Assembly (NCBI GenBank): GCA_018402765.1
Contig: JAGYIE010000002.1
Location: 558,001-622,000, forward strand
Length of the DNA stretch: 64,000 nucleotides
Direction: 5' to 3'
Source: Vicingaceae bacterium
Lineage (GTDB): Bacteria > Bacteroidota > Bacteroidia > Flavobacteriales_E > Vicingaceae
In this document: one piece after another, positions 1 to 64,000 of the stretch
Layout of the letters: each line of letters starts with the position of its first letter
How positions within the stretch are numbered: position 1 is the stretch's first letter
The notes under the pieces: generated by a model
What the model saw: the letters and a program-made list of their open reading frames with translations, nothing else
Told to the model about the DNA's origin: nothing
Databases searched by the model: none
Made by a program: the position numbers and the translations under genes

Positions 1-1371
1 TCAGATACAGTTACTGTATTAGAAAAAATTGGACACTTTTTAGACGAGGAAAACAACAAGTTATTTAGAGAATATAAGGCACTTGGCTATTCAAATGAGG
101 AAATATCTTCCATGATTGCCAAGAAACTCGACGTTCAATCAATTCTAAAAAATGCTGCTTTAGATTGGGATGGTGGATACGCAATGGCTGGATTAATGGG
201 ACATGGAGATGCTTTTGTTTTAAGAGACCCTTCAGGAATTAGACCTGCTCACTACTATCAAGATGATGAGGTCGTGGTTGTTACATCTGAGCGACCTGCA
301 ATTCAAACCGCATTCAATGTGCCATTTGAATCCATAAAAGAGATAAAACCTGGGCATGCATTAATAATCAAAAAAGACGGCACAGTTGCACAGCAGCTTG
401 TTCGTGAGCCATTAGAAGAAAAGCAGTGTTCATTTGAGCGTATCTATTTCTCCAGAGGAAGTGATGCGGATATATATAAAGAGCGAAAAGAATTGGGTCG
501 TTCTATAACTCCTGAGGTGTTGAAAAGCATCAATTATGATGTGGACAATACCGTGTTTTCATTTATTCCAAATACTGCTGAAACAGCTTTCTACGGTATG
601 GTGAAGGGCATGGAAGATTATATCAATCAAAATAAGTTAAAGGAAATTAGAGCACTAGGTCCTGATGCTACGGATGAACAATTAACTGAAGTACTCTCTA
701 AGCGCGCAAGAGCTGAAAAAATTGCTATTAAAGATGCCAAACTTAGAACGTTTATTACACAAGATAGCGGTCGCGATGACTTAGTGGCTCATGTTTATGA
801 TGTAACGTATGGAGCTATTCACATAGGTAAAGATAACTTGGTAGTGATTGACGACTCCATTGTTAGAGGAACTACATTAAAACAAAGCATTTTCAGAATT
901 CTAGATCGACTAGGGCCTAAGAAGATTGTTATAGTTTCTTCTGCACCTCAAATTCGTTATCCAGATTGCTACGGAATTGACATGGCGAAATTGGGCGATT
1001 TTATAGCTTTTGTGGCAGCCATTACTTTATTAAAAGAGAAAGGCAAGGATGCTATTATAACAGACGTCTACAAAAGATGTAAAGCACAAGTAAACTTACC
1101 AAAAGAAGAAATCCGCAATTACGTAAAAGAAATTTATGCACCATTTACTGCTGAACAAATTTCCGATAAGATTAGCGAATTATTAAGACCCGAAGGCATT
1201 AATGCTGAGGTGCAGGTAATTTATCAAACAATTGAGGGTCTTCATAAAGCAATACCAAATCATAGAGGAGATTGGTATTTTACCGGTGACTATCCAACTC
1301 CAGGAGGGAATAAAGTGGTGAACAAAAGTTTCATAAATTATGTGGAAGGTAAGAACGAAAGGGCATATTAA
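1..1371 (+). CDS. purF: Amidophosphoribosyltransferase, long Bacteroidota form (5' partial)
   Basis: Frame 1 is open from the first base, so the gene starts before the window; the first ATG inside (112) is internal. The product is a PurF-like glutamine PRPP amidotransferase, which makes phosphoribosylamine in the first step of purine synthesis. The visible part holds the end of the N-terminal amidohydrolase domain (a SGIRPAHYY segment) and a C-terminal phosphoribosyltransferase domain with the PRPP-binding signature VVIDDSIVRGTT. The catalytic N-terminal Cys lies outside the window. The long spacer and extended C-terminus match the roughly 630-residue paralogue common in Bacteroidota rather than the usual 500-residue PurF, so it may be the second, less studied copy. 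It converges on the CtlX-like gene and ends at a strong hairpin. Confidence 0.85.
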   Translation, partial: SDTVTVLEKIGHFLDEENNKLFREYKALGYSNEEISSMIAKKLDVQSILKNAALDWDGGYAMAGLMGHGDAFVLRDPSGIRPAHYYQDDEVVVVTSERPAIQTAFNVPFESIKEIKPGHALIIKKDGTVAQQLVREPLEEKQCSFERIYFSRGSDADIYKERKELGRSITPEVLKSINYDVDNTVFSFIPNTAETAFYGMVKGMEDYINQNKLKEIRALGPDATDEQLTEVLSKRARAEKIAIKDAKLRTFITQDSGRDDLVAHVYDVTYGAIHIGKDNLVVIDDSIVRGTTLKQSIFRILDRLGPKKIVIVSSAPQIRYPDCYGIDMAKLGDFIAFVAAITLLKEKGKDAIITDVYKRCKAQVNLPKEEIRNYVKEIYAPFTAEQISDKISELLRPEGINAEVQVIYQTIEGLHKAIPNHRGDWYFTGDYPTPGGNKVVNKSFINYVEGKNERAY

Positions 1372-1395
1372 AGCCATTTATGTCATCAAAGAGAA

Positions 1396-1425
1396 AGACT
1401 TCACAATTTGTGAGGTCCTTTTTTT
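1396..1425. terminator. Terminator between purF-like and ctlX genes
   Basis: A nine-base stem (GACTTCACA paired with TGTGAGGTC, one G-T wobble) with an ATT loop is followed by a run of seven T on the plus strand. It ends the purF-like transcript. The stop codon of the convergent gene (1424-1426) lies in the T-run. Confidence 0.8.
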
Positions 1426-2338
1426 AGCGTTTTTCTAAAAAGTTCTCTGCAATCATGCAACGAACACTGCCACCGCCTATTTTTTCAATGGTTGGAATCG
1501 TTCCAATAATTAAATCTGAATTGGATGTTAGAAGACCAATTTGCTCTGATGATAAGCTTGAGTATGCAGTAGATGAAATAGCAATGAATTTTTTTCCGTC
1601 CTTATTTCTTAGTTGTATGCAGTTTCCTGCAAAGGCATTCATTTGTTTGTAAGTGATGTTTATGAGTTTCTTTCCTCCTGTTTTCAAATTAGTAAGGATT
1701 TGTTTTTTCTCCAAAGGATTTGGAATGGCTTCTAAGCAAATTATGGCAATTTCTTCACCAATACTCATTAACACATTGGTATGGTAGATAGCTTTTCCTG
1801 ATTGATCAAATGCATGAAAACAAGTGCTTGCATATTGCATAGGTGAAGCCCAACTTTTAACTAAATCTTCGTTTGTTCTACTTGAAATGCTTGCATAAAC
1901 GGTTCTATTTAAATGGTCGATTACTAAACTTCCAGTCCCTTCTAAGAATTTACCTTCTTTTTCTGTCCGACTAATATCATTAAAACTGCCAAAAATAAAG
2001 TCATTGTAAATCCGTTCAATTAGTTCTGCTCGTCGTTCTATGCGCCTATTTATTGATTCCATTGGATATATAAAAACACTTCCGTCTTCATGAGTACTAA
2101 TCCAATTGTTGAGAAATACAGCATCAGGTTTAGGTGGCTCATTAGTATCTTCAAGTATTAAAACTTCAATTCCTGCCAATTCAATATTAGCAACTAACTG
2201 ATTAAATTCTCTATCAATTTCTATATGGTTCAATACCAAATTTTGCTGAAAAACATTTGAACATGCAGTCAACTCATTAAATCCAAAACGTTTTGGCCTT
2301 AACATTAAAATAGATGAGGCAGGATACGAAATTGACAT
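1424..2338 (-). CDS. ctlX: CtlX-type amidinotransferase/citrulline hydrolase family protein
   Basis: This 304-residue protein belongs to the guanidine-modifying (amidinotransferase/DDAH-like) fold and resembles the family named citrulline utilization hydrolase CtlX. Visible signatures are KPDAVFLNNWIST near residue 70, EGTGSLVIDH near 130, YHTNVLMSIG near 190 (catalytic His) and GGGSVRCMIAEN at the C-terminus, with the expected nucleophile Cys294. Members hydrolyse the ureido or guanidino group of an arginine-like substrate, probably in the cytoplasm; no signal peptide is seen. It stands alone, converging on the purF-like gene. The start ATG at 2338 begins the conserved N-terminus. The family call is firm; the exact substrate is inferred. 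Confidence 0.8.
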   Translation of the reverse strand: MSISYPASSILMLRPKRFGFNELTACSNVFQQNLVLNHIEIDREFNQLVANIELAGIEVLILEDTNEPPKPDAVFLNNWISTHEDGSVFIYPMESINRRIERRAELIERIYNDFIFGSFNDISRTEKEGKFLEGTGSLVIDHLNRTVYASISSRTNEDLVKSWASPMQYASTCFHAFDQSGKAIYHTNVLMSIGEEIAIICLEAIPNPLEKKQILTNLKTGGKKLINITYKQMNAFAGNCIQLRNKDGKKFIAISSTAYSSLSSEQIGLLTSNSDLIIGTIPTIEKIGGGSVRCMIAENFLEKR

Positions 2339-2633
2339 TGTTTATTTTTTCATTTTAATAACAAAATAAAGGTAGCTATTCCAATTCATGTGGCTTATTG
2401 TTTGCACATGAATAATACAAACCCCTTTAAATTCTCTTACTTTTTTACGCGCATGACCAAGACGAAAGGCAATGTTATGAATGCCAATTTTAACGGGGTA
2501 TTAACGTTTCACAAAAGGCTTAAATAATTCTTTATAAATGTTCTAACTCACGAATAAAAATCATTAATAAATGTTTATTTTAAGGATTCTAGTTAAAGAT
2601 TTTGATTTATCTAAAAATTACTTTATTAAATAG

Positions 2634-2969
2634 TTAGATATTTTAGAGTTTGTTTTTCAAGAAAATTTTTCTGTTGATAGAGAAGAGTCTCTCCAATTTG
2701 TTGAGACTTCAAGTACATATAATAATGTTCAGAATACATTTATTTTACCAGCAAAGTTAAACTACTCTATAAATATAACTCCTGAGGCACGCATCGTTTT
2801 TGCTGAAGGGATGAAGAATGAAAAAAAATTACCAAAGATGGCGACATTAATTAATGATATGGTGTACAGCATATTGTTTAAACTTTTAATTCGAGTCGAT
2901 AAGCCCTCTATTTTGACGAAGTTATTTTCGAGTAGAGATAAGGCAATTGATTGGCTACTGAATGAATGA
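2634..2969 (+). pseudogene. Remnant of a small STAS/SpoIIAA-like protein gene
   Basis: The frame is open from 2634, just after an in-frame TAG, to a TGA at 2967-2969, but has no good start until an ATG at 2811 near its middle. The translation carries the pattern of small Bacteroidota STAS/SpoIIAA-like proteins: an ITPEAR motif followed by an E..K......A.LI.. helix, then RVDKPSILTKLFSSR and KAIDWLLNE at the C-terminus. The first third of the family is missing or frameshifted, so I call a degraded copy. A short functional protein from 2811 cannot be excluded. The family match is from memory of its typical tail. Confidence 0.45.
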
Positions 2970-2970
2970 T

Positions 2971-3108
2971 TTACTCTTTTATAACTCTTCCAGTGGAGTT
3001 CGCATCGTTAGCGCCTACTTTCAGCAAGCATACACCTCGATTTAATTCACCTATATTGATTTGATAACTTTTTTTAGTTTCAACTATAAGTTTATCTTTC
3101 ACCAATTT
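2971..3108 (-). pseudogene. Orphan C-terminal T9SS sorting domain (gene remnant)
   Basis: On the minus strand 45 codons are open before a TAA at 2971-2973; an in-frame stop lies immediately upstream (3109-3111) and there is no ATG. The translation (YQINIGELNRGVCLLKV, then STGRVIKE at the end) has the shape of a type A type IX secretion C-terminal sorting domain: beta strand, turn, L..G.....V, and a terminal K-rich strand. It is the tail of a secreted protein whose body is gone. It implies the lineage has or had a type IX secretion system. Confidence 0.55.
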
Positions 3109-3317
3109 TTATTTTATAGACATATAATACTATAGAATCGCTGCAGTGTAAATTTTAACTTAAGGGAATACTATTTTTTGCTAGCAAATAGAATAATAAA
3201 AATGAAGCTTATGCTTAATTATATTAGTTTGTGCTACCATTCTATTTCATGAATACATGGACAGTAACTAATTGCTTCAAATCCATCGGTCCATCGCTAA
3301 ATCGAAGGATTATTACA

Positions 3318-3830
3318 TTAACCTTTTAACTTCTTATACAACGGAACTGTACTGCAAGGCTCGCCGTACATAATGGCTTTTGCGAAGGGGAGTAATTTGT
3401 TGGTCAATGTAACATAGGCCGATTCAGGAACGGCTTTATCACCACATCCTTTAATGACTATTCTAGCGTCTTGGTATTCAGAGAAATCAATTTTATTGAG
3501 CTGTTCTTCAAAAAGCAGCTGGTTTATGGTATCAAGTGAACCAAAAAAAACGCGCTTGGCAAAAGGGCGTATTGCAATCGATAAAAGCATGTAAGCCCAA
3601 GTGGGTACAATTGCGTCTACTGAACAATGGATAGCCACTAATTTATCCTGATACACCGACCAATCATTGATTTTGATAAATTCCCTGAAGTCTTTTTCTT
3701 TTAGAGCTATTTCTTCCCATAAATTTTGCTTAATATCGTAATTAACACGCTCACCTTCAATATAGTACTCTTCTAAATTGAGGGTGATAATTCCGCTTTT
3801 CGCAACTCTATTGACAATTTCTTCAGCCAT
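3318..3830 (-). CDS. DUF2480 family protein, last gene of the suf operon
   Basis: This 170-residue cytoplasmic protein of unknown function matches DUF2480, a family found almost only in Bacteroidota and usually sited at the end of the SUF operon. It starts four bases after the SufT-like gene. It has no membrane segment and no metal-binding Cys cluster; conserved features include VAIHCSVDAIVPTWAYMLL near residue 70 and GCGDKAVPESAYVTLT near 130, which look like two related half-repeats. Genomic linkage suggests a role tied to iron-sulfur assembly, but none is shown by the sequence. Confidence 0.8.
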   Translation of the reverse strand: MAEEIVNRVAKSGIITLNLEEYYIEGERVNYDIKQNLWEEIALKEKDFREFIKINDWSVYQDKLVAIHCSVDAIVPTWAYMLLSIAIRPFAKRVFFGSLDTINQLLFEEQLNKIDFSEYQDARIVIKGCGDKAVPESAYVTLTNKLLPFAKAIMYGEPCSTVPLYKKLKG

Positions 3831-3834
3831 AACT

Positions 3835-4167
3835 CTAGAGGAATCCTAATTCTAATTTAGCTTCTTCGCTCATCATTTCTTTACCCCACGTTGGTTCCCA
3901 AACGATGGTTACTTTTGAACTTTTTACTGACCATAGATCGCCAGTTTTCTGCTCTACTTCATTCGGCATAGACTCTGCTACAGGGCAGTTTGGAGAGGTC
4001 AACGTCATCTCAATATTTACATTAAATTCTTCGTCTACTTTTACCTCGTAGATTAGACCTAATTCATAAATATTTACAGGAATTTCAGGGTCATAAATGG
4101 TACTAAGTACTTCTATCACTTGATCTTCTACTTGCCTTGGCGTAATGTCCGTTTTATTCTTTTCCAT
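3835..4167 (-). CDS. sufT: SufT-like iron-sulfur assembly protein (DUF59/MIP18)
   Basis: This 110-residue protein is a DUF59/MIP18-family carrier protein. The family signature is clear: VLSTIYDPEIPVNIYELGLIY near residues 20-40 and LTSPNCPVAESMP near 57-69, with the conserved Cys in the TSPNCP motif. SufT proteins help mature iron-sulfur enzymes, probably in target delivery. It sits two bases after sufE and four before the DUF2480 gene, so the three are almost certainly co-translated. Confidence 0.85.
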   Translation of the reverse strand: MEKNKTDITPRQVEDQVIEVLSTIYDPEIPVNIYELGLIYEVKVDEEFNVNIEMTLTSPNCPVAESMPNEVEQKTGDLWSVKSSKVTIVWEPTWGKEMMSEEAKLELGFL

Positions 4168-4169
4168 TT

Positions 4170-4595
4170 TTAATTTTCAGTTTTCGCTTTGTATCCTAAG
4201 GCGAATAATTTCATTTTTTTCACCATACTAACCAATCCATTAGATCGAGTGGGTGACAAGTGTTCTTTTAAACCAATTTGATCGATGAAATACAATTCGT
4301 TATTCAATATTTCATTAGGAGTTTGATCAGAAACTACACGAATCAACAATGCAATGATTCCTTTGGTAATTATAGCATCACTGTCGGCGGTGAATAAAAT
4401 TTTACCGTTTTCTAGCTGGCCATTAAGCCAAACTTGACTTTGGCAACCTTTGATGATGTTATCATCTGTTTTATTGGCTTCATTAATCATGGGTAACTCT
4501 TTACCTAAACTAATGATGTACTCGTATTTATCCATCCAATCCGAAAAGATAGAAAACTCATCAATTATTTCGTCTTGTCGTTCTTTAATTGTCAT
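4170..4595 (-). CDS. sufE: Cysteine desulfuration protein SufE
   Basis: SufE accepts the persulfide from SufS and passes sulfur to the SufBCD scaffold. The 141-residue length is normal and the sulfur-accepting Cys51 lies in KGCQSQVW, at the same number as in E. coli SufE. Its ATG overlaps the sufS stop by one base (TAATG), a translational-coupling arrangement that fits two proteins that work as a complex. Confidence 0.95.
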   Translation of the reverse strand: MTIKERQDEIIDEFSIFSDWMDKYEYIISLGKELPMINEANKTDDNIIKGCQSQVWLNGQLENGKILFTADSDAIITKGIIALLIRVVSDQTPNEILNNELYFIDQIGLKEHLSPTRSNGLVSMVKKMKLFALGYKAKTEN

Positions 4596-5815
4596 TATCG
4601 TAACATTTTTATGGCTCTATTTAGTGCCACAATCATTTTATCTACTTCTTTTTTTGTATTGTATATAGCAAAAGAAGCTCTTATAGTTCCAGGTATTTTG
4701 TACCAATCCATCAGGGGTTGTGTGCAATGGTGACCCGTTCTTACTGCTATTCCCATCTGATCTAAAATTACACCTACATCAAATGGATGCGTTCCGTCCA
4801 CTAAAAAGGAAATCACACTTGCTTTGTTTGCTGCTTCTCCGATGATTCTTAGGCCATCTATCTTCTTTAGTTCCGCAGTAGCGTAATCTAATAATTCGGT
4901 TTCGTGAGTATGAATAACTTTCCAATCTAATTTATTTAGAAAATCAAATGTAGCATTCAATGCAACGCCAGCCGCTATGTTTGGCGTGCCTGCCTCAAAT
5001 TTATGTGGCAACTCATTGTAGGTTGTCCTTTCAAATGATACTGTTTTGATCATATCGCCACCACCTTGATAAGGAGGCATTTTGTTCAATAAATGTTCTT
5101 TTCCGTAGAGGATTCCAATTCCTGTAGGACCAAACATCTTATGCGCTGAAAACACAAAAAAGTCACAGTCCCAAACTTGCACATCTATTTTCATATGCGG
5201 CACTGACTGTGCTCCGTCAATCATCACCAACACATCATTTGCATGAGCAAAATCAATGATCTCTTTTACCGGATTGATGGTTCCTAATGCGTTAGAAATG
5301 TGAACAATTGAAATTAATTGGGTTTTCTCATTCACCATTGCTTTCAATTCATCCAATAATAATTCTCCTTTTTCATTGATAGGAGCGATTCTCAATTTAG
5401 CTTTCCGCTCGTCGCAAATCATTTGCCAAGGAACAATGTTCGAGTGATGCTCCATTGTGGAGATAATCACTTCATCGCCTTCATTTATGAAGGTTCGTCC
5501 AAAAGAACCTGCCAATAAGTTAATTCCATCTGTGGTTCCTTTGGTAAAGATAATTTCTTCGCTTTTGGCTGCATTAAAATAAACTTGAGCCTTCGTTCTA
5601 GCTGCTTCAAATGCTGTTGTTGCTTCTTGACTTAGCGAATGCACTCCACGATGGATATTTGCGTTTTCAAAACTGTAGTAGTTGTTTAAAGCATCAATCA
5701 TTACTTGCGGTTTCTGCGCAGTAGCTCCATTGTCAAAATAAACCAATGGTTGCCCATTCACTTTTCTGCTTAGAATAGGAAACTCATTCCGTAATGCTTC
5801 GATGTTAAAACTCAT
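4595..5815 (-). CDS. sufS: Cysteine desulfurase SufS
   Basis: This 406-residue PLP enzyme of fold type I takes sulfur from L-cysteine to form an enzyme persulfide. The PLP lysine is K226 in FSAHKMFGPTG and the catalytic cysteine is C364 in RTGHHCTQPLMD, both at the E. coli SufS positions. The short loop around Cys364 marks it as group II (SufS-like), which needs SufE; sufE follows with a one-base overlap. It lies two bases after sufD. Confidence 0.96.
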   Translation of the reverse strand: MSFNIEALRNEFPILSRKVNGQPLVYFDNGATAQKPQVMIDALNNYYSFENANIHRGVHSLSQEATTAFEAARTKAQVYFNAAKSEEIIFTKGTTDGINLLAGSFGRTFINEGDEVIISTMEHHSNIVPWQMICDERKAKLRIAPINEKGELLLDELKAMVNEKTQLISIVHISNALGTINPVKEIIDFAHANDVLVMIDGAQSVPHMKIDVQVWDCDFFVFSAHKMFGPTGIGILYGKEHLLNKMPPYQGGGDMIKTVSFERTTYNELPHKFEAGTPNIAAGVALNATFDFLNKLDWKVIHTHETELLDYATAELKKIDGLRIIGEAANKASVISFLVDGTHPFDVGVILDQMGIAVRTGHHCTQPLMDWYKIPGTIRASFAIYNTKKEVDKMIVALNRAIKMLR

Positions 5816-5817
5816 AT

Positions 5818-7110
5818 TTATTTTTTTAAACCGGTTTCGATTTTTTCTTCAATCAATTGTCGAAATGTTTCGATTCCTATATGTTGTAACACATCAGCAG
5901 CAAAAGCGTTCAATAATAGTCGAATTGCGCTATCTTCGGATAGACCTCTAGCTTTTAAATAAAAAATTGCTTCTTCGTCTAATTGTCCAACAGTAGAACC
6001 GTGACTGCACTTCACATCATCTGCATAAATTTCTAACTCGGGTTTAGAGTTAATTGTTGCGTCATCAGAAAGTAATACATTGTTGTTCGCTTGGAAAGCG
6101 TTAGTTTTCTGCGCATCTCTGTGCACCATTACTTTTCCATTAAATACAGCAGTGGCTTTATCGTCAATAACTCCTCTGTACAATTCATGCGATTCACAAT
6201 GAGGCACTAAATGATCAACTCTTGTGTGATTGTCAACTAATTGTTTTGCTTTAGGAAGGTAAAATCCATTTAAAGAGGTGTATCCATTTTCTCCTGCTAC
6301 AGCGATATTTAAGTTATTTCTAACAATATCACCATTGAAAGTAAAGGTATTAATGGTAAAGTTCCCGCTTTTCTCTTGTTGCACTTGATCAGTTGCAATG
6401 TGGAAAGAAGTACCGTTTTCTTCTTGTAGTTTATTAAACTCTAGGAAGGAATTTTCTGCTGCAAAGCATTCGTTTACTGCATTTGTAAATGACTTTCTGC
6501 CATTCAAATTGTGATAACTTGTCACTACTTTTCCTTCACTAAATGCTTCCCCAATAATTAAGTTCCTTGGATTAGTTATGATTTGATCTCCATCAATCAA
6601 ATTTATGATGTGAATTGGATGATCAGCTTTTTGTTTTTTCTCAATGTGAATAAATGCTCCATCTTGATGGAAAGCAGTATTTATATTGGCAAAGATTTCA
6701 TCGACAGGCACTTTTTTAGAAAAGTAAGAAGCAAATAGTTTAGCATGCTTTTTTTTAGCTTCTGATAGAGGGCAGGCAATAACTCCCTTTTGATCGGTAA
6801 TCGTTGATAAATCTGATCGGTAAAAGCCATTTACAAATACTAAAATATTATTCTCCATTCCTTTGATTAGAAAAGGAGTAATGTCAATATTTGCAGCACT
6901 TTCAGCTATAGTATATTCCGCTTTTAGTATGCGATTTATTCTAGTATATTTCCAGTATTCTGTTTTAGATGTAGGAAAATCTAAACCTTCAATTCTTTTG
7001 GTTGCCTCATCTCTAGCTGCTTTTGAGGCTGCCGTATCAAAATGAAAATCTTGTACACCAAAAGTCGATAGGAATTGATCTTTTACGTTCATAGTTGCTA
7101 TTTCGCTCAT
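5818..7110 (-). CDS. sufD: Fe-S cluster scaffold subunit SufD
   Basis: SufD (430 residues) is the SufB paralogue in the SufBC2D scaffold that builds iron-sulfur clusters. The C-terminal beta-helix and the family block DDVKCSHGSTVGQLDEEAIF, with the conserved His in CSHG, are visible near residues 358-377, and the C-terminus ends with the usual ARGL.E..A..LL helix. It follows sufC after 24 bases. Confidence 0.93.
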   Translation of the reverse strand: MSEIATMNVKDQFLSTFGVQDFHFDTAASKAARDEATKRIEGLDFPTSKTEYWKYTRINRILKAEYTIAESAANIDITPFLIKGMENNILVFVNGFYRSDLSTITDQKGVIACPLSEAKKKHAKLFASYFSKKVPVDEIFANINTAFHQDGAFIHIEKKQKADHPIHIINLIDGDQIITNPRNLIIGEAFSEGKVVTSYHNLNGRKSFTNAVNECFAAENSFLEFNKLQEENGTSFHIATDQVQQEKSGNFTINTFTFNGDIVRNNLNIAVAGENGYTSLNGFYLPKAKQLVDNHTRVDHLVPHCESHELYRGVIDDKATAVFNGKVMVHRDAQKTNAFQANNNVLLSDDATINSKPELEIYADDVKCSHGSTVGQLDEEAIFYLKARGLSEDSAIRLLLNAFAADVLQHIGIETFRQLIEEKIETGLKK

Positions 7111-7134
7111 TGTATCTTGTTTGAGATGTGTAGA

Positions 7135-7893
7135 TTAGACTTCTAATGCTTCCTCTTTTTTCAACCAATCATAACCCTTTTCCTCTAGCTCTAGTGCTAA
7201 TTCTTTTGGTCCTGATTTTATGATTTTACCATTGTACAATACGTGAACAAAATCTGGAACGATGTAATCCAATAATCGCTGGTAGTGGGTAATAACAATA
7301 CTTGCATTATCAGCTGATTTTAATTTATTTACTCCATTTGCAACAATGCGTAACGCATCGATATCCAAACCTGAATCTGTCTCATCTAAGATGGACAGTT
7401 TTGGATCTAACATAGCCATTTGAAAAATCTCGTTCCGTTTTTTCTCACCACCTGAGAAACCTTCATTTACAGATCTAGAAGCTAATGAATTGTCTAATTC
7501 AACTAAAGCTGATTTCTCTTTCACACGCTTTAAGAAATCTTTAGCTGGCATTGGCTCTTCGCCTTTATACTTTCTAATTTCGTTTATTGCAGTTTTCAAG
7601 AAATTGATATTGCTTACACCCGGAATCTCTACAGGGTATTGGAATGCTAAGAAAATACCTTCTCTTGCTCTATCTTCGGCGCCTAACTCCAACAAATCTT
7701 TTCCTTCAAATGTTACTGAACCTTCGGTAATTTCATATTCTTCTCTTCCAGCCAAAACAGAAGCTAATGTACTTTTTCCTGATCCATTGGGACCCATAAT
7801 TGCATGCACTTCACCTGGCTTTACTTCCAAGTTAATTCCTTTTAAAATTGGCTGACCATCAATCGATGCGTGTAAGTTTTCTATCTTAATCAT
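7135..7893 (-). CDS. sufC: Fe-S assembly ATPase SufC
   Basis: SufC is the ABC-type ATPase of the SufBC2D scaffold and acts in the cytoplasm, not as a transporter. The 252-residue protein shows Walker A GPNGSGKST (34-42), the signature FSGGEKKRNEIFQMA and Walker B LSILDETDSGLD, the form typical of SufC. It is preceded by a 60-base gap after sufB, the longest inside the operon, in which no clear promoter or terminator is seen. Confidence 0.96.
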   Translation of the reverse strand: MIKIENLHASIDGQPILKGINLEVKPGEVHAIMGPNGSGKSTLASVLAGREEYEITEGSVTFEGKDLLELGAEDRAREGIFLAFQYPVEIPGVSNINFLKTAINEIRKYKGEEPMPAKDFLKRVKEKSALVELDNSLASRSVNEGFSGGEKKRNEIFQMAMLDPKLSILDETDSGLDIDALRIVANGVNKLKSADNASIVITHYQRLLDYIVPDFVHVLYNGKIIKSGPKELALELEEKGYDWLKKEEALEV

Positions 7894-7953
7894 GGTATTT
7901 CTTTTTCTATAGTATAGTTCCTCTTTACAGGGGAAATAGTATCGTTTAATAAT

Positions 7954-9396
7954 TTATCCTACTGAACCTTCTAAGCTGATTTCTAGTAATTTTTGTGCTT
8001 CTACTGCAAATTCCATTGGCAATTGATTCAAAATCTCTTTACAGTAACCATTTACAATTAATCCAATGGCGGTTTGCTCGTCCATACCTCTCTGCAAGCA
8101 ATAGAAAATTTGGTCTTCACCAATTTTAGAAGTCGTTGCTTCGTGTTCTACTTTGGCTGTTTTATTACCAACTTCGATATATGGGAATGTATGTGCACCG
8201 CATTTATCACCCATCAATAAAGAATCACATTGGGTAAAGTTTCTTGCGTTAGTTGCTTTTTTACCAATGTTTACTAATCCTCTGTATGAATTGTTACTTA
8301 CACCTGCTGAAATACCTTTTGAGATAATCGTACTCTTAGTGTTTTTACCTACATGAATCATTTTTGATCCTGTATCCGCTTGCTGGTGATTAGCGGTAAC
8401 AGCTACCGAATAAAATTCACCGATAGAGTTGTCACCTTTCAAAATACAACCTGGATATTTCCAAGTGACTGCTGATCCTGTTTCTACTTGTGTCCAAGAA
8501 ATTTTAGCGTTAGTTTCGCATAACCCACGTTTAGTAACGAAGTTGTAGATTCCACCTTTACCTTCTTTATTTCCTGGATACCAGTTCTGAATCGTGGAAT
8601 ATTTAATCTCTGCGTTGTTTAATGCAACCAATTCTACTACAGCAGCATGCAATTGATTTTCATCACGCATTGGTGCAGTACAACCCTCTAAGTAACTTAC
8701 ATAGCTACCTTCGTCAGCTATAACTAAAGTTCGCTCAAACTGACCAGTGTTTGCTTCGTTAATTCGGAAGTAAGTCGACAATTCCATTGGACATCTTACG
8801 CCTTTAGGAATGTAGCAAAATGAGCCATCAGTAAATACTGCGGCGTTTAATGCTGCATAGAAATTATCTGTTTTCGGAACTACGGTTCCTAAATATTTAC
8901 GCACTAAGTCAGGGTGTTTCTGCACCGCTTCGCTAAATGAACAAAAGATGATTCCTAGTTCGTATAATTTGTCTTGAAACGTCGTTTTTACAGAAACAGA
9001 ATCCATTACAATGTCAACTGCAACCCCAGCTAATTTCTTCTGCTCATCAATAGAAATTCCTAGTTTTTTATACATCTCCAATAATTCCGGATCAGCATCA
9101 TCTAGGCTGTCTAAAACTTTCTTTGGTTTGGGAGCAGAATAATAGTGTAAATCTTGAAAATTAGGTTTTGGATAACTGATATGTGCCCATTCAGGCTCAA
9201 TCATTTCTTGCCAAGCTTTCAAAGCGCTTAATCTATATTCCAATAACCATTCAGGTTCGTTTTTTTTGGCCGAAATTAATCGAATAATATCTTCATTAAG
9301 GCCTTTTGGAGCCTTGTCTGATTCAATGTTGGTATAGAATCCGTACTTATACTCGCTGGAGGTAACTTCCGCCAATAATTCATCTTCTGATGCCAT
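7954..9396 (-). CDS. sufB: Fe-S cluster scaffold protein SufB
   Basis: SufB (480 residues) is the main scaffold subunit on which clusters are formed with sulfur from SufS/SufE. Family blocks include [19 protein letters not shown], the [13 protein letters not shown] segment, and [20 protein letters not shown] near the C-terminus with the Cys implicated in cluster building. The gene starts 19 bases after sufA. Length and motifs are normal. Confidence 0.96.
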
Positions 9397-9415
9397 AGTT
9401 TTTTATTTTTTTGAA

Positions 9416-9742
9416 TTAAATAGAAAAGCTTTCGCCACAGCCACAAGTTCGTGAGGCGTTCGGATTGCTAAAACTAAAGCCTTTACCGTTTAGTCCACCT
9501 GAATATTCCAATTCGGTTCCCAATAAGTAGAGCATGCTTTTTTTATCCACTACCACTTTTACTCCGTTATCTTCAAATACTTTATCGTTGTCAGTTAATT
9601 CTGAGTCAAAATCTAAGTTGTACATCAGGCCTGAGCATCCGCCGCCCTTAACGCCTACGCGTACAAAACTACCTTCTGGCTTGCCACTTTCAGCGAGCAA
9701 AGCAGAAATTTTCTCTTTTGCGTTATCGTTTACTTTTATCAT
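9416..9742 (-). CDS. sufA: Iron-sulfur carrier protein SufA/IscA family
   Basis: This 108-residue A-type carrier is the first gene of the operon. The three cluster ligands are present: Cys36 in GGGCSGLMY, and Cys100 and Cys102 in the C-terminal RTCGCGESF. It receives clusters from SufBC2D and hands them to targets. Its promoter, overlapped by a perfect palindrome at 9775-9797, should drive the whole eight-gene operon. Confidence 0.93.
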   Translation of the reverse strand: MIKVNDNAKEKISALLAESGKPEGSFVRVGVKGGGCSGLMYNLDFDSELTDNDKVFEDNGVKVVVDKKSMLYLLGTELEYSGGLNGKGFSFSNPNASRTCGCGESFSI

Positions 9743-9759
9743 TGCCTTAATATTTTCTG

Positions 9760-9797
9760 TAAAGTTAGCTATCTTTATTTAGATTTAATCTAAATAA
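9760..9797 (-). promoter_or_regulatory. suf operon promoter with overlapping 23-bp operator palindrome
   Basis: On the minus strand a -7-like element TAACTTTA (9760-9767, one change from TAnnTTTG) lies 17 bases before the sufA ATG. Immediately upstream is a perfect inverted repeat, TTATTTAGAT-TTA-ATCTAAATAA (9775-9797), covering the -33 region. This position suits a repressor. Rrf2/IscR-type, SufR-type or Fur-type iron or cluster sensors are the obvious candidates; which one is inference. Confidence 0.65.
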
Positions 9798-9891
9798 CCC
9801 TTAAAATGGCCAAAAAAAATACCACGAAGAGGGTATATTTATGCCTTGTAGAATTTATTAAAGTAACACAGCTCTTCGTTTATGGTTTTAC

Positions 9892-9899
9892 TAACTTTG
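9892..9899 (+). promoter_or_regulatory. -7 promoter element of thiL, predicts leaderless mRNA
   Basis: TAACTTTG is a perfect Bacteroidota -7 element ending four bases before the thiL ATG (9904). Transcription would start at about the A of the ATG, so the message should be leaderless. Confidence 0.6.
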
Positions 9900-9903
9900 T
9901 TTC

Positions 9904-10977
9904 ATGGAATTTGAAGATAATAATAATGAACCAACTCAATTAGGAGAATTGGGAGAGTTCGGTTTAATCAAACATTTAACGCAAAACATAAAACTGCAGC
10001 ATCCATCTACTGTTTGCGGGGTCGGTGATGACGCAGCAATTATACAACCTACAGCTAACCATCAGACATTGGTAAGTACAGATATGTTGGTGGAAGGTGT
10101 GCACTTTGATTTGCTGTATACTCCTTTGAAGCATTTGGGCTATAAAACGGTGGTTGTAAATCTATCTGATATTTATGCCATGAACGGATTTCCAAAGCAG
10201 ATTACTGTTTCTTTGGCTGTTTCCAATCGGATGAGTGTAGAAGCGTTGGAAGAGTTTTACGAAGGAGTTTTATTGGCTTGCGATTTCTACGCTGTAGATT
10301 TAGTCGGTGGAGATACTACTTCTTCCAATGCTGGTTTGGTGATTAGCGTTACCGCAATTGGAGAAGTAGTCAATGGAAAAGCTGTGAAGAGAAATGGTGC
10401 TAAAGAGAACGATTTGATTTGTGTGTCCGGTGATTTAGGTGGAGCTTATATGGGCTTGCAATTGTTAGAGCGGGAAAAACGAATTTTTCAAGACAATTCT
10501 GAAATTCAGCCTGATTTAGGAGGAAAAGATTACATATTAGAGCGTCAACTAAAACCAGAAGCACGTCACGATATTATTACGAAGTTAAGTGAGTTGGGAA
10601 TTCACCCAACTTCTATGATGGACATTTCAGATGGCTTGTCTTCTGAAATTTTACACATCTGTGAAAGTTCAGAAGTAGGTTGTGCATTGTACGAAGAAAA
10701 ATTACCAATTGACCCAATGACGGTAACCACTGCGGAGGACTTTAACTTGGATCCAACGGTTTGTGCAATGAATGGTGGAGAAGATTATGAGTTATTGTTT
10801 ACAGTTCCAATCGAAGATCATGAGAAAATCAGAAGCATGGAAGGTATTGCTGTTATCGGACACATTACTGATACTAATTCAGGACGAGTTTTGATAACTA
10901 AAGGAGGAAAAGCTCAACCGATTTTAGCTCAAGGCTGGAATCCGATACTCAATAAGAAAGATGAAGAGGAATTCTGA
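9904..10977 (+). CDS. thiL: Thiamine-monophosphate kinase ThiL
   Basis: ThiL phosphorylates thiamine monophosphate to the active cofactor thiamine diphosphate. The 357-residue protein shows the PurM-like ATP-grasp-related fold: GVGDDAAII near residues 39-47, STDMLVEGVHFD, the metal/phosphate block DLVGGDTTSS and the C-terminal MNGGEDYELLFT. It is divergent from sufA and converges on the DUF4476 gene. The ATG at 9904 is fixed by the promoter element four bases upstream. Confidence 0.93.
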   Translation: MEFEDNNNEPTQLGELGEFGLIKHLTQNIKLQHPSTVCGVGDDAAIIQPTANHQTLVSTDMLVEGVHFDLLYTPLKHLGYKTVVVNLSDIYAMNGFPKQITVSLAVSNRMSVEALEEFYEGVLLACDFYAVDLVGGDTTSSNAGLVISVTAIGEVVNGKAVKRNGAKENDLICVSGDLGGAYMGLQLLEREKRIFQDNSEIQPDLGGKDYILERQLKPEARHDIITKLSELGIHPTSMMDISDGLSSEILHICESSEVGCALYEEKLPIDPMTVTTAEDFNLDPTVCAMNGGEDYELLFTVPIEDHEKIRSMEGIAVIGHITDTNSGRVLITKGGKAQPILAQGWNPILNKKDEEEF

Positions 10978-10991
10978 AAATTATAAAATAG

Positions 10992-11024
10992 AAAAGCAGC
11001 TACCATGCTGGAGCTGCTTTTTTT
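10992..11024. terminator. Terminator after thiL
   Basis: Arms AAAGCAGCT and AGCTGCTTT with a ten-base loop, followed by seven T. The A-run on the left side lets it also serve the convergent DUF4476 gene. Confidence 0.8.
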
Positions 11025-11039
11025 ATGGGTTAGAGGGCT

Positions 11040-11960
11040 TTATTTTCCTTCCAAAAATTCGTTCAATTCGTCAATCGAGCTAGAATAAGTAAACGCATCG
11101 TTTATTTTATAGTAATTACCTTTATCTGTGGTTTTCTCATAGGCAAACTTTGCAAACGCTAATTTATTATCTTCAAAACTAAAGAGGTTCATGATTCCGA
11201 TAACCTGATCAGTAGAGACACAATTTGCACGTAACACTTGTTTCGCTAAAGTCATTTTATCTTCTGCAAATGATTTACTACCTATTGATTTTTTCGCACT
11301 AGCAAAATCATTCGTTGACATTGGGTAACAAACTATTTCTTCCATTTCCTCAAATGTGTTTCCATTTGAATTAGAAGATGTAGTTGTAGTGGTTGTTGAT
11401 GAAGTGGTCGTAGTCTCTGAAAATTTTGAGGAAACTGATGCACCAAAATCATTAAGGTTAATATTAACATTCATATTGACGCCCATTTCTGGATCATTTG
11501 CGCCTACATTAATTGAGCTAGTTGTTGATTCAGAGATGGTGGTGGTATTAGTATTTCCTGAAGAAATGGCAACTTCTTCTCTAACAGACGGCTCTTCAAA
11601 TATAGGAGGAGGTAAAGGTCTATTTGGGGCATTTTCAATGGCAACAAAACTTACTGGTCTAAGAACAAATTCGCCTTTTTTGTTCTTTTTTATTACTGCA
11701 GTTATTTCTACATTGGGTTCAATCATTAACCCTTTTTTTAATACTCCCAATTCAGGATTTTTAAATGTAATTGTTGTTTGTACGAAATCTTCTTTTATTC
11801 CGTCAAAAACAGCTTTTGATGCATTCAAATTGGTTGCAGAGGAACCATCTACGGTCATGGTAAACGCATCGCCATCTTCAGCAAAAACGATTAAACGGGA
11901 TTGGCCATAGCTGATAAATGAAAGCAAGTAGGTTACAAGAATTAAGTATACGTTTTTCAT
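11040..11960 (-). CDS. Exported DUF4476 domain protein
   Basis: This 306-residue protein has a signal peptide (residues 1-19, ending SYG-Q), an N-terminal beta-rich region, a Ser/Thr-rich low-complexity linker (about 135-200) and a C-terminal domain of about 95 residues matching DUF4476. That domain is a helical repeat with blocks S...F..AK.SI....F...K...A and C.S.DQV..IM.LFSFED. DUF4476 proteins are common, uncharacterised exported proteins of Bacteroidota, probably periplasmic or surface-located. The linker is encoded by a run of repetitive ACA/ACT/TCA-type codons that could vary in length. Confidence 0.8.
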   Translation of the reverse strand: MKNVYLILVTYLLSFISYGQSRLIVFAEDGDAFTMTVDGSSATNLNASKAVFDGIKEDFVQTTITFKNPELGVLKKGLMIEPNVEITAVIKKNKKGEFVLRPVSFVAIENAPNRPLPPPIFEEPSVREEVAISSGNTNTTTISESTTSSINVGANDPEMGVNMNVNINLNDFGASVSSKFSETTTTSSTTTTTTSSNSNGNTFEEMEEIVCYPMSTNDFASAKKSIGSKSFAEDKMTLAKQVLRANCVSTDQVIGIMNLFSFEDNKLAFAKFAYEKTTDKGNYYKINDAFTYSSSIDELNEFLEGK

Positions 11961-12003
11961 GAGTTAAATTTTAAGTTTAAAGTTCGCTTTACAAATCTTG
12001 TTC

Positions 12004-12033
12004 CAAAGATATTCTCAAAATCCAATTTTGCAA
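12004..12033 (-). promoter_or_regulatory. Promoter of DUF4476 gene
   Basis: On the minus strand TTG (12031-12033), a 19-base spacer and TATCTTTG (12004-12011), a perfect TAnnTTTG element, precede the gene by about 45 bases. Confidence 0.6.
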
Positions 12034-12042
12034 GCACTTCCA

Positions 12043-12960
12043 CTAGTTTATTAATGTAGGCTTAATAGAACTCTTTCTTTTCAGCCATTTTTTAATCAAC
12101 ACATTTGCAAACAACGTAGACAGAATTATAATGGCTCCTGCATAAAATCCAGGTGACATTTTTTCGTCTTCCCCAAAGATGAAAATAGCCAGAATAATTC
12201 CATAAATTGGTTCTAAATTAATGGTTAGGCTCACTGTAAACGGAGTGAGTTCTTTCATTACTTCTACGCTTACTACAAAAGCAAAAGCAGTGCAAACAAC
12301 TGCAAGAATTAGAATATACATCCAATCAGAAGAACTTAGTGCCAATTCGCTCATTGTAGGGAAACCCTTAAAAAAGATAAGGTAAGCGGTTACGGCTAGA
12401 AACCCTCCACCAAGTTCGTAAAGTGATATTTTCTGAGAGTCGTATTGCTTAATTAAAGTGCCATTAATTACCGTGAAAGTAGCTGCTAAAGCGGCAGAGA
12501 CTAATCCTAAGATTAAACCCAACTTATTGTCTAATTCAAATTTAAAAATAAAGTACAACCCAACAATAGCGGCCCCACCTAAGATGACTTCATACCATAG
12601 TAATTTGCGCTTGAACACTATGGGCTCTAGTAAAGAAGTAAATAGTGAGGTAGAAGAAATGGCTGCTAATGTAATCGAGACATTCGATTGGTTTATCGCT
12701 TCGAAAAAGAAAATCCAGTGGGCGGCAATAACGAAACCGGTCAAAACGGTTTTCCATAATCCGCCTTTTTTCATGCGAAGAGTGCTCTTATTAAAAGTGA
12801 TATATCCTGCTAAAATAATGGAGGCAATCCCCATTCTAAACCAAACTAATAAATCAGCTTCGATGGTAATTAGCTTCCCCAAAATTGCCGTAAAACCAAA
12901 GATGAGCACTATAAAGTGCAGCAAGAGTATGTTTTTGTATTGAGCTAATTTGCCGTACAT
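12043..12960 (-). CDS. EamA/DMT family transporter
   Basis: This 305-residue inner-membrane protein of the drug/metabolite transporter superfamily has ten hydrophobic segments arranged as two EamA repeats of five (roughly residues 10-145 and 150-290). Typical features are the NQSNVSITLAAI segment at the end of the first repeat and LEPIYGIILA in the second. Such proteins export or import small metabolites such as amino acids or nucleosides; the substrate cannot be told. It is a single gene on the minus strand. Confidence 0.85.
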   Translation of the reverse strand: MYGKLAQYKNILLLHFIVLIFGFTAILGKLITIEADLLVWFRMGIASIILAGYITFNKSTLRMKKGGLWKTVLTGFVIAAHWIFFFEAINQSNVSITLAAISSTSLFTSLLEPIVFKRKLLWYEVILGGAAIVGLYFIFKFELDNKLGLILGLVSAALAATFTVINGTLIKQYDSQKISLYELGGGFLAVTAYLIFFKGFPTMSELALSSSDWMYILILAVVCTAFAFVVSVEVMKELTPFTVSLTINLEPIYGIILAIFIFGEDEKMSPGFYAGAIIILSTLFANVLIKKWLKRKSSIKPTLIN

Positions 12961-13295
12961 GGGATTAATAAAACAACATGTAAATGTAATAATGAATCAA
13001 TTACAATTGCATCACAATTGGTTAATTATAAAATAATTTAAAAGGATTCTCGATATAATTTCGCTTTAACGTGAAACCAAACGATGACCTCTAAATGCAA
13101 CTTACTAATAAGTAAATAAGGACTATCAATAAATATTTATTATTTAACCAATTAGAATAGAGAAAAGAAGAGAAATTTTATAGAAACCATTAACCATTTT
13201 CTTTGTGTTCTTGGAGATGACCTTTGTATATTTTGCGGTAAATTATTCTAAAGCAAGCCTGTGAGATAAGATTTTGGAGAAATCGTAATTAATCA
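12961..13295. other. Intergenic region, nothing clear
   Basis: This 335-bp AT-rich gap upstream of the DMT gene and downstream of the agmatinase gene holds no convincing gene or RNA. A loose -7-like TACATTTA on the minus strand about 15 bases before the DMT start may be its promoter. Confidence 0.5.
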
Positions 13296-14345
13296 TTAAC
13301 AATTAGATTTATATGTCAAATTACATAACTTAAACAGCACCCTAGCGCCCACATTTTCATTCCAATCATGGTCGGCAGCAGGACTAACCTCACAAAGGTC
13401 AAAACCGATAATCTGTTTTTTAGATTCAGCTAACAAATTAATCAAGTGGAATACTTCTTGAAATTGAAAGCCACCTGCAACAGGCGTTCCTGTGTTTGGG
13501 CAAAGTGTAGGATCTAATCCATCAATATCAAAACTGATATACACTTTATCTGGAAGGTTCATGATAATTTCTCTGCATTCATCTTCCCAAGCTTTTCCTG
13601 CATAGTGTGCAGCTTTTAAATCCCAGTCAAAGAATGTTTTGATGCGGGTTGGATTGGCTTCTATTAGCTCAACCTCTTCTGGGCAAATATCCCGAATCCC
13701 TACTTGGACTAACTTTTTGACATTGTCAATCTTCAGCGCATTGTAGAAAATGGACGCATGAGAGAATTCAAACCCTTCATAGGCTTTTCTTAAGTCAGCG
13801 TGTGCATCTACTTGTAGAATACCGAATTCGTGCTTTTCTGCTAATGCCTGCAAGTAACCATAAGGTGTGCTGTGATCTCCACCCAATAGACCCACCAATT
13901 TCCCTTGGTTCATCCAATGTGATGTGCGCTCTTTTATCCAAGCATTTAGTTCTGCAGAAGCAGCATTTATTTTAGCTAAAACGATTTGCATTTCTTTAGA
14001 ATCAGCTAGATCATTTCCTTCTTCTAAAAATGAAATGTAGCGTTCAGCATCAATACGCAATAGGGTGCTTTTTTTGGCAATTTCATCTGAAATCGAATCC
14101 ATAGCAATGCCATATTTCCAAGCGTCTTTCAAGTAGGGATCATAAAAATCCAATTGCAAAGAAGCATCTAATATGGCTTTTGGGCCTTTGGCAGTTCCAG
14201 GGCTATAAGAAGTGGTGACATCCCAAGGGATTGGGATAATCACCACTTTAGCATCTTCTAATGAATAGGGGAATCCGAAAATGTTTCCATTCTCAACAGC
14301 AACACTGTTTGGATTAAAATCAGCGTATTTCTCTTCCCAGTTCAT
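13296..14345 (-). CDS. speB: Agmatinase/arginase-family ureohydrolase
   Basis: The 349-residue protein carries the binuclear-manganese ligands of the ureohydrolase family: GGDHS (His158), DAHADLR (Asp180, His182, Asp184) and SFDIDGLDP (Asp273, Asp275). It cleaves urea from agmatine or a related guanidino compound. The start lies four bases after the SpeD-SpeE gene, so putrescine from agmatine would feed the spermidine synthase made from the same mRNA. The location argues for agmatinase over arginase, but the sequence alone does not settle it. Confidence 0.82.
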   Translation of the reverse strand: MNWEEKYADFNPNSVAVENGNIFGFPYSLEDAKVVIIPIPWDVTTSYSPGTAKGPKAILDASLQLDFYDPYLKDAWKYGIAMDSISDEIAKKSTLLRIDAERYISFLEEGNDLADSKEMQIVLAKINAASAELNAWIKERTSHWMNQGKLVGLLGGDHSTPYGYLQALAEKHEFGILQVDAHADLRKAYEGFEFSHASIFYNALKIDNVKKLVQVGIRDICPEEVELIEANPTRIKTFFDWDLKAAHYAGKAWEDECREIIMNLPDKVYISFDIDGLDPTLCPNTGTPVAGGFQFQEVFHLINLLAESKKQIIGFDLCEVSPAADHDWNENVGARVLFKLCNLTYKSNC

Positions 14346-14349
14346 GGTT

Positions 14350-15633
14350 TTATGCGTTTAATTTTCTCTTAATAAATGTTGGTAAAGCAAATGCACCAAT
14401 GTGAATTCCTTCATTGTAGTAATTCAAGTTGTGCGTTTCTGAGAATGCATCAGATTTTGCTGCATCAAAGTTTTTAGTTGGATGTCCGCCACCTTTTATA
14501 GCCATTTGGAAACTCCAAATACCTGTAGGGTAGGTAGGAATGCTAAATGTAAAACAATGAACAGTTTCTTTACCAAATACATCTTTCAATGCATGGTTCA
14601 ACTCTACAAATACTTGCTCGTTGAACATTGGAGATTCTCCTTGTGCAACTAAAATACCTTTATCGTTCAATGCTTTGTTACAATCTTGGTAGAATTTGTT
14701 TGTAAACAAACCTTCTGCAGGGCCAACAGGATCAGAACCGTCAACGATAATTATATCATAAGAGCCTGCTTTTGCATCTTCTACGAATTTGATACCATCG
14801 CCGATGATTAGATCTAATTTTTTATGACCGAAAGCAGAAGATAAATGTGGTAAGTGCAATTTAGAAGCTTCAACTACTGCTTCGTCAATTTCTACCATAG
14901 TTACTTTTTCTACCGAGCTGTGCTTTAATAACTCACGAACAGTACCACCGTCACCACCACCGATAACTAAGATGTTTTTCGCATTTCCGTGCGTCAACAT
15001 AGCAGGGTGTGTAATCATTTCGTGATAATGTGACTCATCTTTTTCAGTACACATGATCATATTGTCAATCGTCAGCATTTTACCGTATGCATAAGTATCT
15101 AAAACTTTTACTTTTTGGAATTCTGATTCCTTGTTAAATAAAACCTCACCGGTATATCGAATAGATAATGCTTGGTTGTCATCCTTATCGGTAAACCATA
15201 CGTTTCTAGTATATTTTCCTGGGTTCTGACGTTCTTTTGCTTCGCTTCTCATGGTTGATAAGTCGAAGTCGATACGCTCTAATTGATCAACAGATCCTCT
15301 GCGCATTTCTAATGCAGAATATGAAGTCGCTTCGAAAGCTTTCTTCAAATAATCAAACGATTTCCATGGGTTTACCTCGTCACCACAAGTAAATAAATCT
15401 ACCGCAGCATACTGGTATTCCGGCCATGTATGTATCGCCAAGTGACTTTCTTGGATTACTACTACACCGCTCACACCGTAAGGTGAAAAGTGGTGAAAAG
15501 TTGAATTAATTACAGTTGCACCTGCTGTTTCAGCAGCGGTAACCATACCATTTTCAATAGTAGAAACCTGGTTCATGATTTCTGGATTACAACCAAAAAA
15601 TTCAACCAAGATGTGTCTTCCTAATGCGCTCAT
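14350..15633 (-). CDS. speD-speE: S-adenosylmethionine decarboxylase-spermidine synthase fusion
   Basis: This single 427-residue chain joins two consecutive polyamine enzymes. Residues 1 to about 115 are a class 1b AdoMet decarboxylase: self-cleavage site Glu62-Ser63 (pyruvoyl Ser63), His68 and Cys83, the positions known from the Thermotoga enzyme. Residues about 140-425 are a spermidine synthase with the AdoMet-type nucleotide loop GGGDGG (225-230) and the catalytic [13 protein letters not shown] motif. Decarboxylated AdoMet can thus be handed to the aminopropyltransferase in the same protein. Self-processing would cut the chain after residue 62, leaving Ser63 to the end as SpeE-linked alpha chain. 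Followed by the agmatinase gene. Confidence 0.92.
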
Positions 15634-15675
15634 TTTAATTTAATTTCTAATGTATATTTAATTGTAAAAAGTCCG

Positions 15676-15706
15676 CAAAAATAGATTTTTAATCCAATTT
15701 GCAAGC
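15676..15706 (-). promoter_or_regulatory. Promoter of speDE-speB
   Basis: On the minus strand TATTTTTG (15676-15683) is a perfect -7 element about 43 bases before the SpeD-SpeE start; a TTG lies 18 bases upstream of it (15702-15704). Confidence 0.55.
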
Positions 15707-15707
15707 T

Positions 15708-16457
15708 TTATTTTAATTTGTATAAAATTGGTTTGCTCGGGCTCGCATCATTTTCAAATGGAGCTATTTGCAAGTTTAGTAAATATCGTCCATCTGCTAC
15801 TTCCTCTGCGACGTATATGAATTCAGTGATTGTTTTCTGCGTATTTGGTGCCGCTGGATAGTTCCAGAATAGGCGATGAGAAGCCAACACGCCTTCATCC
15901 ATTTCTCGATCTACGGAAGGTAGGTCGATTAATAAATGGTCAAATCCTTTGTTAACAATATATTCCATTGCGTCTGCTGCTAAATAGGGTGGATTGGTTG
16001 CACTGTAGTTCTTTTTCTGCTTTTCTAAGGTGTTTGGGAGTGTACGTATAATTATGGCTTCAGCAGACTTTTCTTTTATTGCATTTTCAATAATTGCAAG
16101 CGTAATGACTTCATCTCCATTTGGCCATTTCTCAGGTGTTACACTTATCAATTCGGCTGTAAAAAAGAAAGTTTTTAACGCATCGTTAACACTGTAAAAT
16201 TCTTTGCTGATATGACCAACACATTCGGTGTGGGTACCATGTCCATGCGGGTTAAAAAAGATGTTGTTAAAATTCACAGAGCCACCCAAAGCTACACTTC
16301 CTGTAAACTGATCTGTTTGTACAGGTTCTATAATTAATGGGTCTACATACCAGGCAGATGCAGCATCTTTTGAGGCCTTTAGTGGCATAGAGATGTCAAT
16401 CGGTTCGCCAAGATTGACAGTAAAGATTTCTCCTTTGTGCGTTATTTCTGCTAACAT
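15708..16457 (-). CDS. Cyclase family protein (kynurenine formamidase-like)
   Basis: The 249-residue protein belongs to the metal-dependent cyclase/hydrolase family (PF04199). The metal-binding motif reads HGHGTHTECVGH near residue 72, and a second conserved block LLIDLPSVDR lies near 172. Members include bacterial kynurenine formamidase (KynB), but the usual HxGTHxDAPxH motif is altered here (T-E-C-V-G-H), so a different amide or lactone substrate is likely. It sits upstream of the polyamine genes but with its own 70-base gap and a promoter between, so it is probably a separate unit. Confidence 0.78.
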   Translation of the reverse strand: MLAEITHKGEIFTVNLGEPIDISMPLKASKDAASAWYVDPLIIEPVQTDQFTGSVALGGSVNFNNIFFNPHGHGTHTECVGHISKEFYSVNDALKTFFFTAELISVTPEKWPNGDEVITLAIIENAIKEKSAEAIIIRTLPNTLEKQKKNYSATNPPYLAADAMEYIVNKGFDHLLIDLPSVDREMDEGVLASHRLFWNYPAAPNTQKTITEFIYVAEEVADGRYLLNLQIAPFENDASPSKPILYKLK

Positions 16458-16733
16458 CCTCTATTACCAATTAAGTTTTAAAATGACGCACACACTTCCA
16501 TTCATGATGTTTTTAAAACGTAGAATTGGTAAATGCCGAGCTTTTAACAAACGAGTATACTTAAGTTTATGCTGAGTATTTCAGCTTGATTTTATGTTGA
16601 TCGCTTTTGAAATGCACTATATTGGCTTAAGAAGAAGCTAAGTATACGACATTTGTTATCGCCATCGGCATAAAGTTATAAATTTGATTTTAGATAGTGG
16701 GGAAAAGGGTTAGAAAAATGCAGTTTGTTTAAT

Positions 16734-16805
16734 AGTGTCTTTATAATAAAAGCTTTTGTGGCACATTTAAGTAGCAACTGATCACGCGATACAATCGCGC
16801 GGGAA
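16734..16805 (+). repeat. 72-bp direct repeat, left copy (flanks RAYT gene)
   Basis: Matches 17567-17638 with a single T/C difference (16754 region). The repeat ends in a GC-rich hairpin, CGCGAT-ACA-ATCGCG. The two copies are 833 bp apart and bracket the transposase gene. Confidence 0.85.
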
Positions 16806-16932
16806 CGGATGAACGGATGTACTTCTGGTAGTAACTATCCACGCGATATAATTGCGTGGGAACGACGGAAGAATATTTTATTCTTCATACGATTCAATAA
16901 TATCCCCCGTTCCCGCGCGATTGCATCGCGTG
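16783..16932. repeat. Cluster of three REP-like palindromes
   Basis: Three related hairpins: 16783-16803 (CACGCGAT-ACA-ATCGCGCGGG), 16839-16860 (CCACGCGAT-ATA-ATTGCGTGGG) and, inverted, 16912-16932. Base changes in the second copy keep the stem (G-T pair). A fourth copy is at 17616-17636 on the other side of the transposase gene. Forward and inverted pairs form a BIME-like arrangement, the expected substrate of the neighbouring RAYT. Confidence 0.75.
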
Positions 16933-16950
16933 CATATCAAATGTAATCAT

Positions 16951-17517
16951 TTAGTATACATTCAATTCTGTAAGAATAATATTATCTATGAGTCCCTTTT
17001 CACCTGCATAATCTGCAGCACTGCTGTAGATATAATCTTTAGCATAATATACATAACCTGCCTCTACCGGATTTTGATGAATGTAATTTACTTTTTGGGC
17101 TATTACTTTATTGCTCCATAATTCTATAGGTTGATTATCATGCCGCCAAAATTGATAATTCTTTACATTAGACGATTTATTGGCTGCTGCTTTAAATACT
17201 TTTAATAAGTTTTCCTTTCTACTTTCTCGTGGGTTATCTCTAATTGCACGAACAATTTTTTTACTTGTAAACCTTTTAAAGTCACCTAAAACTTGTTCTG
17301 GTTTAAACCCTTTAGTGGTTCTAAATATTAAGTGAATATGATTAGTCATAATACACCAGGCAACTAATTCTAATCCTTTTTCTTTTTGGCAAAATCTTAA
17401 ACTGTCTAATACTATATCTTTGTACTCATTTCTTGTAAAAACATCCAACCACTCAACAACCGCGAAACTCACAAAATAAAGTCCTTCAGGATTTTTGAAT
17501 TTATAATTTCTACTCAT
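16951..17517 (-). CDS. REP-associated tyrosine transposase (RAYT), IS200-like Y1 family
   Basis: The 188-residue protein is a Y1 HUH transposase of the REP-associated class. The HUH motif is HIHLIF in MTNHIHLIFR (near residue 60), and a conserved FKRFTSKKIVRAI helix and the block QNPVEAGYV follow; the catalytic Tyr is probably in the KVNYIHQNPVEAG segment. RAYTs nick and join single-stranded REP hairpins and are usually domesticated, single-copy genes. REP-like hairpins lie on both sides here and the whole is flanked by a 72-bp direct repeat. The ORF is intact, so it could be active. Confidence 0.88.
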   Translation of the reverse strand: MSRNYKFKNPEGLYFVSFAVVEWLDVFTRNEYKDIVLDSLRFCQKEKGLELVAWCIMTNHIHLIFRTTKGFKPEQVLGDFKRFTSKKIVRAIRDNPRESRKENLLKVFKAAANKSSNVKNYQFWRHDNQPIELWSNKVIAQKVNYIHQNPVEAGYVYYAKDYIYSSAADYAGEKGLIDNIILTELNVY

Positions 17518-17566
17518 TACAGTTGAATTTGTTTTCTAAAAATAACAAATTCAAGGGATTAAAATA

Positions 17567-17638
17567 AGTGTCTTTATAATAAAAGCCTTTGTGGCACATT
17601 TAAGTAGCAACTGATCACGCGATACAATCGCGCGGGAA
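17567..17638 (+). repeat. 72-bp direct repeat, right copy
   Basis: Right-hand partner of 16734-16805, differing at one base. It carries the fourth REP-like hairpin (17616-17636) and lies just downstream of the next minus-strand gene's stop. Confidence 0.85.
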
Positions 17639-17650
17639 AGGCGAACAAAA

Positions 17651-18754
17651 TTAATACTTATTGCTTTTTGTTCGAAGCTCCATCTCATTTTCGATTAAAA
17701 TTTTGGGGTCAGAATTTGAGTAGATTGGACAATCACATTTATCCCAAGAGTCTTTATCTCGACTTTTACCATCAGGCATACCCATGCGATCTTTAAAGTC
17801 GTCTTTATTGTATTCATTAGTGTAGTAAATTCTCTCAATAAATATTTCATATTCAGCATATACTACTTTTGGAACATCTTCATTTTTATGCTGTAGACTG
17901 TATTGATTTGTATAATTCTGATATAGTAGATTATTAAAATTAGAATAAATCTTGTTGCTATTGTCTTGATTGTGCGAAAAAATCATATTATAACTTAAAC
18001 TTTTAATATTTATTTGAGTATTTAAAAGATTTCTTTCACTTTTTTTAAATAGATCAACTAAACTAAACTCTAAAAACTCCCCATTGAAATCTAACTTTCC
18101 GATCAGAATATTTTTTTCTGAAATTAATTGAACTGAACGTTCATCAACTTCAATCTTATTTAGGTTATGTTTTTTTATAAATGGTTGTGGTAATTTATCA
18201 AAAGTTGGGATTGGTATATTAGCATTACCCACTCCCACTTCAGTTTTAAACTTTTTAAAGATGGATTTGATATTAATATTTTGATAAGATACGTAATCAT
18301 TTAGCCTTAAACCTTTATAATTCCCATTTTTTGCTTTAAATAGGTAACTTACCTTGCCTTCAGAAAAGTATGCAAAATTGCCATTGACATAAACTTTACT
18401 TCTGTAACATCCTTCAATGATTTGATATTTGGGTGCTTTATTTGTTACATTGACAGCTGGCAGAGCGTATGATTTGTGAGACATTAATATGGTGTCAAGA
18501 TTGTTTACAGCCGCTGCAGGTAATTTAAACGTGTGAAATGCGATATGAGTAAAATATAAAGTGTCATCTTTCTTTAAGTTATCTAATTTTAAACTACTTA
18601 CTTTGCCAATTAAATCACTATAACCTAAATTGTAATTATTTGAACTAATTTGAACAAACGAGATAGGGTTTTTTAATGAATCAACAATATAAATTTGTCC
18701 TAGTGAAATAAATGAAATGAATGAAAGTATCGAGCATATAATTAGCTTTTTCAT
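17651..18754 (-). CDS. Exported protein of unknown function, carboxypeptidase-like N-terminus
   Basis: The 367-residue protein has a signal peptide (residues 1-20, ending SLG-Q) and then about 75 residues with the rhythm of a carboxypeptidase-regulatory-like beta sandwich (PISFVQI, NLGYSDLIGKV, FTHIAFHTF). The rest is an unrecognised, lysine- and asparagine-rich domain with a C-terminal DKCDCP segment. I recognise no enzyme motif. Its high AT content and place beside the RAYT element suggest accessory DNA. Probably periplasmic or on the outer membrane. Confidence 0.6.
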   Translation of the reverse strand: MKKLIICSILSFISFISLGQIYIVDSLKNPISFVQISSNNYNLGYSDLIGKVSSLKLDNLKKDDTLYFTHIAFHTFKLPAAAVNNLDTILMSHKSYALPAVNVTNKAPKYQIIEGCYRSKVYVNGNFAYFSEGKVSYLFKAKNGNYKGLRLNDYVSYQNINIKSIFKKFKTEVGVGNANIPIPTFDKLPQPFIKKHNLNKIEVDERSVQLISEKNILIGKLDFNGEFLEFSLVDLFKKSERNLLNTQINIKSLSYNMIFSHNQDNSNKIYSNFNNLLYQNYTNQYSLQHKNEDVPKVVYAEYEIFIERIYYTNEYNKDDFKDRMGMPDGKSRDKDSWDKCDCPIYSNSDPKILIENEMELRTKSNKY

Positions 18755-18815
18755 ATAGATTAAAATGAAGTTATTGAATTCCTTATTTAGTCAAAGAGAT
18801 AAATATAAAACAAAT

Positions 18816-18859
18816 AATTCTTATACCGTCGAGTGGATTAAAACAACAGTATAAGAATT
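18816..18859. terminator. Inverted repeat between two exported-protein genes
   Basis: Perfect 11-base arms AATTCTTATAC (18816-18826) and GTATAAGAATT (18849-18859) with a 22-base loop lie 15 bases after the lipoprotein stop. No T-run follows, so it may be a weak terminator, an mRNA-stabilising hairpin or an operator for the downstream gene. Confidence 0.4.
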
Positions 18860-18874
18860 GATTGATTTCTTAGA

Positions 18875-19411
18875 CTAACAACGCTCGGTTTCCCAACAAA
18901 ACATTTGAAAACAACCTGTTCCAAAATTCCATCTTATAATTACAAAACCATCCCATCTTCTTATTTCTTGATTTCCTAATTCACCACCATTAGTTTCTAA
19001 GCTAAAACCTGCTTCGTTCGAAACTTGAATTATAGCATCAGAAATTTCATTATCCGTTAATATATCAACTTCTGATGAAATTGCTGAAGAATAATTAGAG
19101 GCAATTGAATCATTCAAATATCCTAAACTGTCAAGTTCGTGAAATGAAAAACTTGGGTTATTAATCATGTAATTTGATAAAGCACCTTCTGAACTATTAT
19201 TTCGTTCATTCAAATAGTTGCCAAAATCAATAATATCTTCTGCAAGACTAGCCGATGATTTATTACTGTTAACTATTTGTTTTTTAGTTTCATTTTCTTC
19301 GGTTTTAATTTCATTTTCTTCTGATAAAATTGAATTATCTTCCTTTTCACAACCCATAATTACAGTTCCTACTATGGCTAAGAACAATACTCTTTTAACT
19401 ATCTTTTTCAT
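18875..19411 (-). CDS. Small lipoprotein with Cys/Trp-rich C-terminus
   Basis: The 178-residue protein begins with a lipoprotein signal peptide; the lipobox is VIMGC with Cys21 as the lipidated residue, followed by an acidic, Glu/Asn/Ser-rich stretch. The C-terminal 30 residues are unusual: RRWDGFVIIRW and then GTGCFQMFCWETERC, with three Cys and Trp residues that could form disulfides. No family is recognised. The ATG is only six bases from a perfect -7 element, so translation must start here on a nearly leaderless mRNA. Confidence 0.6.
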   Translation of the reverse strand: MKKIVKRVLFLAIVGTVIMGCEKEDNSILSEENEIKTEENETKKQIVNSNKSSASLAEDIIDFGNYLNERNNSSEGALSNYMINNPSFSFHELDSLGYLNDSIASNYSSAISSEVDILTDNEISDAIIQVSNEAGFSLETNGGELGNQEIRRWDGFVIIRWNFGTGCFQMFCWETERC

Positions 19412-19831
19412 TTTTTACAAATTTAATCTTATCCACACTATTGTGGTTTTAACTTTACTTAAAACTCCAGTCAATCATTTATCACTTTCCATTTTTCGCC
19501 ACTATTTTGCCATTTTGGGGAATCCCTCAGCAGTGGTATTGTTTTTTAAAAGTTTGTTAATATAATTTGCCAACTGAAATGGCCGTTTTTAGGGGGTATA
19601 ATTGACTCTTTTTGTAATATTCAACCCTAAACACTCATTAATTTCTAAGAATTTTCATCTAATCCCCACCAAAATGACACAGATAGGCATCCATTTCTGC
19701 AAGTAGCGCTGCAAACTTTCTATTAACAACAAATCTCTTGGAGCAATTTGTGCCAACAAAAGATAAAAACGTAATTGACTTATTCACTGATTCACTGATT
19801 GACTGATTCATTTATTAAATAATTGACTGAT
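19412..19831. other. Intergenic region with short tandem repeats
   Basis: A 420-bp gap between the lipoprotein gene and hemW. It carries the lipoprotein promoter (19418-19425) and, near hemW, an 8-bp tandem repeat. No gene is supported; the plus-strand ORF here has no recognisable product. Confidence 0.5.
19418..19425 (-). promoter_or_regulatory. -7 element of the small lipoprotein gene
   Basis: TAAATTTG on the minus strand, a perfect TAnnTTTG, ends six bases before the ATG, so the mRNA leader would be at most one or two bases. Confidence 0.5.
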
Positions 19832-19832
19832 T
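19785..19832 (+). repeat. 8-bp tandem repeat (C/G)ACTGATT
   Basis: Three head-to-tail units (19785-19808) and a fourth at 19825-19832. It overlaps the end of the hemW gene (stop at 19832-19834), and related ACTGATT motifs recur near 36015. Variable AT-rich junk is the simplest reading. Confidence 0.6.
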
Positions 19833-20962
19833 CAATTTTCAATAAAAAAACACTCCGAAATAACCGTATCCGCCACATTCATGCCGGTGGGAGAAAGTTT
19901 AAACCCGTCTGAAGTTAATTCAATGAGGGACGGAGTAATAAGGAGTATTTGCTTTTTGAGATAAGTAAGTAATTTTGTTCCAAATCGTTCTTGAATTCTA
20001 TTAAAATCAACCCCCCAAGTGGTGCGAAGAGCAGTCATCATGTATTCATTGTACTGATCAGATGCGGAAAGTTGTTCTTGCTCGAAATATCCAAAACCTT
20101 CAGCTATCTTATTAATGTATTGGCTATTATTTCGAACATTCCATTGTCGGCTATTGCCATTAAAAGAATGAGCAGATGGACCAATGCCTAAATACGGTTC
20201 CCCTTTCCAATAGTTGGTATTGTGGGTAGAATAATGACCTGGTTTAGCCAAATTAGAAATTTCGTAATGCTCAAATCCGTGTTCTTTCGCCATGGACTTC
20301 AAGATCTCAAAGTGGCGAATGGACTTCTCATCCTCCAATGGGGCTTTTTTCCCTTTTTCTATAAAGTTGCTTAAAGCCGTTTTGGGTTCTACTGTTAAGG
20401 AATAAGCAGATAAATGATTGATACCTGAGTTAAACGCCGTTTCTAAATTATGAATCCAATGCTCATCTGATAGCGTGGTTCCTCCATAAATTAAATCAAT
20501 GCTGAGGTGCTCAAAACCTTGATCTAGGCAATTTCGAACCACCACTTTTGCTTCTTCTGCATTATGCGCTCGGTTCATATCGGTAAGATCTTCGTCGTAA
20601 AAAGATTGGATTCCTATGCTCAGCCGATTGATACCTGCTGCTTTTAAGCTCTTTATTTTAGAAATAGTTAAATCATCTGGATTGGCTTCTAGTGTAATTT
20701 CAGCGTTTTGATCAACATCGAAGAGAGAGCGAATTTTGGATAATACCTGCTGAATTTCTTCTGTTTCCAATAGGGAAGGAGTTCCTCCTCCAAAGTAAAT
20801 GGTTTGAATTTCCTTTGTTTTCAAGTAGTCACTTCGCTGCTCCAACTCAAGTAAAAGCGCATCAATTAATGCTGCTTTGTTTTTAAGTGAGGTAGAAAAG
20901 TGAAAGTCGCAGTAATGACAAGCTTGTTTACAAAAAGGAACGTGAATGTAAATTCCTGCCAT
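19832..20962 (-). CDS. hemW: HemW-type radical SAM heme chaperone
   Basis: The 376-residue protein carries the radical SAM Cys triad CxxxCxxC at Cys11, Cys15 and Cys18 (HVPFCKQACHYCDFHF) and the GGGTPSLL and IGIQSF blocks of the HemN/HemW family. The lack of the extended N-terminal region of HemN marks it as HemW, a heme-insertion protein rather than coproporphyrinogen oxidase. Its first 35 bases overlap the end of the histidine kinase gene, so the two are translated from one mRNA. Confidence 0.88.
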   Translation of the reverse strand: MAGIYIHVPFCKQACHYCDFHFSTSLKNKAALIDALLLELEQRSDYLKTKEIQTIYFGGGTPSLLETEEIQQVLSKIRSLFDVDQNAEITLEANPDDLTISKIKSLKAAGINRLSIGIQSFYDEDLTDMNRAHNAEEAKVVVRNCLDQGFEHLSIDLIYGGTTLSDEHWIHNLETAFNSGINHLSAYSLTVEPKTALSNFIEKGKKAPLEDEKSIRHFEILKSMAKEHGFEHYEISNLAKPGHYSTHNTNYWKGEPYLGIGPSAHSFNGNSRQWNVRNNSQYINKIAEGFGYFEQEQLSASDQYNEYMMTALRTTWGVDFNRIQERFGTKLLTYLKKQILLITPSLIELTSDGFKLSPTGMNVADTVISECFFIEN

Positions 20963-22481
20963 TTTGTTTTGTTATTTTATTGAGTACAATTCTAAATGTA
21001 GTTCCTTTATCAATCTCTGTTGATTTTACAAAGATTTTTCCTGCATGATAGTTTTCGACAATTCGTTTTGTCAAAGAAAGCCCTAGTCCCCATCCGCGTT
21101 TTTTGGTGGTAAACCCAGGCTCAAAAATAGTTTTTTTCTGACTTTTAAGCATTCCTTTACCATTGTCTGTAATATCGATATACACATACTGTGTTTGATC
21201 AATTATTTGAATCTTTATTTGCCCATTACCGTCCATTGCATCCACCGCATTTTTGATAATATTTTCTAAAACCCATTCGAAAAGAGGCACATTAAGACTT
21301 GCGATAACTTCTTCTTGATCCGAGGTTTCAAAGGAGAACTGCACTTTTTGTGAAATACGTGCTCTAAAATACGCCAATGAATTTTGGATAACTGTATTCA
21401 AATTTTCTTGCTGTAGAGATGGTACAGAACCAATCTTAGAGAAACGCTCTGTAATGGTTTCCAATCGTTTTACATCGTTCCCCATTTCATCAATAGTGGA
21501 ATTGTCTACATTCTTCATTTTCAACACTTCTAGCCAAGCTAAGAGAGATGAAAGTGGCGTGCCTAGTTGGTGAGCTGTTTCTTTGGCCATCCCTACCCAT
21601 ACCTGATTTTGCTCCACATTTCTGGCGGTGCTAAAGAGATAATATGCAATGATTAGAAATAAAGCGATTATACCAAATTGAATAAATGGATAAATTTTTA
21701 ATTGCTTTAAAAGCGGAGAATCTGCATAGTAGATATAGTTAATGTCCTCGTTTCCAATGTCAATTTGAATGGGCTTGTTTTGCGCCTTCATTTCAAAAAT
21801 TTGCTGAGCTATATAAGTTGAATCTTTCGATTTGGTAGTATCTATATTTCCAAAAGCGATAACAGCTGATTGAGAACTATCGGTATAAATTACTGGCACA
21901 GAAGCTGAGTTGATAATAATGTCATTATTTAGCGACTCTATTTGATTCTGTAGTACTTTTCTGAGTTCAGAAAACACTTTAGACTCTTTGTAATACAGGT
22001 AATTGCGTTCATTCTTGTAGTAGGCAATTTCTATTGGTTCATTTTTTTCTTTTAGCGCTTCTAACTCCAATATTAGTGAGTCTTTATTTTGAGAAATGGC
22101 TTCTGAAAAATTTTTATTGGAGACGATTGTTCCCTTTCCATCTGTTAAAATTAATGGGATGGTGGTATTTGAAAATAATATTTGCGTATAAAAGCTGAGG
22201 TCTTCATCCACTCCTGAAGTAACAACTCTTCGGTTAGCTTCGGCCCAAATTTCTACCCGTTTGCGCTCTTCTTCTGAAATGGTGTTGAATAGCTCATTGG
22301 TATAATTTACCAACTCTGCTTTTTTAACAATGGCTTCTGCCCAAGATTTAACTTTTAATTTTTCTTCTGAAGCAATTTTATTTACCAATACATTGGTGTA
22401 CCAAAGTGATAACAAGATTATTATCGCAGCCACTACCGCTAACCCATACTTCCAACGCTGCTTTTTAGAATATATATTCAA
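20928..22481 (-). CDS. Membrane sensor histidine kinase
   Basis: This 517-residue kinase has two membrane segments (about 11-30 and 265-285) enclosing a roughly 230-residue periplasmic sensor that appears to hold two similar repeats (each with I.TD....V and an E.....YYK motif). The phosphoacceptor is His304 in AKETAHQLGTPLSSL, a divergent H-box common in Bacteroidota, followed by ATPase motifs NAVDAMDG (N box), DNGKGM (G1) and GWGLGLSL (G2). No response regulator is adjacent. The start is a TTG at 22481, as the frame has no ATG; a -7-like CAACTTTG lies about 40 bases upstream. The 3' end overlaps hemW by 35 bases. Confidence 0.85.
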   Translation of the reverse strand: MNIYSKKQRWKYGLAVVAAIIILLSLWYTNVLVNKIASEEKLKVKSWAEAIVKKAELVNYTNELFNTISEEERKRVEIWAEANRRVVTSGVDEDLSFYTQILFSNTTIPLILTDGKGTIVSNKNFSEAISQNKDSLILELEALKEKNEPIEIAYYKNERNYLYYKESKVFSELRKVLQNQIESLNNDIIINSASVPVIYTDSSQSAVIAFGNIDTTKSKDSTYIAQQIFEMKAQNKPIQIDIGNEDINYIYYADSPLLKQLKIYPFIQFGIIALFLIIAYYLFSTARNVEQNQVWVGMAKETAHQLGTPLSSLLAWLEVLKMKNVDNSTIDEMGNDVKRLETITERFSKIGSVPSLQQENLNTVIQNSLAYFRARISQKVQFSFETSDQEEVIASLNVPLFEWVLENIIKNAVDAMDGNGQIKIQIIDQTQYVYIDITDNGKGMLKSQKKTIFEPGFTTKKRGWGLGLSLTKRIVENYHAGKIFVKSTEIDKGTTFRIVLNKITKQNGRNLHSRSFL

Positions 22482-22551
22482 TTGCTCACTTTCTTTAGAT
22501 TTTATCTTATCGACGCCGCAAAGTTGTCAATAGTTGCCGCCAAGGTAAGCA

Positions 22552-25227
22552 TTAAGGGGCTTTTTCTTCAAATTCTTCCTCATTTGGTTGAGAAATTTTA
22601 TCAATAAATTTACCTAAGCCACTTTTCTTTCCTTTTTTTACCTCATTTTCAGGAGTTTCTTTTGTTGGCGATTTGGAAACCGGTTTATTTTCATCCCATT
22701 CCATTTCAAACGCTTGCTTTTTAACTGGCGGAGGAGTATTTGTTTTTAGTGTAGTATCTTTTTTGAACAGTCCAAATTCTTCTTTGAGTAATTGTTTTAC
22801 GACTTTCTTTTCTTCTTTAATGCCTTCTTTCCAATAACTTTTGAGTGCATCTGTATCATAGCTTACATCTGGATCACTTAAATTTCCAGTCATTTTTATA
22901 AATAGCCGAGTTTTACCCAATCCATCATCTTCTATCTGGCCAAATTCTGATTGTCTTTTTCTAGCTTCCCTTGCTTTGTTTCCTAGTATATCATTCAATA
23001 ATAGTTCTATGCGGTAATTAATATCGTTATCAAAGCTATGTGACCCTTCTAGTTTGAGGTTCAGGGCTGTTGAATTAATATCGAAAGAGGGAATAAATAT
23101 TCGCTCATCTTTAATGATAATCTGGTTTCGCAATGAAGCAAATTTAATGTGCTTTAATTCTGAAAGTGCAATGTAATCAGAGAGTTCTTCAATAGACGTA
23201 AAATTGATGAGCTCTCCTTTATCAATAGCTAGATCGGCTTGCACTTCTAGGCTTTTTGAGTTTAGCTCAAAGCTCCTTGACCATTCAGAGTAGAAAGTGA
23301 GCTCACACGTTCCCTTACCTTTTATATTTTCTGAAGTAAGTGTTTGCTGACCAAAATTTCCAAAATCAGTAAATAGCTGAGAAATATTAATGTTGTTTAA
23401 TACGGCATCTGATGAAATGATGATTTTATTTGTTGGTTGCGTATTTACAATTAAATTGCCACTCGCAGAACCTTCCATTGTTTTAAAGGTCACATTGGTA
23501 ACTTTTAATTGTTTATTCTGAAGTCCTATAAATGCCTTACAATTAGAAAAACTGAACTTTCTAAAGCTTAAACTGTCAATTTTACTATCTAAAAACACAC
23601 TAATTCTATCGGAGAATTCTAATTGGTATGCGCTATCACTTTTGACAGAAACTTCGTCCGAAAGCAACAATTCATCTAAATAGATTCGCTTTGACCGCAA
23701 ACTGGCATCCATTCGAAGTGGTTCATCTTCTGAAAACAAGAAGCCTGCGAAATTATAAAGCATTCCGTTAAAATTGAAATCACTTCTGCTAATTTGCCCC
23801 TTCAATGCAGTCGCTTTTAAATCATTGTTCTGAATAGAAAGCGTTCCTGAAATTTCTCTAAACGATTGTGGTCGGTCAGTAAGTTCGAATCCTACATTTT
23901 TTAATAGAATTTCTCCTTTGGTTGCTGCTCTTTTCCAATCGGATAATGTAAAGTTGGATAAGGAAGCTAGTTTCCCTCTTGTTGAAACGGTCATGCCTGC
24001 AGTCCCGCTTATATTTCTTAGTTGGGTAACATTCATAAATGGGAGTACTTCAGCTAATACCAATTGTAGATTTCCATTAAAATCAAATGATGGATCATTA
24101 AAGTCGTTGATAGACAAATTACCACCTACCGAACCGGTACCAAACTTTGCAGATATCTTTTCAAGCTGTACGAATGACGTTCGAAGTGCATTTTCTGCTC
24201 CATTGCTATATGTTCCTTTTAATGCAATCTGGTTGAGAGCTATGTCGGTTTCTTGATGCAAAAATGAGCCATCTGTAACAGTATAATTTACCTTTATTGA
24301 AGGACTTTCTAATGCAGAAATTCTTCCTTTTAGCAATCCGTCAAATTGGATGCTTCCATCTATTTGGTAAGTTTTTAGGTTATTGCGCTGCTCTTCAGGT
24401 AATAGCTGGATAAGCTTGGCAAGTGGCACTTCACCACTATTGATGGTGAGGTCGGTAGAAAATTCGTTTTCATTAGAAACAAATCCACCGGTTAGATTAA
24501 ATGGAAGTCCTTGAAAAAGAAGTGCTGCATTCGTTATTGTGTAGCTTCCTGTCTGACTATTGATTGCTAATTTAGAAGAAAGCTCAACTTGTTTTTGATC
24601 GGCAAAAATGACTTTGTTTTGTTCGTATTTATACAATTGAAAGTGGGTATCAAAATCCAGTTCGTAAGCTGTTGAAGAAAATTCACCTTTTAGTGCTAAT
24701 TCTTCTATTTTAGTGTCAAAAAGTGTATTTTTTACATCATTTTCATAAATAAAACGCACATTTTTGAAATTTACCTCATTCAATGAGAAATTTACTTCAG
24801 TAGAAGAATCACTGTCTGCATTGGGTTTCCAAATGATATAATTCTCATTTCCATACTGATCAATTTGCAGATGAATTATCCCATCCTCAAAACTGAATTT
24901 TTTTATGGAGTAGTCTTTTTGGATAATTTCCCAAATATCAAAAGTTAGGAATACCGACTTTGCCTGAAGTAAGGTATCAGTTTTGGTCGATTCAGTAGCG
25001 CCAAAAGCCAATACATCTTGAAATTCTAGCGTAGCAGACGGAAACTTTTTCAGAAAGCTAAACGCTACATTCGCCACCTTTACCTCTGACTGAATGTACG
25101 TATTGACTGTTCGGACAGCGAATTGCTTTATGTCATCTTCAAAAATAGCTGCCAAACCAATCGCTGCGCCAATAAACATGACCACAGCTAAAATTAGTCT
25201 GATAAATACTTTTTTCAGTTTTTGCAT
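22552..25227 (-). CDS. AsmA-like inner-membrane-anchored protein
   Basis: This 891-residue protein has one N-terminal membrane anchor (residues about 8-30) and a long repetitive beta-rich periplasmic body, with the C-terminal AsmA_2-like block (SSLRNQIIIKDERIFIPSF, then LEGSHSFDNDINYRIELLL near 755-800). A charged, Lys/Glu-rich tail follows (about 820-891). AsmA-like proteins are thought to be bridges for lipid movement between inner and outer membranes. It lies 70 bases before the kinase gene and 18 bases after the pseudouridine synthase gene, so the four minus-strand genes from 26.3 to 19.8 kb may form one operon. Confidence 0.8.
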   Translation of the reverse strand: MQKLKKVFIRLILAVVMFIGAAIGLAAIFEDDIKQFAVRTVNTYIQSEVKVANVAFSFLKKFPSATLEFQDVLAFGATESTKTDTLLQAKSVFLTFDIWEIIQKDYSIKKFSFEDGIIHLQIDQYGNENYIIWKPNADSDSSTEVNFSLNEVNFKNVRFIYENDVKNTLFDTKIEELALKGEFSSTAYELDFDTHFQLYKYEQNKVIFADQKQVELSSKLAINSQTGSYTITNAALLFQGLPFNLTGGFVSNENEFSTDLTINSGEVPLAKLIQLLPEEQRNNLKTYQIDGSIQFDGLLKGRISALESPSIKVNYTVTDGSFLHQETDIALNQIALKGTYSNGAENALRTSFVQLEKISAKFGTGSVGGNLSINDFNDPSFDFNGNLQLVLAEVLPFMNVTQLRNISGTAGMTVSTRGKLASLSNFTLSDWKRAATKGEILLKNVGFELTDRPQSFREISGTLSIQNNDLKATALKGQISRSDFNFNGMLYNFAGFLFSEDEPLRMDASLRSKRIYLDELLLSDEVSVKSDSAYQLEFSDRISVFLDSKIDSLSFRKFSFSNCKAFIGLQNKQLKVTNVTFKTMEGSASGNLIVNTQPTNKIIISSDAVLNNINISQLFTDFGNFGQQTLTSENIKGKGTCELTFYSEWSRSFELNSKSLEVQADLAIDKGELINFTSIEELSDYIALSELKHIKFASLRNQIIIKDERIFIPSFDINSTALNLKLEGSHSFDNDINYRIELLLNDILGNKAREARKRQSEFGQIEDDGLGKTRLFIKMTGNLSDPDVSYDTDALKSYWKEGIKEEKKVVKQLLKEEFGLFKKDTTLKTNTPPPVKKQAFEMEWDENKPVSKSPTKETPENEVKKGKKSGLGKFIDKISQPNEEEFEEKAP

Positions 25228-25245
25228 AAATTCCTAACGGAAGTC

Positions 25246-26328
25246 TTATTTAGTTGTTGTTCTCTTTTTTCCTGAAGGCAATCGCATTAGAATACTCAAC
25301 TCTTCTTGATCAAGGTGTTTCCAATTTCCTCTTGGTAAATCTTTTTTTGTTAGGCCTGCAAAATAGACACAATCAATTTTGCTCACTTCGTAACCTAAAC
25401 TTTCAAAAGCACGTTTAACAGCGCTGTTTTTACCGATATGAATTTCTAGGCCGACTTCTTTTTTGTCATTGCCAACCATAGAAACCTCCTCAAATTTTAC
25501 ACTACCTTCTTCTAGATGCACGCCATTTGCGAGTTGATTCATATGCTCAGAAGTTAATTTTTTGTCTAATCCTACATGAAAAATACGTTTTACAGCATGG
25601 TTAGGGTGACTAAGTTTTCTTGTTAAATCTTCGTCATTGGTAAGTAACAAAACACCTGTTGTCATTCGTTCAAATTTACCAACAGGCGCAACAGGTTCTT
25701 TACAAGCCTTTGCAATAAGATTCATAACTGTTTTTCTGCCTTTTGGGTCAAATGTGGCAGCAACAAAATCTTTCGGCTTATTGAGTAAAATATATCTTTT
25801 GGTATCTTTTTTTAGGCGAGTTCCTTCAAAAACTACTTCGTCGCCAGGCATTACTTTTACACCAAGTTCTGTCACTACCTTTCCATTAATTGATACGGTA
25901 CCTGCAAGTATTAAATCATCGGCTTGTCGGCGCGTAGCAACTCCAGCATTAGAAAGGTATCTGTTAATTCGAATTCCTTCGGCTTCTGTTCTTGGGCGGT
26001 TTGGAGCAGACTTTTTAAATCCGCCATCAGCATTAAATTTCCCTCTTACAAAAGGGTTTTTGACCCCTTTTTTAGGATCAAATTTTCCTTTCAGTTCATC
26101 TTTTATATTTTCGGATCTAGCTGATTTAGATAATTTTATATCTTCAGTGTCAAATTGCTTTTTATCATCTCTTTCGGAATTGAACTTTCTACTAGCTCCT
26201 CCTCTTGGCTTATCTGACTTTGAAAAATCAGAAGATCTTGTGCGAGAAGGTTTATCCCCACCTTTTTTTTGGTCAAATTTCCCTTTCTCGTTTCGCTTTC
26301 CTTCGCCTCGATTTGATTTCGTGTTCAT
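25246..26328 (-). CDS. Pseudouridine synthase, RluB/RsuA family, with catalytic-site change
   Basis: The 360-residue protein has a basic, low-complexity N-terminal extension (1-115), an S4 RNA-binding domain (about 118-165) and a RsuA/RluB-type catalytic domain. In this family the catalytic Asp sits in a G(R/K)LDxxTxG motif. Here the segment is GKFERMTTGVLLLTND, which places Glu220 where the Asp should be; the codon is GAA on the minus strand. Other blocks (LLNKPK, the VKRIFHV strand and the C-terminal FAGLTKKDLPRG) are normal. It may be an active variant or an RNA-binding protein that no longer makes pseudouridine. Confidence 0.82.
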   Translation of the reverse strand: MNTKSNRGEGKRNEKGKFDQKKGGDKPSRTRSSDFSKSDKPRGGASRKFNSERDDKKQFDTEDIKLSKSARSENIKDELKGKFDPKKGVKNPFVRGKFNADGGFKKSAPNRPRTEAEGIRINRYLSNAGVATRRQADDLILAGTVSINGKVVTELGVKVMPGDEVVFEGTRLKKDTKRYILLNKPKDFVAATFDPKGRKTVMNLIAKACKEPVAPVGKFERMTTGVLLLTNDEDLTRKLSHPNHAVKRIFHVGLDKKLTSEHMNQLANGVHLEEGSVKFEEVSMVGNDKKEVGLEIHIGKNSAVKRAFESLGYEVSKIDCVYFAGLTKKDLPRGNWKHLDQEELSILMRLPSGKKRTTTK

Positions 26329-26347
26329 CTTGTTTACAAATTTGAAA

Positions 26348-26355
26348 CAAAGTTA
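26348..26355 (-). promoter_or_regulatory. -7 element of the pseudouridine synthase operon
   Basis: TAACTTTG on the minus strand, perfect TAnnTTTG, 19 bases before the ATG at 26328. Probably drives the synthase, AsmA-like, kinase and hemW genes. Confidence 0.55.
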
Positions 26356-26437
26356 GTTATTAATTGATTGTTTTGTATGATTTGGTGATAAACGCCAAAT
26401 CATACCTGTGTAGGTAAGTATTCTACAAAAAAGCGCT

Positions 26438-26445
26438 TATTTTTG
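26438..26445 (+). promoter_or_regulatory. -7 element upstream of the TonB-receptor pair
   Basis: TATTTTTG, perfect TAnnTTTG, 25 bases before the TTG start at 26471; supports that start and co-transcription with the receptor gene. Confidence 0.5.
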
Positions 26446-26470
26446 AGCTCTTTATTTAATTGAATAACCT

Positions 26471-27010
26471 TTGAAAAAGGCTTTAGGCTCTTTCTTTTTG
26501 CTTCTTTTTTTGTACCAATGTGTTGGTTATGTTCCCGTGTATAAATTTTGGGAGTATAAAGTACAGAAAGAAGTTAAGCGAATAATCAGAGCAGGGATGG
26601 CTAACGAAGAACTTGAGTTGGTTGTAATGCCTGAATCTTGGATGGAGTCTCCACCCGAACATATCGAATGGGAGCATAGCAAGGAGTTCGTAAAAGACGG
26701 AGTTTATTATGATATTGTTAGAACAGAACTTAAAGGTGGCGACGTCTATTTTTACTGCTATAGAGATACTAAGGAAACAGCTTTATCAATAGGCTTAGAG
26801 AAACATACGAACGCATACCTGCTTGCTAATGAACAAAAAAAGCAAACGAATAAAGATATTTACCAATTTTTCACCAAATTATACTTTTCAGTGTCTTCTG
26901 AAACCACCGCTCCTTTACCTTTAATGAACAATCGATTTAAGTCTTTTCAGTTGGTCTATATGTTTATTTACAACGAACTGTTGTCACCACCTCCACAAGC
27001 GAATAGTTAA
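26471..27010 (+). CDS. Exported protein of unknown function upstream of TonB receptor
   Basis: The 179-residue product starts at a TTG (26471): an in-frame stop lies two codons upstream and no ATG precedes the hydrophobic N-terminus, which reads as a signal peptide (KKALGSFFLLLFLYQCVG). A Cys at residue 17 within it could be a weak lipobox (LYQC). The rest has no recognised motif. It ends 65 bases before the TonB receptor gene and shares its direction, so it may be a periplasmic or lipid-anchored partner of that receptor. Confidence 0.6.
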   Translation: MKKALGSFFLLLFLYQCVGYVPVYKFWEYKVQKEVKRIIRAGMANEELELVVMPESWMESPPEHIEWEHSKEFVKDGVYYDIVRTELKGGDVYFYCYRDTKETALSIGLEKHTNAYLLANEQKKQTNKDIYQFFTKLYFSVSSETTAPLPLMNNRFKSFQLVYMFIYNELLSPPPQANS

Positions 27011-27075
27011 TTATTTAAAACTTAAGTTGTAGGTTAAAGCTATGATTTATAATTTATTAACTATAAAGTTAACAG

Positions 27076-29481
27076 ATGAGAAATTTATTTTTTTGGAGCT
27101 GGTTGGTTTTTATGTACCAAAACAGTGCTGCTCAGGTATTGACAATTGTCGATGCTGAAAATCAGCAACCTATTGAAGGGGTTGCAATTAGTGCTCAAAA
27201 TCCTCCACGTTTTGTAGTAACCAACGTAAATGGCGAGGCCAAGTTAAAGGATTTTGAGGGGATTCAGGATATTCAAATTCAGTCTATCGGGTTTAAGAAA
27301 AAGCTTGTTTCTTATCAAGATTTTAAGAACACTAATTTTAGACTAGCATTAGAAAATTCACCATTAAATTTAGAGCAAGTTGTTATTTCTGCAAATCGAT
27401 CAAAGGCATTTGTAAAGCCTATACCTGAGAAAATTAGTGTAATTACAATGAAGGAAGTACGACTCCAAAATCCTCAAACGGCTGCTGATTTGCTTACGAT
27501 TTCAGGTGATGTTTTTATTCAAAAAAGCCAGCAAGGTGGTGGAAGTCCAATGATTAGAGGCTTTTCTACCAACCGATTACTTTATACGGTTGACGGTGTG
27601 CGAATGAATACGGCAATTTTTAGAGGAGGAAACCTTCAAAACGTTATATCGCTAGACCCTTACGCTATGCAAAGTACGGAGGTATTGTTTGGTCCTGGAT
27701 CAACTATTTATGGCAGTGATGCAATAGGAGGTGTGATGAGTTTTCAGACACTCTCTCCCCAATTATCATTGAATGATAATCCTCTTATGTCAGGAAGTGC
27801 AAATGCTCGATTTTCTTCTGCAAATCAGGAAAAAACAGGGCATTTTGATGTCAATGTTGGATGGAAGAAATGGGCTATTTTAAGTAGTTTTTCTACCAAT
27901 GATTATGGTGATTTAAAAATGGGAAGCCATGGAACAGATGATTATTTAAGACCAGTTTTTGTTGATCGAATAGACGGTCAGGATGTTGTTGTCAGTAATG
28001 ACGATCCTGAATTACAAACACCTTCCGGATACAGTCAAATGAATTTTATGCAAAAAATTCGTTTTCAACCCAACGATAAATGGGATTTTCAATATGGATT
28101 TCATTATTCTGAAACCTCAGAGTATTCTCGTTACGACAGACAATTAAGAACCCGAAATGGAAATCCAAGGTATGGAGAATGGTCCTACGGACCTCAAAAG
28201 TGGATGATGAATAATGTAGCAATTACGCATAAGAATTCTACTTATTTATTTGATGAGATGGTGGTTAGGTTGGCTCAGCAATCATTTGGTGAAAGCAGGA
28301 ATAGCCGTAATTTTAATTCAGCAAATCGAGAAGTTAGAAGTGAGAATGTTGATGCATACTCGATTAATTTAGATTTTAACAAACGGTTAAGTTCTCGCAA
28401 TCAACTTTTTTACGGAGTCGAGGGCATTTTAAATAAAGTGACTTCTAAAGGTATTGATCAGGATATTGTTCTAGGAACGGAAGTTTCAGGAGCAGCTCGT
28501 TATCCTCAAGCTGATTGGTCTACGCTGGCAGTTTATGCCAATAACCAATTTCAGGTAAATGAAAAATTAATACTTCAGGCAGGATTGCGTTACAGCACTT
28601 TTTCCATAGACGCTGTTTTTGATACTACCTTTTATCCTTTTCCTTTTACAGAGGCAAAGTTAGATAATGGGGCATTAACAGGTAGTTTAGGTGCAGTTTT
28701 TCGCCCTGACGAAACATGGGTGATTTCAGCTAATTTTGCTACAGGCTTTCGCTCTCCAAATGTTGATGATATGGGCAAAGTTTTTGACTCTGGAGATCTT
28801 TTAGTTGTCGTTCCTAATTCAGATTTGGCTGCGGAATATGCCTATAATGTTGACTTGGGTATAGCCAAAAAATTAGGAGATTTTGTCAAGCTTGATTTTA
28901 CTGCATATTATACGCTCCTTGATAATGCTATGGTTAGAAGAGATTTTACATTGAATGGGTTAGATAGCATCGTTTATGATGGAGAGCTTAGTAAGGTGCA
29001 AGCCATTCAAAATGCAGCGAAGGCTAAGGTTTATGGAATTCAGGCTGGGGTTGATATAAAGTTTCGAAAAGGGTTTAGCTTATCTTCTAGATATAATTAT
29101 CAGAAAGGAACTGAGGTATTAGATAATGGATCTGAAAGTCCTTCAAGACATGCTGCTCCAGTATTTGGAGTTACACGATTGAATTATCATTTTCAGCAAT
29201 TAGATTTGCAGTTTTATGCCATGTATAATGGTAAAAGAAGCGCTGCTGATATGCCAGAAGAAGAAAAAGATAAAAAGGAAATATATGCATTGAATTCAAA
29301 TGGAGAAGCATTTACGCCTCAGTGGTATACGCTAAACTTTAAAGCAATGTATTCTTTCTCTACTAATTTCAGTCTATCTGCCGGATTAGAAAATATAACT
29401 GATCAGCGATACAGACCTTACAGTTCAGGTATATCTGCACCAGGTAGAAATTTCATTATGAGTCTGAATGCTCGATTTTAA
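27076..29481 (+). CDS. TonB-dependent outer-membrane receptor, hemin-receptor-like
   Basis: The 801-residue protein has a signal peptide (1-20), a carboxypeptidase-like regulatory domain (about 21-95), a plug domain (about 113-225) and a 22-strand-type barrel ending in Phe (SLNARF). The plug blocks MIRGFSTNRLLYTVDGVRMN and FGPGSTIYGSDAIGGVM are those of Bacteroidota receptors for heme, siderophores or cobalamin; the R-N-L-Q-N-V-I-S-L-D segment is especially like hemin/hemoglobin receptors. The substrate is inferred. Just before the ATG lies TTAAC-TATAAA-GTTAA, a small palindrome that may be an operator. Confidence 0.88.
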   Translation: MRNLFFWSWLVFMYQNSAAQVLTIVDAENQQPIEGVAISAQNPPRFVVTNVNGEAKLKDFEGIQDIQIQSIGFKKKLVSYQDFKNTNFRLALENSPLNLEQVVISANRSKAFVKPIPEKISVITMKEVRLQNPQTAADLLTISGDVFIQKSQQGGGSPMIRGFSTNRLLYTVDGVRMNTAIFRGGNLQNVISLDPYAMQSTEVLFGPGSTIYGSDAIGGVMSFQTLSPQLSLNDNPLMSGSANARFSSANQEKTGHFDVNVGWKKWAILSSFSTNDYGDLKMGSHGTDDYLRPVFVDRIDGQDVVVSNDDPELQTPSGYSQMNFMQKIRFQPNDKWDFQYGFHYSETSEYSRYDRQLRTRNGNPRYGEWSYGPQKWMMNNVAITHKNSTYLFDEMVVRLAQQSFGESRNSRNFNSANREVRSENVDAYSINLDFNKRLSSRNQLFYGVEGILNKVTSKGIDQDIVLGTEVSGAARYPQADWSTLAVYANNQFQVNEKLILQAGLRYSTFSIDAVFDTTFYPFPFTEAKLDNGALTGSLGAVFRPDETWVISANFATGFRSPNVDDMGKVFDSGDLLVVVPNSDLAAEYAYNVDLGIAKKLGDFVKLDFTAYYTLLDNAMVRRDFTLNGLDSIVYDGELSKVQAIQNAAKAKVYGIQAGVDIKFRKGFSLSSRYNYQKGTEVLDNGSESPSRHAAPVFGVTRLNYHFQQLDLQFYAMYNGKRSAADMPEEEKDKKEIYALNSNGEAFTPQWYTLNFKAMYSFSTNFSLSAGLENITDQRYRPYSSGISAPGRNFIMSLNARF

Positions 29482-29505
29482 ACTCAAAGCAATTAATAAA
29501 ATGGA

Positions 29506-29543
29506 GAAAACCTCGATCATTTATGGTCGAGGTTTTCATTTTT
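29506..29543. terminator. Bidirectional terminator embedded in the acyltransferase stop region
   Basis: Arms GAAAACCTCGA and TCGAGGTTTTC with a ten-base loop, T-rich on both sides. The loop contains the stop codon (29517-29519) of the minus-strand acyltransferase gene, whose last codons form one arm. Confidence 0.75.
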
Positions 29544-31343
29544 TAGAATGGTTTCTTTTCTTAATAAATACGAATCATAGAGGCTCTCTGCATTGAATTC
29601 TTTTAATAATCCTCTTACCATATCATTAGGTACTTTATAAATATCTAAAAGCATCAAACCATCTAGCGCATCTGAGAATTTTGGGTCTACATTAAAGCCA
29701 AGCACTTTGGCATTCTGCTTTAAATATTTCTTGAAAAGTACAGGTATTTTTAAATGTCGTGGTTCTATATCTTCAATAAATTGATCTAGCTTTTGCAAGT
29801 CGTCGGCTGTTAGCTCAATTACTTCTTCAAGTTCTTTTTGATCAATTTTAACCTTAAACTCGTTTCTTGGTTTCACCCATTTGGCAAGTTGAGTGTTATA
29901 GTAATTCTTTTTAAGGAATTTGATAATTAGACTCTTAGAAAAGGATGAGAATTCATTACTAATACTAACTGGGCCTGTTAAGTACCTGTAGTTTTCATTT
30001 TTTAAAATAAAAAAGAAGATTCCCTTCCACAAGAGAAATAGCGGAAGTGGTTTCTTTTGATAATCATCTATTATATAGGACCTTCCAAGGTCTATTGATT
30101 GCTGAAGTGTTGGATAAAATTCAGGAGAAAACCGGAATAACTCATTGATATAAAATCCTTTCTTTCCATACCTCGACATGATGTCTTCCCCCCTTCCTAA
30201 CCGATATCCGCCAACTACCCTTTTTGCAGATCTATCCCAAATGATTAAGTGATGATAATACAAATCAAATTCGTCTGTATCTATTTCTTTATTAGTGCCT
30301 TCTCCTATGGCTCGATAAGTAATCTCGCGTAGTCTTCCTATTTCTCTAATGGTATTAGGAATGAGTTTGGCAGGAGTACAAAAAACCGAAAATGAACTTG
30401 AATCGAATAAGTGTTGCTCTTTAGTCAGACTGTTTAATTCACTTTCAATAAGATACTCTTCAATTGGTGCAATAACTGCCTCTTGTTTTTGCTTTCGTTT
30501 TAAACTATAGTTGAAGAACCGTTTAACTTCTAGAGAGGATCCTAAACTGTATGTTTTTGTCCTTAAAAATCTTCCGTATTGATTGATATCTTCAAAAGAA
30601 GCTTGTTCTTTTACACTGATCGGACTGCCAATTCTAACCTCAATAGTTTTATTTTTCTTATTCAGTAGCTCGCTTGGCAGTTTGGCTGTTCTTATTTTAG
30701 GCGCCACTATACCTAAAAGGTGGAATAGGTTAGAGTTAGACCCTTTAAAATAAACGGGAACTACAGGCACTTTAAGACGTTTAATGAATTTCAGGCTGTT
30801 TTTTTCCCATGCCTTATCTTGAATTTTTCTGCTTTTGTAAGTAGACACTTCTCCGGCTGGAAATATGCCGAGTGGATGATTTGCAAGCTTATGTCCTATG
30901 GCTTTTCTCACTCCTGATAAATTTGATTGCTCATCTTTTAATTCTTCGAAAGGGTTAACCTCAATAAAACAGTCTTTTAATGGGTCTATCTTTTGCAATA
31001 GAAAATTGGCAAGTAACTTAAAGTTTGGATATTTAGCTCTAAAAATTTTTAGCAAAATAATACCATCAATTCCTCCATATGGGTGATTACTGATCGTCAA
31101 AAAGGCGGTATCCAGCGGTAATTTTTCTAAGGCTTCTGTATTAAACTTAACTTCTATTTGTAGGATTTCTAAAACCTTTTCGATAAACTCTAAGGGCTGA
31201 TCCGAGTATGCATCTTTGTAAAGTTTATTAAAGTCATCATAACGCAGAATCTTCATGATTAAAGATGCCACAACATCTGCAGTGAGATGGGTTAAGCGTA
31301 TTAATTTGGTGATGTTTTGTTTTTCGATGAGCTCTTTTTCCAT
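29517..31343 (-). CDS. OlsF-like bifunctional acyltransferase for aminolipid synthesis
   Basis: The 608-residue protein fuses two acyltransferases. The N-terminal half is a PlsC-like O-acyltransferase: TISNHPYGGIDG near residue 85, GIFPAGEVSTYK near 160 and VPVVPVYFKGSN near 190. The C-terminal half is a GNAT-like/hemolysin-type N-acyltransferase (LREITYRAIGEGT, then VVGGYRLGRG and INELFRFSPEF). This order matches OlsF of Serratia and related GlsF proteins of flavobacteria, which make ornithine or glycine lipids in two steps. Which amino acid is used cannot be told. No ACP gene is near; it is a single gene. Confidence 0.82.
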   Translation of the reverse strand: MEKELIEKQNITKLIRLTHLTADVVASLIMKILRYDDFNKLYKDAYSDQPLEFIEKVLEILQIEVKFNTEALEKLPLDTAFLTISNHPYGGIDGIILLKIFRAKYPNFKLLANFLLQKIDPLKDCFIEVNPFEELKDEQSNLSGVRKAIGHKLANHPLGIFPAGEVSTYKSRKIQDKAWEKNSLKFIKRLKVPVVPVYFKGSNSNLFHLLGIVAPKIRTAKLPSELLNKKNKTIEVRIGSPISVKEQASFEDINQYGRFLRTKTYSLGSSLEVKRFFNYSLKRKQKQEAVIAPIEEYLIESELNSLTKEQHLFDSSSFSVFCTPAKLIPNTIREIGRLREITYRAIGEGTNKEIDTDEFDLYYHHLIIWDRSAKRVVGGYRLGRGEDIMSRYGKKGFYINELFRFSPEFYPTLQQSIDLGRSYIIDDYQKKPLPLFLLWKGIFFFILKNENYRYLTGPVSISNEFSSFSKSLIIKFLKKNYYNTQLAKWVKPRNEFKVKIDQKELEEVIELTADDLQKLDQFIEDIEPRHLKIPVLFKKYLKQNAKVLGFNVDPKFSDALDGLMLLDIYKVPNDMVRGLLKEFNAESLYDSYLLRKETILKNENLDHK

Positions 31344-31445
31344 CTGTTAAGATTTAACTTCTCCTTTAAGGTGATTTAGAAAATAGCTCTCCAAATTATA
31401 AAACCAACACATCTTAAATGTTAAAAGAAAATCAATAAAATGTTG

Positions 31446-32702
31446 TTAAGTGTCTAACAAATCCTTTTTAATGTCTAATTTCCTCAATGAAGGAGATAAA
31501 ATAGCTGTAGCGCCAACAATTCCAATAGTCATCATTCCACCGAAAACAACTGCTGTAACGGTTCCCATTAATTTAGCGGTAACACCGCTTTCGAATGCAC
31601 CAAGCTCATTGGAAGAGCCGACAAACATAGAATTTACAGAGGAAACCCTGCCTCGCATGTGATCAGGTGTTTTTAGTTGTAATATGGTTTGTCGAATGAC
31701 TACACTTACCCCATCGGTAACTCCGCTAAAGAAAAGCGCTAACAATGACACCCAGAAGATTTCGGAAAGACCAAATACAATAATGCACACTCCAAAACCA
31801 AATATGGCCCAAAGTAATTTTTTGCCTGCATTCTTATTTAAGGGGAAATAGGCTACAGCAAGCATGGTTAAAAATGATCCAACAGCAGGTGCAGCGCGTA
31901 AAATTCCAAATCCTGTGGAGCCGACTTCTAGAATATCTTGTGCAAATACAGGCAATAAAGCTACGGCGCCACCAAAAAGCACGGCAAACATATCTAAGGA
32001 GATGGTACTGAGGATAATTTTGTTTGAAAATACAAAGTTAATTCCTTCTTTAAGGCTTTTGACAATGGGTTCTCCTTTATTGGAATTGAGAATAGGTTTT
32101 CGCTCTATTTGGAAAAGTAAGGTTAATGAAATAAGCGCAAAACCGACAATAATTAACATGCTCCAATGAACGCCTATCCAAACGATAAATAATCCACCTA
32201 ATGCGGGCCCAAGCATTGACCCAATTTGCCATGCTGAGCTACTCCACGTGGCAGCGTTTTCATAATATTCTCTTGGGATTAACTGCGAAAACAAGGAGAA
32301 AATCGTTGGACCAAAAAAGGCCCTTGCTATTCCTCCCATAAATACCAAGATATAGATCAGACCAAGGTGAAAGTTATATGTTAAATGCTGTGTTACGGCA
32401 GGCCAAGTCAGTAAAAATAATCCAAAGCTGATGAATAAAAATGCTGAGATACAAACCGCAAAAAGGTTTCGTTTCTCGAGTTGATCCACAAAATGGCCAG
32501 CAAATAAGGAAAGTGAAACAGCAGGGATTACTTCCATTAACCCAATAATACCAAGAGACAAGGGATCTTTAGTGAGGTTGTACACTTCCCATTCAATAAC
32601 AATAAATTGCATGGCCCAAGCAAATACAAGTGCAAAACGAAGAATAACGAAAAGGCGAAACTCCTTGAATTGGAGAGCTGCGTATGGATTGTTTTTAGCC
32701 AT
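31446..32702 (-). CDS. MFS transporter (EntS/MFS_3-like)
   Basis: The 418-residue inner-membrane protein has 12 predicted membrane segments and the EntS-like features WEVYNLTKDPLSLGIIGL near residue 40 and ALSLFAGHFVDQLEKRN (motif A region). MFS_3 members export siderophores, drugs or lipids. The C-terminal motif RQTILQLKTPDHMRGRVSSVNSM is typical. No partner gene is next to it. Confidence 0.85.
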   Translation of the reverse strand: MAKNNPYAALQFKEFRLFVILRFALVFAWAMQFIVIEWEVYNLTKDPLSLGIIGLMEVIPAVSLSLFAGHFVDQLEKRNLFAVCISAFLFISFGLFLLTWPAVTQHLTYNFHLGLIYILVFMGGIARAFFGPTIFSLFSQLIPREYYENAATWSSSAWQIGSMLGPALGGLFIVWIGVHWSMLIIVGFALISLTLLFQIERKPILNSNKGEPIVKSLKEGINFVFSNKIILSTISLDMFAVLFGGAVALLPVFAQDILEVGSTGFGILRAAPAVGSFLTMLAVAYFPLNKNAGKKLLWAIFGFGVCIIVFGLSEIFWVSLLALFFSGVTDGVSVVIRQTILQLKTPDHMRGRVSSVNSMFVGSSNELGAFESGVTAKLMGTVTAVVFGGMMTIGIVGATAILSPSLRKLDIKKDLLDT

Positions 32703-32909
32703 TTAGTGAATTAATGAAGGGCTAAAATTAGCAATTGTAATATTGGTTTAACATTAAAAAATGGAGGAAACAAAAACGCAGTTAGTATGAATTATTCAAT
32801 CATTTTTTTTGTAATATTGCACACCCGAGACCGATTTAAGCGTCTTGGCCCACAATGTTCCAATGTGATTGGGCATTACCATTATATAAAAGAGACTTGT
32901 TCTCTTTGC

Positions 32910-32983
32910 GGGCCCATAGCTCAGTTGGTTAGAGCACCTGACTCATAATCAGGTGGTCGCTGGTTCGAGCCCAGCTGGGCCCA
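32910..32983 (+). tRNA. tRNA with CAU anticodon, probably tRNA-Ile2
   Basis: A full cloverleaf of 74 nt: acceptor GGGCCCA/TGGGCCC, anticodon stem CCTGA/TCAGG with loop CTCATAA (CAT at 32944-32946), discriminator A; CCA is not encoded. A CAU tRNA may be elongator Met or Ile2, whose C34 becomes lysidine. The acceptor pairs C4-G69 and C5-G68, and the variable/T-arm run TGGTCGCTGGTTC, match E. coli tRNA-Ile2 rather than tRNA-Met. A -7-like TAATATTG is at 32812-32819. Confidence 0.9.
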
Positions 32984-32989
32984 CTATTA

Positions 32990-33022
32990 AATCCTCTGCA
33001 AATATTTGCAGGGGATTTTTTT
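32990..33022 (+). terminator. Terminator after tRNA
   Basis: AATCCTCTGCAAA pairs with TTTGCAGGGGATT (one wobble), followed by seven T. Confidence 0.75.
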
Positions 33023-33054
33023 ATACCTCAAAAGTTTTAGGGAGAGAGGCACAG

Positions 33055-33082
33055 TCCTGAGCATTTCGTCGAAGGGTTTATG
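33055..33082 (+). repeat. Dispersed repeat-like motif (CCTGAGC...GTCGAAGG)
   Basis: The tract TCCTGAGCATTTCGTCGAAG resembles an interspersed repeat I recall from Bacteroidota genomes (CCTGAGC followed by GTCGAAGGG). It sits directly before the orphan antitoxin gene and may mark the left edge of inserted DNA. The match is from memory. Confidence 0.35.
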
Positions 33083-33115
33083 TTAAGCGATGAAAGAGCG
33101 GAAAACAGTAAAATT

Positions 33116-33448
33116 ATGGAAACTAAGAATAAAAAAATGAAAATGATGACCCTTGACCAGCTAAAAGACAGGGATATTGGCGTTGTGGGAACGCCAGAAA
33201 GGGACAAGTACGAATTTGATTTACGAATGGAACTGCTTGGAGAAATGATAAAAGCCGTGCGTAAAGAACGAAACTTAACACAAGAACAACTTGGGAAACT
33301 AATTGGTGTTCAAAAATCCCAAATTTCTAAATTAGAACGGAGTACAAAAAATGTGACTATCGAAACTATTTTGAAAGTTTTTAGAGCATTAAAAGCTAAT
33401 GTTAAGTTCAGCGTTGAAATGAATGAATCGGAATTTAAATTAGCGTGA
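33116..33448 (+). CDS. HigA-like XRE-family antitoxin, orphan
   Basis: The 110-residue protein has an N-terminal linker (LDQLKD, GTPERDKYEFDLRMELLG) and an XRE helix-turn-helix (TQEQLGKLIGV, SQISKLERS, ETILKVFRAL), the layout of HigA-type antitoxins that bind RelE/HigB toxins. I prefer the ATG at 33116; the upstream ATG at 33080 lies in a dispersed repeat. No toxin ORF is found in the 90 bases upstream or the 250 downstream, so the gene is an orphan, perhaps a solitary regulator or an immunity relic. Confidence 0.72.
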   Translation: METKNKKMKMMTLDQLKDRDIGVVGTPERDKYEFDLRMELLGEMIKAVRKERNLTQEQLGKLIGVQKSQISKLERSTKNVTIETILKVFRALKANVKFSVEMNESEFKLA

Positions 33449-33613
33449 AAATAAAACACTACTTGCAACAAAGGCTATAAGCGATAGTGGTTTTAGTGCT
33501 AAATTTAAACGAAATGAACATTAATAAAGGTAAGTGTTTAACCGAAAAAGAATGCACTTATCTTTAAACTTTAAAACGCCCGATATGTTTCATAACTTTA
33601 ACCTAAATTAAAT

Positions 33614-33638
33614 CCTAAATACGTAGCCGTATTTTAGG
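33614..33638. repeat. Inverted repeat CCTAAATACG / CGTATTTTAGG
   Basis: A near-perfect hairpin with loop TAGC (one extra T in the right arm), between the antitoxin gene and the glyS terminator. No T-run, so not an intrinsic terminator; may mark the end of the inserted antitoxin segment. Confidence 0.45.
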
Positions 33639-33650
33639 ACGTGCCACAAA

Positions 33651-33685
33651 AAAACGCCCTTCTGAATCAATCAAAAGGGCGTTTT
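33651..33685. terminator. Terminator of glyS
   Basis: Arms AAAACGCCCTT and AAGGGCGTTTT with a 13-base loop; A/T-rich on both sides, so it can stop transcription in both directions. Confidence 0.8.
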
Positions 33686-33705
33686 GGTTTTTTGTGCCAT
33701 GAAAG

Positions 33706-35247
33706 TTACTTTGTCAATACATATTTCATATTTACTTTCTTTTCTAAGAATGCTGCTAAGTCTGCAATTGGCATGCGCTCTTGCTCCATGGTATCTCTGT
33801 CTCTTACGGTTACCGTATTGTCTTCCAATGTTTGGTGGTCAACAGTAATGGCAAAAGGAGTTCCGTTTGCATCATGGATTCTGTAGCGCTTTCCAATCGC
33901 ATTTTTCTCATCATATTGGCAAGTCATGTCCAACTTCAAATCATCTAAGATTTCTCTTGCTTTTTCAGGTAAGCCATCTTTTTTGGTCAAAGGCAAGACC
34001 GCCACTTTTGTAGGCGCTAAGAATGCAGGAATTTTCAATACAATTCGTGAACTTCCATCTTCTAATTGCTCTTCCTTATAGGAATCAGAAAGGATGCTTA
34101 GAAACAATCGATCCAAACCAATTGAAGTCTCAATTACATAAGGAACATAGCTTTCGTTCAATTCAGGATCAAAGTATTGTAATTTCTTTCCTGAGTGAAT
34201 TTCATGCTGCTTCAAATCGAAATCAGTACGAGAGTGAATGCCTTCTAATTCTTTAAATCCAAATGGAAAATTATATTCGATATCAGCTGCAGCATTAGCA
34301 TAGTGAGCTAACTTTAAGTGGTCATGAAAGCGGTAGTTCTCTTCAGCAATACCAATCGCTTTATGCCATTTGATTCGTTCTTCTTTCCAGTAATCGTACC
34401 ACTTCATTTCCTCTCCTGGGCGCACGAAAAATTGCAATTCCATTTGTTCAAATTCACGCATTCTGAAAATAAACTGACGAGCAACAATTTCATTTCTAAA
34501 GGCCTTTCCAATTTGTGCAATCCCGAAAGGAATCTTCATTCTACCGGTTTTTTGCACATTTAAGAAATTAACAAAAATCCCTTGTGCAGTTTCAGGTCGT
34601 AAGTATATTTTATTCGCACCTTCAGCAGTAGAGCCCATTTCAGTAGAGAACATCAAGTTAAACTGACGTACATCCGTCCAATCTTTAGAACCACTTATTG
34701 GGTCGGCAATTTCAAGGTCGATAATCAATTGCTTTACGTCAGCTAAGTCTTCGTTTTCCATAGCCGTTTTAAAGCGCGCTTCCACTTCATCAATCTTAGC
34801 CTGATTGTCTAATACACGTTGATTAGTCGAAACAAATTCTTCCTTATTAAAGGCATCACCAAAACGTTTTTCAGCTTTCGTTACTTCTTTTTCAATCTTT
34901 TGACGGATTTTTTCTACCCAATCTTCAATCAACACATCAGCACGGTAACGCTTCTTTGACGTTTTGTTATCAATCAATGGATCGTTGAACGCATCAGTAT
35001 GGCCTGAAGCTTTCCAAGTAGTAGGATGCATAAAAATAGCCGCATCAATTCCCACTATGTTTTCATGCATCTGCACCATGGCTTTCCACCAATATTCGCG
35101 CAAATTCTTTTTTAACTCTACTCCATTCTGACCGTAGTCATAAACGGCGCTCAGTCCGTCGTATATTTCACTCGATTGAAACACATAGCCATACTCTTTC
35201 GCATGACCGATAATGTTTTTAAAAAAATCTTCATTCGTATTTGCCAT
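33706..35247 (-). CDS. glyS: Glycyl-tRNA synthetase, single-chain alpha2 type
   Basis: This 513-residue class II synthetase charges tRNA-Gly. It is the eukaryote-like dimeric type, not the bacterial alpha2beta2 type. Motif 2 region (FRNEIVARQFIFRMREFEQMELQFF; key RE and E residues) and motif 3 (SIGLDRLFLSIL) are visible, with the C-terminal anticodon-binding domain (PTKVAVLPL onward). The start ATG is supported by a perfect -7 element only four bases upstream, so the mRNA should be leaderless. Confidence 0.95.
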   Translation of the reverse strand: MANTNEDFFKNIIGHAKEYGYVFQSSEIYDGLSAVYDYGQNGVELKKNLREYWWKAMVQMHENIVGIDAAIFMHPTTWKASGHTDAFNDPLIDNKTSKKRYRADVLIEDWVEKIRQKIEKEVTKAEKRFGDAFNKEEFVSTNQRVLDNQAKIDEVEARFKTAMENEDLADVKQLIIDLEIADPISGSKDWTDVRQFNLMFSTEMGSTAEGANKIYLRPETAQGIFVNFLNVQKTGRMKIPFGIAQIGKAFRNEIVARQFIFRMREFEQMELQFFVRPGEEMKWYDYWKEERIKWHKAIGIAEENYRFHDHLKLAHYANAAADIEYNFPFGFKELEGIHSRTDFDLKQHEIHSGKKLQYFDPELNESYVPYVIETSIGLDRLFLSILSDSYKEEQLEDGSSRIVLKIPAFLAPTKVAVLPLTKKDGLPEKAREILDDLKLDMTCQYDEKNAIGKRYRIHDANGTPFAITVDHQTLEDNTVTVRDRDTMEQERMPIADLAAFLEKKVNMKYVLTK

Positions 35248-35251
35248 GGCG

Positions 35252-35259
35252 CAAAAGTA
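35252..35259 (-). promoter_or_regulatory. -7 element of glyS, predicts leaderless mRNA
   Basis: TACTTTTG on the minus strand followed by CGCC and then the ATG. Start of transcription would coincide with the A of the ATG. Confidence 0.55.
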
Positions 35260-35328
35260 ATGGATAAATCAAAATTGGGCTAATTTATAACTGGTTTTAG
35301 AACAATAAAGTCAAAACGCTTTTATTGC

Positions 35329-35336
35329 TAAATTTG
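35329..35336 (+). promoter_or_regulatory. -7 element of DUF3109 gene, predicts leaderless mRNA
   Basis: TAAATTTG followed by CAAC and then the ATG at 35341; the same four-base spacing as at glyS and thiL. Confidence 0.55.
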
Positions 35337-35340
35337 CAAC

Positions 35341-35952
35341 ATGATAATGGTAGACGACATCCTGCTCTCAGAAGAGCTTTTTGAAAAGAAATTTGTTTGT
35401 GATTTGAACGCTTGCAAAGGTGCTTGCTGTGTAGAGGGTGACTCTGGAGCGCCTGTAGAAGCTGATGAGGTCGATAAAATTTCCGAGGCCTACGAGCAGG
35501 TGAAACATTTATTACGTCCTGAAGGGATCGCTGCTATTGAAAAAGATGGACCATTTGTGGTGGACTATGATGGTGAGTATGTAACGCCTTTAGTAGAAGG
35601 GAAAGAATGTGCCTATACCATCTTTGATAAAAATGGCACTGCAAAGTGTGGGTTAGAGGAAGGATTTAATCAAGGATTAACAACTTGGAAAAAGCCGGAG
35701 TCATGTAGTTTATATCCAATTCGAATAGGAAAGCTAAAGTATCATCAGTCATTGAATTATCACCAATGGGACATTTGTAAGCCAGCTTGTGAGTGCGGTG
35801 GAAAGTTGGATGTAAAAGTATTTAGATTTCTTAAAGGACCATTAACCACGAAATATGGAGAAGCATTTTATCAGCAATTAGAAGACGTCGATAAATTATT
35901 GACAGATGAGAAAGAGGGTAAGATAGAATTCGAAAATGGAGACGAGCTATAA
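35341..35952 (+). CDS. DUF3109 family cysteine-rich protein
   Basis: The 203-residue protein matches DUF3109, a relative of the YkgJ/CxxCxxCC metal-binding proteins. Cysteines at CDLNACKGACC (N-terminus), GKECAY, KCGL, ESCSLYP, DICKPACECGG form a likely zinc or iron-sulfur site. Function is unknown; it is common in Bacteroidota. Two ATG codons (35341 and 35347) are possible starts; the promoter favours 35341. Confidence 0.85.
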   Translation: MIMVDDILLSEELFEKKFVCDLNACKGACCVEGDSGAPVEADEVDKISEAYEQVKHLLRPEGIAAIEKDGPFVVDYDGEYVTPLVEGKECAYTIFDKNGTAKCGLEEGFNQGLTTWKKPESCSLYPIRIGKLKYHQSLNYHQWDICKPACECGGKLDVKVFRFLKGPLTTKYGEAFYQQLEDVDKLLTDEKEGKIEFENGDEL

Positions 35953-36219
35953 TTCTGATAACCATAATTATTAATTGTCGATTAAATTAACTTTGCAATT
36001 CCTTTAATTGAAATTTGACTGATTGAATATTGTTTTATTATCGTATTGACAGATTAAATCATCGAAGTATTAAGTAATACGAAGTATTACGCCATTGCTA
36101 AATTATACTATTGATTCATTGTCACATTAACTTATTGATTAATTAAATTCTAACTGTTTCAAAATTCATCTATCAATGTTAAAATTAAGATTGCGGAGCA
36201 ATCAATTAATAATTAACCA

Positions 36220-38163
36220 TTAAATCTCCACCCAATCTCCGTGCTGCTTAATCAAATCAATCAACGCGTCCACAGCTTCTAATTCAGGTACATTCTTACG
36301 AACCACTTCTTTCTCTTTGTATAGTGTAATTTTCCCTGGACCTGTTCCTACGTATCCATAATCAGCATCAGCCATTTCACCGGGACCATTCACGATACAA
36401 CCCATAATCCCAATTTTAACACCCTTTAAGTGATTGGTTTTGGCACGAATCTTAGCAGTCGTTTCTTGTAAATCGAATAATGTACGTCCGCAAGATGGGC
36501 AAGAAATGTATTCTGTTTTTGAGATACGTGTTCTAGTTGCTTGCAAAATTCCGAATGAGGTAGAATTGATGAACTGCTTAGATCCACAATTCGTCGCATC
36601 GATCCAAATCCCATCTCCTAATCCATCAATAAATAAGGCTCCAATATCTGTTGCCGAATACAATTGAAATTTATCATCTGTAAGTTCGTGGTAGCTACGT
36701 TTAATAACTACAGGAGACAAACATTCATTATTCATTAACTCAATAAACATTCGTCGTTGTTCGGCCATACCATGTTCATTGTCAGTTTCTATAACTAAAA
36801 CAGCCGTTGGGTCATTATCTACGGTTTCCATAAAAAGCTCCGAAAGTTCTTCTATTCGGGCATTTATAAAGTTCAATTGAGGTGAGTGGAAATCAGTATC
36901 CAAATAATCATCTACACTAAACAAAGGATATAGTCTTGGCTTATCTGCTTGCTTTTGCCAGTTTTTTGCTGAAGTTACTAATCCAAGCGTACCAGGAATT
37001 TCAAAATCAACTGTATTATTACCTATAAAAATATAGTCACAAGCTAAATCAGAAATATTGTATTTATCTAAAGATACGGAGTAATTATAACCAAATGGGA
37101 ATAGACTTGCTGCGGTAATTTTTTCACGTCCACTTAAATCACCAAATACAATTGGATGATGTTTCCCGCCTATATTAATAATCTCTCTTGAAGACCTGCG
37201 ATTGTATTCATAAGGGTTAATGGGGTTATTTGATATAGCTGGTATGGGCTTATGACTCCCTCTGTTCTCATAGCGTTCTGCTAATGCTTTTGCTACAGGT
37301 ATTTCTGCTTCAGGCTCTTCGGTTAAAGAAACACGAATAGTGTCACCGATTCCATCTTCTAGAAGAGTTCCTATTCCTACCGCTGATTTTATACGTCCAT
37401 CTTCACCATCTCCAGCTTCAGTTACGCCCAAATGGAGGGGATAATTCATATCTTCCTCAGCCATTTTGATAAGCAAGAGACGATATGCTTGCACCATTAC
37501 TTGCGTATTACTTGCTTTCATAGATAGCACAATGTTTTTGAAACCATGCTTTTCGCAAATACGCAAGAACTCCAATGCTGACTCCACCATTCCTTCAGGA
37601 GTATCGCCATAGCGACTAAGTATTCTATCTGAAAGCGAACCGTGGTTGGTGCCAATGCGCATAGCAATATTTTCTTCTTTGCATATTTTTACCAAAGGAG
37701 TAAAACGTTCTTCTATTCGTTCTAATTCTTTTTGATAAGTATCGTCAGTGTACTCTATATTTTCAAATTTCTTTTTATCCGCGTAATTTCCTGGATTTAC
37801 TCTTACTTTTTCCACAATTTTTGCAGCTATTTCTGCTGCATTTGGCGTAAAATGGATGTCTGCTACAAGAGGTGTCTTATATCCTTTTTCTCTAAGAGAG
37901 TCTTTAATTGCTTTAAGATTTTCAGCTTCTTTTTTACTTGGTGCAGTAATTCTAACATATTCGCAACCAGCTTCTATCATTCTAATGGATTGTTCAACAG
38001 TTTTTTCAGTGTCCATTGTATCAGTGGTGGTCATTGATTGAATTCGAATAGGATGATCTCCTCCCAACGGTACTTCTCCAATTGTAATTTCTCGACTTTT
38101 AACACGATTAAATTGCGTTAAGCTACTTACATAAATTCGTTTAGAGGCGTCTTTATTTCCCAT
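36220..38163 (-). CDS. ispG: 4-hydroxy-3-methylbut-2-enyl-diphosphate synthase IspG, long form
   Basis: IspG is the penultimate enzyme of the MEP isoprenoid pathway and reduces methylerythritol cyclodiphosphate to HMBPP using a [4Fe-4S] cluster. The 647-residue protein has the N-terminal TIM barrel (IQSMTTTDTMDTEKTV, HFTPNAAEIAA), a roughly 250-residue insert typical of Bacteroidota, Chlorobi and plants, and the C-terminal cluster domain with Cys555, Cys558 (CPSCGRT) and Cys589 (MGCIVNGPGE). Upstream lies a perfect -7 element (38188-38195). It is a single gene. Confidence 0.95.
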   Translation of the reverse strand: MGNKDASKRIYVSSLTQFNRVKSREITIGEVPLGGDHPIRIQSMTTTDTMDTEKTVEQSIRMIEAGCEYVRITAPSKKEAENLKAIKDSLREKGYKTPLVADIHFTPNAAEIAAKIVEKVRVNPGNYADKKKFENIEYTDDTYQKELERIEERFTPLVKICKEENIAMRIGTNHGSLSDRILSRYGDTPEGMVESALEFLRICEKHGFKNIVLSMKASNTQVMVQAYRLLLIKMAEEDMNYPLHLGVTEAGDGEDGRIKSAVGIGTLLEDGIGDTIRVSLTEEPEAEIPVAKALAERYENRGSHKPIPAISNNPINPYEYNRRSSREIINIGGKHHPIVFGDLSGREKITAASLFPFGYNYSVSLDKYNISDLACDYIFIGNNTVDFEIPGTLGLVTSAKNWQKQADKPRLYPLFSVDDYLDTDFHSPQLNFINARIEELSELFMETVDNDPTAVLVIETDNEHGMAEQRRMFIELMNNECLSPVVIKRSYHELTDDKFQLYSATDIGALFIDGLGDGIWIDATNCGSKQFINSTSFGILQATRTRISKTEYISCPSCGRTLFDLQETTAKIRAKTNHLKGVKIGIMGCIVNGPGEMADADYGYVGTGPGKITLYKEKEVVRKNVPELEAVDALIDLIKQHGDWVEI

Positions 38164-38187
38164 TATTAGTCCAATTCAATTAAAGTT

Positions 38188-38195
38188 CAAAAATA
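38188..38195 (-). promoter_or_regulatory. -7 element of ispG
   Basis: TATTTTTG on the minus strand, perfect TAnnTTTG, 24 bases before the ATG at 38163. Confidence 0.5.
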
Positions 38196-38385
38196 ACATT
38201 TTGAAGTGCGTATTGTTGTTTTGTAATAGATAAAATAGGAATTAATGTTCTTAGCCTTTAAAATAGGCTTTCGTCTCATTTTTATCTTACACGATATATA
38301 GATTGTATTTATTCGCCTAAAAGCATAGGCATATAACATATTTTATAGCAATAATTTACGTATTCATTGACTAGAAAATATTATC

Positions 38386-38577
38386 GTGGATACAAAATTA
38401 AATAAGCAACCAAAAAATTTCGAATCGCTCACGCATCTTGAGAACAATGATTTATTAGTTGATTATGCTTTTGAATCAGATGACGCTTTACTTGATGTGT
38501 TTGATTTAAATAATTCCATTTTTATTAAAGGAAAATTAGCCAATACTAAAATGGGGTTATGTATTTTATACAATTGA
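38386..38577 (+). CDS. Possible small acidic protein, unknown
   Basis: A 63-codon frame starting at GTG (38386). The product is acidic and has no recognised motif; no -7 element or ribosome-binding site is clear. Could be a real small protein, a remnant, or chance. Confidence 0.25.
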   Translation: MDTKLNKQPKNFESLTHLENNDLLVDYAFESDDALLDVFDLNNSIFIKGKLANTKMGLCILYN

Positions 38578-38611
38578 TGGCGGGCAAGGTTCTTAAAGAA
38601 AAGATTCAGAT

Positions 38612-39400
38612 TTAAACCCTATCAATAAATCGTTTAAGTATACTTTCAAACAATAAAGGAGACTCATAGAATGGCATATGTCCAATATCAGGGATTATTT
38701 CTAAGGTGCAATTTTCTGCTATCAGCGCTTGTTCTTGGAGCCAATCTAACGGGATTATAGAATCTTTTTCTCCTGCAACTATTAATATTGGGTATGGAGC
38801 AAATTTCAATACGATTTCTCTTTCAAATCGGTCTCTCATTCCTGCTATTGCTGCAATTGTGCCTTGAATACTAGTATTGTGAGCTATTTCTTTGACCTTA
38901 TTTATAGCACGAGTATTTGATTTTATAGCTGTATTAAATAATATGGGAATAGCCTGCTCAACAAATAACTCTTTTTTGGTTTTAACCAATTGTATTGCTC
39001 GAGTTCTGTCTTGTTTTTTTTCAGATTTGTCTGCTCTAGCATTGCTACAAGCTAGGGTCAAAGAGGTAACTTTATCAGGATATTGCTCTGCAAATGCAAG
39101 CGCTACATAACCTCCCATAGAATGGCCAACTAAATGACATTTTCTTTTATTTAGTTGTCTCATTAATTCAAGAACAACATCAGCCATTAACTCCATAGAG
39201 TGAACATACCCCATGCATTCGGTTTTTCCGTGACCCGGAAGGTCTAGGCAAGCTACTTGGTAATTTGAGGATAAATATTTATTTACTCTATTCCAAATGG
39301 AAATATCTTCCAAAAAGCCATGTAAAAGCACAACTAGAGGACCTTTTCCTTTAGTTGTGAAGCGAACGTTTGCATTACGATATGTAAAATAATTTTCCAT
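38612..39400 (-). CDS. Alpha/beta-fold hydrolase
   Basis: The protein has the alpha/beta hydrolase fold: HG oxyanion motif VVLLHGFLED, nucleophile Ser in VGHSMGGYVA (about residue 90), acid Asp in VAGEKDSIIPL and catalytic His in IPDIGHMPFYE. Substrate unknown; MhpC/esterase-like. The frame extends to an ATG at 39415, but that codon lies inside the terminator hairpin of the upstream gene, and the conserved N-terminus (MENYFTYRN) starts at 39400, so I choose 39400 (262 residues). Confidence 0.85.
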   Translation of the reverse strand: MENYFTYRNANVRFTTKGKGPLVVLLHGFLEDISIWNRVNKYLSSNYQVACLDLPGHGKTECMGYVHSMELMADVVLELMRQLNKRKCHLVGHSMGGYVALAFAEQYPDKVTSLTLACSNARADKSEKKQDRTRAIQLVKTKKELFVEQAIPILFNTAIKSNTRAINKVKEIAHNTSIQGTIAAIAGMRDRFEREIVLKFAPYPILIVAGEKDSIIPLDWLQEQALIAENCTLEIIPDIGHMPFYESPLLFESILKRFIDRV

Positions 39401-39432
39401 AAAAATAGGGAGCATAAAAGTATACTCCCTAT
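39401..39432 (-). terminator. Terminator of the aminopeptidase gene
   Basis: On the minus strand ATAGGGAG - 12 bases - CTCCCTAT is followed by TTTTT. It ends just before the start codon of the hydrolase gene and contains the alternative upstream ATG. Confidence 0.7.
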
Positions 39433-39454
39433 ATTAATTTATCAATACCTACTA

Positions 39455-40744
39455 TTATTTTGCCATAGCCGATTCAATATGCTCAGCCTCTATTGGAATA
39501 TGTGCCATTAAATTCTTTAGACCATTATCTGTTACCAAATAGTCATTTTCTAATCGAATGCCCAAGTTTTCTTCACGAATGTAAATTCCGGGTTCTATAG
39601 TAAAGACCATTCCTGCTTCTATTGGGGCAGTCCAGCTGCCCACATCATGTACATCTAATCCTATATAATGAGAGGTTCCGTGCATAAAATATTTTTTGTA
39701 TGCAGGCCATTTTGGATCTTGATTGTCGATATCCGCTTGAGTAATTAGTCCAAGATTTATCAATTGCTTTTCCATCATGTGTCCAACTTGGGTATGATAA
39801 TCTGGTAATGTAATTCCAGGTTTTAAAATAGCTTCACAACCTTTCATAACTTCTAATACTGCATTGTAAACTTCTTTCTGTCTAGTAGTAAACCTTCCAT
39901 TAACTGGAATGGCTCTAGTTAAATCTGATGCATAATTGCCATATTCTGCACCTATATCCATTAGGATCACTTCTCCATCTTTGCATTCTTGATTGTTTTC
40001 AATATAGTGTAATACACATGCATTGAAACCTGATGCAATAATTGGTTCATAAGCGAAACCTCTAGAACGATTCATTAAAAATTCATGCATTAATTCTGCT
40101 TGAATTTCAAATTCCATTACCCCCGGTTTAATAAACTTTAAAATCCGATCAATTGATTTTGCCGTGATATTGCAAGCAGTTTGCATCATGTCAATTTCTT
40201 CTGGCTCTTTTATGCTTCTTAGATAGGATAAGATTGGCGCAGTTCTTTCGTAAGTATGCAGGGGGTATTCTTTTTTGCACCAGTCTCTAAATCGATCATC
40301 TCTTGTTTGTACAGGGTTGCTCGCTCTTAGGTGTTCGTTGTCTGATAAGTATACGTATTCAGCTTCAAAGACCATCGTCTTAAATACTTTTTCGAAATCC
40401 TCTAACCAATAAATAGTATTTATCCCTGAAGTTTTCAAACCGGTTTCTTCTGTTAACTTTTCGCCTTCCCAAATAGCAATTTCAGGACTTGTCTTTTTTA
40501 AAAATAAAACCTCTCTATGTTTTGGGTTTGGGCAGTCAGGGTATAGCACTAAAATAGATTCTTCTTGGTCTACTCCTGAAAGATAAAAAAGATCATTATT
40601 TTGCCTGAATGGCATAGTTCCATCTGCATTGGTAGGCATAATGTCATTTGAATTTAGAATTGCGATGGCATTCTTTTTTAATTTGTTTGTGAACTTTTTT
40701 CTATTCTTAATAAATAAGTTAGAATCTATCGGGGAATACTTCAT
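39455..40744 (-). CDS. pepP: Xaa-Pro aminopeptidase (aminopeptidase P)
   Basis: The 429-residue protein is an M24B metallopeptidase that removes N-terminal residues ahead of proline. It has a creatinase-type N-terminal domain (1 to about 170) and a pita-bread catalytic domain with the dinuclear metal ligands: Asp in MDIGAEYGNYASDLTR (two Asp), His in GTSHYIGLDVHD, Glu in EPGIYI and Glu in RLENDYLV. No signal peptide. Single gene. Confidence 0.92.
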   Translation of the reverse strand: MKYSPIDSNLFIKNRKKFTNKLKKNAIAILNSNDIMPTNADGTMPFRQNNDLFYLSGVDQEESILVLYPDCPNPKHREVLFLKKTSPEIAIWEGEKLTEETGLKTSGINTIYWLEDFEKVFKTMVFEAEYVYLSDNEHLRASNPVQTRDDRFRDWCKKEYPLHTYERTAPILSYLRSIKEPEEIDMMQTACNITAKSIDRILKFIKPGVMEFEIQAELMHEFLMNRSRGFAYEPIIASGFNACVLHYIENNQECKDGEVILMDIGAEYGNYASDLTRAIPVNGRFTTRQKEVYNAVLEVMKGCEAILKPGITLPDYHTQVGHMMEKQLINLGLITQADIDNQDPKWPAYKKYFMHGTSHYIGLDVHDVGSWTAPIEAGMVFTIEPGIYIREENLGIRLENDYLVTDNGLKNLMAHIPIEAEHIESAMAK

Positions 40745-40932
40745 TTATGCTAATTTTTTTCGTGTTCAAACAAATGTAAGCAAGGCATAGTGCATCAACA
40801 ATTATTCGTTACAGTATTTCTAAAAATTATACCTAAACCAAATCTTTTAGTGATTGTTATAAAGAACAATAATATAAGAGAACAACTTCTTATTAAGAAT
40901 GTGTCTAAATAAAAATATTACGTAAGTGAATA

Positions 40933-40963
40933 TTGGTAAAAAGGTCGATTGCATTTACCTTTG
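40933..40963 (+). promoter_or_regulatory. sdhCAB promoter
   Basis: TTG (40933-40935), 20-base spacer, TACCTTTG (40956-40963): a textbook Bacteroidota promoter 42 bases before sdhC. Confidence 0.7.
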
Positions 40964-41005
40964 CTCCTTTAAAAATTAAATTTAATTAATAAAATATAGT
41001 TCCGT

Positions 41006-41779
41006 ATGAGCGAATCTCGAGGGTTATTAAAATCGCACATTGTCAAGAAATATTGGATGGCGTTTACCGGTCTTTTTTTGATACTCTTCCTTACCGGTCA
41101 CTTGGCAGGTAACTTACAGTTATTTATGACAGGTTATGCAGGTCAGCTGCAGTTTAACGAGTATGCTGTTTTTATGACCACTAACCCTGCTGTTAAGTTA
41201 CTTTCTTATGTAACTTATTTAAGTATTATCTTTCATGCTATCGATGGAATCTTAATCAGTATTGCAAATAAAAAAGCAAGACCTGTTGGTTATGCCTACA
41301 GCAAGCCTGAGAAAAACTCAATCTGGTCATCAAGAAATATGGGCGTGTTGGGAACAATTATCTTGGTTTATATCGTTGTTCACATGCAAAACTTCTGGTA
41401 TGTATATAAATTTGGAAGTACTCCTTATATGCAGAATGAAGATGGGACCGCACCTTTATTACAAGATGGTTCTGCTGTAGCAGATGGAATTGTAGAAAAC
41501 GGAAGAGTACTGGTTAATGGAACAGATATGGGTCCTGTAATGAAAGATCTGCACAGTATCGTTGTAGATGGATTTTCCGAACCAATTTTAGTTTCATTTT
41601 ATGTGTTGGCCATGATAGCGCTAGGGTTTCACTTAGTACATGGATTTTCTAGTGCATTTCAATCATTAGGTTTAAACCACCCCAAATACAATCCATTAAT
41701 TTCTAAAGTAGGATACGCTTATGCAATTGTTATTCCTGCACTATTTGCCATAATTCCTATTTACATGTACTTCATGTAA
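41006..41779 (+). CDS. sdhC: Succinate dehydrogenase cytochrome b subunit
   Basis: The 257-residue membrane anchor of complex II has five hydrophobic segments and conserved heme-ligand His residues (HLAGN, IFHAIDG, VHMQNFW, GFHLVHGF), as in the single-subunit, di-heme type B enzymes of Bacillus and Wolinella. It passes electrons between the iron-sulfur subunit and menaquinone. It leads an sdhC-A-B operon. Confidence 0.93.
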   Translation: MSESRGLLKSHIVKKYWMAFTGLFLILFLTGHLAGNLQLFMTGYAGQLQFNEYAVFMTTNPAVKLLSYVTYLSIIFHAIDGILISIANKKARPVGYAYSKPEKNSIWSSRNMGVLGTIILVYIVVHMQNFWYVYKFGSTPYMQNEDGTAPLLQDGSAVADGIVENGRVLVNGTDMGPVMKDLHSIVVDGFSEPILVSFYVLAMIALGFHLVHGFSSAFQSLGLNHPKYNPLISKVGYAYAIVIPALFAIIPIYMYFM

Positions 41780-41812
41780 TTCAAGAAATTATTCAATAAA
41801 AAAGATTTGAAG

Positions 41813-43819
41813 ATGAAATTAGATTCTAAAGTACCAGAAGGCCCATTAAAAGATAAATGGACCAATTATAAAAATAACATCAACCTAGTTAACCCTGCAA
41901 ATAAGAGAAATATTGATGTGATTGTAGTGGGAACTGGTTTGGCTGGCGGGTCTGCTTCTGCAACTTTAGCAGAGTTAGGTTATAATGTTAAAGCATTTTG
42001 TTACCAAGATTCTCCTCGAAGAGCTCACTCTATTGCAGCGCAAGGCGGAATTAATGCTGCCAAGAATTATCAAGGTGATGGGGATTCTACTTACCGATTA
42101 TTTTATGATACAATTAAAGGTGGTGACTACCGCTCTAGAGAAGCAAACGTTTATCGTTTAGCTGAGGTATCTGCAAATATTATTGATCAATGTGTTGCCC
42201 AAGGTGTGCCGTTTGCAAGAGATTATGGTGGTTTGCTAGATAACAGATCTTTTGGGGGGGTGTTGGTTTCGAGAACATTCTACGCCAAAGGACAGACTGG
42301 TCAGCAACTTTTGTTAGGTGCTTACTCTGCAATGAATAGACAAATAGCGAAAGGTAAAATCGAGATGTTTAATCGTCATGAGATGCTAGATGTAGTTGTA
42401 GTAGACGGTAAGGCAAGAGGAATTATCGCTCGTAATTTAGTTACAGGTGAGATAGAGCGTCACTCAGCGCATGCTGTTGTAATTGCTACAGGAGGTTATG
42501 GAAACGTATTCTTCCTTTCTACCAATGCAATGGGCTCTAACGTTACTGCTTCTTGGAAAGTTCACAAAAGAGGTGCTTTATTTGCTAATCCTTGTTACAC
42601 ACAAATTCACCCAACTTGCGTGCCTGTTCACGGCACACAGCAGTCTAAATTGACATTAATGTCAGAGTCATTAAGAAATGACGGTAGAATTTGGGTTCCA
42701 AGGAAATTAGAAGACGCTAAAGCAGTTCGTGAAGGAAAGCTTAAAGCCAAAGATATTAAAGAAGAAGATAGAGATTACTACTTAGAAAGAAGATATCCTT
42801 CTTTTGGAAACCTAGTGCCTAGAGATGTTGCTTCTCGTGCAGCTAAGGAAAGATGTGATGAGGGTTATGGAGTAGTTAATAATGATACAAATGAAGGTGT
42901 ATTCTTAGATTTTGCTTCAGCTATACAGCGTTATGGTAAGCAACAAGCGCACTTGAAGGGGATTCATAATCCATCTGCTGATGAAATCGAATCTTTAGGT
43001 AAGAAGGTAGTGGAGTCGAAGTATGGAAACTTGTTCGACATGTACAAACAAATTACAGCTGAGAACCCCTATGAAACGGCAATGAAAATTTATCCTGCAG
43101 TTCACTACACCATGGGCGGTGTTTGGGTAGATTACAATTTGATGACTACAGTTCCTGGTTTATACGCGATTGGAGAAGCTAATTTCTCTGACCATGGTGC
43201 TAACCGATTAGGGGCCTCAGCATTGATGCAAGGATTAGCTGATGGATATTTTGTACTGCCGTATACGATAGGTGATTATTTATCAGCTGATATCCGAACG
43301 GGGAAAATTTCAACTGATTTACCTGAATTTGCTGAAGCAGAAGCAAGTGTAAAAAGTCAGATTGACACCTTGATCAATAACAAAGGAATTCATTCAGTAG
43401 ACTACTTCCACAAGCAATTGGGTTTGATTATGTGGAACAAAGTGGGTATGTCTAGAACTACTGAAGGGTTAAAGCAAGCTATCGAAGAAATTAAGGCACT
43501 TAGAGAAGCCTTCTGGAAAGAAGTAAAGGTTCCTGGAACAGCTGATGAGCTGAATCAAGAATTAGAGAAAGCAGGAAGAGTAGCAGATTTCTTAGAATTA
43601 GGTGAATTGTTTGCTAGAGATGCACTGGAAAGAGAAGAATCTTGTGGAGGACATTTCCGTGAAGAGCATAGAACTGAAGATGGAGAAGCTAAGAGGGATG
43701 ATGTGAACTTTGCATTTGTAAGTGCATGGGAATACACAGGTCAGCCTTCAGAAGCAATCTTACATAAAGAAGAATTAATATTTGAAAATGTAGAACTTAA
43801 GACACGTTCTTATAAATAA
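41813..43819 (+). CDS. sdhA: Succinate dehydrogenase flavoprotein subunit
   Basis: The catalytic subunit oxidises succinate to fumarate with covalently bound FAD. The 668-residue protein shows the dinucleotide-binding loop [19 protein letters not shown], the FAD-linking His in [14 protein letters not shown], and the active-site ARG/His motifs (HPTCVPVHG and [16 protein letters not shown]). I use the ATG at 41813, 33 bases after sdhC, rather than the TTG two codons earlier, because the family begins [10 protein letters not shown]. Confidence 0.95.
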
Positions 43820-43828
43820 TATACGATC

Positions 43829-44596
43829 ATGGCTACAGAAAAAGGAATAAACATAACATTAAAAGTTTGGCGTCAGAAAAACGGTCAGGCGAAAGGAGCG
43901 TTAGAAACTTACGAGTTAAAAGATGTATCTCCTGACAACTCTTTCTTAGAAATGATGGACATCTTGAATGATCAAATCATTATGAAAGATGGAAGTCCAG
44001 TTGCATTTGATCACGATTGTAGAGAAGGTATTTGTGGATCTTGCTCAATGTATATTAATGGTGAACCTCACGGACCTGGCCGATTAGTTACGACTTGCCA
44101 ATTGCATATGCGTGAATTTAAAGATGGAGAAACTATATATGTCGAGCCATTTAGAGCTAAAGCATTTCCAATTATCAAAGACTTAATTGTTGACAGAAGC
44201 GCACTAGATAGGATTCAGCACGCAGGAGGTTATATTTCAGTAAATACTTCAGGAAATACCCAAGATGCAAATGCGATTCCTATTGAGAAAGAGAACGCAG
44301 ATAAAGCATTTGATGCTGCAACTTGTATTGGCTGTGGAGCGTGTGTTGCAGCTTGTAAAAATGCTTCAGCTTCATTATTTATGTCAGCTAAGATATCTCA
44401 ATATGCGTTATTACCACAAGGACAGGTAGAAGCTAAAAACAGAGTTTTAGCAATGGTAAAACAGGCAGAAGAGGAAGGATTTGGGCCATGTTCTAACACA
44501 GGAGCGTGTGAAGTTGAATGTCCAAAAGGCATCTCATTAGAAAATATTGCAAGAATGAATAGAGAATATCTATCTGCTTCTTTGTTGACTAAATAA
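43829..44596 (+). CDS. sdhB: Succinate dehydrogenase iron-sulfur subunit
   Basis: The 255-residue subunit carries electrons between SdhA and SdhC. Three Cys clusters are complete: the [2Fe-2S] site [12 protein letters not shown], the [11 protein letters not shown] ferredoxin motif, and CEVECPKGI. It begins nine bases after sdhA and ends at a hairpin pair. Confidence 0.95.
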
Positions 44597-44650
44597 CTAG
44601 TCAACAGTATATATCAATCCCCGTTCTAGTTATAGGATGGGGATTTTTTT
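44583..44650 (+). terminator. sdhCAB 3' end: stop-codon hairpin and terminator
   Basis: Two hairpins in tandem: TGTTGACTA-N6-TAGTCAACA (44583-44606, across the stop codon) and AATCCCC/GGGGATT (44616-44645) followed by eight T. Confidence 0.7.
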
Positions 44651-44700
44651 TGGTGTTAATATCAAAACATTTTTTTATAGGTAAACGTTGAAAATTGAAA

Positions 44701-45366
44701 ATGTATCTTATGAGTTTTAAGAAAATGTATGAGTTCTTGGCAGAATTGCAAGAGAATAACTCCAAAGAATGGATGGACGCTAACCGAAAGTATTATCACT
44801 CAGTTAGAGATAGCCATATTAAATGGTTAGATAAAATGAGTTTAGAATTGGCCAAGATAGATTCCAATTATACACCAACCACAGGCAAGCAGGCGATAAA
44901 TAGAATAAATAATAATTTAATGTTTCATCCTGAGAAACCTGTTTATAAAGACCATTTTGGTGCAGGGTTAGACCAATTTAGCAAGCAGGGAGATTATTAC
45001 ATCCATTTGGGCATTAATGAATCTTTTATAGCAGGGGGCTATTATAAACCCACAAATGAGATACTTTCAAAAATTCGAGAAGCGATAGATTATAACGGGG
45101 ATGAATTAAAGAGAATACTGAATAAAACCTCTTTTAAAAAGGAATTTGGTGAACTAATAAGTACAGGAGATGAACTAACGCAAGCCCCAAAAGGATTCAA
45201 CACCAATCATGAACATATTCATTTGCTGCGTTTCAAAACGTTTGCAGTTGAAACTTCATTGACTAAAGATCAAATATTAGCGGCTGATTTTAATGATCGT
45301 GTAGTGGAGATTTATAAAGAAATGCTTCCGTTTAGAAGATATTTAAATAAGGCGGTATTGTTTTAA
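44701..45366 (+). CDS. DUF2461 family protein
   Basis: The 221-residue protein matches DUF2461, found widely in bacteria and fungi with unknown function. Conserved blocks are FLAELQENNSKEWMDANRKYY at the start, RINNNLMFHPEKPVYKDHFGA and YYIHLGINESFIAGGYY in the middle. I choose the ATG at 44701; an in-frame ATG at 44710 is also possible. Single gene. Confidence 0.8.
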   Translation: MYLMSFKKMYEFLAELQENNSKEWMDANRKYYHSVRDSHIKWLDKMSLELAKIDSNYTPTTGKQAINRINNNLMFHPEKPVYKDHFGAGLDQFSKQGDYYIHLGINESFIAGGYYKPTNEILSKIREAIDYNGDELKRILNKTSFKKEFGELISTGDELTQAPKGFNTNHEHIHLLRFKTFAVETSLTKDQILAADFNDRVVEIYKEMLPFRRYLNKAVLF

Positions 45367-45619
45367 TTTTATAAAAAATTTGTAGATTAAATTTCGGAAA
45401 AATTACAGTGCACTCATGAGTTAAATACTTTCTTCTTTAATAAACTAATTAGTTATCAGTATTTTACAATTCATGTAGTGATGTGAAATGAATGAATTGT
45501 GAGAGTATCGTTTACTATTTTGATACAAAAGAATTCGCTTATTTCTATTGTATCGCTATACCCAATTTGTGGTTTATAAGCCTTAATTTAGCAAAATAGA
45601 ATACAGATAAGCTGCTTTT

Positions 45620-46777
45620 ATGCCCGAATATAAATCACCAATACATTCTAAACTTCCGAAAGTCGGCTTAACTATTTTTAGCAAAATGTCTCAGCTTGCT
45701 AATGCATATAAGGCAATTAACTTATCTCAAGGTTTTCCAGATTTTAATTGTCATCCAAGGTTAGTCGAGTTAGTACATAAAAGTATGATAAATGGACAAA
45801 ATCAATATGCCCCTATGGGAGGAGTCATGAGTTTACGAGAAAGAATTGCAGAGAAGACAGAGGCTATGTATACAATTAAATACAATCCTGAAGATGAAAT
45901 AACCATTACAGCCGGAGCTACACAAGCGATATATACAGCAATAGCAGTAATTATAAATGAAGGAGATGAGGTATTGATATTTACCCCTGCATATGATTGT
46001 TATGAGCCGGCTGTAGAGCTAAGTGGAGGACGATCTGTTTTCATTCAATTAAATGGGCCTGAATATAAAGTTGATTGGGATCATGTAAAAAAAATGATCA
46101 ATCAGCGAACGAAAATGATTATTATAAATACTCCACATAACCCAACAGGTACAATATTGAGTATGCAAGACATGACAAAGTTGGAAAAATTATTAAATGG
46201 AACTGATATTGTCGTATTGTCTGATGAAGTATATGAGCATATATTATTCGATGGTTATGAGCATCAAAGTGTAGCACGTTTTCCTAAGTTGGCAAATCGT
46301 AGTTTTATTGTTTCTTCTTTTGGGAAAACTTATCATACCACTGGTTGGAAGGTTGGATATTGTTTAGCTCCAAAGGAATTGATGAAGGAGTTTAGAAAAG
46401 CACACCAATATACTGTATTTTCAGTAAATACGCCAATGCAGTATGCATTAGCAGAATTTATGGTTGATGCCGAACAATATCTTACTCTTGGAAAATTTTA
46501 TCAGCGAAAGCGAGACTACTTCTTAGAAGGAATTAGGAGCAGTAGGTTTAAGTTTCACCCCTCTGCAGGAACATATTTTCAGTCCTTGTCTTATAAAGGG
46601 GTAAGTGATGAAAAGGACATCGATTTTGCTATCCGATTAACTAAAGAATTTGGTGTTGCATCTATTCCCATTAGTGTGTTTTATAACATCAATCACGACG
46701 AAAAAAGGTTGAGATTTTGTTTCGCAAAATCAGATGATACATTAGAAAGAGCGGTCGAAATATTAAATCGTATTTAA
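45620..46777 (+). CDS. Methionine aminotransferase (YbdL-like, class I PLP)
   Basis: The 385-residue fold-type I aminotransferase closely follows E. coli YbdL/KATIII: NLSQGFPDF, TAGATQAIYTA, NTPHNPTG, DEVYEH and the PLP lysine in SSFGKTYHTTGWKVGY. Such enzymes transaminate glutamine or methionine with 2-keto acids, including ketomethiobutyrate in methionine salvage. Its stop overlaps the start of the omega-amidase gene by one base (TAATG). Confidence 0.88.
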   Translation: MPEYKSPIHSKLPKVGLTIFSKMSQLANAYKAINLSQGFPDFNCHPRLVELVHKSMINGQNQYAPMGGVMSLRERIAEKTEAMYTIKYNPEDEITITAGATQAIYTAIAVIINEGDEVLIFTPAYDCYEPAVELSGGRSVFIQLNGPEYKVDWDHVKKMINQRTKMIIINTPHNPTGTILSMQDMTKLEKLLNGTDIVVLSDEVYEHILFDGYEHQSVARFPKLANRSFIVSSFGKTYHTTGWKVGYCLAPKELMKEFRKAHQYTVFSVNTPMQYALAEFMVDAEQYLTLGKFYQRKRDYFLEGIRSSRFKFHPSAGTYFQSLSYKGVSDEKDIDFAIRLTKEFGVASIPISVFYNINHDEKRLRFCFAKSDDTLERAVEILNRI

Positions 46778-47580
46778 TGGAAAGTTTGAATGTCTCTTAT
46801 TTACAATTGGATTTATATTGGGAGAATTCTCAAGCAAATTTAGACCAGATTGAAGAGCATTTAACAGGTATTGAGAGTGTTGTTGACCTAGTTGTTTTGC
46901 CGGAAATGTTTAATACCGGCTTCTCTATGAGTTCTTCCAAATTAGCTCAATCTATGGATGGAGTATTGGTTAAAGCAATTTCAAAATGGGCGAAACAATA
47001 TGGGTCTGCAATCATAGGAAGTTTTATTTGTCAAGAATATGGGAAATATTTTAATCGATTATTGTTTGTTCATCCCGATGGAAAAATAGAGAAATACGAT
47101 AAGCGACATTTGTTTCGTATGGCAAATGAAGCGGATTACTTTTCTCCCGGAACTGAACGCTTAATAGTGAACTATAAAGGCTGGAGAATTATGCCTTTAG
47201 TGTGTTACGATTTGCGTTTTCCTGTTTGGAGTAGAAATCAGTTTAAATTAGATGTTGAAGGCCACTGTCAGTCTGAATACGATTTGTTAATTTATGTAGC
47301 CAACTGGCCTAAAGCAAGAGTAGGAGCATGGGATAAATTATTACTTGCTAGAGCTATAGAAAATCAAGCCTACGTTATGGGTGTTAACAGAACTGGGTTT
47401 GATGGTAACCATATAGCATATAATGGACATTCCACTGTGATTAATCCAAAGGGCGAATACCTGAACGAACCATTTGAAAGTATGGGTATTCAAACGGCAC
47501 TTTTAAGAAAAGATAGTCTGGAAGAATTTAGTGCTAAATTTCCTGTTGGAAGGGATGCTGATCGGTTTGAATTTCTTTAG
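46777..47580 (+). CDS. Omega-amidase, nitrilase family (YafV-like)
   Basis: The 267-residue C-N hydrolase has the nitrilase triad: Glu in VVLPEMFNTGF, Lys in KYDKRHLF and Cys in PLVCYDLRFP. YafV-type omega-amidases hydrolyse alpha-ketoglutaramate made when glutamine is the amino donor, pulling the transamination forward. Its overlap with the aminotransferase gene matches this partnership. Confidence 0.88.
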   Translation: MESLNVSYLQLDLYWENSQANLDQIEEHLTGIESVVDLVVLPEMFNTGFSMSSSKLAQSMDGVLVKAISKWAKQYGSAIIGSFICQEYGKYFNRLLFVHPDGKIEKYDKRHLFRMANEADYFSPGTERLIVNYKGWRIMPLVCYDLRFPVWSRNQFKLDVEGHCQSEYDLLIYVANWPKARVGAWDKLLLARAIENQAYVMGVNRTGFDGNHIAYNGHSTVINPKGEYLNEPFESMGIQTALLRKDSLEEFSAKFPVGRDADRFEFL

Positions 47581-47587
47581 TTGGTAA

Positions 47588-48151
47588 TTATTTACCATTA
47601 AAATCAGACATTACACGTTGAGTCGCTGCAGTGGTGAATGCTAATACAAATTTTCCTGTCTGCTCTAATCGTTCAGGTAAGGATAATTCTTGATCTTTTG
47701 TCCACTCTCCAAGCACATATTCGACTTGTTGACCTCTACCAAAATCATTTCCTACGCCAAATCTCAATCTACAATAGTTTTGTGTACCTAAAACTTCAGC
47801 AATACTTTTTAGACCGTTATGTCCTCCATCACTGCCTTTTGGTTTTAGACGTAATACACCAAAATCTAATGCAATATCATCCGTTATGATTAAGACTTTG
47901 TCTAACGGAATTTTCTCTTGTTGCATCCAGTAGTTAACAGCTTTTCCACTTAGGTTCATATAGGTAGATGGTTTCAAAAGAATCAACGTTCTTCCTTTGT
48001 GTTTAATTTCGGCACCATCACCTAAACGACTTGTAACAAAAGAAGCACTGGACGCACTTGCTAGTGCATCCAATGCTTTGAATCCAATGTTGTGACGCGT
48101 ATTTTCATACGCTGACCCAATATTTCCTAAACCTACAATGAGGTATTTCAT
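47588..48151 (-). CDS. pth: Peptidyl-tRNA hydrolase
   Basis: Pth frees tRNA from stalled peptidyl-tRNA. The 187-residue protein shows GLGNIG, the catalytic His in NTRHNIGF, KPSTYMNLSG and GSDGGHNGLKSI. It ends a prs-rplY-pth cluster, a linkage kept in many bacteria. Confidence 0.95.
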   Translation of the reverse strand: MKYLIVGLGNIGSAYENTRHNIGFKALDALASASSASFVTSRLGDGAEIKHKGRTLILLKPSTYMNLSGKAVNYWMQQEKIPLDKVLIITDDIALDFGVLRLKPKGSDGGHNGLKSIAEVLGTQNYCRLRFGVGNDFGRGQQVEYVLGEWTKDQELSLPERLEQTGKFVLAFTTAATQRVMSDFNGK

Positions 48152-48167
48152 TGCAAGAAGATTAGTA

Positions 48168-48785
48168 TTATTCAGCAGCTGCTTCAGCCGGAGCTTCAGC
48201 GCCTTCTTCTTCCTCTTCTTCGTCGTCAGTCATAACTGCAACTCTAGAAGTCTTAACTGCTACTACTACTGCGTTTGGAGTATCTAAAAGTTCAACACCC
48301 TCTAAGTTGATGTCTTGAACTTTAATAGACTGACCAATTTTCAGTTTAGTAATGTCTACCTCAACTACATCAGGCATGTTAGCAGGAAGTGCTTTAAGAA
48401 CTAATTTTCTTAATTTATCACTTCTCTTACCACCATTTTTAATACCGATAGAGTTACCTACAACTCTAACTGGAATACCCATAGTCATTAATTTATCTTC
48501 GAAAACTTCGTAGAAATCAATGTGGATAGGCTTGTCAGAAACAGGATGAAACTGAACGTCTCTAATTACTGCTTTAACTTTTTTACCTTCTATGTTTAGT
48601 TCAACTATGTGAACTTCAGGAGTGTTGATTAATTTTCCGAAAGCGATTTCATTGACAGCAATATTGGTGTTGTTTTCTCCACCATAAAGAATACCAGGAA
48701 CTGATCCTTCTTTTCTTATTGAGTTCAATGCGCTTTTCTTTCTTACGCTGTCTCTTACAGAAGCTTCTAACGCTACAGATTTCAT
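48168..48785 (-). CDS. rplY: 50S ribosomal protein bL25, Ctc type
   Basis: The 205-residue long form (Ctc) binds 5S rRNA. The N-terminal L25 domain (R..VPGILYGG) and the TL5-type C-terminal beta domain (VEVDITKLKIGQSIKV) are clear, followed by a very acidic Glu/Ala tail (about 185-205) of low complexity. It lies 36 bases after prs and 16 before pth. Confidence 0.93.
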   Translation of the reverse strand: MKSVALEASVRDSVRKKSALNSIRKEGSVPGILYGGENNTNIAVNEIAFGKLINTPEVHIVELNIEGKKVKAVIRDVQFHPVSDKPIHIDFYEVFEDKLMTMGIPVRVVGNSIGIKNGGKRSDKLRKLVLKALPANMPDVVEVDITKLKIGQSIKVQDINLEGVELLDTPNAVVVAVKTSRVAVMTDDEEEEEEGAEAPAEAAAE

Positions 48786-48821
48786 TTTTCTATTATTTAC
48801 TAAAAACGTTTATACTACTTT

Positions 48822-49754
48822 TTAAAAAATAAAGTATCCACTTATTGATTCATAGTTGTGAACCTTATAGATCACTTTTGCGAATAAATCAGCTACCGTC
48901 AATACTTTTATCTTTTTACTTTCATTCTTGAGCGGAATAGTGTCGGTGACGATTAATTCCGTAAGCCTTGAATTTTCTATTCTATTATATGCTTCCCCTG
49001 ATAAGATGGCATGCGTGCAAAAAGCCCTTACACTATTTGCGCCTTTTTCCATCATGATATCAGCTGCTTTTGTTAATGTTCCTGCAGTATCAATCATGTC
49101 ATCGACCAATAATACATCTTTACCTTCAACATCTCCAATTAAAAACATCTGTTCGATTTTGTTAGCTTCTTTTCGTTGCTTGTAACAAACAACTACTTCG
49201 GTTTTTAGATGCTTTGCGTAGGCATAAGCTCTCTTAGAACCGCCCATATCTGGCGATGCCATAATAAGATTTGGAAGATTTAATTCTTTAATGAAAGGAA
49301 TTGAAATTGCCGAAGCAAATAAGTGATCTACAGGCACCTCAAAGAATCCTTGTATTTGGTCTGCGTGTAAATCCATTGTCATTACTCTGGTTACACCTGC
49401 TGCTGTAAGCATATTCGCTACTAACTTCGAACCAATTGGTACTCTGGGTGAATCTTTTCTATCCTGACGGGCAAATCCGAAATATGGAATAACTGCAACA
49501 ATTCTTCTTGCTGAAGCTCTTTTTGCTGCATCAACCATCAATAATAACTCAAATAAGTTATCAGTCGGAGGCACAGTGCTTTGAATAATAAAAACATCAG
49601 CCCCTCTCACAGATTCCTCTAATGAAGGCTGAAACTCTCCATCGCTAAAAGTGCTTATGGATGCTTTACCTAAATCAACTCCATAGCTCTTAGCTATTTT
49701 GGTAGCTAAGTCTTTGGTAGCGGCTCCTGAAAAGATTTTTACTTTTGATGACAT
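48822..49754 (-). CDS. prs: Ribose-phosphate pyrophosphokinase
   Basis: The 310-residue enzyme makes PRPP from ribose 5-phosphate and ATP for purine, pyrimidine, His and Trp synthesis. Signatures include FSDGEFQP, YFGFARQDRK, DLHADQIQGFF and the PRPP loop VDDMIDTAGTL. A promoter with TTG-N20-TAAATTTG lies 38 bases upstream. Confidence 0.95.
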   Translation of the reverse strand: MSSKVKIFSGAATKDLATKIAKSYGVDLGKASISTFSDGEFQPSLEESVRGADVFIIQSTVPPTDNLFELLLMVDAAKRASARRIVAVIPYFGFARQDRKDSPRVPIGSKLVANMLTAAGVTRVMTMDLHADQIQGFFEVPVDHLFASAISIPFIKELNLPNLIMASPDMGGSKRAYAYAKHLKTEVVVCYKQRKEANKIEQMFLIGDVEGKDVLLVDDMIDTAGTLTKAADIMMEKGANSVRAFCTHAILSGEAYNRIENSRLTELIVTDTIPLKNESKKIKVLTVADLFAKVIYKVHNYESISGYFIF

Positions 49755-49791
49755 CGTATTATTCCTGCTTTTGTGCTCATTAAAGGGGGTG

Positions 49792-49822
49792 CAAATTTAT
49801 TAAATTAATTAAAGCATCACAA
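49792..49822 (-). promoter_or_regulatory. Promoter of prs-rplY-pth
   Basis: On the minus strand TTG (49820-49822), 20-base spacer, TAAATTTG (49792-49799). Same spacing as the sdh promoter. Confidence 0.7.
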
Positions 49823-49919
49823 AAAATTCCCATTTGTTTATAAACTTTTTTTCAAAAAGGTTTCTCCGAGTCAAAAGTATTGAATAATTTCGCAGCCTGT
49901 TTGAGTGCAAACTCATCAT

Positions 49920-50001
49920 GCCCGGATGGCGGAATTGGTAGACGCGCTGGTCTCAAACACCTGTGCCTTCGGGCGTGCCGGTTCGACTCCGGCTCCGGGT
50001 A
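49920..50001 (+). tRNA. tRNA-Leu (CAA)
   Basis: An 82-nt class II tRNA: acceptor GCCCGGA/TCCGGGT, long variable arm TGCCTTCGGGCGT, T-arm GCCGGTTCGACTCCGGC, discriminator A, CCA not encoded. The anticodon loop CTCAAAC gives CAA. The anticodon stem CTGGT/ACCTG has a U-U mismatch at the second pair (28-42). A -7-like TAATTTCG lies at 49885-49892. It marks the left edge of the accessory region to 55.5 kb. Confidence 0.92.
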
Positions 50002-50004
50002 CAT

Positions 50005-50036
50005 AAAGCTTAGCTGTTCTCACAGCTAAGCTTTTT
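50005..50036 (+). terminator. Terminator after tRNA-Leu
   Basis: Perfect 13-base arms AAAGCTTAGCTGT and ACAGCTAAGCTTT with loop TCTC, followed by T. Confidence 0.85.
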
Positions 50037-50257
50037 AATTTTCGTCTTGTTTAAATTCAGTACCTTATATATAGCCATTTGTAGTTCGATTTTTCAATAT
50101 CAATTCTCTTTAAAACACACGAGCAAATAATAATCTACTGATAATTAACTATTTGTGCTGGTTCGACACTACTTTCAGGTTGAAGGATAGTGAGTTAGTC
50201 GTAAGTGGCTAATAGTTAACTTCTTGAGATATATTCGTCTATTAGAATTTTTTAAAT

Positions 50258-52520
50258 TTAAGCCACATTTTTATTGATTTTATTTAAAAGCGTAACATCT
50301 TTATTCCAATTGGACAAATGAATTTCATAACTTTTTTGGGTTTTAATGATTCTTAAAATATGCGGAGAGCCATTTCTAATCGTTTCTGTTTTTAAATCTA
50401 CTTTTTCGTTTAATATGGCGTTTTCCATTCGTGTACGATCTGATTGAGGTTTTTTGAAATCAAATATTTCCTCAACAGCGGAATCCATGAAGTTTTTCAA
50501 TATACTCCACATGGCTTTATCTTTTGGTTTCTCTGGGATTGATCGCTTCCAATCACCTGGATACTGTGGTTTGCTGTTTACACGTTTTTGGAGGTATGTC
50601 TGGCAAAAATGCAAGAATTTATCCTTGAGTATGGAAGGATTTTTATGTTCTAATAAATGAGGAGTAAAAATATCGTGGATGTATTCCCATTTTAACGCTT
50701 TAACGATTGCATTATAAATTCTTTCCACCCATTGGTTTTTATCCGATTCAATTTGGTCATTTTCAATGAATAATTCGATAGCATTTAAAGAATCAATTTC
50801 TGTTTCTATCTTCATTAAATTGGCAAGCGTAGCAGAAGGTAAAGCAGGATTTTTCAATTTTTCGAAATAATCAGGCAACATCTTAATTTGTTCAAGTGCT
50901 AAATGATTCGTTTTTGAATTCATTTTCATGGAACAAATCATTTCCGACAATTTTTCTATTGTTTTTTGTTTCATTTCTTGAGTAAACTTCACGAATAATT
51001 CTCTGCAAGTGTTTTCTGGTAAAAATTCCAGTATTTTTTGCCAGCAATCAGTATCAATACGAACTAATAACAACTGCAATTGATGGAGATTAATATGCAG
51101 CAACAATGTGGCGTTCTTTTGTTGAATCAGCCAATCTATAATCGCATTGTAATTGGCTTTATTTCCTAATCTACTGTCAGAAATAGTATTTGAAATAAGA
51201 TGATTAATGCAATCAATTTCATCCTTGGAGGCTGTGCCTGTTAGATTAAAATAATTGATCCATTCCAGGATTGTTTCTATTGACTGATTCGGTAAAAGTT
51301 GGGCATTTTGTTCTGGTGTCCAAATCGCTACAGCTCCATAATGATACCAATGCATAACATCCGGCCCATAGTTCCCCATATATCCGGTTGACTCTTTAAT
51401 AATTGGTTTATCGTCTTTGAGTTGAAAGGACGTTATGAGGTCGGTTTCTTCAAAATCCAATCGGTCTAACAGGGGTAAATCACTTTCTAACCAATATTCA
51501 ATGGTAAGCTTTCATCATGTACTTCCCCCATCTCAGTGCAGTCATCCTCGTTTGAATTATATCGATCATATCCCCAATTATCGTATTCAGGCGAACCTTC
51601 TAAAAATGAAGTCACCAAACACATTTTTGCGTAACATCCCATTTTTTGTGCCGCACTCAGAAGAATTTGAGCCTTATATCGATCATTCAATTTTAAGTTT
51701 TCATAAGAGAAATTCTCTGGCGTATATTGATGTCCTAAAAGAATAATATGCGGCTGATTGACAGTGTGTTCTGTAAAAATATCGACCAGTTCATGTACCT
51801 GCTTATGAAACGATTGAATTTCTATTTTTACTTCGGTTGATTTTTGAATAAGATTATACGCTAAACAAATTCTATGACCCGAAGTAAGTGGTTTTACTTC
51901 GTGATCGCAATCCGTATAAAATGCAGCAAACTGAATACTATAGTCGTTCATTCCGCTAGAAAAGTCAGCAACAACTTCTTCCCCACCAAAACTTACCACA
52001 AGCTCTCCTCCTGTAAATTTTGAAGGCAGGTTAACGATCAACGAACCAAACATTCCTTTCTCTTTTTCTGTGTCTTTGTGCGGTAAAAAGAAGTCTCCTT
52101 CTTCATATATGAGTAACTTATATAAGTTGGCTTCAATAATATAGTTTTCTAAGCCTAAATCGTGCTTTATACTGCTAATGATATTATTAAGAAGCGTGTC
52201 CCATTTTGGGTTATTCAAACTAATTCGATCCGCATCTATTTCCCAAGCACTTCTCACTTTGTCATCAAGAATGGTTGCCCTCCCTTTCCCAAAAGGAGCT
52301 TTATGAGCTGTTTAATTAAATCTTTCGCTTGAAGTTCTGATAATGGAAAAGAAACTTCATTAACTTTATCAATCATCAATCCAGGTAAAACAAAATCAGT
52401 GGATTTAATACTTGTGAATTTGCCAGTCCCTTTCACATGTTGTAAACACTTAAGTATATCGGTTTGAAGTGGAGTCATAAGAAATAATTTATTTTTAACA
52501 TATTGATCAATAAAAGCCAA
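50258..52520 (-). pseudogene. 2OG-Fe(II) oxygenase gene broken by two frameshifts
   Basis: Three consecutive minus-strand frames (52254-52520, 51487-52257, 50258-51460) together read as one protein of about 750 residues. The middle piece holds a prolyl-4-hydroxylase-like 2-oxoglutarate/Fe(II) domain: His and Asp ligands in FLPHKDTEKEKG, distal His in DCDHEVKPL, and the 2OG-binding Arg in SGHRICL. Reading past the ends shows the breaks. Near 52305-52310 the frame slips so that APFGKGRATILDDK continues into RSAWEID; near 51508-51514 one base is missing from an A-run, after which TIEYWLESDLPLLDRL leads into DFEETDL. Each fits a single-base deletion. The true start is probably the MTPLQTDIL Met, since the first codons come from the neighbouring repeat. 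Confidence 0.75.
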
Positions 52521-52554
52521 AATAGTAATAAAATATCTGTTTTGGCTTTTATTA
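52509..52554. repeat. 46-bp palindromic repeat, left copy (ATPase 3' end)
   Basis: AATAAAAGCCAAA (52509-52521), a 19-base centre containing TAGTAA, and TTTGGCTTTTATTA (52541-52554). The arms are perfect inverted repeats. Its last three bases are the TAA stop of the ATPase gene, and its other arm overlaps the first codons of the oxygenase frame. Confidence 0.85.
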
Positions 52555-53970
52555 ACACAAGAATAGATCTTTTATAGTTAGACTGTTCTGAATATGCTGT
52601 TTGCTGTATTCATTTTCATTTAAGCCATAGGTAGAAATAAAAGTAATGAACACGCTTTTTCTTGTTTTGGTTGACTCGGTAAAGAGATTGAGCTTATTTA
52701 TGAGTTCTTCCGAATATTTTTTGTCCAGTGTAAATGGGGCATTGTAAAATTTGATTTCACATAAATTGATTACATTATCATCGCGATCGATTAATAAATC
52801 AATTTGCGCTCCATTATCTTTGTTTTTTTCAATCCAGTTGCCACTTGTAGAGTTAATTCCGGCTATTTTTAAACCTTCTTTAATTTGTTCAATGTGTTTA
52901 ATGCATATTGTTTCAAAAGTATATCCTGCCCAGGATTTGAAAGAAGGATCTTTTTGAAGTTTGTTCCATATTCCATTTTTTGAAGGTTTACTTTTTTCTA
53001 TGTATTTGATGTAAAAACTAGAATATTCATCCGTTAGTCGGTACAAAGCGTTTTTGTTTCCTTGATAAGGCGTATAATGTTCGATAAAACCCGATTCTTC
53101 CAATTCATTTAGCGTACGTGTGATGTTACCACCCGAAGGTAACTTACTTTTCTTTAGAAGTTCCGTACGAGTTAATCCTTTTCGGATTCCTGCCAGTGTT
53201 CTTATGATTGTTTCATGATTATCAATCTGGTCAAAAAGAGAAGCAAAAACATTGTTGAATTCATGTCTTAGAAAACCATCTTTTTCAAAACATAATCTAT
53301 CAATTGCCTGAACTGCGCTTTCCCCAGAATTGATCTTCTGAAGATAGTGAGGTATACCTCCCATTGCCATATAGAGTTGTAAAATATCATATTGGGTGAG
53401 CTTGACATGATTGGTTTTAAGCAATTCCGATGTTTGAGCTAAATTAAAGGGGTTGACTCTGATTTTATCCGTTAATCGATTATGCAAACCTCCTTTGTCT
53501 CTGATTATTTTGTTTATCATATAGGCAGCAGCAGAGCCACAGATTACCACAACAAGATCATTTCTTTTTGTAGCGTAACTGTTCCAAAAATTATCAAAAG
53601 CTTTAAGGAAACTGGATTTATTATTATCCAGCCATGGAAATTCATCTATAAAAAGTACTTTCTTTTTGTCTTGTGTTAGTGTATCACAATAATCTTTTAA
53701 TTGTTGAAAAGCCTCTATCCAGCTTGTGGGTGTTTTTAATTTTTTCTTTGTGTAATTGTATAGAGTCAGCTTAAACAGTTTGAGATGTTCTTTTGCCGAT
53801 GCTTTATACATTCCTACCAATTCAAACCGAATATACTTTTCGTATGTTTTTCTGATCAAAAAAGTTTTACCCACTCTTCGTCTTCCGTAAACAACGATTA
53901 GTTCTGACTGATGACTTTTTAAAGCGTTTTCAAGAATTTTTTTCTCTTTTTCCCTTCCGACTAGTTTCAT
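52552..53970 (-). CDS. AAA ATPase with C-terminal DUF234 nuclease-like domain
   Basis: The 472-residue protein belongs to the predicted archaeal-type AAA ATPases (COG1672-like). Walker A is GRRRVGKT (29-36), Walker B VLFIDEFPWL near 110, sensor VVVICGSAAAYM near 150. A winged-helix region (TRTELLKKS, GGNITRTLNELEESGFI) follows, then a C-terminal DUF234-type domain with a PD-(D/E)XK-like core (GAQIDLLIDR, LCEIKFYNAP). The family's role is unknown; many copies are accessory and of archaeal affinity. It is flanked on both sides by a 46-bp palindromic repeat that likely also overlaps its promoter. Confidence 0.82.
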   Translation of the reverse strand: MKLVGREKEKKILENALKSHQSELIVVYGRRRVGKTFLIRKTYEKYIRFELVGMYKASAKEHLKLFKLTLYNYTKKKLKTPTSWIEAFQQLKDYCDTLTQDKKKVLFIDEFPWLDNNKSSFLKAFDNFWNSYATKRNDLVVVICGSAAAYMINKIIRDKGGLHNRLTDKIRVNPFNLAQTSELLKTNHVKLTQYDILQLYMAMGGIPHYLQKINSGESAVQAIDRLCFEKDGFLRHEFNNVFASLFDQIDNHETIIRTLAGIRKGLTRTELLKKSKLPSGGNITRTLNELEESGFIEHYTPYQGNKNALYRLTDEYSSFYIKYIEKSKPSKNGIWNKLQKDPSFKSWAGYTFETICIKHIEQIKEGLKIAGINSTSGNWIEKNKDNGAQIDLLIDRDDNVINLCEIKFYNAPFTLDKKYSEELINKLNLFTESTKTRKSVFITFISTYGLNENEYSKQHIQNSLTIKDLFLC

Positions 53971-53982
53971 TTATATTATATT

Positions 53983-54028
53983 AATAAAAGCCAAATGTAG
54001 TAAAAAAAATATAATTTGGCTTTTATTA
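53983..54028. repeat. 46-bp palindromic repeat, right copy (ATPase 5' end)
   Basis: AATAAAAGCCAAA (53983-53995), a 19-base centre containing TAGTAA, TTTGGCTTTTATTA (54015-54028). Same length, orientation and layout as 52509-52554; the centres differ at several bases while the arms are identical. Confidence 0.85.
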
Positions 54029-54160
54029 GCCTTGTTTTTGTAGTGAGTATTAATAATACTATCTTCATTAAAGAGATACCCCAATATATTTTGAGTGCCC
54101 TATTATTAGCTCGCAATCCTGCATAATAAAGTTCGATATTTGTCGGGTTCCTTGTACATT

Positions 54161-54187
54161 AAATCACCTTTAGAAATTAGGTGATTT
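54161..54187. terminator. Hairpin downstream of unknown gene
   Basis: AAATCACCT and AGGTGATTT pair around a nine-base loop, 35 bases past the end of the 54222-55037 gene; A/T-rich on both sides. Confidence 0.6.
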
Positions 54188-54221
54188 TCTGGTTTCTTTT
54201 TTATGATAAAACGTAATCTTC

Positions 54222-55037
54222 TTAGTAATTTTCAATGAAAAATGTATCAAACCTTGGGTAGTTTAATTTTTGGCTCAAATTGATAGCTTTCATTTTGGAC
54301 GTGTTATCACTATTGACTTTCCAATACAATAGATAATAAAAGAATGATAAAAATGACTTGTAACTTAATCTTAAGCTATCTAAGTTTATATCACTTATTA
54401 GCTCCTTCGTTTTAATTATGTTTCCGTTTTTATAATAGAAAGATGCCTGAAAAATTTGATAAACACACAAGTAATTCACCCAGTACTCATCAATTAATTT
54501 CAAAAACTTAGAAAATTCACGATTGATGTCATTAAAATGATAAAAATTCGAAGTAATTATACTCGCCACCATTATTTCATAAAAAAAGGCGGGTGAAAAG
54601 TGAACTTTACAGCTCATTATACTTTCTATTGAGGAGTTATGCTGATACAATGGAAGTGAGAATAACCGTCCTTTCAATACCGGATGGATCATTGTGTCGT
54701 TGATATCCATATCAATATGACCTAAATCTTCTCTTTTATTGAGATAATCTTGCAAAACCTTCAAAGCCCTTTTAAAGTAAAGTTGAGACGGATTTGCTAA
54801 ATGCCTTTCTTTTATAAATTGACCGTAAAATCCATTTAAACTTGAATAATCAACAAAGCTCTCAAATATTATTTCATTTATAAATTGAACTTTGAATAGT
54901 TTTTTAAGTTGATGATTAGGGAACCTTGTAGAGCGAAAAATAATGCCAATAGAGTTTCCAACATATAATTTTTCTGCAAAAGCCAATTCTTTCGGTTCTA
55001 GCTCCAACTGATTAAATACCGCGATTAAAAGTAACAC
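54222..55037 (-). CDS. Unrecognised protein, possibly 5'-truncated
   Basis: The 271-residue product starts at a GTG (55037) with no ATG available; the frame stays open 24 codons further upstream to a TAG. I recognise no family. It is rich in Phe, Tyr, Ile and Leu, probably all-helical, with no signal peptide or clear membrane segment. Its start abuts the broken TRIC gene, so it may itself be a fragment brought in by the rearrangement that truncated that gene. Confidence 0.45.
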   Translation of the reverse strand: MLLLIAVFNQLELEPKELAFAEKLYVGNSIGIIFRSTRFPNHQLKKLFKVQFINEIIFESFVDYSSLNGFYGQFIKERHLANPSQLYFKRALKVLQDYLNKREDLGHIDMDINDTMIHPVLKGRLFSLPLYQHNSSIESIMSCKVHFSPAFFYEIMVASIITSNFYHFNDINREFSKFLKLIDEYWVNYLCVYQIFQASFYYKNGNIIKTKELISDINLDSLRLSYKSFLSFFYYLLYWKVNSDNTSKMKAINLSQKLNYPRFDTFFIENY

Positions 55038-55130
55038 ATCATTACTTGCTAAGAAAAATCTAGCTGTATCGATTATATGTAAGCTCCCCCAAAACTAGTA
55101 CGGTTTAAAAATAGAAAAATAATAACTTAA

Positions 55131-55493
55131 AAAGCAAATACTCGAATTGCGAAAAACCCTCTTTTTTTTGATACTGTAGGTATTGGAGTCTTTACTATAT
55201 TGGGTTTGCAAAAAGCGTTAATTTTAGATTTAAGTCCAATAGCCGCTGTTTTAATGGGTACTTTTTCTGCTGTTCTAGTTGGAGTGATGCGTGAAACCCT
55301 AGTGAATGATATACCGCTAATTTTTAGAAACGAAATTTACGCAACTGCTTGTATTATTGGTGCTAGTGTCTTTCTTATTTTACAAGAAGTTGGCCTTATT
55401 TTTGAATTAAATGCAGGAATTACTATTTCTATAATCATTATAATCAGGCTACTTTCAGTAAAGTATAAGGTCGGTTTGCCTAAGATTAAATAG
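55131..55493 (+). pseudogene. C-terminal half of a TRIC/YicG-family channel
   Basis: The frame is open from 55131 (TAA at 55128) to TAG at 55491-55493 and encodes FFDTVGIGVFTILGLQKAL, then SPIAAVLMGTFSAVLVG, and MRETLVNDIPLIFRNEIYA, the second repeat of the UPF0126/TRIC (YicG-like) family of small cation or glycine channels. Family members have about 200 residues and seven membrane segments; the first half is missing and nothing upstream supplies it. It ends two bases before the convergent dehydrogenase stop. Confidence 0.75.
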
Positions 55494-55495
55494 GG

Positions 55496-56851
55496 TCATT
55501 TTATGTAAACAGTCTTTTTATTAACAAACTCCATAATTCCATCAGCAGAAAGTTCCCTGCCATAACCCGACAGTTTTGTTCCTCCAAAGGGCAGTCTTGG
55601 ATCAGACCTAACCATATCGTTTATAAAAACTGCTCCATCTTCTGATGCCGAGATATAAGATTTTATTCTATCCGGATTTTCAGAGAATATTGACAAGCCT
55701 AAACCAAATTTACTGCTATTAGCTACTTCGATTGCTTCTTGCTCCGTCTTTACTTTAATTATAGATGCAATAGGACCGAAGAGTTCTTCAGTGTAAGCCC
55801 TCATCTGTTCAGTGACTCCTTCTATAACCGTAGGTTCAAAATGCGCTTTAACTCTTTTTCCTCCGATCAATAATTTTGCACCTTTGCTTAAGGCGTCATT
55901 TAATTGCGCTTCTAATTCCTCAGCTAAGTCTTCTCTCGCCATAGGACCTATTTCCGTATTTTCATCCATTGGGTCTCCAACTTTGTATTCTTGAATGAAC
56001 GCTAAAAAATAGGTTATAAACTCTTCGTAAATAGATTCTAATACAATAAAGCGTTTGCCGGCTATGCAACTTTGCCCTGTGTTTTGAAATCTTGCCCATG
56101 CGCCGACTTTTGCAGCATTTTCTATATCAGCATCCTCAAAAATCACAAAAGCATTACTTCCCCCTAATTCCAATACCGTTTTTTTAATTTCCGCTCCTGC
56201 TTTTGATGCGACAGCTTTTCCAGCTTTTTCACTTCCTGTTAATGTAACGGCTTTTATTTGGTCATTAGAAATTATATTACCTATTTGTTCGCTGTTGGCA
56301 ATTATTGTCTGAAATACTCCCTTAGGCACACCAGCGTCTTCTATTATTTCCTGTAGTAGAAGTGCTGATTTAGATACATTAGATGCGTGCTTTAATAGAG
56401 CAACATTGCCAGCCATTAATGTAGGGGCTAAAAAACGAAAAAGCTGCCAAAATGGATAGTTCCAAGGCATTATAGCCAAAATGCATCCTATAGGGTCGTA
56501 TTGTACATAACTATTCGAAGCATCTGTCTTAATCGTTTTACTTGCTAGAAATTGCGCTGCATTGTTTGCATAATATTCGCAGACCCAAGCACACTTTTCT
56601 ACTTCTGCTACTGACTGAGTAATTGGTTTTCCAACTTCTTCCGTTATTACTTTTCCGTAGGATTTAGCATTTGCTTTTAAGTTTTCTGCTACGTTCAATA
56701 AGTGGGTCTTTCTCTCTGAAAATGTACAATTTTTCCAAGTTTTGTAAGTCTCAGCCGCCACGTCAATACTGTCTTCTATTTGTTGATTACTGAATTGTTC
56801 TACTTCAAATATTACTTCTTGATTATATGGGTTGATGCTTTGTACTTTCAT
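55496..56851 (-). CDS. Succinate-semialdehyde dehydrogenase-like aldehyde dehydrogenase
   Basis: The 451-residue NAD(P)-dependent aldehyde dehydrogenase has the catalytic Glu in LELGGSNAFVIF, catalytic Cys in FQNTGQSCIAGKR, the NAD-binding TGSEKAGKAV, and an oxyanion Asn in MPWNYPFWQ. The short N-terminus and these blocks match the Sad/GabD-like succinate-semialdehyde dehydrogenases. It follows the response-regulator gene after 15 bases and is probably co-transcribed. Confidence 0.85.
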   Translation of the reverse strand: MKVQSINPYNQEVIFEVEQFSNQQIEDSIDVAAETYKTWKNCTFSERKTHLLNVAENLKANAKSYGKVITEEVGKPITQSVAEVEKCAWVCEYYANNAAQFLASKTIKTDASNSYVQYDPIGCILAIMPWNYPFWQLFRFLAPTLMAGNVALLKHASNVSKSALLLQEIIEDAGVPKGVFQTIIANSEQIGNIISNDQIKAVTLTGSEKAGKAVASKAGAEIKKTVLELGGSNAFVIFEDADIENAAKVGAWARFQNTGQSCIAGKRFIVLESIYEEFITYFLAFIQEYKVGDPMDENTEIGPMAREDLAEELEAQLNDALSKGAKLLIGGKRVKAHFEPTVIEGVTEQMRAYTEELFGPIASIIKVKTEQEAIEVANSSKFGLGLSIFSENPDRIKSYISASEDGAVFINDMVRSDPRLPFGGTKLSGYGRELSADGIMEFVNKKTVYIK

Positions 56852-56866
56852 AAAAATAAATCGGGT

Positions 56867-57310
56867 TTATTTGTTGTAAATAGCAGCTCTATTGCTCCAA
56901 TATTCTTTTATACTTTTAATTACCGCTGTCAGCTCACCAAAGTGCGTTGGCTTTGTAAAAAAAGTATTTCCTCCGAGTTGATAGGATTTAATAATATCTC
57001 TCTCAGAATTGGATGTTGTTAAAAATAAAACTGGAATGTGCTGTAATTGACTATTTTTCTTGATCTCAATAATGGTTTCCCATCCATTTTTTTTTGGCAT
57101 ATTTAGATCTAAAACAATCATAGTAGGCTCCTGAGGTGGGTGGCGATGAAGATGATTTAATAGCTCTTCTCCATTTTTAAAATATAAATGACCTCCTATC
57201 CAATCATTTTCTTCCAAGGCATGTTGAATCAATAATTGATCATCTAAATCATCATCTGCGATAAGCAAACGAATGGATTTAGCTAAAAACGTTGACTTGT
57301 TTTCGGTCAT
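56867..57310 (-). CDS. Single-domain response regulator (Rcp1-like)
   Basis: The 147-residue protein is a stand-alone receiver domain: acidic pocket DDDLDD near residue 18, phosphoacceptor Asp in MIVLDLNMPKKNG, Thr/Ser switch in LFLTTSNS, Lys in FFTKPTHF. No output domain. The frame extends to a TTG at 57331, but the perfect -7 element lies at 57329-57336, so translation must start at the ATG at 57310. Rcp1-like proteins partner with phytochrome-type or hybrid kinases; none is adjacent. Confidence 0.88.
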   Translation of the reverse strand: MTENKSTFLAKSIRLLIADDDLDDQLLIQHALEENDWIGGHLYFKNGEELLNHLHRHPPQEPTMIVLDLNMPKKNGWETIIEIKKNSQLQHIPVLFLTTSNSERDIIKSYQLGGNTFFTKPTHFGELTAVIKSIKEYWSNRAAIYNK

Positions 57311-57328
57311 TGAGTAATGAGTTTGTAC

Positions 57329-57336
57329 CAAAGTTA
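57329..57336 (-). promoter_or_regulatory. -7 element of the response regulator-dehydrogenase operon
   Basis: TAACTTTG on the minus strand, perfect TAnnTTTG, 18 bases before the ATG at 57310. Confidence 0.55.
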
Positions 57337-57414
57337 AGTTATTGCATTATAAAATCATTGCATTCACTTATAAATGGAACTATTTTTGATAAAGACAGCA
57401 TAAATTTTAATTCC

Positions 57415-60400
57415 ATGAAGAAGAACACGATTTTCACTCTCCTCACTTTATTTTCTATTATAAGTTTACTTGCTTGGAACTATTCAACACCCAATAAAAA
57501 GGAATTAATTGTTTTTAAAACTTCTGATAACTACAAAAAGGAATGGTATCTAGTGGATTCGTTGGTTAAAATAGGACAAGAAAAATCTGCTGTTATAAAA
57601 GTTGAACAAATACTAAACAAAGCTGAAGCTGCTCAAAATTTCAATCAAGTTTATAAAGCGACTTTATATATTGCTCGGTTAAGTATTTCTTTTCAAGAAG
57701 AAAGTCTAGAAAGGACAATTATAGAATTAGAGCAGAAAACGATGCAAAACGACTACCCCCTTTCTGCTATTTTTCATTCTGTATTGGGAGATATTTATCA
57801 GAATTATTACCATCAAAATAGCTGGAAATTTAATCAACGAACCGAAATTCAGGGTTCTCCAACGGATGATATCAACACATGGGATTTAAAAACGATTATC
57901 AAACGTATTCAATTTCATTATGATGCATCCTTAGTTGAGGAAGAAAGGCTAAAACGAACTCCTATCAATTACTTTGAGCCTATTTTATCTAAACAAACGA
58001 CTAATTATAACGAAGAGAAGGAGATACAGCGATTTTTGTATGATTTGTTGGTCAAAAGAGCAATTGATTTTTATTCCTCAGGACAAGCTAGTCTAGCAGA
58101 TCCAATTCATGTATTCTCAATAGAGGATCCTCTTGTATTTTCATCTAAGCAGGATTTTGTGAAAGCTGTATTCCAAACCACTGACACGTTTTCAAATGAA
58201 TGGAAAGCACTGAATTTATACCAAGAATGGACGGCCTTTTTATTGGAGGAAGATAATTTAACAGCCCTTACTGATGCAACAATAAAACGGCTTCAATTTG
58301 CAAAAACTTATTTTCAAGGAGAAGGTAAGGAAGAGATGTACATAAGGGCGATAGAGTTGTTGCATGAGCAACTCGAAGGAAATCCATCATCAGCAAGAAC
58401 TGCTTTTGAGATAGCTAAATTTTACAAAGAAACTTACGATTCTGATACGGCTACTATCCATCAAAATAAATTGAAAGAAGCAGCTACACTTTGTGAAGAG
58501 CACATCAAGCTTTATTCTAAAAGTTACGGAGCGATACAGTGTCAAGAAATTTTTAATCAATTAAATAGGCCATATCATCAACTGCAAATGGAATCGGCGG
58601 TATTACCAAATCAACCAATTTTATTTCAAACAATTTGGAGAAATATAACTGATATAAATTATCGAATCGTTGTATCTCCTTTTGGAAGAATTACGGAGAA
58701 TTTGAGCTATGATCAGCAAAAAGGAAAGTTATTGTCCTCCAAATTGGTAAATAGCTGGACAACCAGCTTTAGTGGAGGAGAAGATTTAAGACAGCATACT
58801 ACAGAGTTTTCTCAAGAAGGATTACCAACAGGTCATTACTACTTGCTTTCATCCTCCAAAGCTGATTTTTCACAAATGGAATCTATCTCTTTTGTAGAGT
58901 TTTGGGTTTCTGAAATAAGCTTTGCACAGGAGAACAATACCAAAGGAGGATTAGACATTTATGTACTAAATCGTAAAAATGGTCATCCATTAAAGGGAGT
59001 GGATTTAACCGTTTATCAGAATAGAAATTGGAGCTATTTTCAAGGTGAAACAGGCACTTTTAAAACGGATGAAAATGGATATGTAGCAATTAATCAGACC
59101 AATGATCGCAATAGTATGGTTGTTTTTAAGAATGACACAGATAGCTTATACTCTGAACCTTTTTATATTTACAATAACAATCGAACTGTGGAAAATGACT
59201 GGACGACCCAAGTGAATTTTTTCACCGATAGGGCAATTTATCGTCCTGGACAAACAGTCCATTTTAAAGGTATTGTTATTGAGACCAAAGCGAAAGAAGT
59301 AAAACTAAATACGGGTCTTAAAAGCACAGTTGAGTTGCTGGATGCTAATTATAAAAAAGTGGCTTCCATAGAAGTAAAAGCAAATCAATACGGCTCATTT
59401 AGTGGTTCTTTTCAATTACCCGTAGGGGGATTAACAGGCTATTATCGATTAAAAACTGATTTTGGTCAACACGGCTTTTCAGTTGAGGAGTATAAACGTC
59501 CTCAGTTTGAGGTGAAGTTTGATCGGGTAAAAGGGAGTTTTAAATTAAATGATGATATACTAACTAAAGGAAGAGCTATTGCCTATTCAGGAGCAAATCT
59601 ATCCGAAGCAGAAGTAAGTTATCGAGTAATTCGAAGAGAAATAGTTCCTTATTATTATGGTTATGGATGGAGACGATATCCACCATTACAAAAAAATGAA
59701 GCAGAAATAGCAAATGGAAAAGTAAGCACCAATGCAGCAGGAGAGTTTGAAGTAAAATTTGTAGCGAAAGCGCCGAGCAATAGCACTTCTACATTCACCT
59801 ATGAAGTGGTTGCTGATGTAACTGATATTAATGGAGAAACGCAAAGTGCTTCTACTTCGTTAAGTGTTAGCAAACAACCTTTTCAGTTACAAATAGAATT
59901 ACAAGATGAAATTCAGCGAGAGGAGTTTAATTCCATTCAATTTGAAACAAAGAACTTCTCAAATGAACCAGTAGAAGCAAGCATTAGCTATTCACTTGAG
60001 CGGCTTAAGCCACAAAATCGAGTGTATAAAGAGCGTTACTGGGAATTGCCAGAGCAACATCAACTCTCAGAAACAGAATTTAGAAAGAAATTTCCAAATT
60101 TAGCCTATTCAGAAAATGAATTGAATCCCGCTTTATTTGAAGTGGAGAGAAAGGTGCTTGAAGCAAAGGTAAAAGCGAATGAGTTGATAAAGTTCTCTGA
60201 ATTTTTGAGCAGTGGAAATTATAAGTTGAATATTTTGGCGACAGATGGGAATGGCGATGAAATAAAGCAAACACGCTATTTTACAATTTTTAGTTTAAAG
60301 GATAAATGTCCAGTTGTTGCCTCAGTTTTTTGGACTAAACAGTTAAAGTCTAAAGTAGAAGTTGGAGAAAAGGCGCAGGTAATAGTTGGCTCAAGAGCTA

Positions 60401-63400
60401 CAGATGCTAAAATATATTATGAAATAATTGTAGGGAGTCAGGTAGTAAAAAAAGAATGGATTTCTTTGCATAAGGAGCAGAAGCTATTAGAAATTGATGT
60501 AAAAGAGGCGTTTCGAGGTGGTTTTCGAGTAAATATTTTAATGGTTTACGATAATCGCTCATTTAACCAATCTTTTGAATATACTGTTCCTTACAGCAAC
60601 AAACAGTTGAATGTAAAATTAACCACCTTTAGAAATGTAACCGAACCTGGGAATAAGGAGGAATGGTCACTTACTGTTAAAGATGTCAATGAGAAATCAA
60701 TTCAAGCTGAGGTTCTGGCTTCTATGTATGACCATAGTTTGGATGTATTTCAAGCGAATAATTGGAACTTTTTCCCCTATCGGAATAATTACAGTCGTTC
60801 TAGCTGGCAATTGGATCTGTATTATCAGCGTGTTTCTTTGACCAATTATTACCAATCAGAACAAACGGGAACCATTCCACCTCTGACTTATAAAGTGATG
60901 AATTTCTTTGGGTTTGAAGGTTATCGACCGCATTATTTCAAAGGGTATGAAGTTCAATATGATGCAGTAATGAGTTCATCAAGAGTAAACCATACAAGAG
61001 CGGAGATTAGTTCAATGGCGGTTAGATCTCCAATGGAACAGGATGAGGCGGTTATTGACGAAGTGGTAATAGAAAAGACTTCCTCGGTTATTGATAATGC
61101 CCCCTCTTTCCGCTCAGATTTTCGTGAAACAGCTTTCTTCTATCCTCATTTGGAAACCAATGAAAACGGAACAGTAGATTTTACGTTTACTATGCCTGAT
61201 GCATTGACGCGCTATAAATTCATGGCATTAGCACACACCACCGATTTAAAAATTGGAACTGGGCTAGAAGAAATTGTAGCTCAGAAAGAATTGATGGTGA
61301 TGCCAAATCCTCCACGTTTTTTTAGAGAAGGTGATACGTTGGTGTTTTTAACGAAAGTGGCCAATATTAGCGATAAAGTGCAAGAAGTTGCGGCTACTAT
61401 TTCATTTTTTGATGCTTTAACCATGAAGCAGATTAACTTATTGGCCAACGATAAAGCGTATAAAAAGGTTACTATTTTTTCAAATGGGAATGAAGTGGTA
61501 AGCTGGCAAATAGCCATTCCGAAAGGGTTGCAAGCAGTGACTTATAAAATTTTTGGCGAAAGCCAAACACACAGCGACGGAGAAGAGCGAACCGTTCCTG
61601 TATTGTCGAATAGAATGTTGGTAACGGAAGCGCTGCCATTACCTATAAATGGAAAAGGAAGTAAGCAGTTTACATTTGATAAATTGGTAAATAATACGTC
61701 AACTACCATAACGAATGAGCGTTTTACGGTAGAGTATACTTCCAATCCTGCTTGGTATGCAATTCAAGCTTTGCCATATTTAATGGAATATCCTTACGAA
61801 TGTGCGGAGCAAACGTTTAGTCGATTGTATGCGAATAAAATTGCAACACATATCTCCAATTCAGATCCTAAAATAAAGCGCGTTTTTGAAATATGGAGGC
61901 AGTATCAGCCGGATGCTTTGCTTTCTAACCTAGAGAAAAATCAAGAATTAAAAGCATTGGTCATCCAAGAAACCCCTTGGTTGAGAAACGCTAAAGACGA
62001 AAGTGAGCGTAAACGAAGATTGGGAGAGTTGTTTCATTTAGATAGAATGGAAAGAGAGCTACACCGTTCAATGAAGCAGTTGGAGCAAATGCAATTGTCG
62101 TCTGGAGCATGGCCTTGGTTTGACGGAGGAAGAGAGAATCGATACATCACACAACACATCGTAAGTGGTTTTGGCCATTTGAAGCAGTTAGGAATGATTG
62201 ACCTCGATAAGAATTTGGAGTTGGGACAAATGCTGAACAAAGCAATTGCTTATCTCGATGCTCAATTAAAAGAGGAATATGATTTTCTTATAGATCGCAA
62301 TGCAGATTTGAGTAAAAAGCAGATCTCTTCATTTCAAATACAGTATTTCTATGCTCGAAGCTTCTTTATTGAGAAAGAAATTGCATCGACCAATAAAGTG
62401 GCATTTGACTACTTCTACACACAATCGAAGAAATACTGGTTGGATTACGGACTTCAGTTGAGAGGGATGATTGCACTTTCAGCTTATCGCAATAAGGATA
62501 TTGATTTGGCTAAAAAGGTAATGACTGCAGCAAAAGACATCGCTATTTATAATGATGAATTTGGCATGTATTGGAAAGATAACCGAAGAGGATATTACTG
62601 GAATCAAGCACCAATAGAAACTCAAACGTTAATGATAGAGGCTTTTGATGAGGTGCTAGATGATAAGATCTCAGTTGAATTATTAAAAGTATGGTTGCTT
62701 AAACAAAAGCAAACTCAAGATTGGAAAACCACTAAAGCTACGGCTGATGCTTGTTATGCATTGTTGTTGAAAGGGTCGGATTTACTGACAATGGAGAATA
62801 CAGTCAGTTTAATTGTTGGTGAACTACAATTGGACCCGGCTAATGATCCATCGTTAAAAACAGAAGCTGGTACAGGTTACTTTAAGAAATCGTGGAGAGG
62901 AGGAGATGTATCCTCAAAAATGGGAAACATTACCGTTAAAAAAACGAACGAAGGTGTGGCTTGGGGCGCTGCTTATTGGCAGTATTTTGAAGATTTGGAT
63001 AAAATAACTTTCGCAGAAACGCCTTTGCAATTAAAGAAAGAATTATTTATTGAAGTGGCTACCAATTCAGGCAAACAACTTAAAAAGATAAAAGCAACCG
63101 AGCCAATTAAAATTGGGGACAAAATAATTGTAAGGGTTGAGTTGCATTCCGATAGAGATTTAGAGTTTGTACATTTAAAAGATATGCGAGCATCTGGTTT
63201 TGAGCCGATAAACGTACTATCAAGATATAAATATCAGGATGGGTTAAGCTACTACGAATGCACAAAAGATGCGGCCACTAATTTCTTTATCTCTTTTTTA
63301 AGAAAAGGAACCTATGTTTTTGAATATGAGTTGAGGGCTAATATTGCCGGTCAGTTTTCCAATGGAATTACCCAATTGCAGTGTATGTATGCTCCCGAGT

Positions 63401-63441
63401 TTACTGCTCATAGTATTGGGAGTAGGGTTATAATAAAGTAG
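57415..63441 (+). CDS. Alpha-2-macroglobulin family protein with thioester motif
   Basis: The frame opens at 57292, but the conserved N-terminus with a signal anchor (MKKNTIFTLLTLFSIISLLAW) starts at the ATG at 57415, giving 2008 residues. An N-terminal helical region (about 25-380), then MG-type beta domains: MG2 with YRPGQTVHFKG near 608, and the A2M domain with FFYPHLETNENG and DALTRYKFMALAH near 1245. The thioester motif CAEQ is present with Cys1463 (YECAEQTFSR), so it can trap proteases covalently. The C-terminal receptor-like region ends with the LPTGTYVFEYELRA-type strand. It would sit in the periplasm or on the membrane as a protease trap. No PBP1C gene is next to it, unlike in enterobacteria. 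Confidence 0.9.
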   Translation: MKKNTIFTLLTLFSIISLLAWNYSTPNKKELIVFKTSDNYKKEWYLVDSLVKIGQEKSAVIKVEQILNKAEAAQNFNQVYKATLYIARLSISFQEESLERTIIELEQKTMQNDYPLSAIFHSVLGDIYQNYYHQNSWKFNQRTEIQGSPTDDINTWDLKTIIKRIQFHYDASLVEEERLKRTPINYFEPILSKQTTNYNEEKEIQRFLYDLLVKRAIDFYSSGQASLADPIHVFSIEDPLVFSSKQDFVKAVFQTTDTFSNEWKALNLYQEWTAFLLEEDNLTALTDATIKRLQFAKTYFQGEGKEEMYIRAIELLHEQLEGNPSSARTAFEIAKFYKETYDSDTATIHQNKLKEAATLCEEHIKLYSKSYGAIQCQEIFNQLNRPYHQLQMESAVLPNQPILFQTIWRNITDINYRIVVSPFGRITENLSYDQQKGKLLSSKLVNSWTTSFSGGEDLRQHTTEFSQEGLPTGHYYLLSSSKADFSQMESISFVEFWVSEISFAQENNTKGGLDIYVLNRKNGHPLKGVDLTVYQNRNWSYFQGETGTFKTDENGYVAINQTNDRNSMVVFKNDTDSLYSEPFYIYNNNRTVENDWTTQVNFFTDRAIYRPGQTVHFKGIVIETKAKEVKLNTGLKSTVELLDANYKKVASIEVKANQYGSFSGSFQLPVGGLTGYYRLKTDFGQHGFSVEEYKRPQFEVKFDRVKGSFKLNDDILTKGRAIAYSGANLSEAEVSYRVIRREIVPYYYGYGWRRYPPLQKNEAEIANGKVSTNAAGEFEVKFVAKAPSNSTSTFTYEVVADVTDINGETQSASTSLSVSKQPFQLQIELQDEIQREEFNSIQFETKNFSNEPVEASISYSLERLKPQNRVYKERYWELPEQHQLSETEFRKKFPNLAYSENELNPALFEVERKVLEAKVKANELIKFSEFLSSGNYKLNILATDGNGDEIKQTRYFTIFSLKDKCPVVASVFWTKQLKSKVEVGEKAQVIVGSRATDAKIYYEIIVGSQVVKKEWISLHKEQKLLEIDVKEAFRGGFRVNILMVYDNRSFNQSFEYTVPYSNKQLNVKLTTFRNVTEPGNKEEWSLTVKDVNEKSIQAEVLASMYDHSLDVFQANNWNFFPYRNNYSRSSWQLDLYYQRVSLTNYYQSEQTGTIPPLTYKVMNFFGFEGYRPHYFKGYEVQYDAVMSSSRVNHTRAEISSMAVRSPMEQDEAVIDEVVIEKTSSVIDNAPSFRSDFRETAFFYPHLETNENGTVDFTFTMPDALTRYKFMALAHTTDLKIGTGLEEIVAQKELMVMPNPPRFFREGDTLVFLTKVANISDKVQEVAATISFFDALTMKQINLLANDKAYKKVTIFSNGNEVVSWQIAIPKGLQAVTYKIFGESQTHSDGEERTVPVLSNRMLVTEALPLPINGKGSKQFTFDKLVNNTSTTITNERFTVEYTSNPAWYAIQALPYLMEYPYECAEQTFSRLYANKIATHISNSDPKIKRVFEIWRQYQPDALLSNLEKNQELKALVIQETPWLRNAKDESERKRRLGELFHLDRMERELHRSMKQLEQMQLSSGAWPWFDGGRENRYITQHIVSGFGHLKQLGMIDLDKNLELGQMLNKAIAYLDAQLKEEYDFLIDRNADLSKKQISSFQIQYFYARSFFIEKEIASTNKVAFDYFYTQSKKYWLDYGLQLRGMIALSAYRNKDIDLAKKVMTAAKDIAIYNDEFGMYWKDNRRGYYWNQAPIETQTLMIEAFDEVLDDKISVELLKVWLLKQKQTQDWKTTKATADACYALLLKGSDLLTMENTVSLIVGELQLDPANDPSLKTEAGTGYFKKSWRGGDVSSKMGNITVKKTNEGVAWGAAYWQYFEDLDKITFAETPLQLKKELFIEVATNSGKQLKKIKATEPIKIGDKIIVRVELHSDRDLEFVHLKDMRASGFEPINVLSRYKYQDGLSYYECTKDAATNFFISFLRKGTYVFEYELRANIAGQFSNGITQLQCMYAPEFTAHSIGSRVIIK

Positions 63442-63446
63442 CAATA

Positions 63447-63477
63447 TTGATTGATGTGACATCAAATGATATATTTG
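63447..63477 (+). promoter_or_regulatory. Promoter of the terminal lipoprotein gene
   Basis: TTG (63447-63449), 20-base spacer, TATATTTG (63470-63477), 16 bases before the ATG. Confidence 0.65.
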
Positions 63478-63493
63478 CTTAAAAATACAAATT

Positions 63494-64000
63494 ATGAAGA
63501 AATATAGAATTGCAGCTGCGATAGCTGTTGCTACGCTTTTAGGATCTTGTGGAGGTAGCTCTGCTGAAGGTGATAAATCTCAACTAGCTGAAGAAACAGT
63601 TAGTTATGAAGGGATGAACAAGTTAAATCTTCGTGAGCATGGATTTGAAGGTATTATATATATCCTAAATGAAGAGTTTGGACAACCAATTATTGATCGA
63701 ACGAATTGGGGAAGCGTTAAAATTTCAGTTGGAGAACGATTTGGTATTGAGTTACAACAGGAACCACTTAGCTATGATATGTTTATGTCTGAATTATTGG
63801 AAGCTCAAGTATATGAAACAGTGTTTTTGGAACAAAATCCTCCGTTGATGATGTGGAAAAATTCAATTCCTAATAGTGGGACTGAACCGGAGTACCATTT
63901 TTTCTATGCCTACTCAAAAGAAGGCTTCAATATTTCAATTACTAGTTTTAAAAGTGAACAATTTTCGGAAAGTGCAGTAAAAAAGATGATTATTTCAGCG
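63494..64000 (+). CDS. Lipoprotein of unknown function (3' partial)
   Basis: An uninterrupted frame of 169 codons runs from ATG 63494 to the window edge. It begins with a lipoprotein signal peptide; the lipobox is LLGSC and the mature protein starts CGGSSAEG. No family is recognised in the visible part, which is mixed alpha/beta with no catalytic motif. It has its own promoter after the alpha-2-macroglobulin gene. Confidence 0.75.
   Translation, partial: MKKYRIAAAIAVATLLGSCGGSSAEGDKSQLAEETVSYEGMNKLNLREHGFEGIIYILNEEFGQPIIDRTNWGSVKISVGERFGIELQQEPLSYDMFMSELLEAQVYETVFLEQNPPLMMWKNSIPNSGTEPEYHFFYAYSKEGFNISITSFKSEQFSESAVKKMIISA

Follow-up and report, generated by a model that had tools for sequence, protein, structure and literature searches.

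In the REP/RAYT arrangement a gene is bordered by its own palindromes, IS200/IS605 elements carry palindromes close to both of their ends, and in toxin-antitoxin and restriction-controller systems a palindromic operator lies on the gene's own promoter. The gene described here is also bordered by palindromes, and its product belongs to the family of the PADLOC phage defence candidate PDC-S27, a common candidate defence gene. S27 is an ATPase fused to a PD-(D/E)XK domain, counted 3503 times in Archaea and 4562 times in Bacteria in the data set of PMC12988326, the consulted part of which also states that most such defence candidates still await validation. The two papers found to name PDC-S27 regard it as a candidate, and in the consulted parts of PMC12988326 and PMC13356809 palindromic sites and mobility of the unit go unmentioned; a search of the open-access literature found no report of either for the PDC-S27/DUF234 ATPase family.

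The window, a 64,000-nucleotide stretch from a Vicingaceae bacterium (contig JAGYIE010000002.1, positions 558,001 to 622,000), holds one such gene with a palindrome at each edge (Table 1). We propose, with moderate confidence, that it is a horizontally mobile single-gene unit of PDC-S27 type with its own palindromic operator, of which the encoded protein is probably the binder.

The window gene, its palindromes and its surroundings

An initial annotation had described a single ATPase gene bracketed by two palindromic direct repeats of 46 bp with 19-base centres. The bracketing is confirmed and the dimensions were approximate: the copies measure 45 and 47 bp with centres of 17 bases, and lie in the same orientation 1474 bp apart, start to start. 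The arms are alike and the centres differ, as had been noted; left and right copies are 76% identical over 49 nt, with AATAAAAGCCAAA common to the arms. The right copy indeed lies close to the start codon, with a gap of 11 bases to the ATG, and the left one overlaps the stop. The pattern AATAAAAGCCAAA-N8-28-TTTGGCTTTTATT has two sites in the genome (3,098,843 bases), both of them the window palindromes, and its reversed control has none.

Table 1. Features of the unit and its surroundings (positions in the window)
Feature	Position	Strand	Remarks
tRNA-Leu	49920..50002
Insertion of about 5.1 kb	50003..55128	.	Adjoins tRNA-Leu, unit inside; absent from two same-genus genomes
2OG-Fe(II) oxygenase gene, first part	51487..52257
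2OG-Fe(II) oxygenase gene, second part	52254..52520
Downstream palindrome	52509..52553	-	14+17+14; overlaps stop codon
ATPase gene (PDC-S27 / ATPase_2 + DUF234)	52552..53970	-	472 aa
PD-(D/E)XK-like nuclease domain	52555..52971	-	Residues 334-472; E353, D391, E405, K407 invariant
Winged-helix region	52996..53226	-	Residues about 249-325
Walker B acidic pair	53641..53646	-	D109-E110, invariant
Walker A region	53863..53886	-	Residues 29-36; G29, R30-R32, G34, K35, T36 invariant
Upstream palindrome	53982..54028	-	15+17+15; contains the promoter -7 box match
TACATTTG	53992..53999	-	Matches TAnnTTTG, the Bacteroidota -7 consensus
Outer second repeat	54116..54146	+	Four copies in genome
Glycine transporter gene	55200..55493

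Pfam agrees with the earlier DUF234 ATPase assignment, finding ATPase_2 and DUF234, the latter narrowly (23.3 bits against a cut-off of 22.5), and the PADLOC PDC-S27 profile PDLC04984 matches the protein over its full length (residues 2-470, 640 bits, E 6e-193). Pfam, the structure comparisons and the invariant residues together show the same fusion of ATPase and PD-(D/E)XK domain. In a fold comparison residues 1-325 share the fold of two archaeal ATPases, PABY2304 (2QEN, Z 20.7) and SSO1545 (2FNA, Z 20.2), at 18% identity and with matched chains of 350 and 352 residues that leave the nuclease domain uncovered. The fold neighbours include DNA-bound archaeal Orc1/Cdc6; the Orc Z scores (13-14.5) overlap the lower CED-4/NLR rows (12.8-16.7) and fall far under those of 2QEN and 2FNA. 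With Z reaching 9.1, the C-terminal domain matches mostly PD-(D/E)XK nucleases and, with its invariant residues, supports the PD-(D/E)XK-like domain recognised earlier, which is apparently intact. A PDB sequence search gave no match, NCBIfam had nothing for the protein, PHROGs returned weak ATPase-type matches (best E 0.003) and an IMG/VR scan found no homologue. As for the suggestion of a self-contained defence unit, the PDC-S27 family match makes the gene a candidate, as the system itself is.

The surroundings are disturbed much as first described, with broken genes near a tRNA: the 2OG-Fe(II) oxygenase gene is split across two frames, the first alone matching Pfam, and the glycine transporter gene has apparently lost its 5' part, to go by a visual comparison with a genome of the same genus. 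No clean empty site of the window copy was found; two genomes of the same genus, one of them only 69% complete, contain none of the insertion and therefore do not show where the unit begins and ends. The window copy arrived in, or with, a larger insertion, which we count against our preferred explanation. The genome's two other PDC-S27 genes are paralogues at 54% and 48% identity, not near-identical copies, and tRNA genes stand at or near both of its ATPase islands. All four outer repeats are neighbours of the three PDC-S27 genes, each at most about 220 bp from one. The outer repeat gave no tRNA with ARAGORN and no plasmid match, and no attC core was seen by eye against the attC consensus; the outer repeats stand between genes. 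Rfam models reach gathering thresholds in 48000-58000 for the tRNA alone. At L099, none of the matches close to its outer repeat and hairpin attains the gathering score, the best having E 0.0004 and 31 of the 63 bits needed.

The upstream palindrome across the family

Of 80 homologues, 65 have an upstream dyad pairing at least 14 of 19 positions within 150 bp of the gene, whereas the controls gave one such dyad in 160 shuffles and one in 320 distant windows; the 15 loci below this cut-off weigh against our explanation. The arms pair although their sequences vary widely among loci, which would fit selection on the palindrome. The geometry about the dyad is fixed: GCC...GGC occurs at 30 of 68 loci, spanning 31-33 bp in all 30 (27-35 searched), and TxAT...ATxA at 27 of 68, spanning 48-50 bp in all 27 (44-54 searched). 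Sites are often arranged in tandem with a period near 54 bp (34 of the 53 intervals measure 52-56 bp), and the central 14 bp average 81% A+T. That such palindromes might also be common away from these genes, which had been named as a refutation, was not borne out for the one arm type followed: in 14 genomes chosen for CGCCAAA arms, 22 of 28 palindromes have an ATPase homologue no more than about 300 bp away. On this count and the two sites in the window's own genome, we reject dispersed REP-like palindromes.

The palindrome overlaps a promoter box in a preferred orientation. TAnnTTTG lies in the gene-facing half at 30 of 77 loci and in the opposite half at 5 of 77 (p=1.7e-6). As far as the upstream copy is concerned, the earlier alternative of a paired operator finds support in this overlap, its orientation and the geometry. 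In several distant homologues the palindrome stands 49-141 bp before the start with a promoter-like box in between (by eye), so the promoter is not always covered, and the Haloferax homologue has no palindrome near the gene. Co-variation between arms and protein, used to look for the DNA-binding surface, was not significant: it reaches a partial r of 0.20 in a segment of the winged helix and 0.21 elsewhere (161-175, 331-345), and the best single column (0.293) stays under the permutation threshold of 0.324.

The downstream copy is rarer. Leaving aside the window copy and the paralogue L004, matching arms were seen by eye on both sides in 6 of 79 homologues; the units with matching two-sided palindromes include the window copy, L004, L006-L009 and L074. 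The genome's third ATPase gene (L005) has upstream only an AT-rich dyad without the usual core, and downstream a tight hairpin.

Gene-sized units in unrelated neighbourhoods

Ten pairs of homologues with 79-98% DNA identity have no neighbour genes in common within the flanks compared; their homology is limited to -209..+139 around the gene, palindromes included, and in five pairs comes to an end no more than 12 bp from the stop codon. Homologues also occur on seven plasmid and five phage records. In Wolbachia phage WO the palindrome is kept at the same junction in 8 of 9 gene-less records examined; blastn with a 101-base query matched its own record alone, so what these sites share is the arm motif and the position, not a long stretch of similar DNA. 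The earlier idea of a minimal mobile cassette stands insofar as a gene-sized unit recurs in unrelated neighbourhoods and WO has gene-less palindromes; that the unit moves itself is a conjecture.

It is possible, though we lean against it, that this is an ordinary autoregulated gene whose palindrome is just an operator and which plasmids, phages and islands spread like other accessory genes. The promoter-box overlap and its orientation, the plasmid and phage records and the tRNA genes by both ATPase islands all agree with that; a 3' copy, however, is superfluous for such regulation, and homology in the non-syntenic pairs stops near the gene instead of extending in larger blocks.

These gene-sized limits, together with the two-sided palindromes, the palindrome-only WO sites and the invariant nuclease residues, would suit a self-mobilising element, in which the ATPase-nuclease acts on the palindromes, excises or copies the unit and inserts it at or beside another palindrome. 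So would L047 and L059, one of the ten pairs, which share one genome and 98% identity over 1783 bp between different flanks; their block, however, extends beyond the palindromes and gene, and a further repeat borders it. Most homologues lack a matching 3' copy, and neither a target duplication nor a clean empty site was found, a search of 40 genomes of one genus for that of L032 yielding a single good match with one flank kept (66%). We consider self-mobilisation unlikely.

Proposed mode of action and comparison with known systems

The recurrence in many bacteria of this gene for a predicted ATP-driven DNA nuclease, with private palindromes, points to a self-controlled, possibly self-moving unit. 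Under our preferred reading of a mobile unit with its own operator, a symmetric protein complex would bind the palindrome, most likely through the winged helix, and cover the promoter inside it, repressing its own gene; ATP or another trigger might then switch the protein's state and free the nuclease. As arm sequences differ among units, paralogues in one cell would escape cross-regulation. A palindrome at the 3' edge, where there is one, may delimit the unit on its distal side and offer a site for recombination or for insertion of units side by side. A bolder version, which we hold to be improbable, is a new class of single-gene element whose private palindrome is recognised, controls the promoter and serves homing, excision and stacking, its sequence diversifying so that units in the same cell do not respond to one another.

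Very unlikely, in our judgement, is a replication- or partition-like site, with tandem palindromes to which an AAA+ winged-helix protein akin to Orc/Cdc6 would bind. The Orc1/Cdc6 fold neighbours, the AT-rich centres and the adjacency of sites and gene speak for it, and against it stand a single-gene unit of chromosomal appearance with no replicon behaviour seen and the orientation bias of the -7 box, a promoter feature. We give equally little credence to RNA hairpins or terminators at both transcript ends: both window copies fold well as RNA, with energies between -14.6 and -19.4 kcal/mol and z scores between -4.8 and -6.9, and some relatives' 3' dyads (L036, L037) are tight terminator-like hairpins, but the dyad spacing is strict, upstream copies would be only partly transcribed if the -7 box is used, and a terminator scan (loops 3-8 only) picked up neither window copy, which also disfavours the paired terminator once proposed.

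If a palindromic site travels with each PDC-S27 gene, it would offer a direct way to learn what the protein recognises, and DNA binding, autoregulation and mobility of these units become testable with a 50 bp probe. The matched pairs of protein and site form a natural set for the evolution of winged-helix specificity.

Compared with REP elements and their RAYT transposases, the window unit has no HUH transposase domain by Pfam, and its only gene carries ATPase/AAA models and DUF234 with no transposase or recombinase domain. The same lack of HUH separates it from IS200/IS605 elements, as do its rigid, duplex-like spacing and the fact that most relatives carry copies only upstream. Toxin-antitoxin and restriction-controller operators differ in another way, this family being a single gene with no partner, an operator of about 50 bp and arms specific to each unit.

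Palindromes at the ATPase gene and its relatives

The unit is composed of a minus-strand ATPase gene (PDC-S27, with ATPase_2 and DUF234) and its palindromes. The initial annotation had described the gene as bracketed by two palindromic direct repeats, and both repeats were confirmed at the positions listed in the table, in direct orientation and 1474 bp apart. A pattern search with the arm AATAAAAGCCAAA and its partner found only two places in the 3.1 Mb genome, both at the ATPase gene, and the reversed control of this pattern gave no site in the same 3.1 Mb.

Features of the unit and its surroundings (positions in the window)
Feature	Position	Strand	Remark
Insertion next to tRNA-Leu	50003-55128		about 5.1 kb more than in two same-genus genomes
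Left palindrome	52509-52553		overlaps stop codon of ATPase gene
ATPase gene	52552-53970	minus	472 aa; sole gene between the palindromes
Right palindrome	53982-54028		11 bases from ATPase start codon
Outer repeat, window copy	54116-54146	plus	31 bp

Relatives were taken from GTDB genomes, the best 80 of 159 being kept, nearly all with the label Bacteroidota. An upstream dyad scoring at least 14 of 19 positions lies within 150 bp of the gene in 65 of these 80; the same score was reached in 1 of 160 block shuffles and, in the same loci, in 1 of 320 windows at a distance of over 600 bp. Nine of the 80 lack an upstream dyad even at 13/19, and an imperfect palindrome can be seen by eye in several of these nine. 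The arms differ strongly among loci (e.g. TATAATTCGCCAAAA, TATATTTGGAGAAATCTAT, ATAACTTGCTTTATCTAT), yet they pair inside each locus, with a mean arm similarity of 0.83 within a locus versus 0.58 between loci (74 non-redundant of 99 loci), the former value being partly high by construction because the 74 loci were picked for a dyad of at least 13/19. The geometry of the palindrome is rigid: GCC...GGC surrounds the dyad in 30 of 68 dyad loci and spans 31-33 bp in all 30 (27-35 searched), and the outer TxAT...ATxA, present in 27 of the 68, spans 48-50 bp in every case (44-54 searched). At a lenient cut-off of 13/19 across about 260 bp, one site was counted in 33 of 82 loci, two in 37, three in five, four in two and none in five; 34 of 53 tandem intervals measure 52-56 bp.

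Downstream dyads of at least 14/19 occur in 10 of 79 relatives. Judged by eye, the arms in six of them (L006-L010 and L074; L numbers denote loci with ATPase homologues or the outer repeat) are those of the upstream palindrome, the dyad of L010 appears to belong to the next ATPase gene, and at least those of L036 and L037 are tight terminator-like hairpins. In L010 another ATPase-like start follows directly downstream and has a palindrome to itself (by eye), and L072 has two ATPase homologues in tandem.

The CGCCAAA arm pattern was searched in 14 genomes, chosen because the gene occurs in them with arms of this kind. It has 28 sites there, spread over 13 of the genomes, and for 22 of the 28 an ATPase homologue lies no more than about 300 bp away. 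Of the other six, most have unlike centres and one is at a contig end. A stricter pattern was found in 17 of 395 Bacteroidota genomes and its reversed control in nine, so that many of the 17 sites are near chance; in six of the 17 loci, that of the window genome among them, a complete or partial ATPase homologue is present. Three of these six (about 43% identity) have upstream dyads of 13/19, 14/19 and, in the third, below the cut-off, and downstream of all three there are shorter CGCCAAAA/TTTTGGCG arms, for which a terminator is another possible reading.

Palindrome and promoter

The unit reads as a mobile gene carrying its own operator, and we infer that the encoded protein binds there and acts as a repressor. 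The Bacteroidota -7 consensus TAnnTTTG is present in the gene-facing half of the palindrome at 30 of 77 loci versus 5 of 77 for the opposite half (p=1.7e-6); the upstream palindrome of the window carries TACATTTG at 53999-53992. In Wolbachia phage WO, a TATAAT centre lies between ACCGCGG and CCGCGGT arms (by eye). Both the -7 box in the gene-facing half and the TATAAT centre argue for an operator-promoter. Counting against it are members of a set of ten plasmid and phage homologues: in some, the palindrome lies 49-141 bp upstream, and in several of those a promoter-like box can be seen by eye in the intervening DNA; other members have no clear palindrome. The winged helix did not stand out in the analysis of arm-protein co-variation, and the binding surface is thus a guess from the fold.

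One WO record has a homologue (42%) that is flanked by gpC and the next head gene and preceded by two palindromes. Matches to gpC were found in fourteen WO records. The same junction was read in nine others, gene-less by homologue search: eight have one or more palindromes of this arm type there, some imperfect, and the ninth has none; several of the records share a Wolbachia strain and are not independent. A blastn search with the WO palindrome region returned its own record only, and the pattern is confined to this junction in three long WO stretches (30, 50 and 50 kb). Loss of the gene with the site left behind, or capture of the gene by the site, would both explain the palindrome-only junctions.

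Mobility of the unit

In 28 locus pairs, long stretches of DNA match at 78% identity or more; flanking reading frames were compared for 18 of them and for two pairs with the window gene, over up to 2.5 kb per side and less for some loci. Ten pairs with 79-98% DNA identity (L024/L029, L042/L046, L046/L047, L051/L056, L056/L080, L012/L045, L012/L018, L004/L016, L063/L084 and L047/L059) have no common neighbouring reading frame beyond the homology block within these flanks, nor does either pair involving the window gene. Six pairs are syntenic; L006/L007 have mfd in common on one side and different genes on the other (gene name by eye), and L021/L025 have just weakly similar genes in common, in different order. 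The homology block of the ten non-syntenic pairs starts 58-209 bp upstream, palindromes included, and its other end falls anywhere from 12 bp ahead of the stop codon to 139 bp past it. L047 and L059 belong to one genome and are 98% identical across 1783 bp, with a second repeat at the edges of this block. The left edge, ~209 bp upstream of the gene, has a different repeat preceded by a terminator-like hairpin, and a similar sequence is seen by eye on the right side. L016, whose homologue has 52% identity and whose DNA is 79% identical to L004, a paralogue in the window genome, comes from a MAG labelled Bifidobacterium breve, a bin that is probably mixed or wrongly named.

In two genomes of the same genus, prs and tRNA-Leu are followed directly by the region of the glycine transporter or of aldehyde dehydrogenase. 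The unit in the window thus came as part of the insertion adjoining the tRNA gene, or together with it, and beside this insertion the glycine transporter gene has apparently lost its 5' part; since the whole insertion is absent from the same-genus genomes, the exact ends of the unit are not readable there. Within the family, only 4 of 46 genomes, among them the window genome, have a homologue at E 1e-60 or better. The two paralogues in the window genome are 54% and 48% identical to the window protein, the former also palindrome-bracketed with different arms and the latter not clearly bracketed. A bold alternative, self-mobilisation of the unit by the ATPase-nuclease, would account for the 3' copies as well as for the sites that have a palindrome without the gene; most relatives, however, have no matching 3' copy, and a clean insertion end was not found.

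The outer repeat, distinct from the palindromes, has four copies in the genome (at most 3 mismatches), one in the window and three in L099, the locus with the paralogue island, at 2185, 3981 and 15246. Each copy lies at most about 220 bp from one of the genome's three PDC-S27 genes and is followed by a different terminator-like hairpin (by eye); the repeat may mark the boundary of a cassette or a toxin-module junction. It occurs in 2 of 46 family genomes, the second having one copy (L102, about 1495-1530) between two ArsR-type-regulator-like genes and no ATPase match at E 1e-60. The island itself (L099 4500-16000), near a tRNA-His gene, contains duplicated gene fragments and an HNH-like protein, and looks like the relic of a polymorphic toxin and immunity region (function by eye).

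The encoded protein

The window protein matches PDC-S27 with 640 bits over residues 2-470 (PADLOC), and in Pfam it matches ATPase_2 and related AAA models, with DUF234 barely exceeding the cut-off. According to PMC12988326, S27 is a fusion of an ATPase with a PD-(D/E)XK member, and most such candidates still await validation. The Walker A and B residues together with E353, D391, E405 and K407 are invariant in a 61-row alignment. The AlphaFold model of the protein (mean pLDDT 92.8) is divided into AAA+, winged-helix and C-terminal domains. Residues 1-325 match the archaeal ATPases 2QEN and 2FNA (Z 20.7 and 20.2), followed by NLR and CED-4 type proteins (Z 12.8-16.7) and ORC (Z 13-14.5). For the C-terminal domain, folded separately (pLDDT 89.6), the best Foldseek match is 1Y88, a protein of unknown function, and the structural matches are mainly PD-(D/E)XK nucleases, among them NucS/EndoMS (Z 9.1), AddAB (8.1), FokI (7.9), Can2 (7.8) and McrC (7.1).
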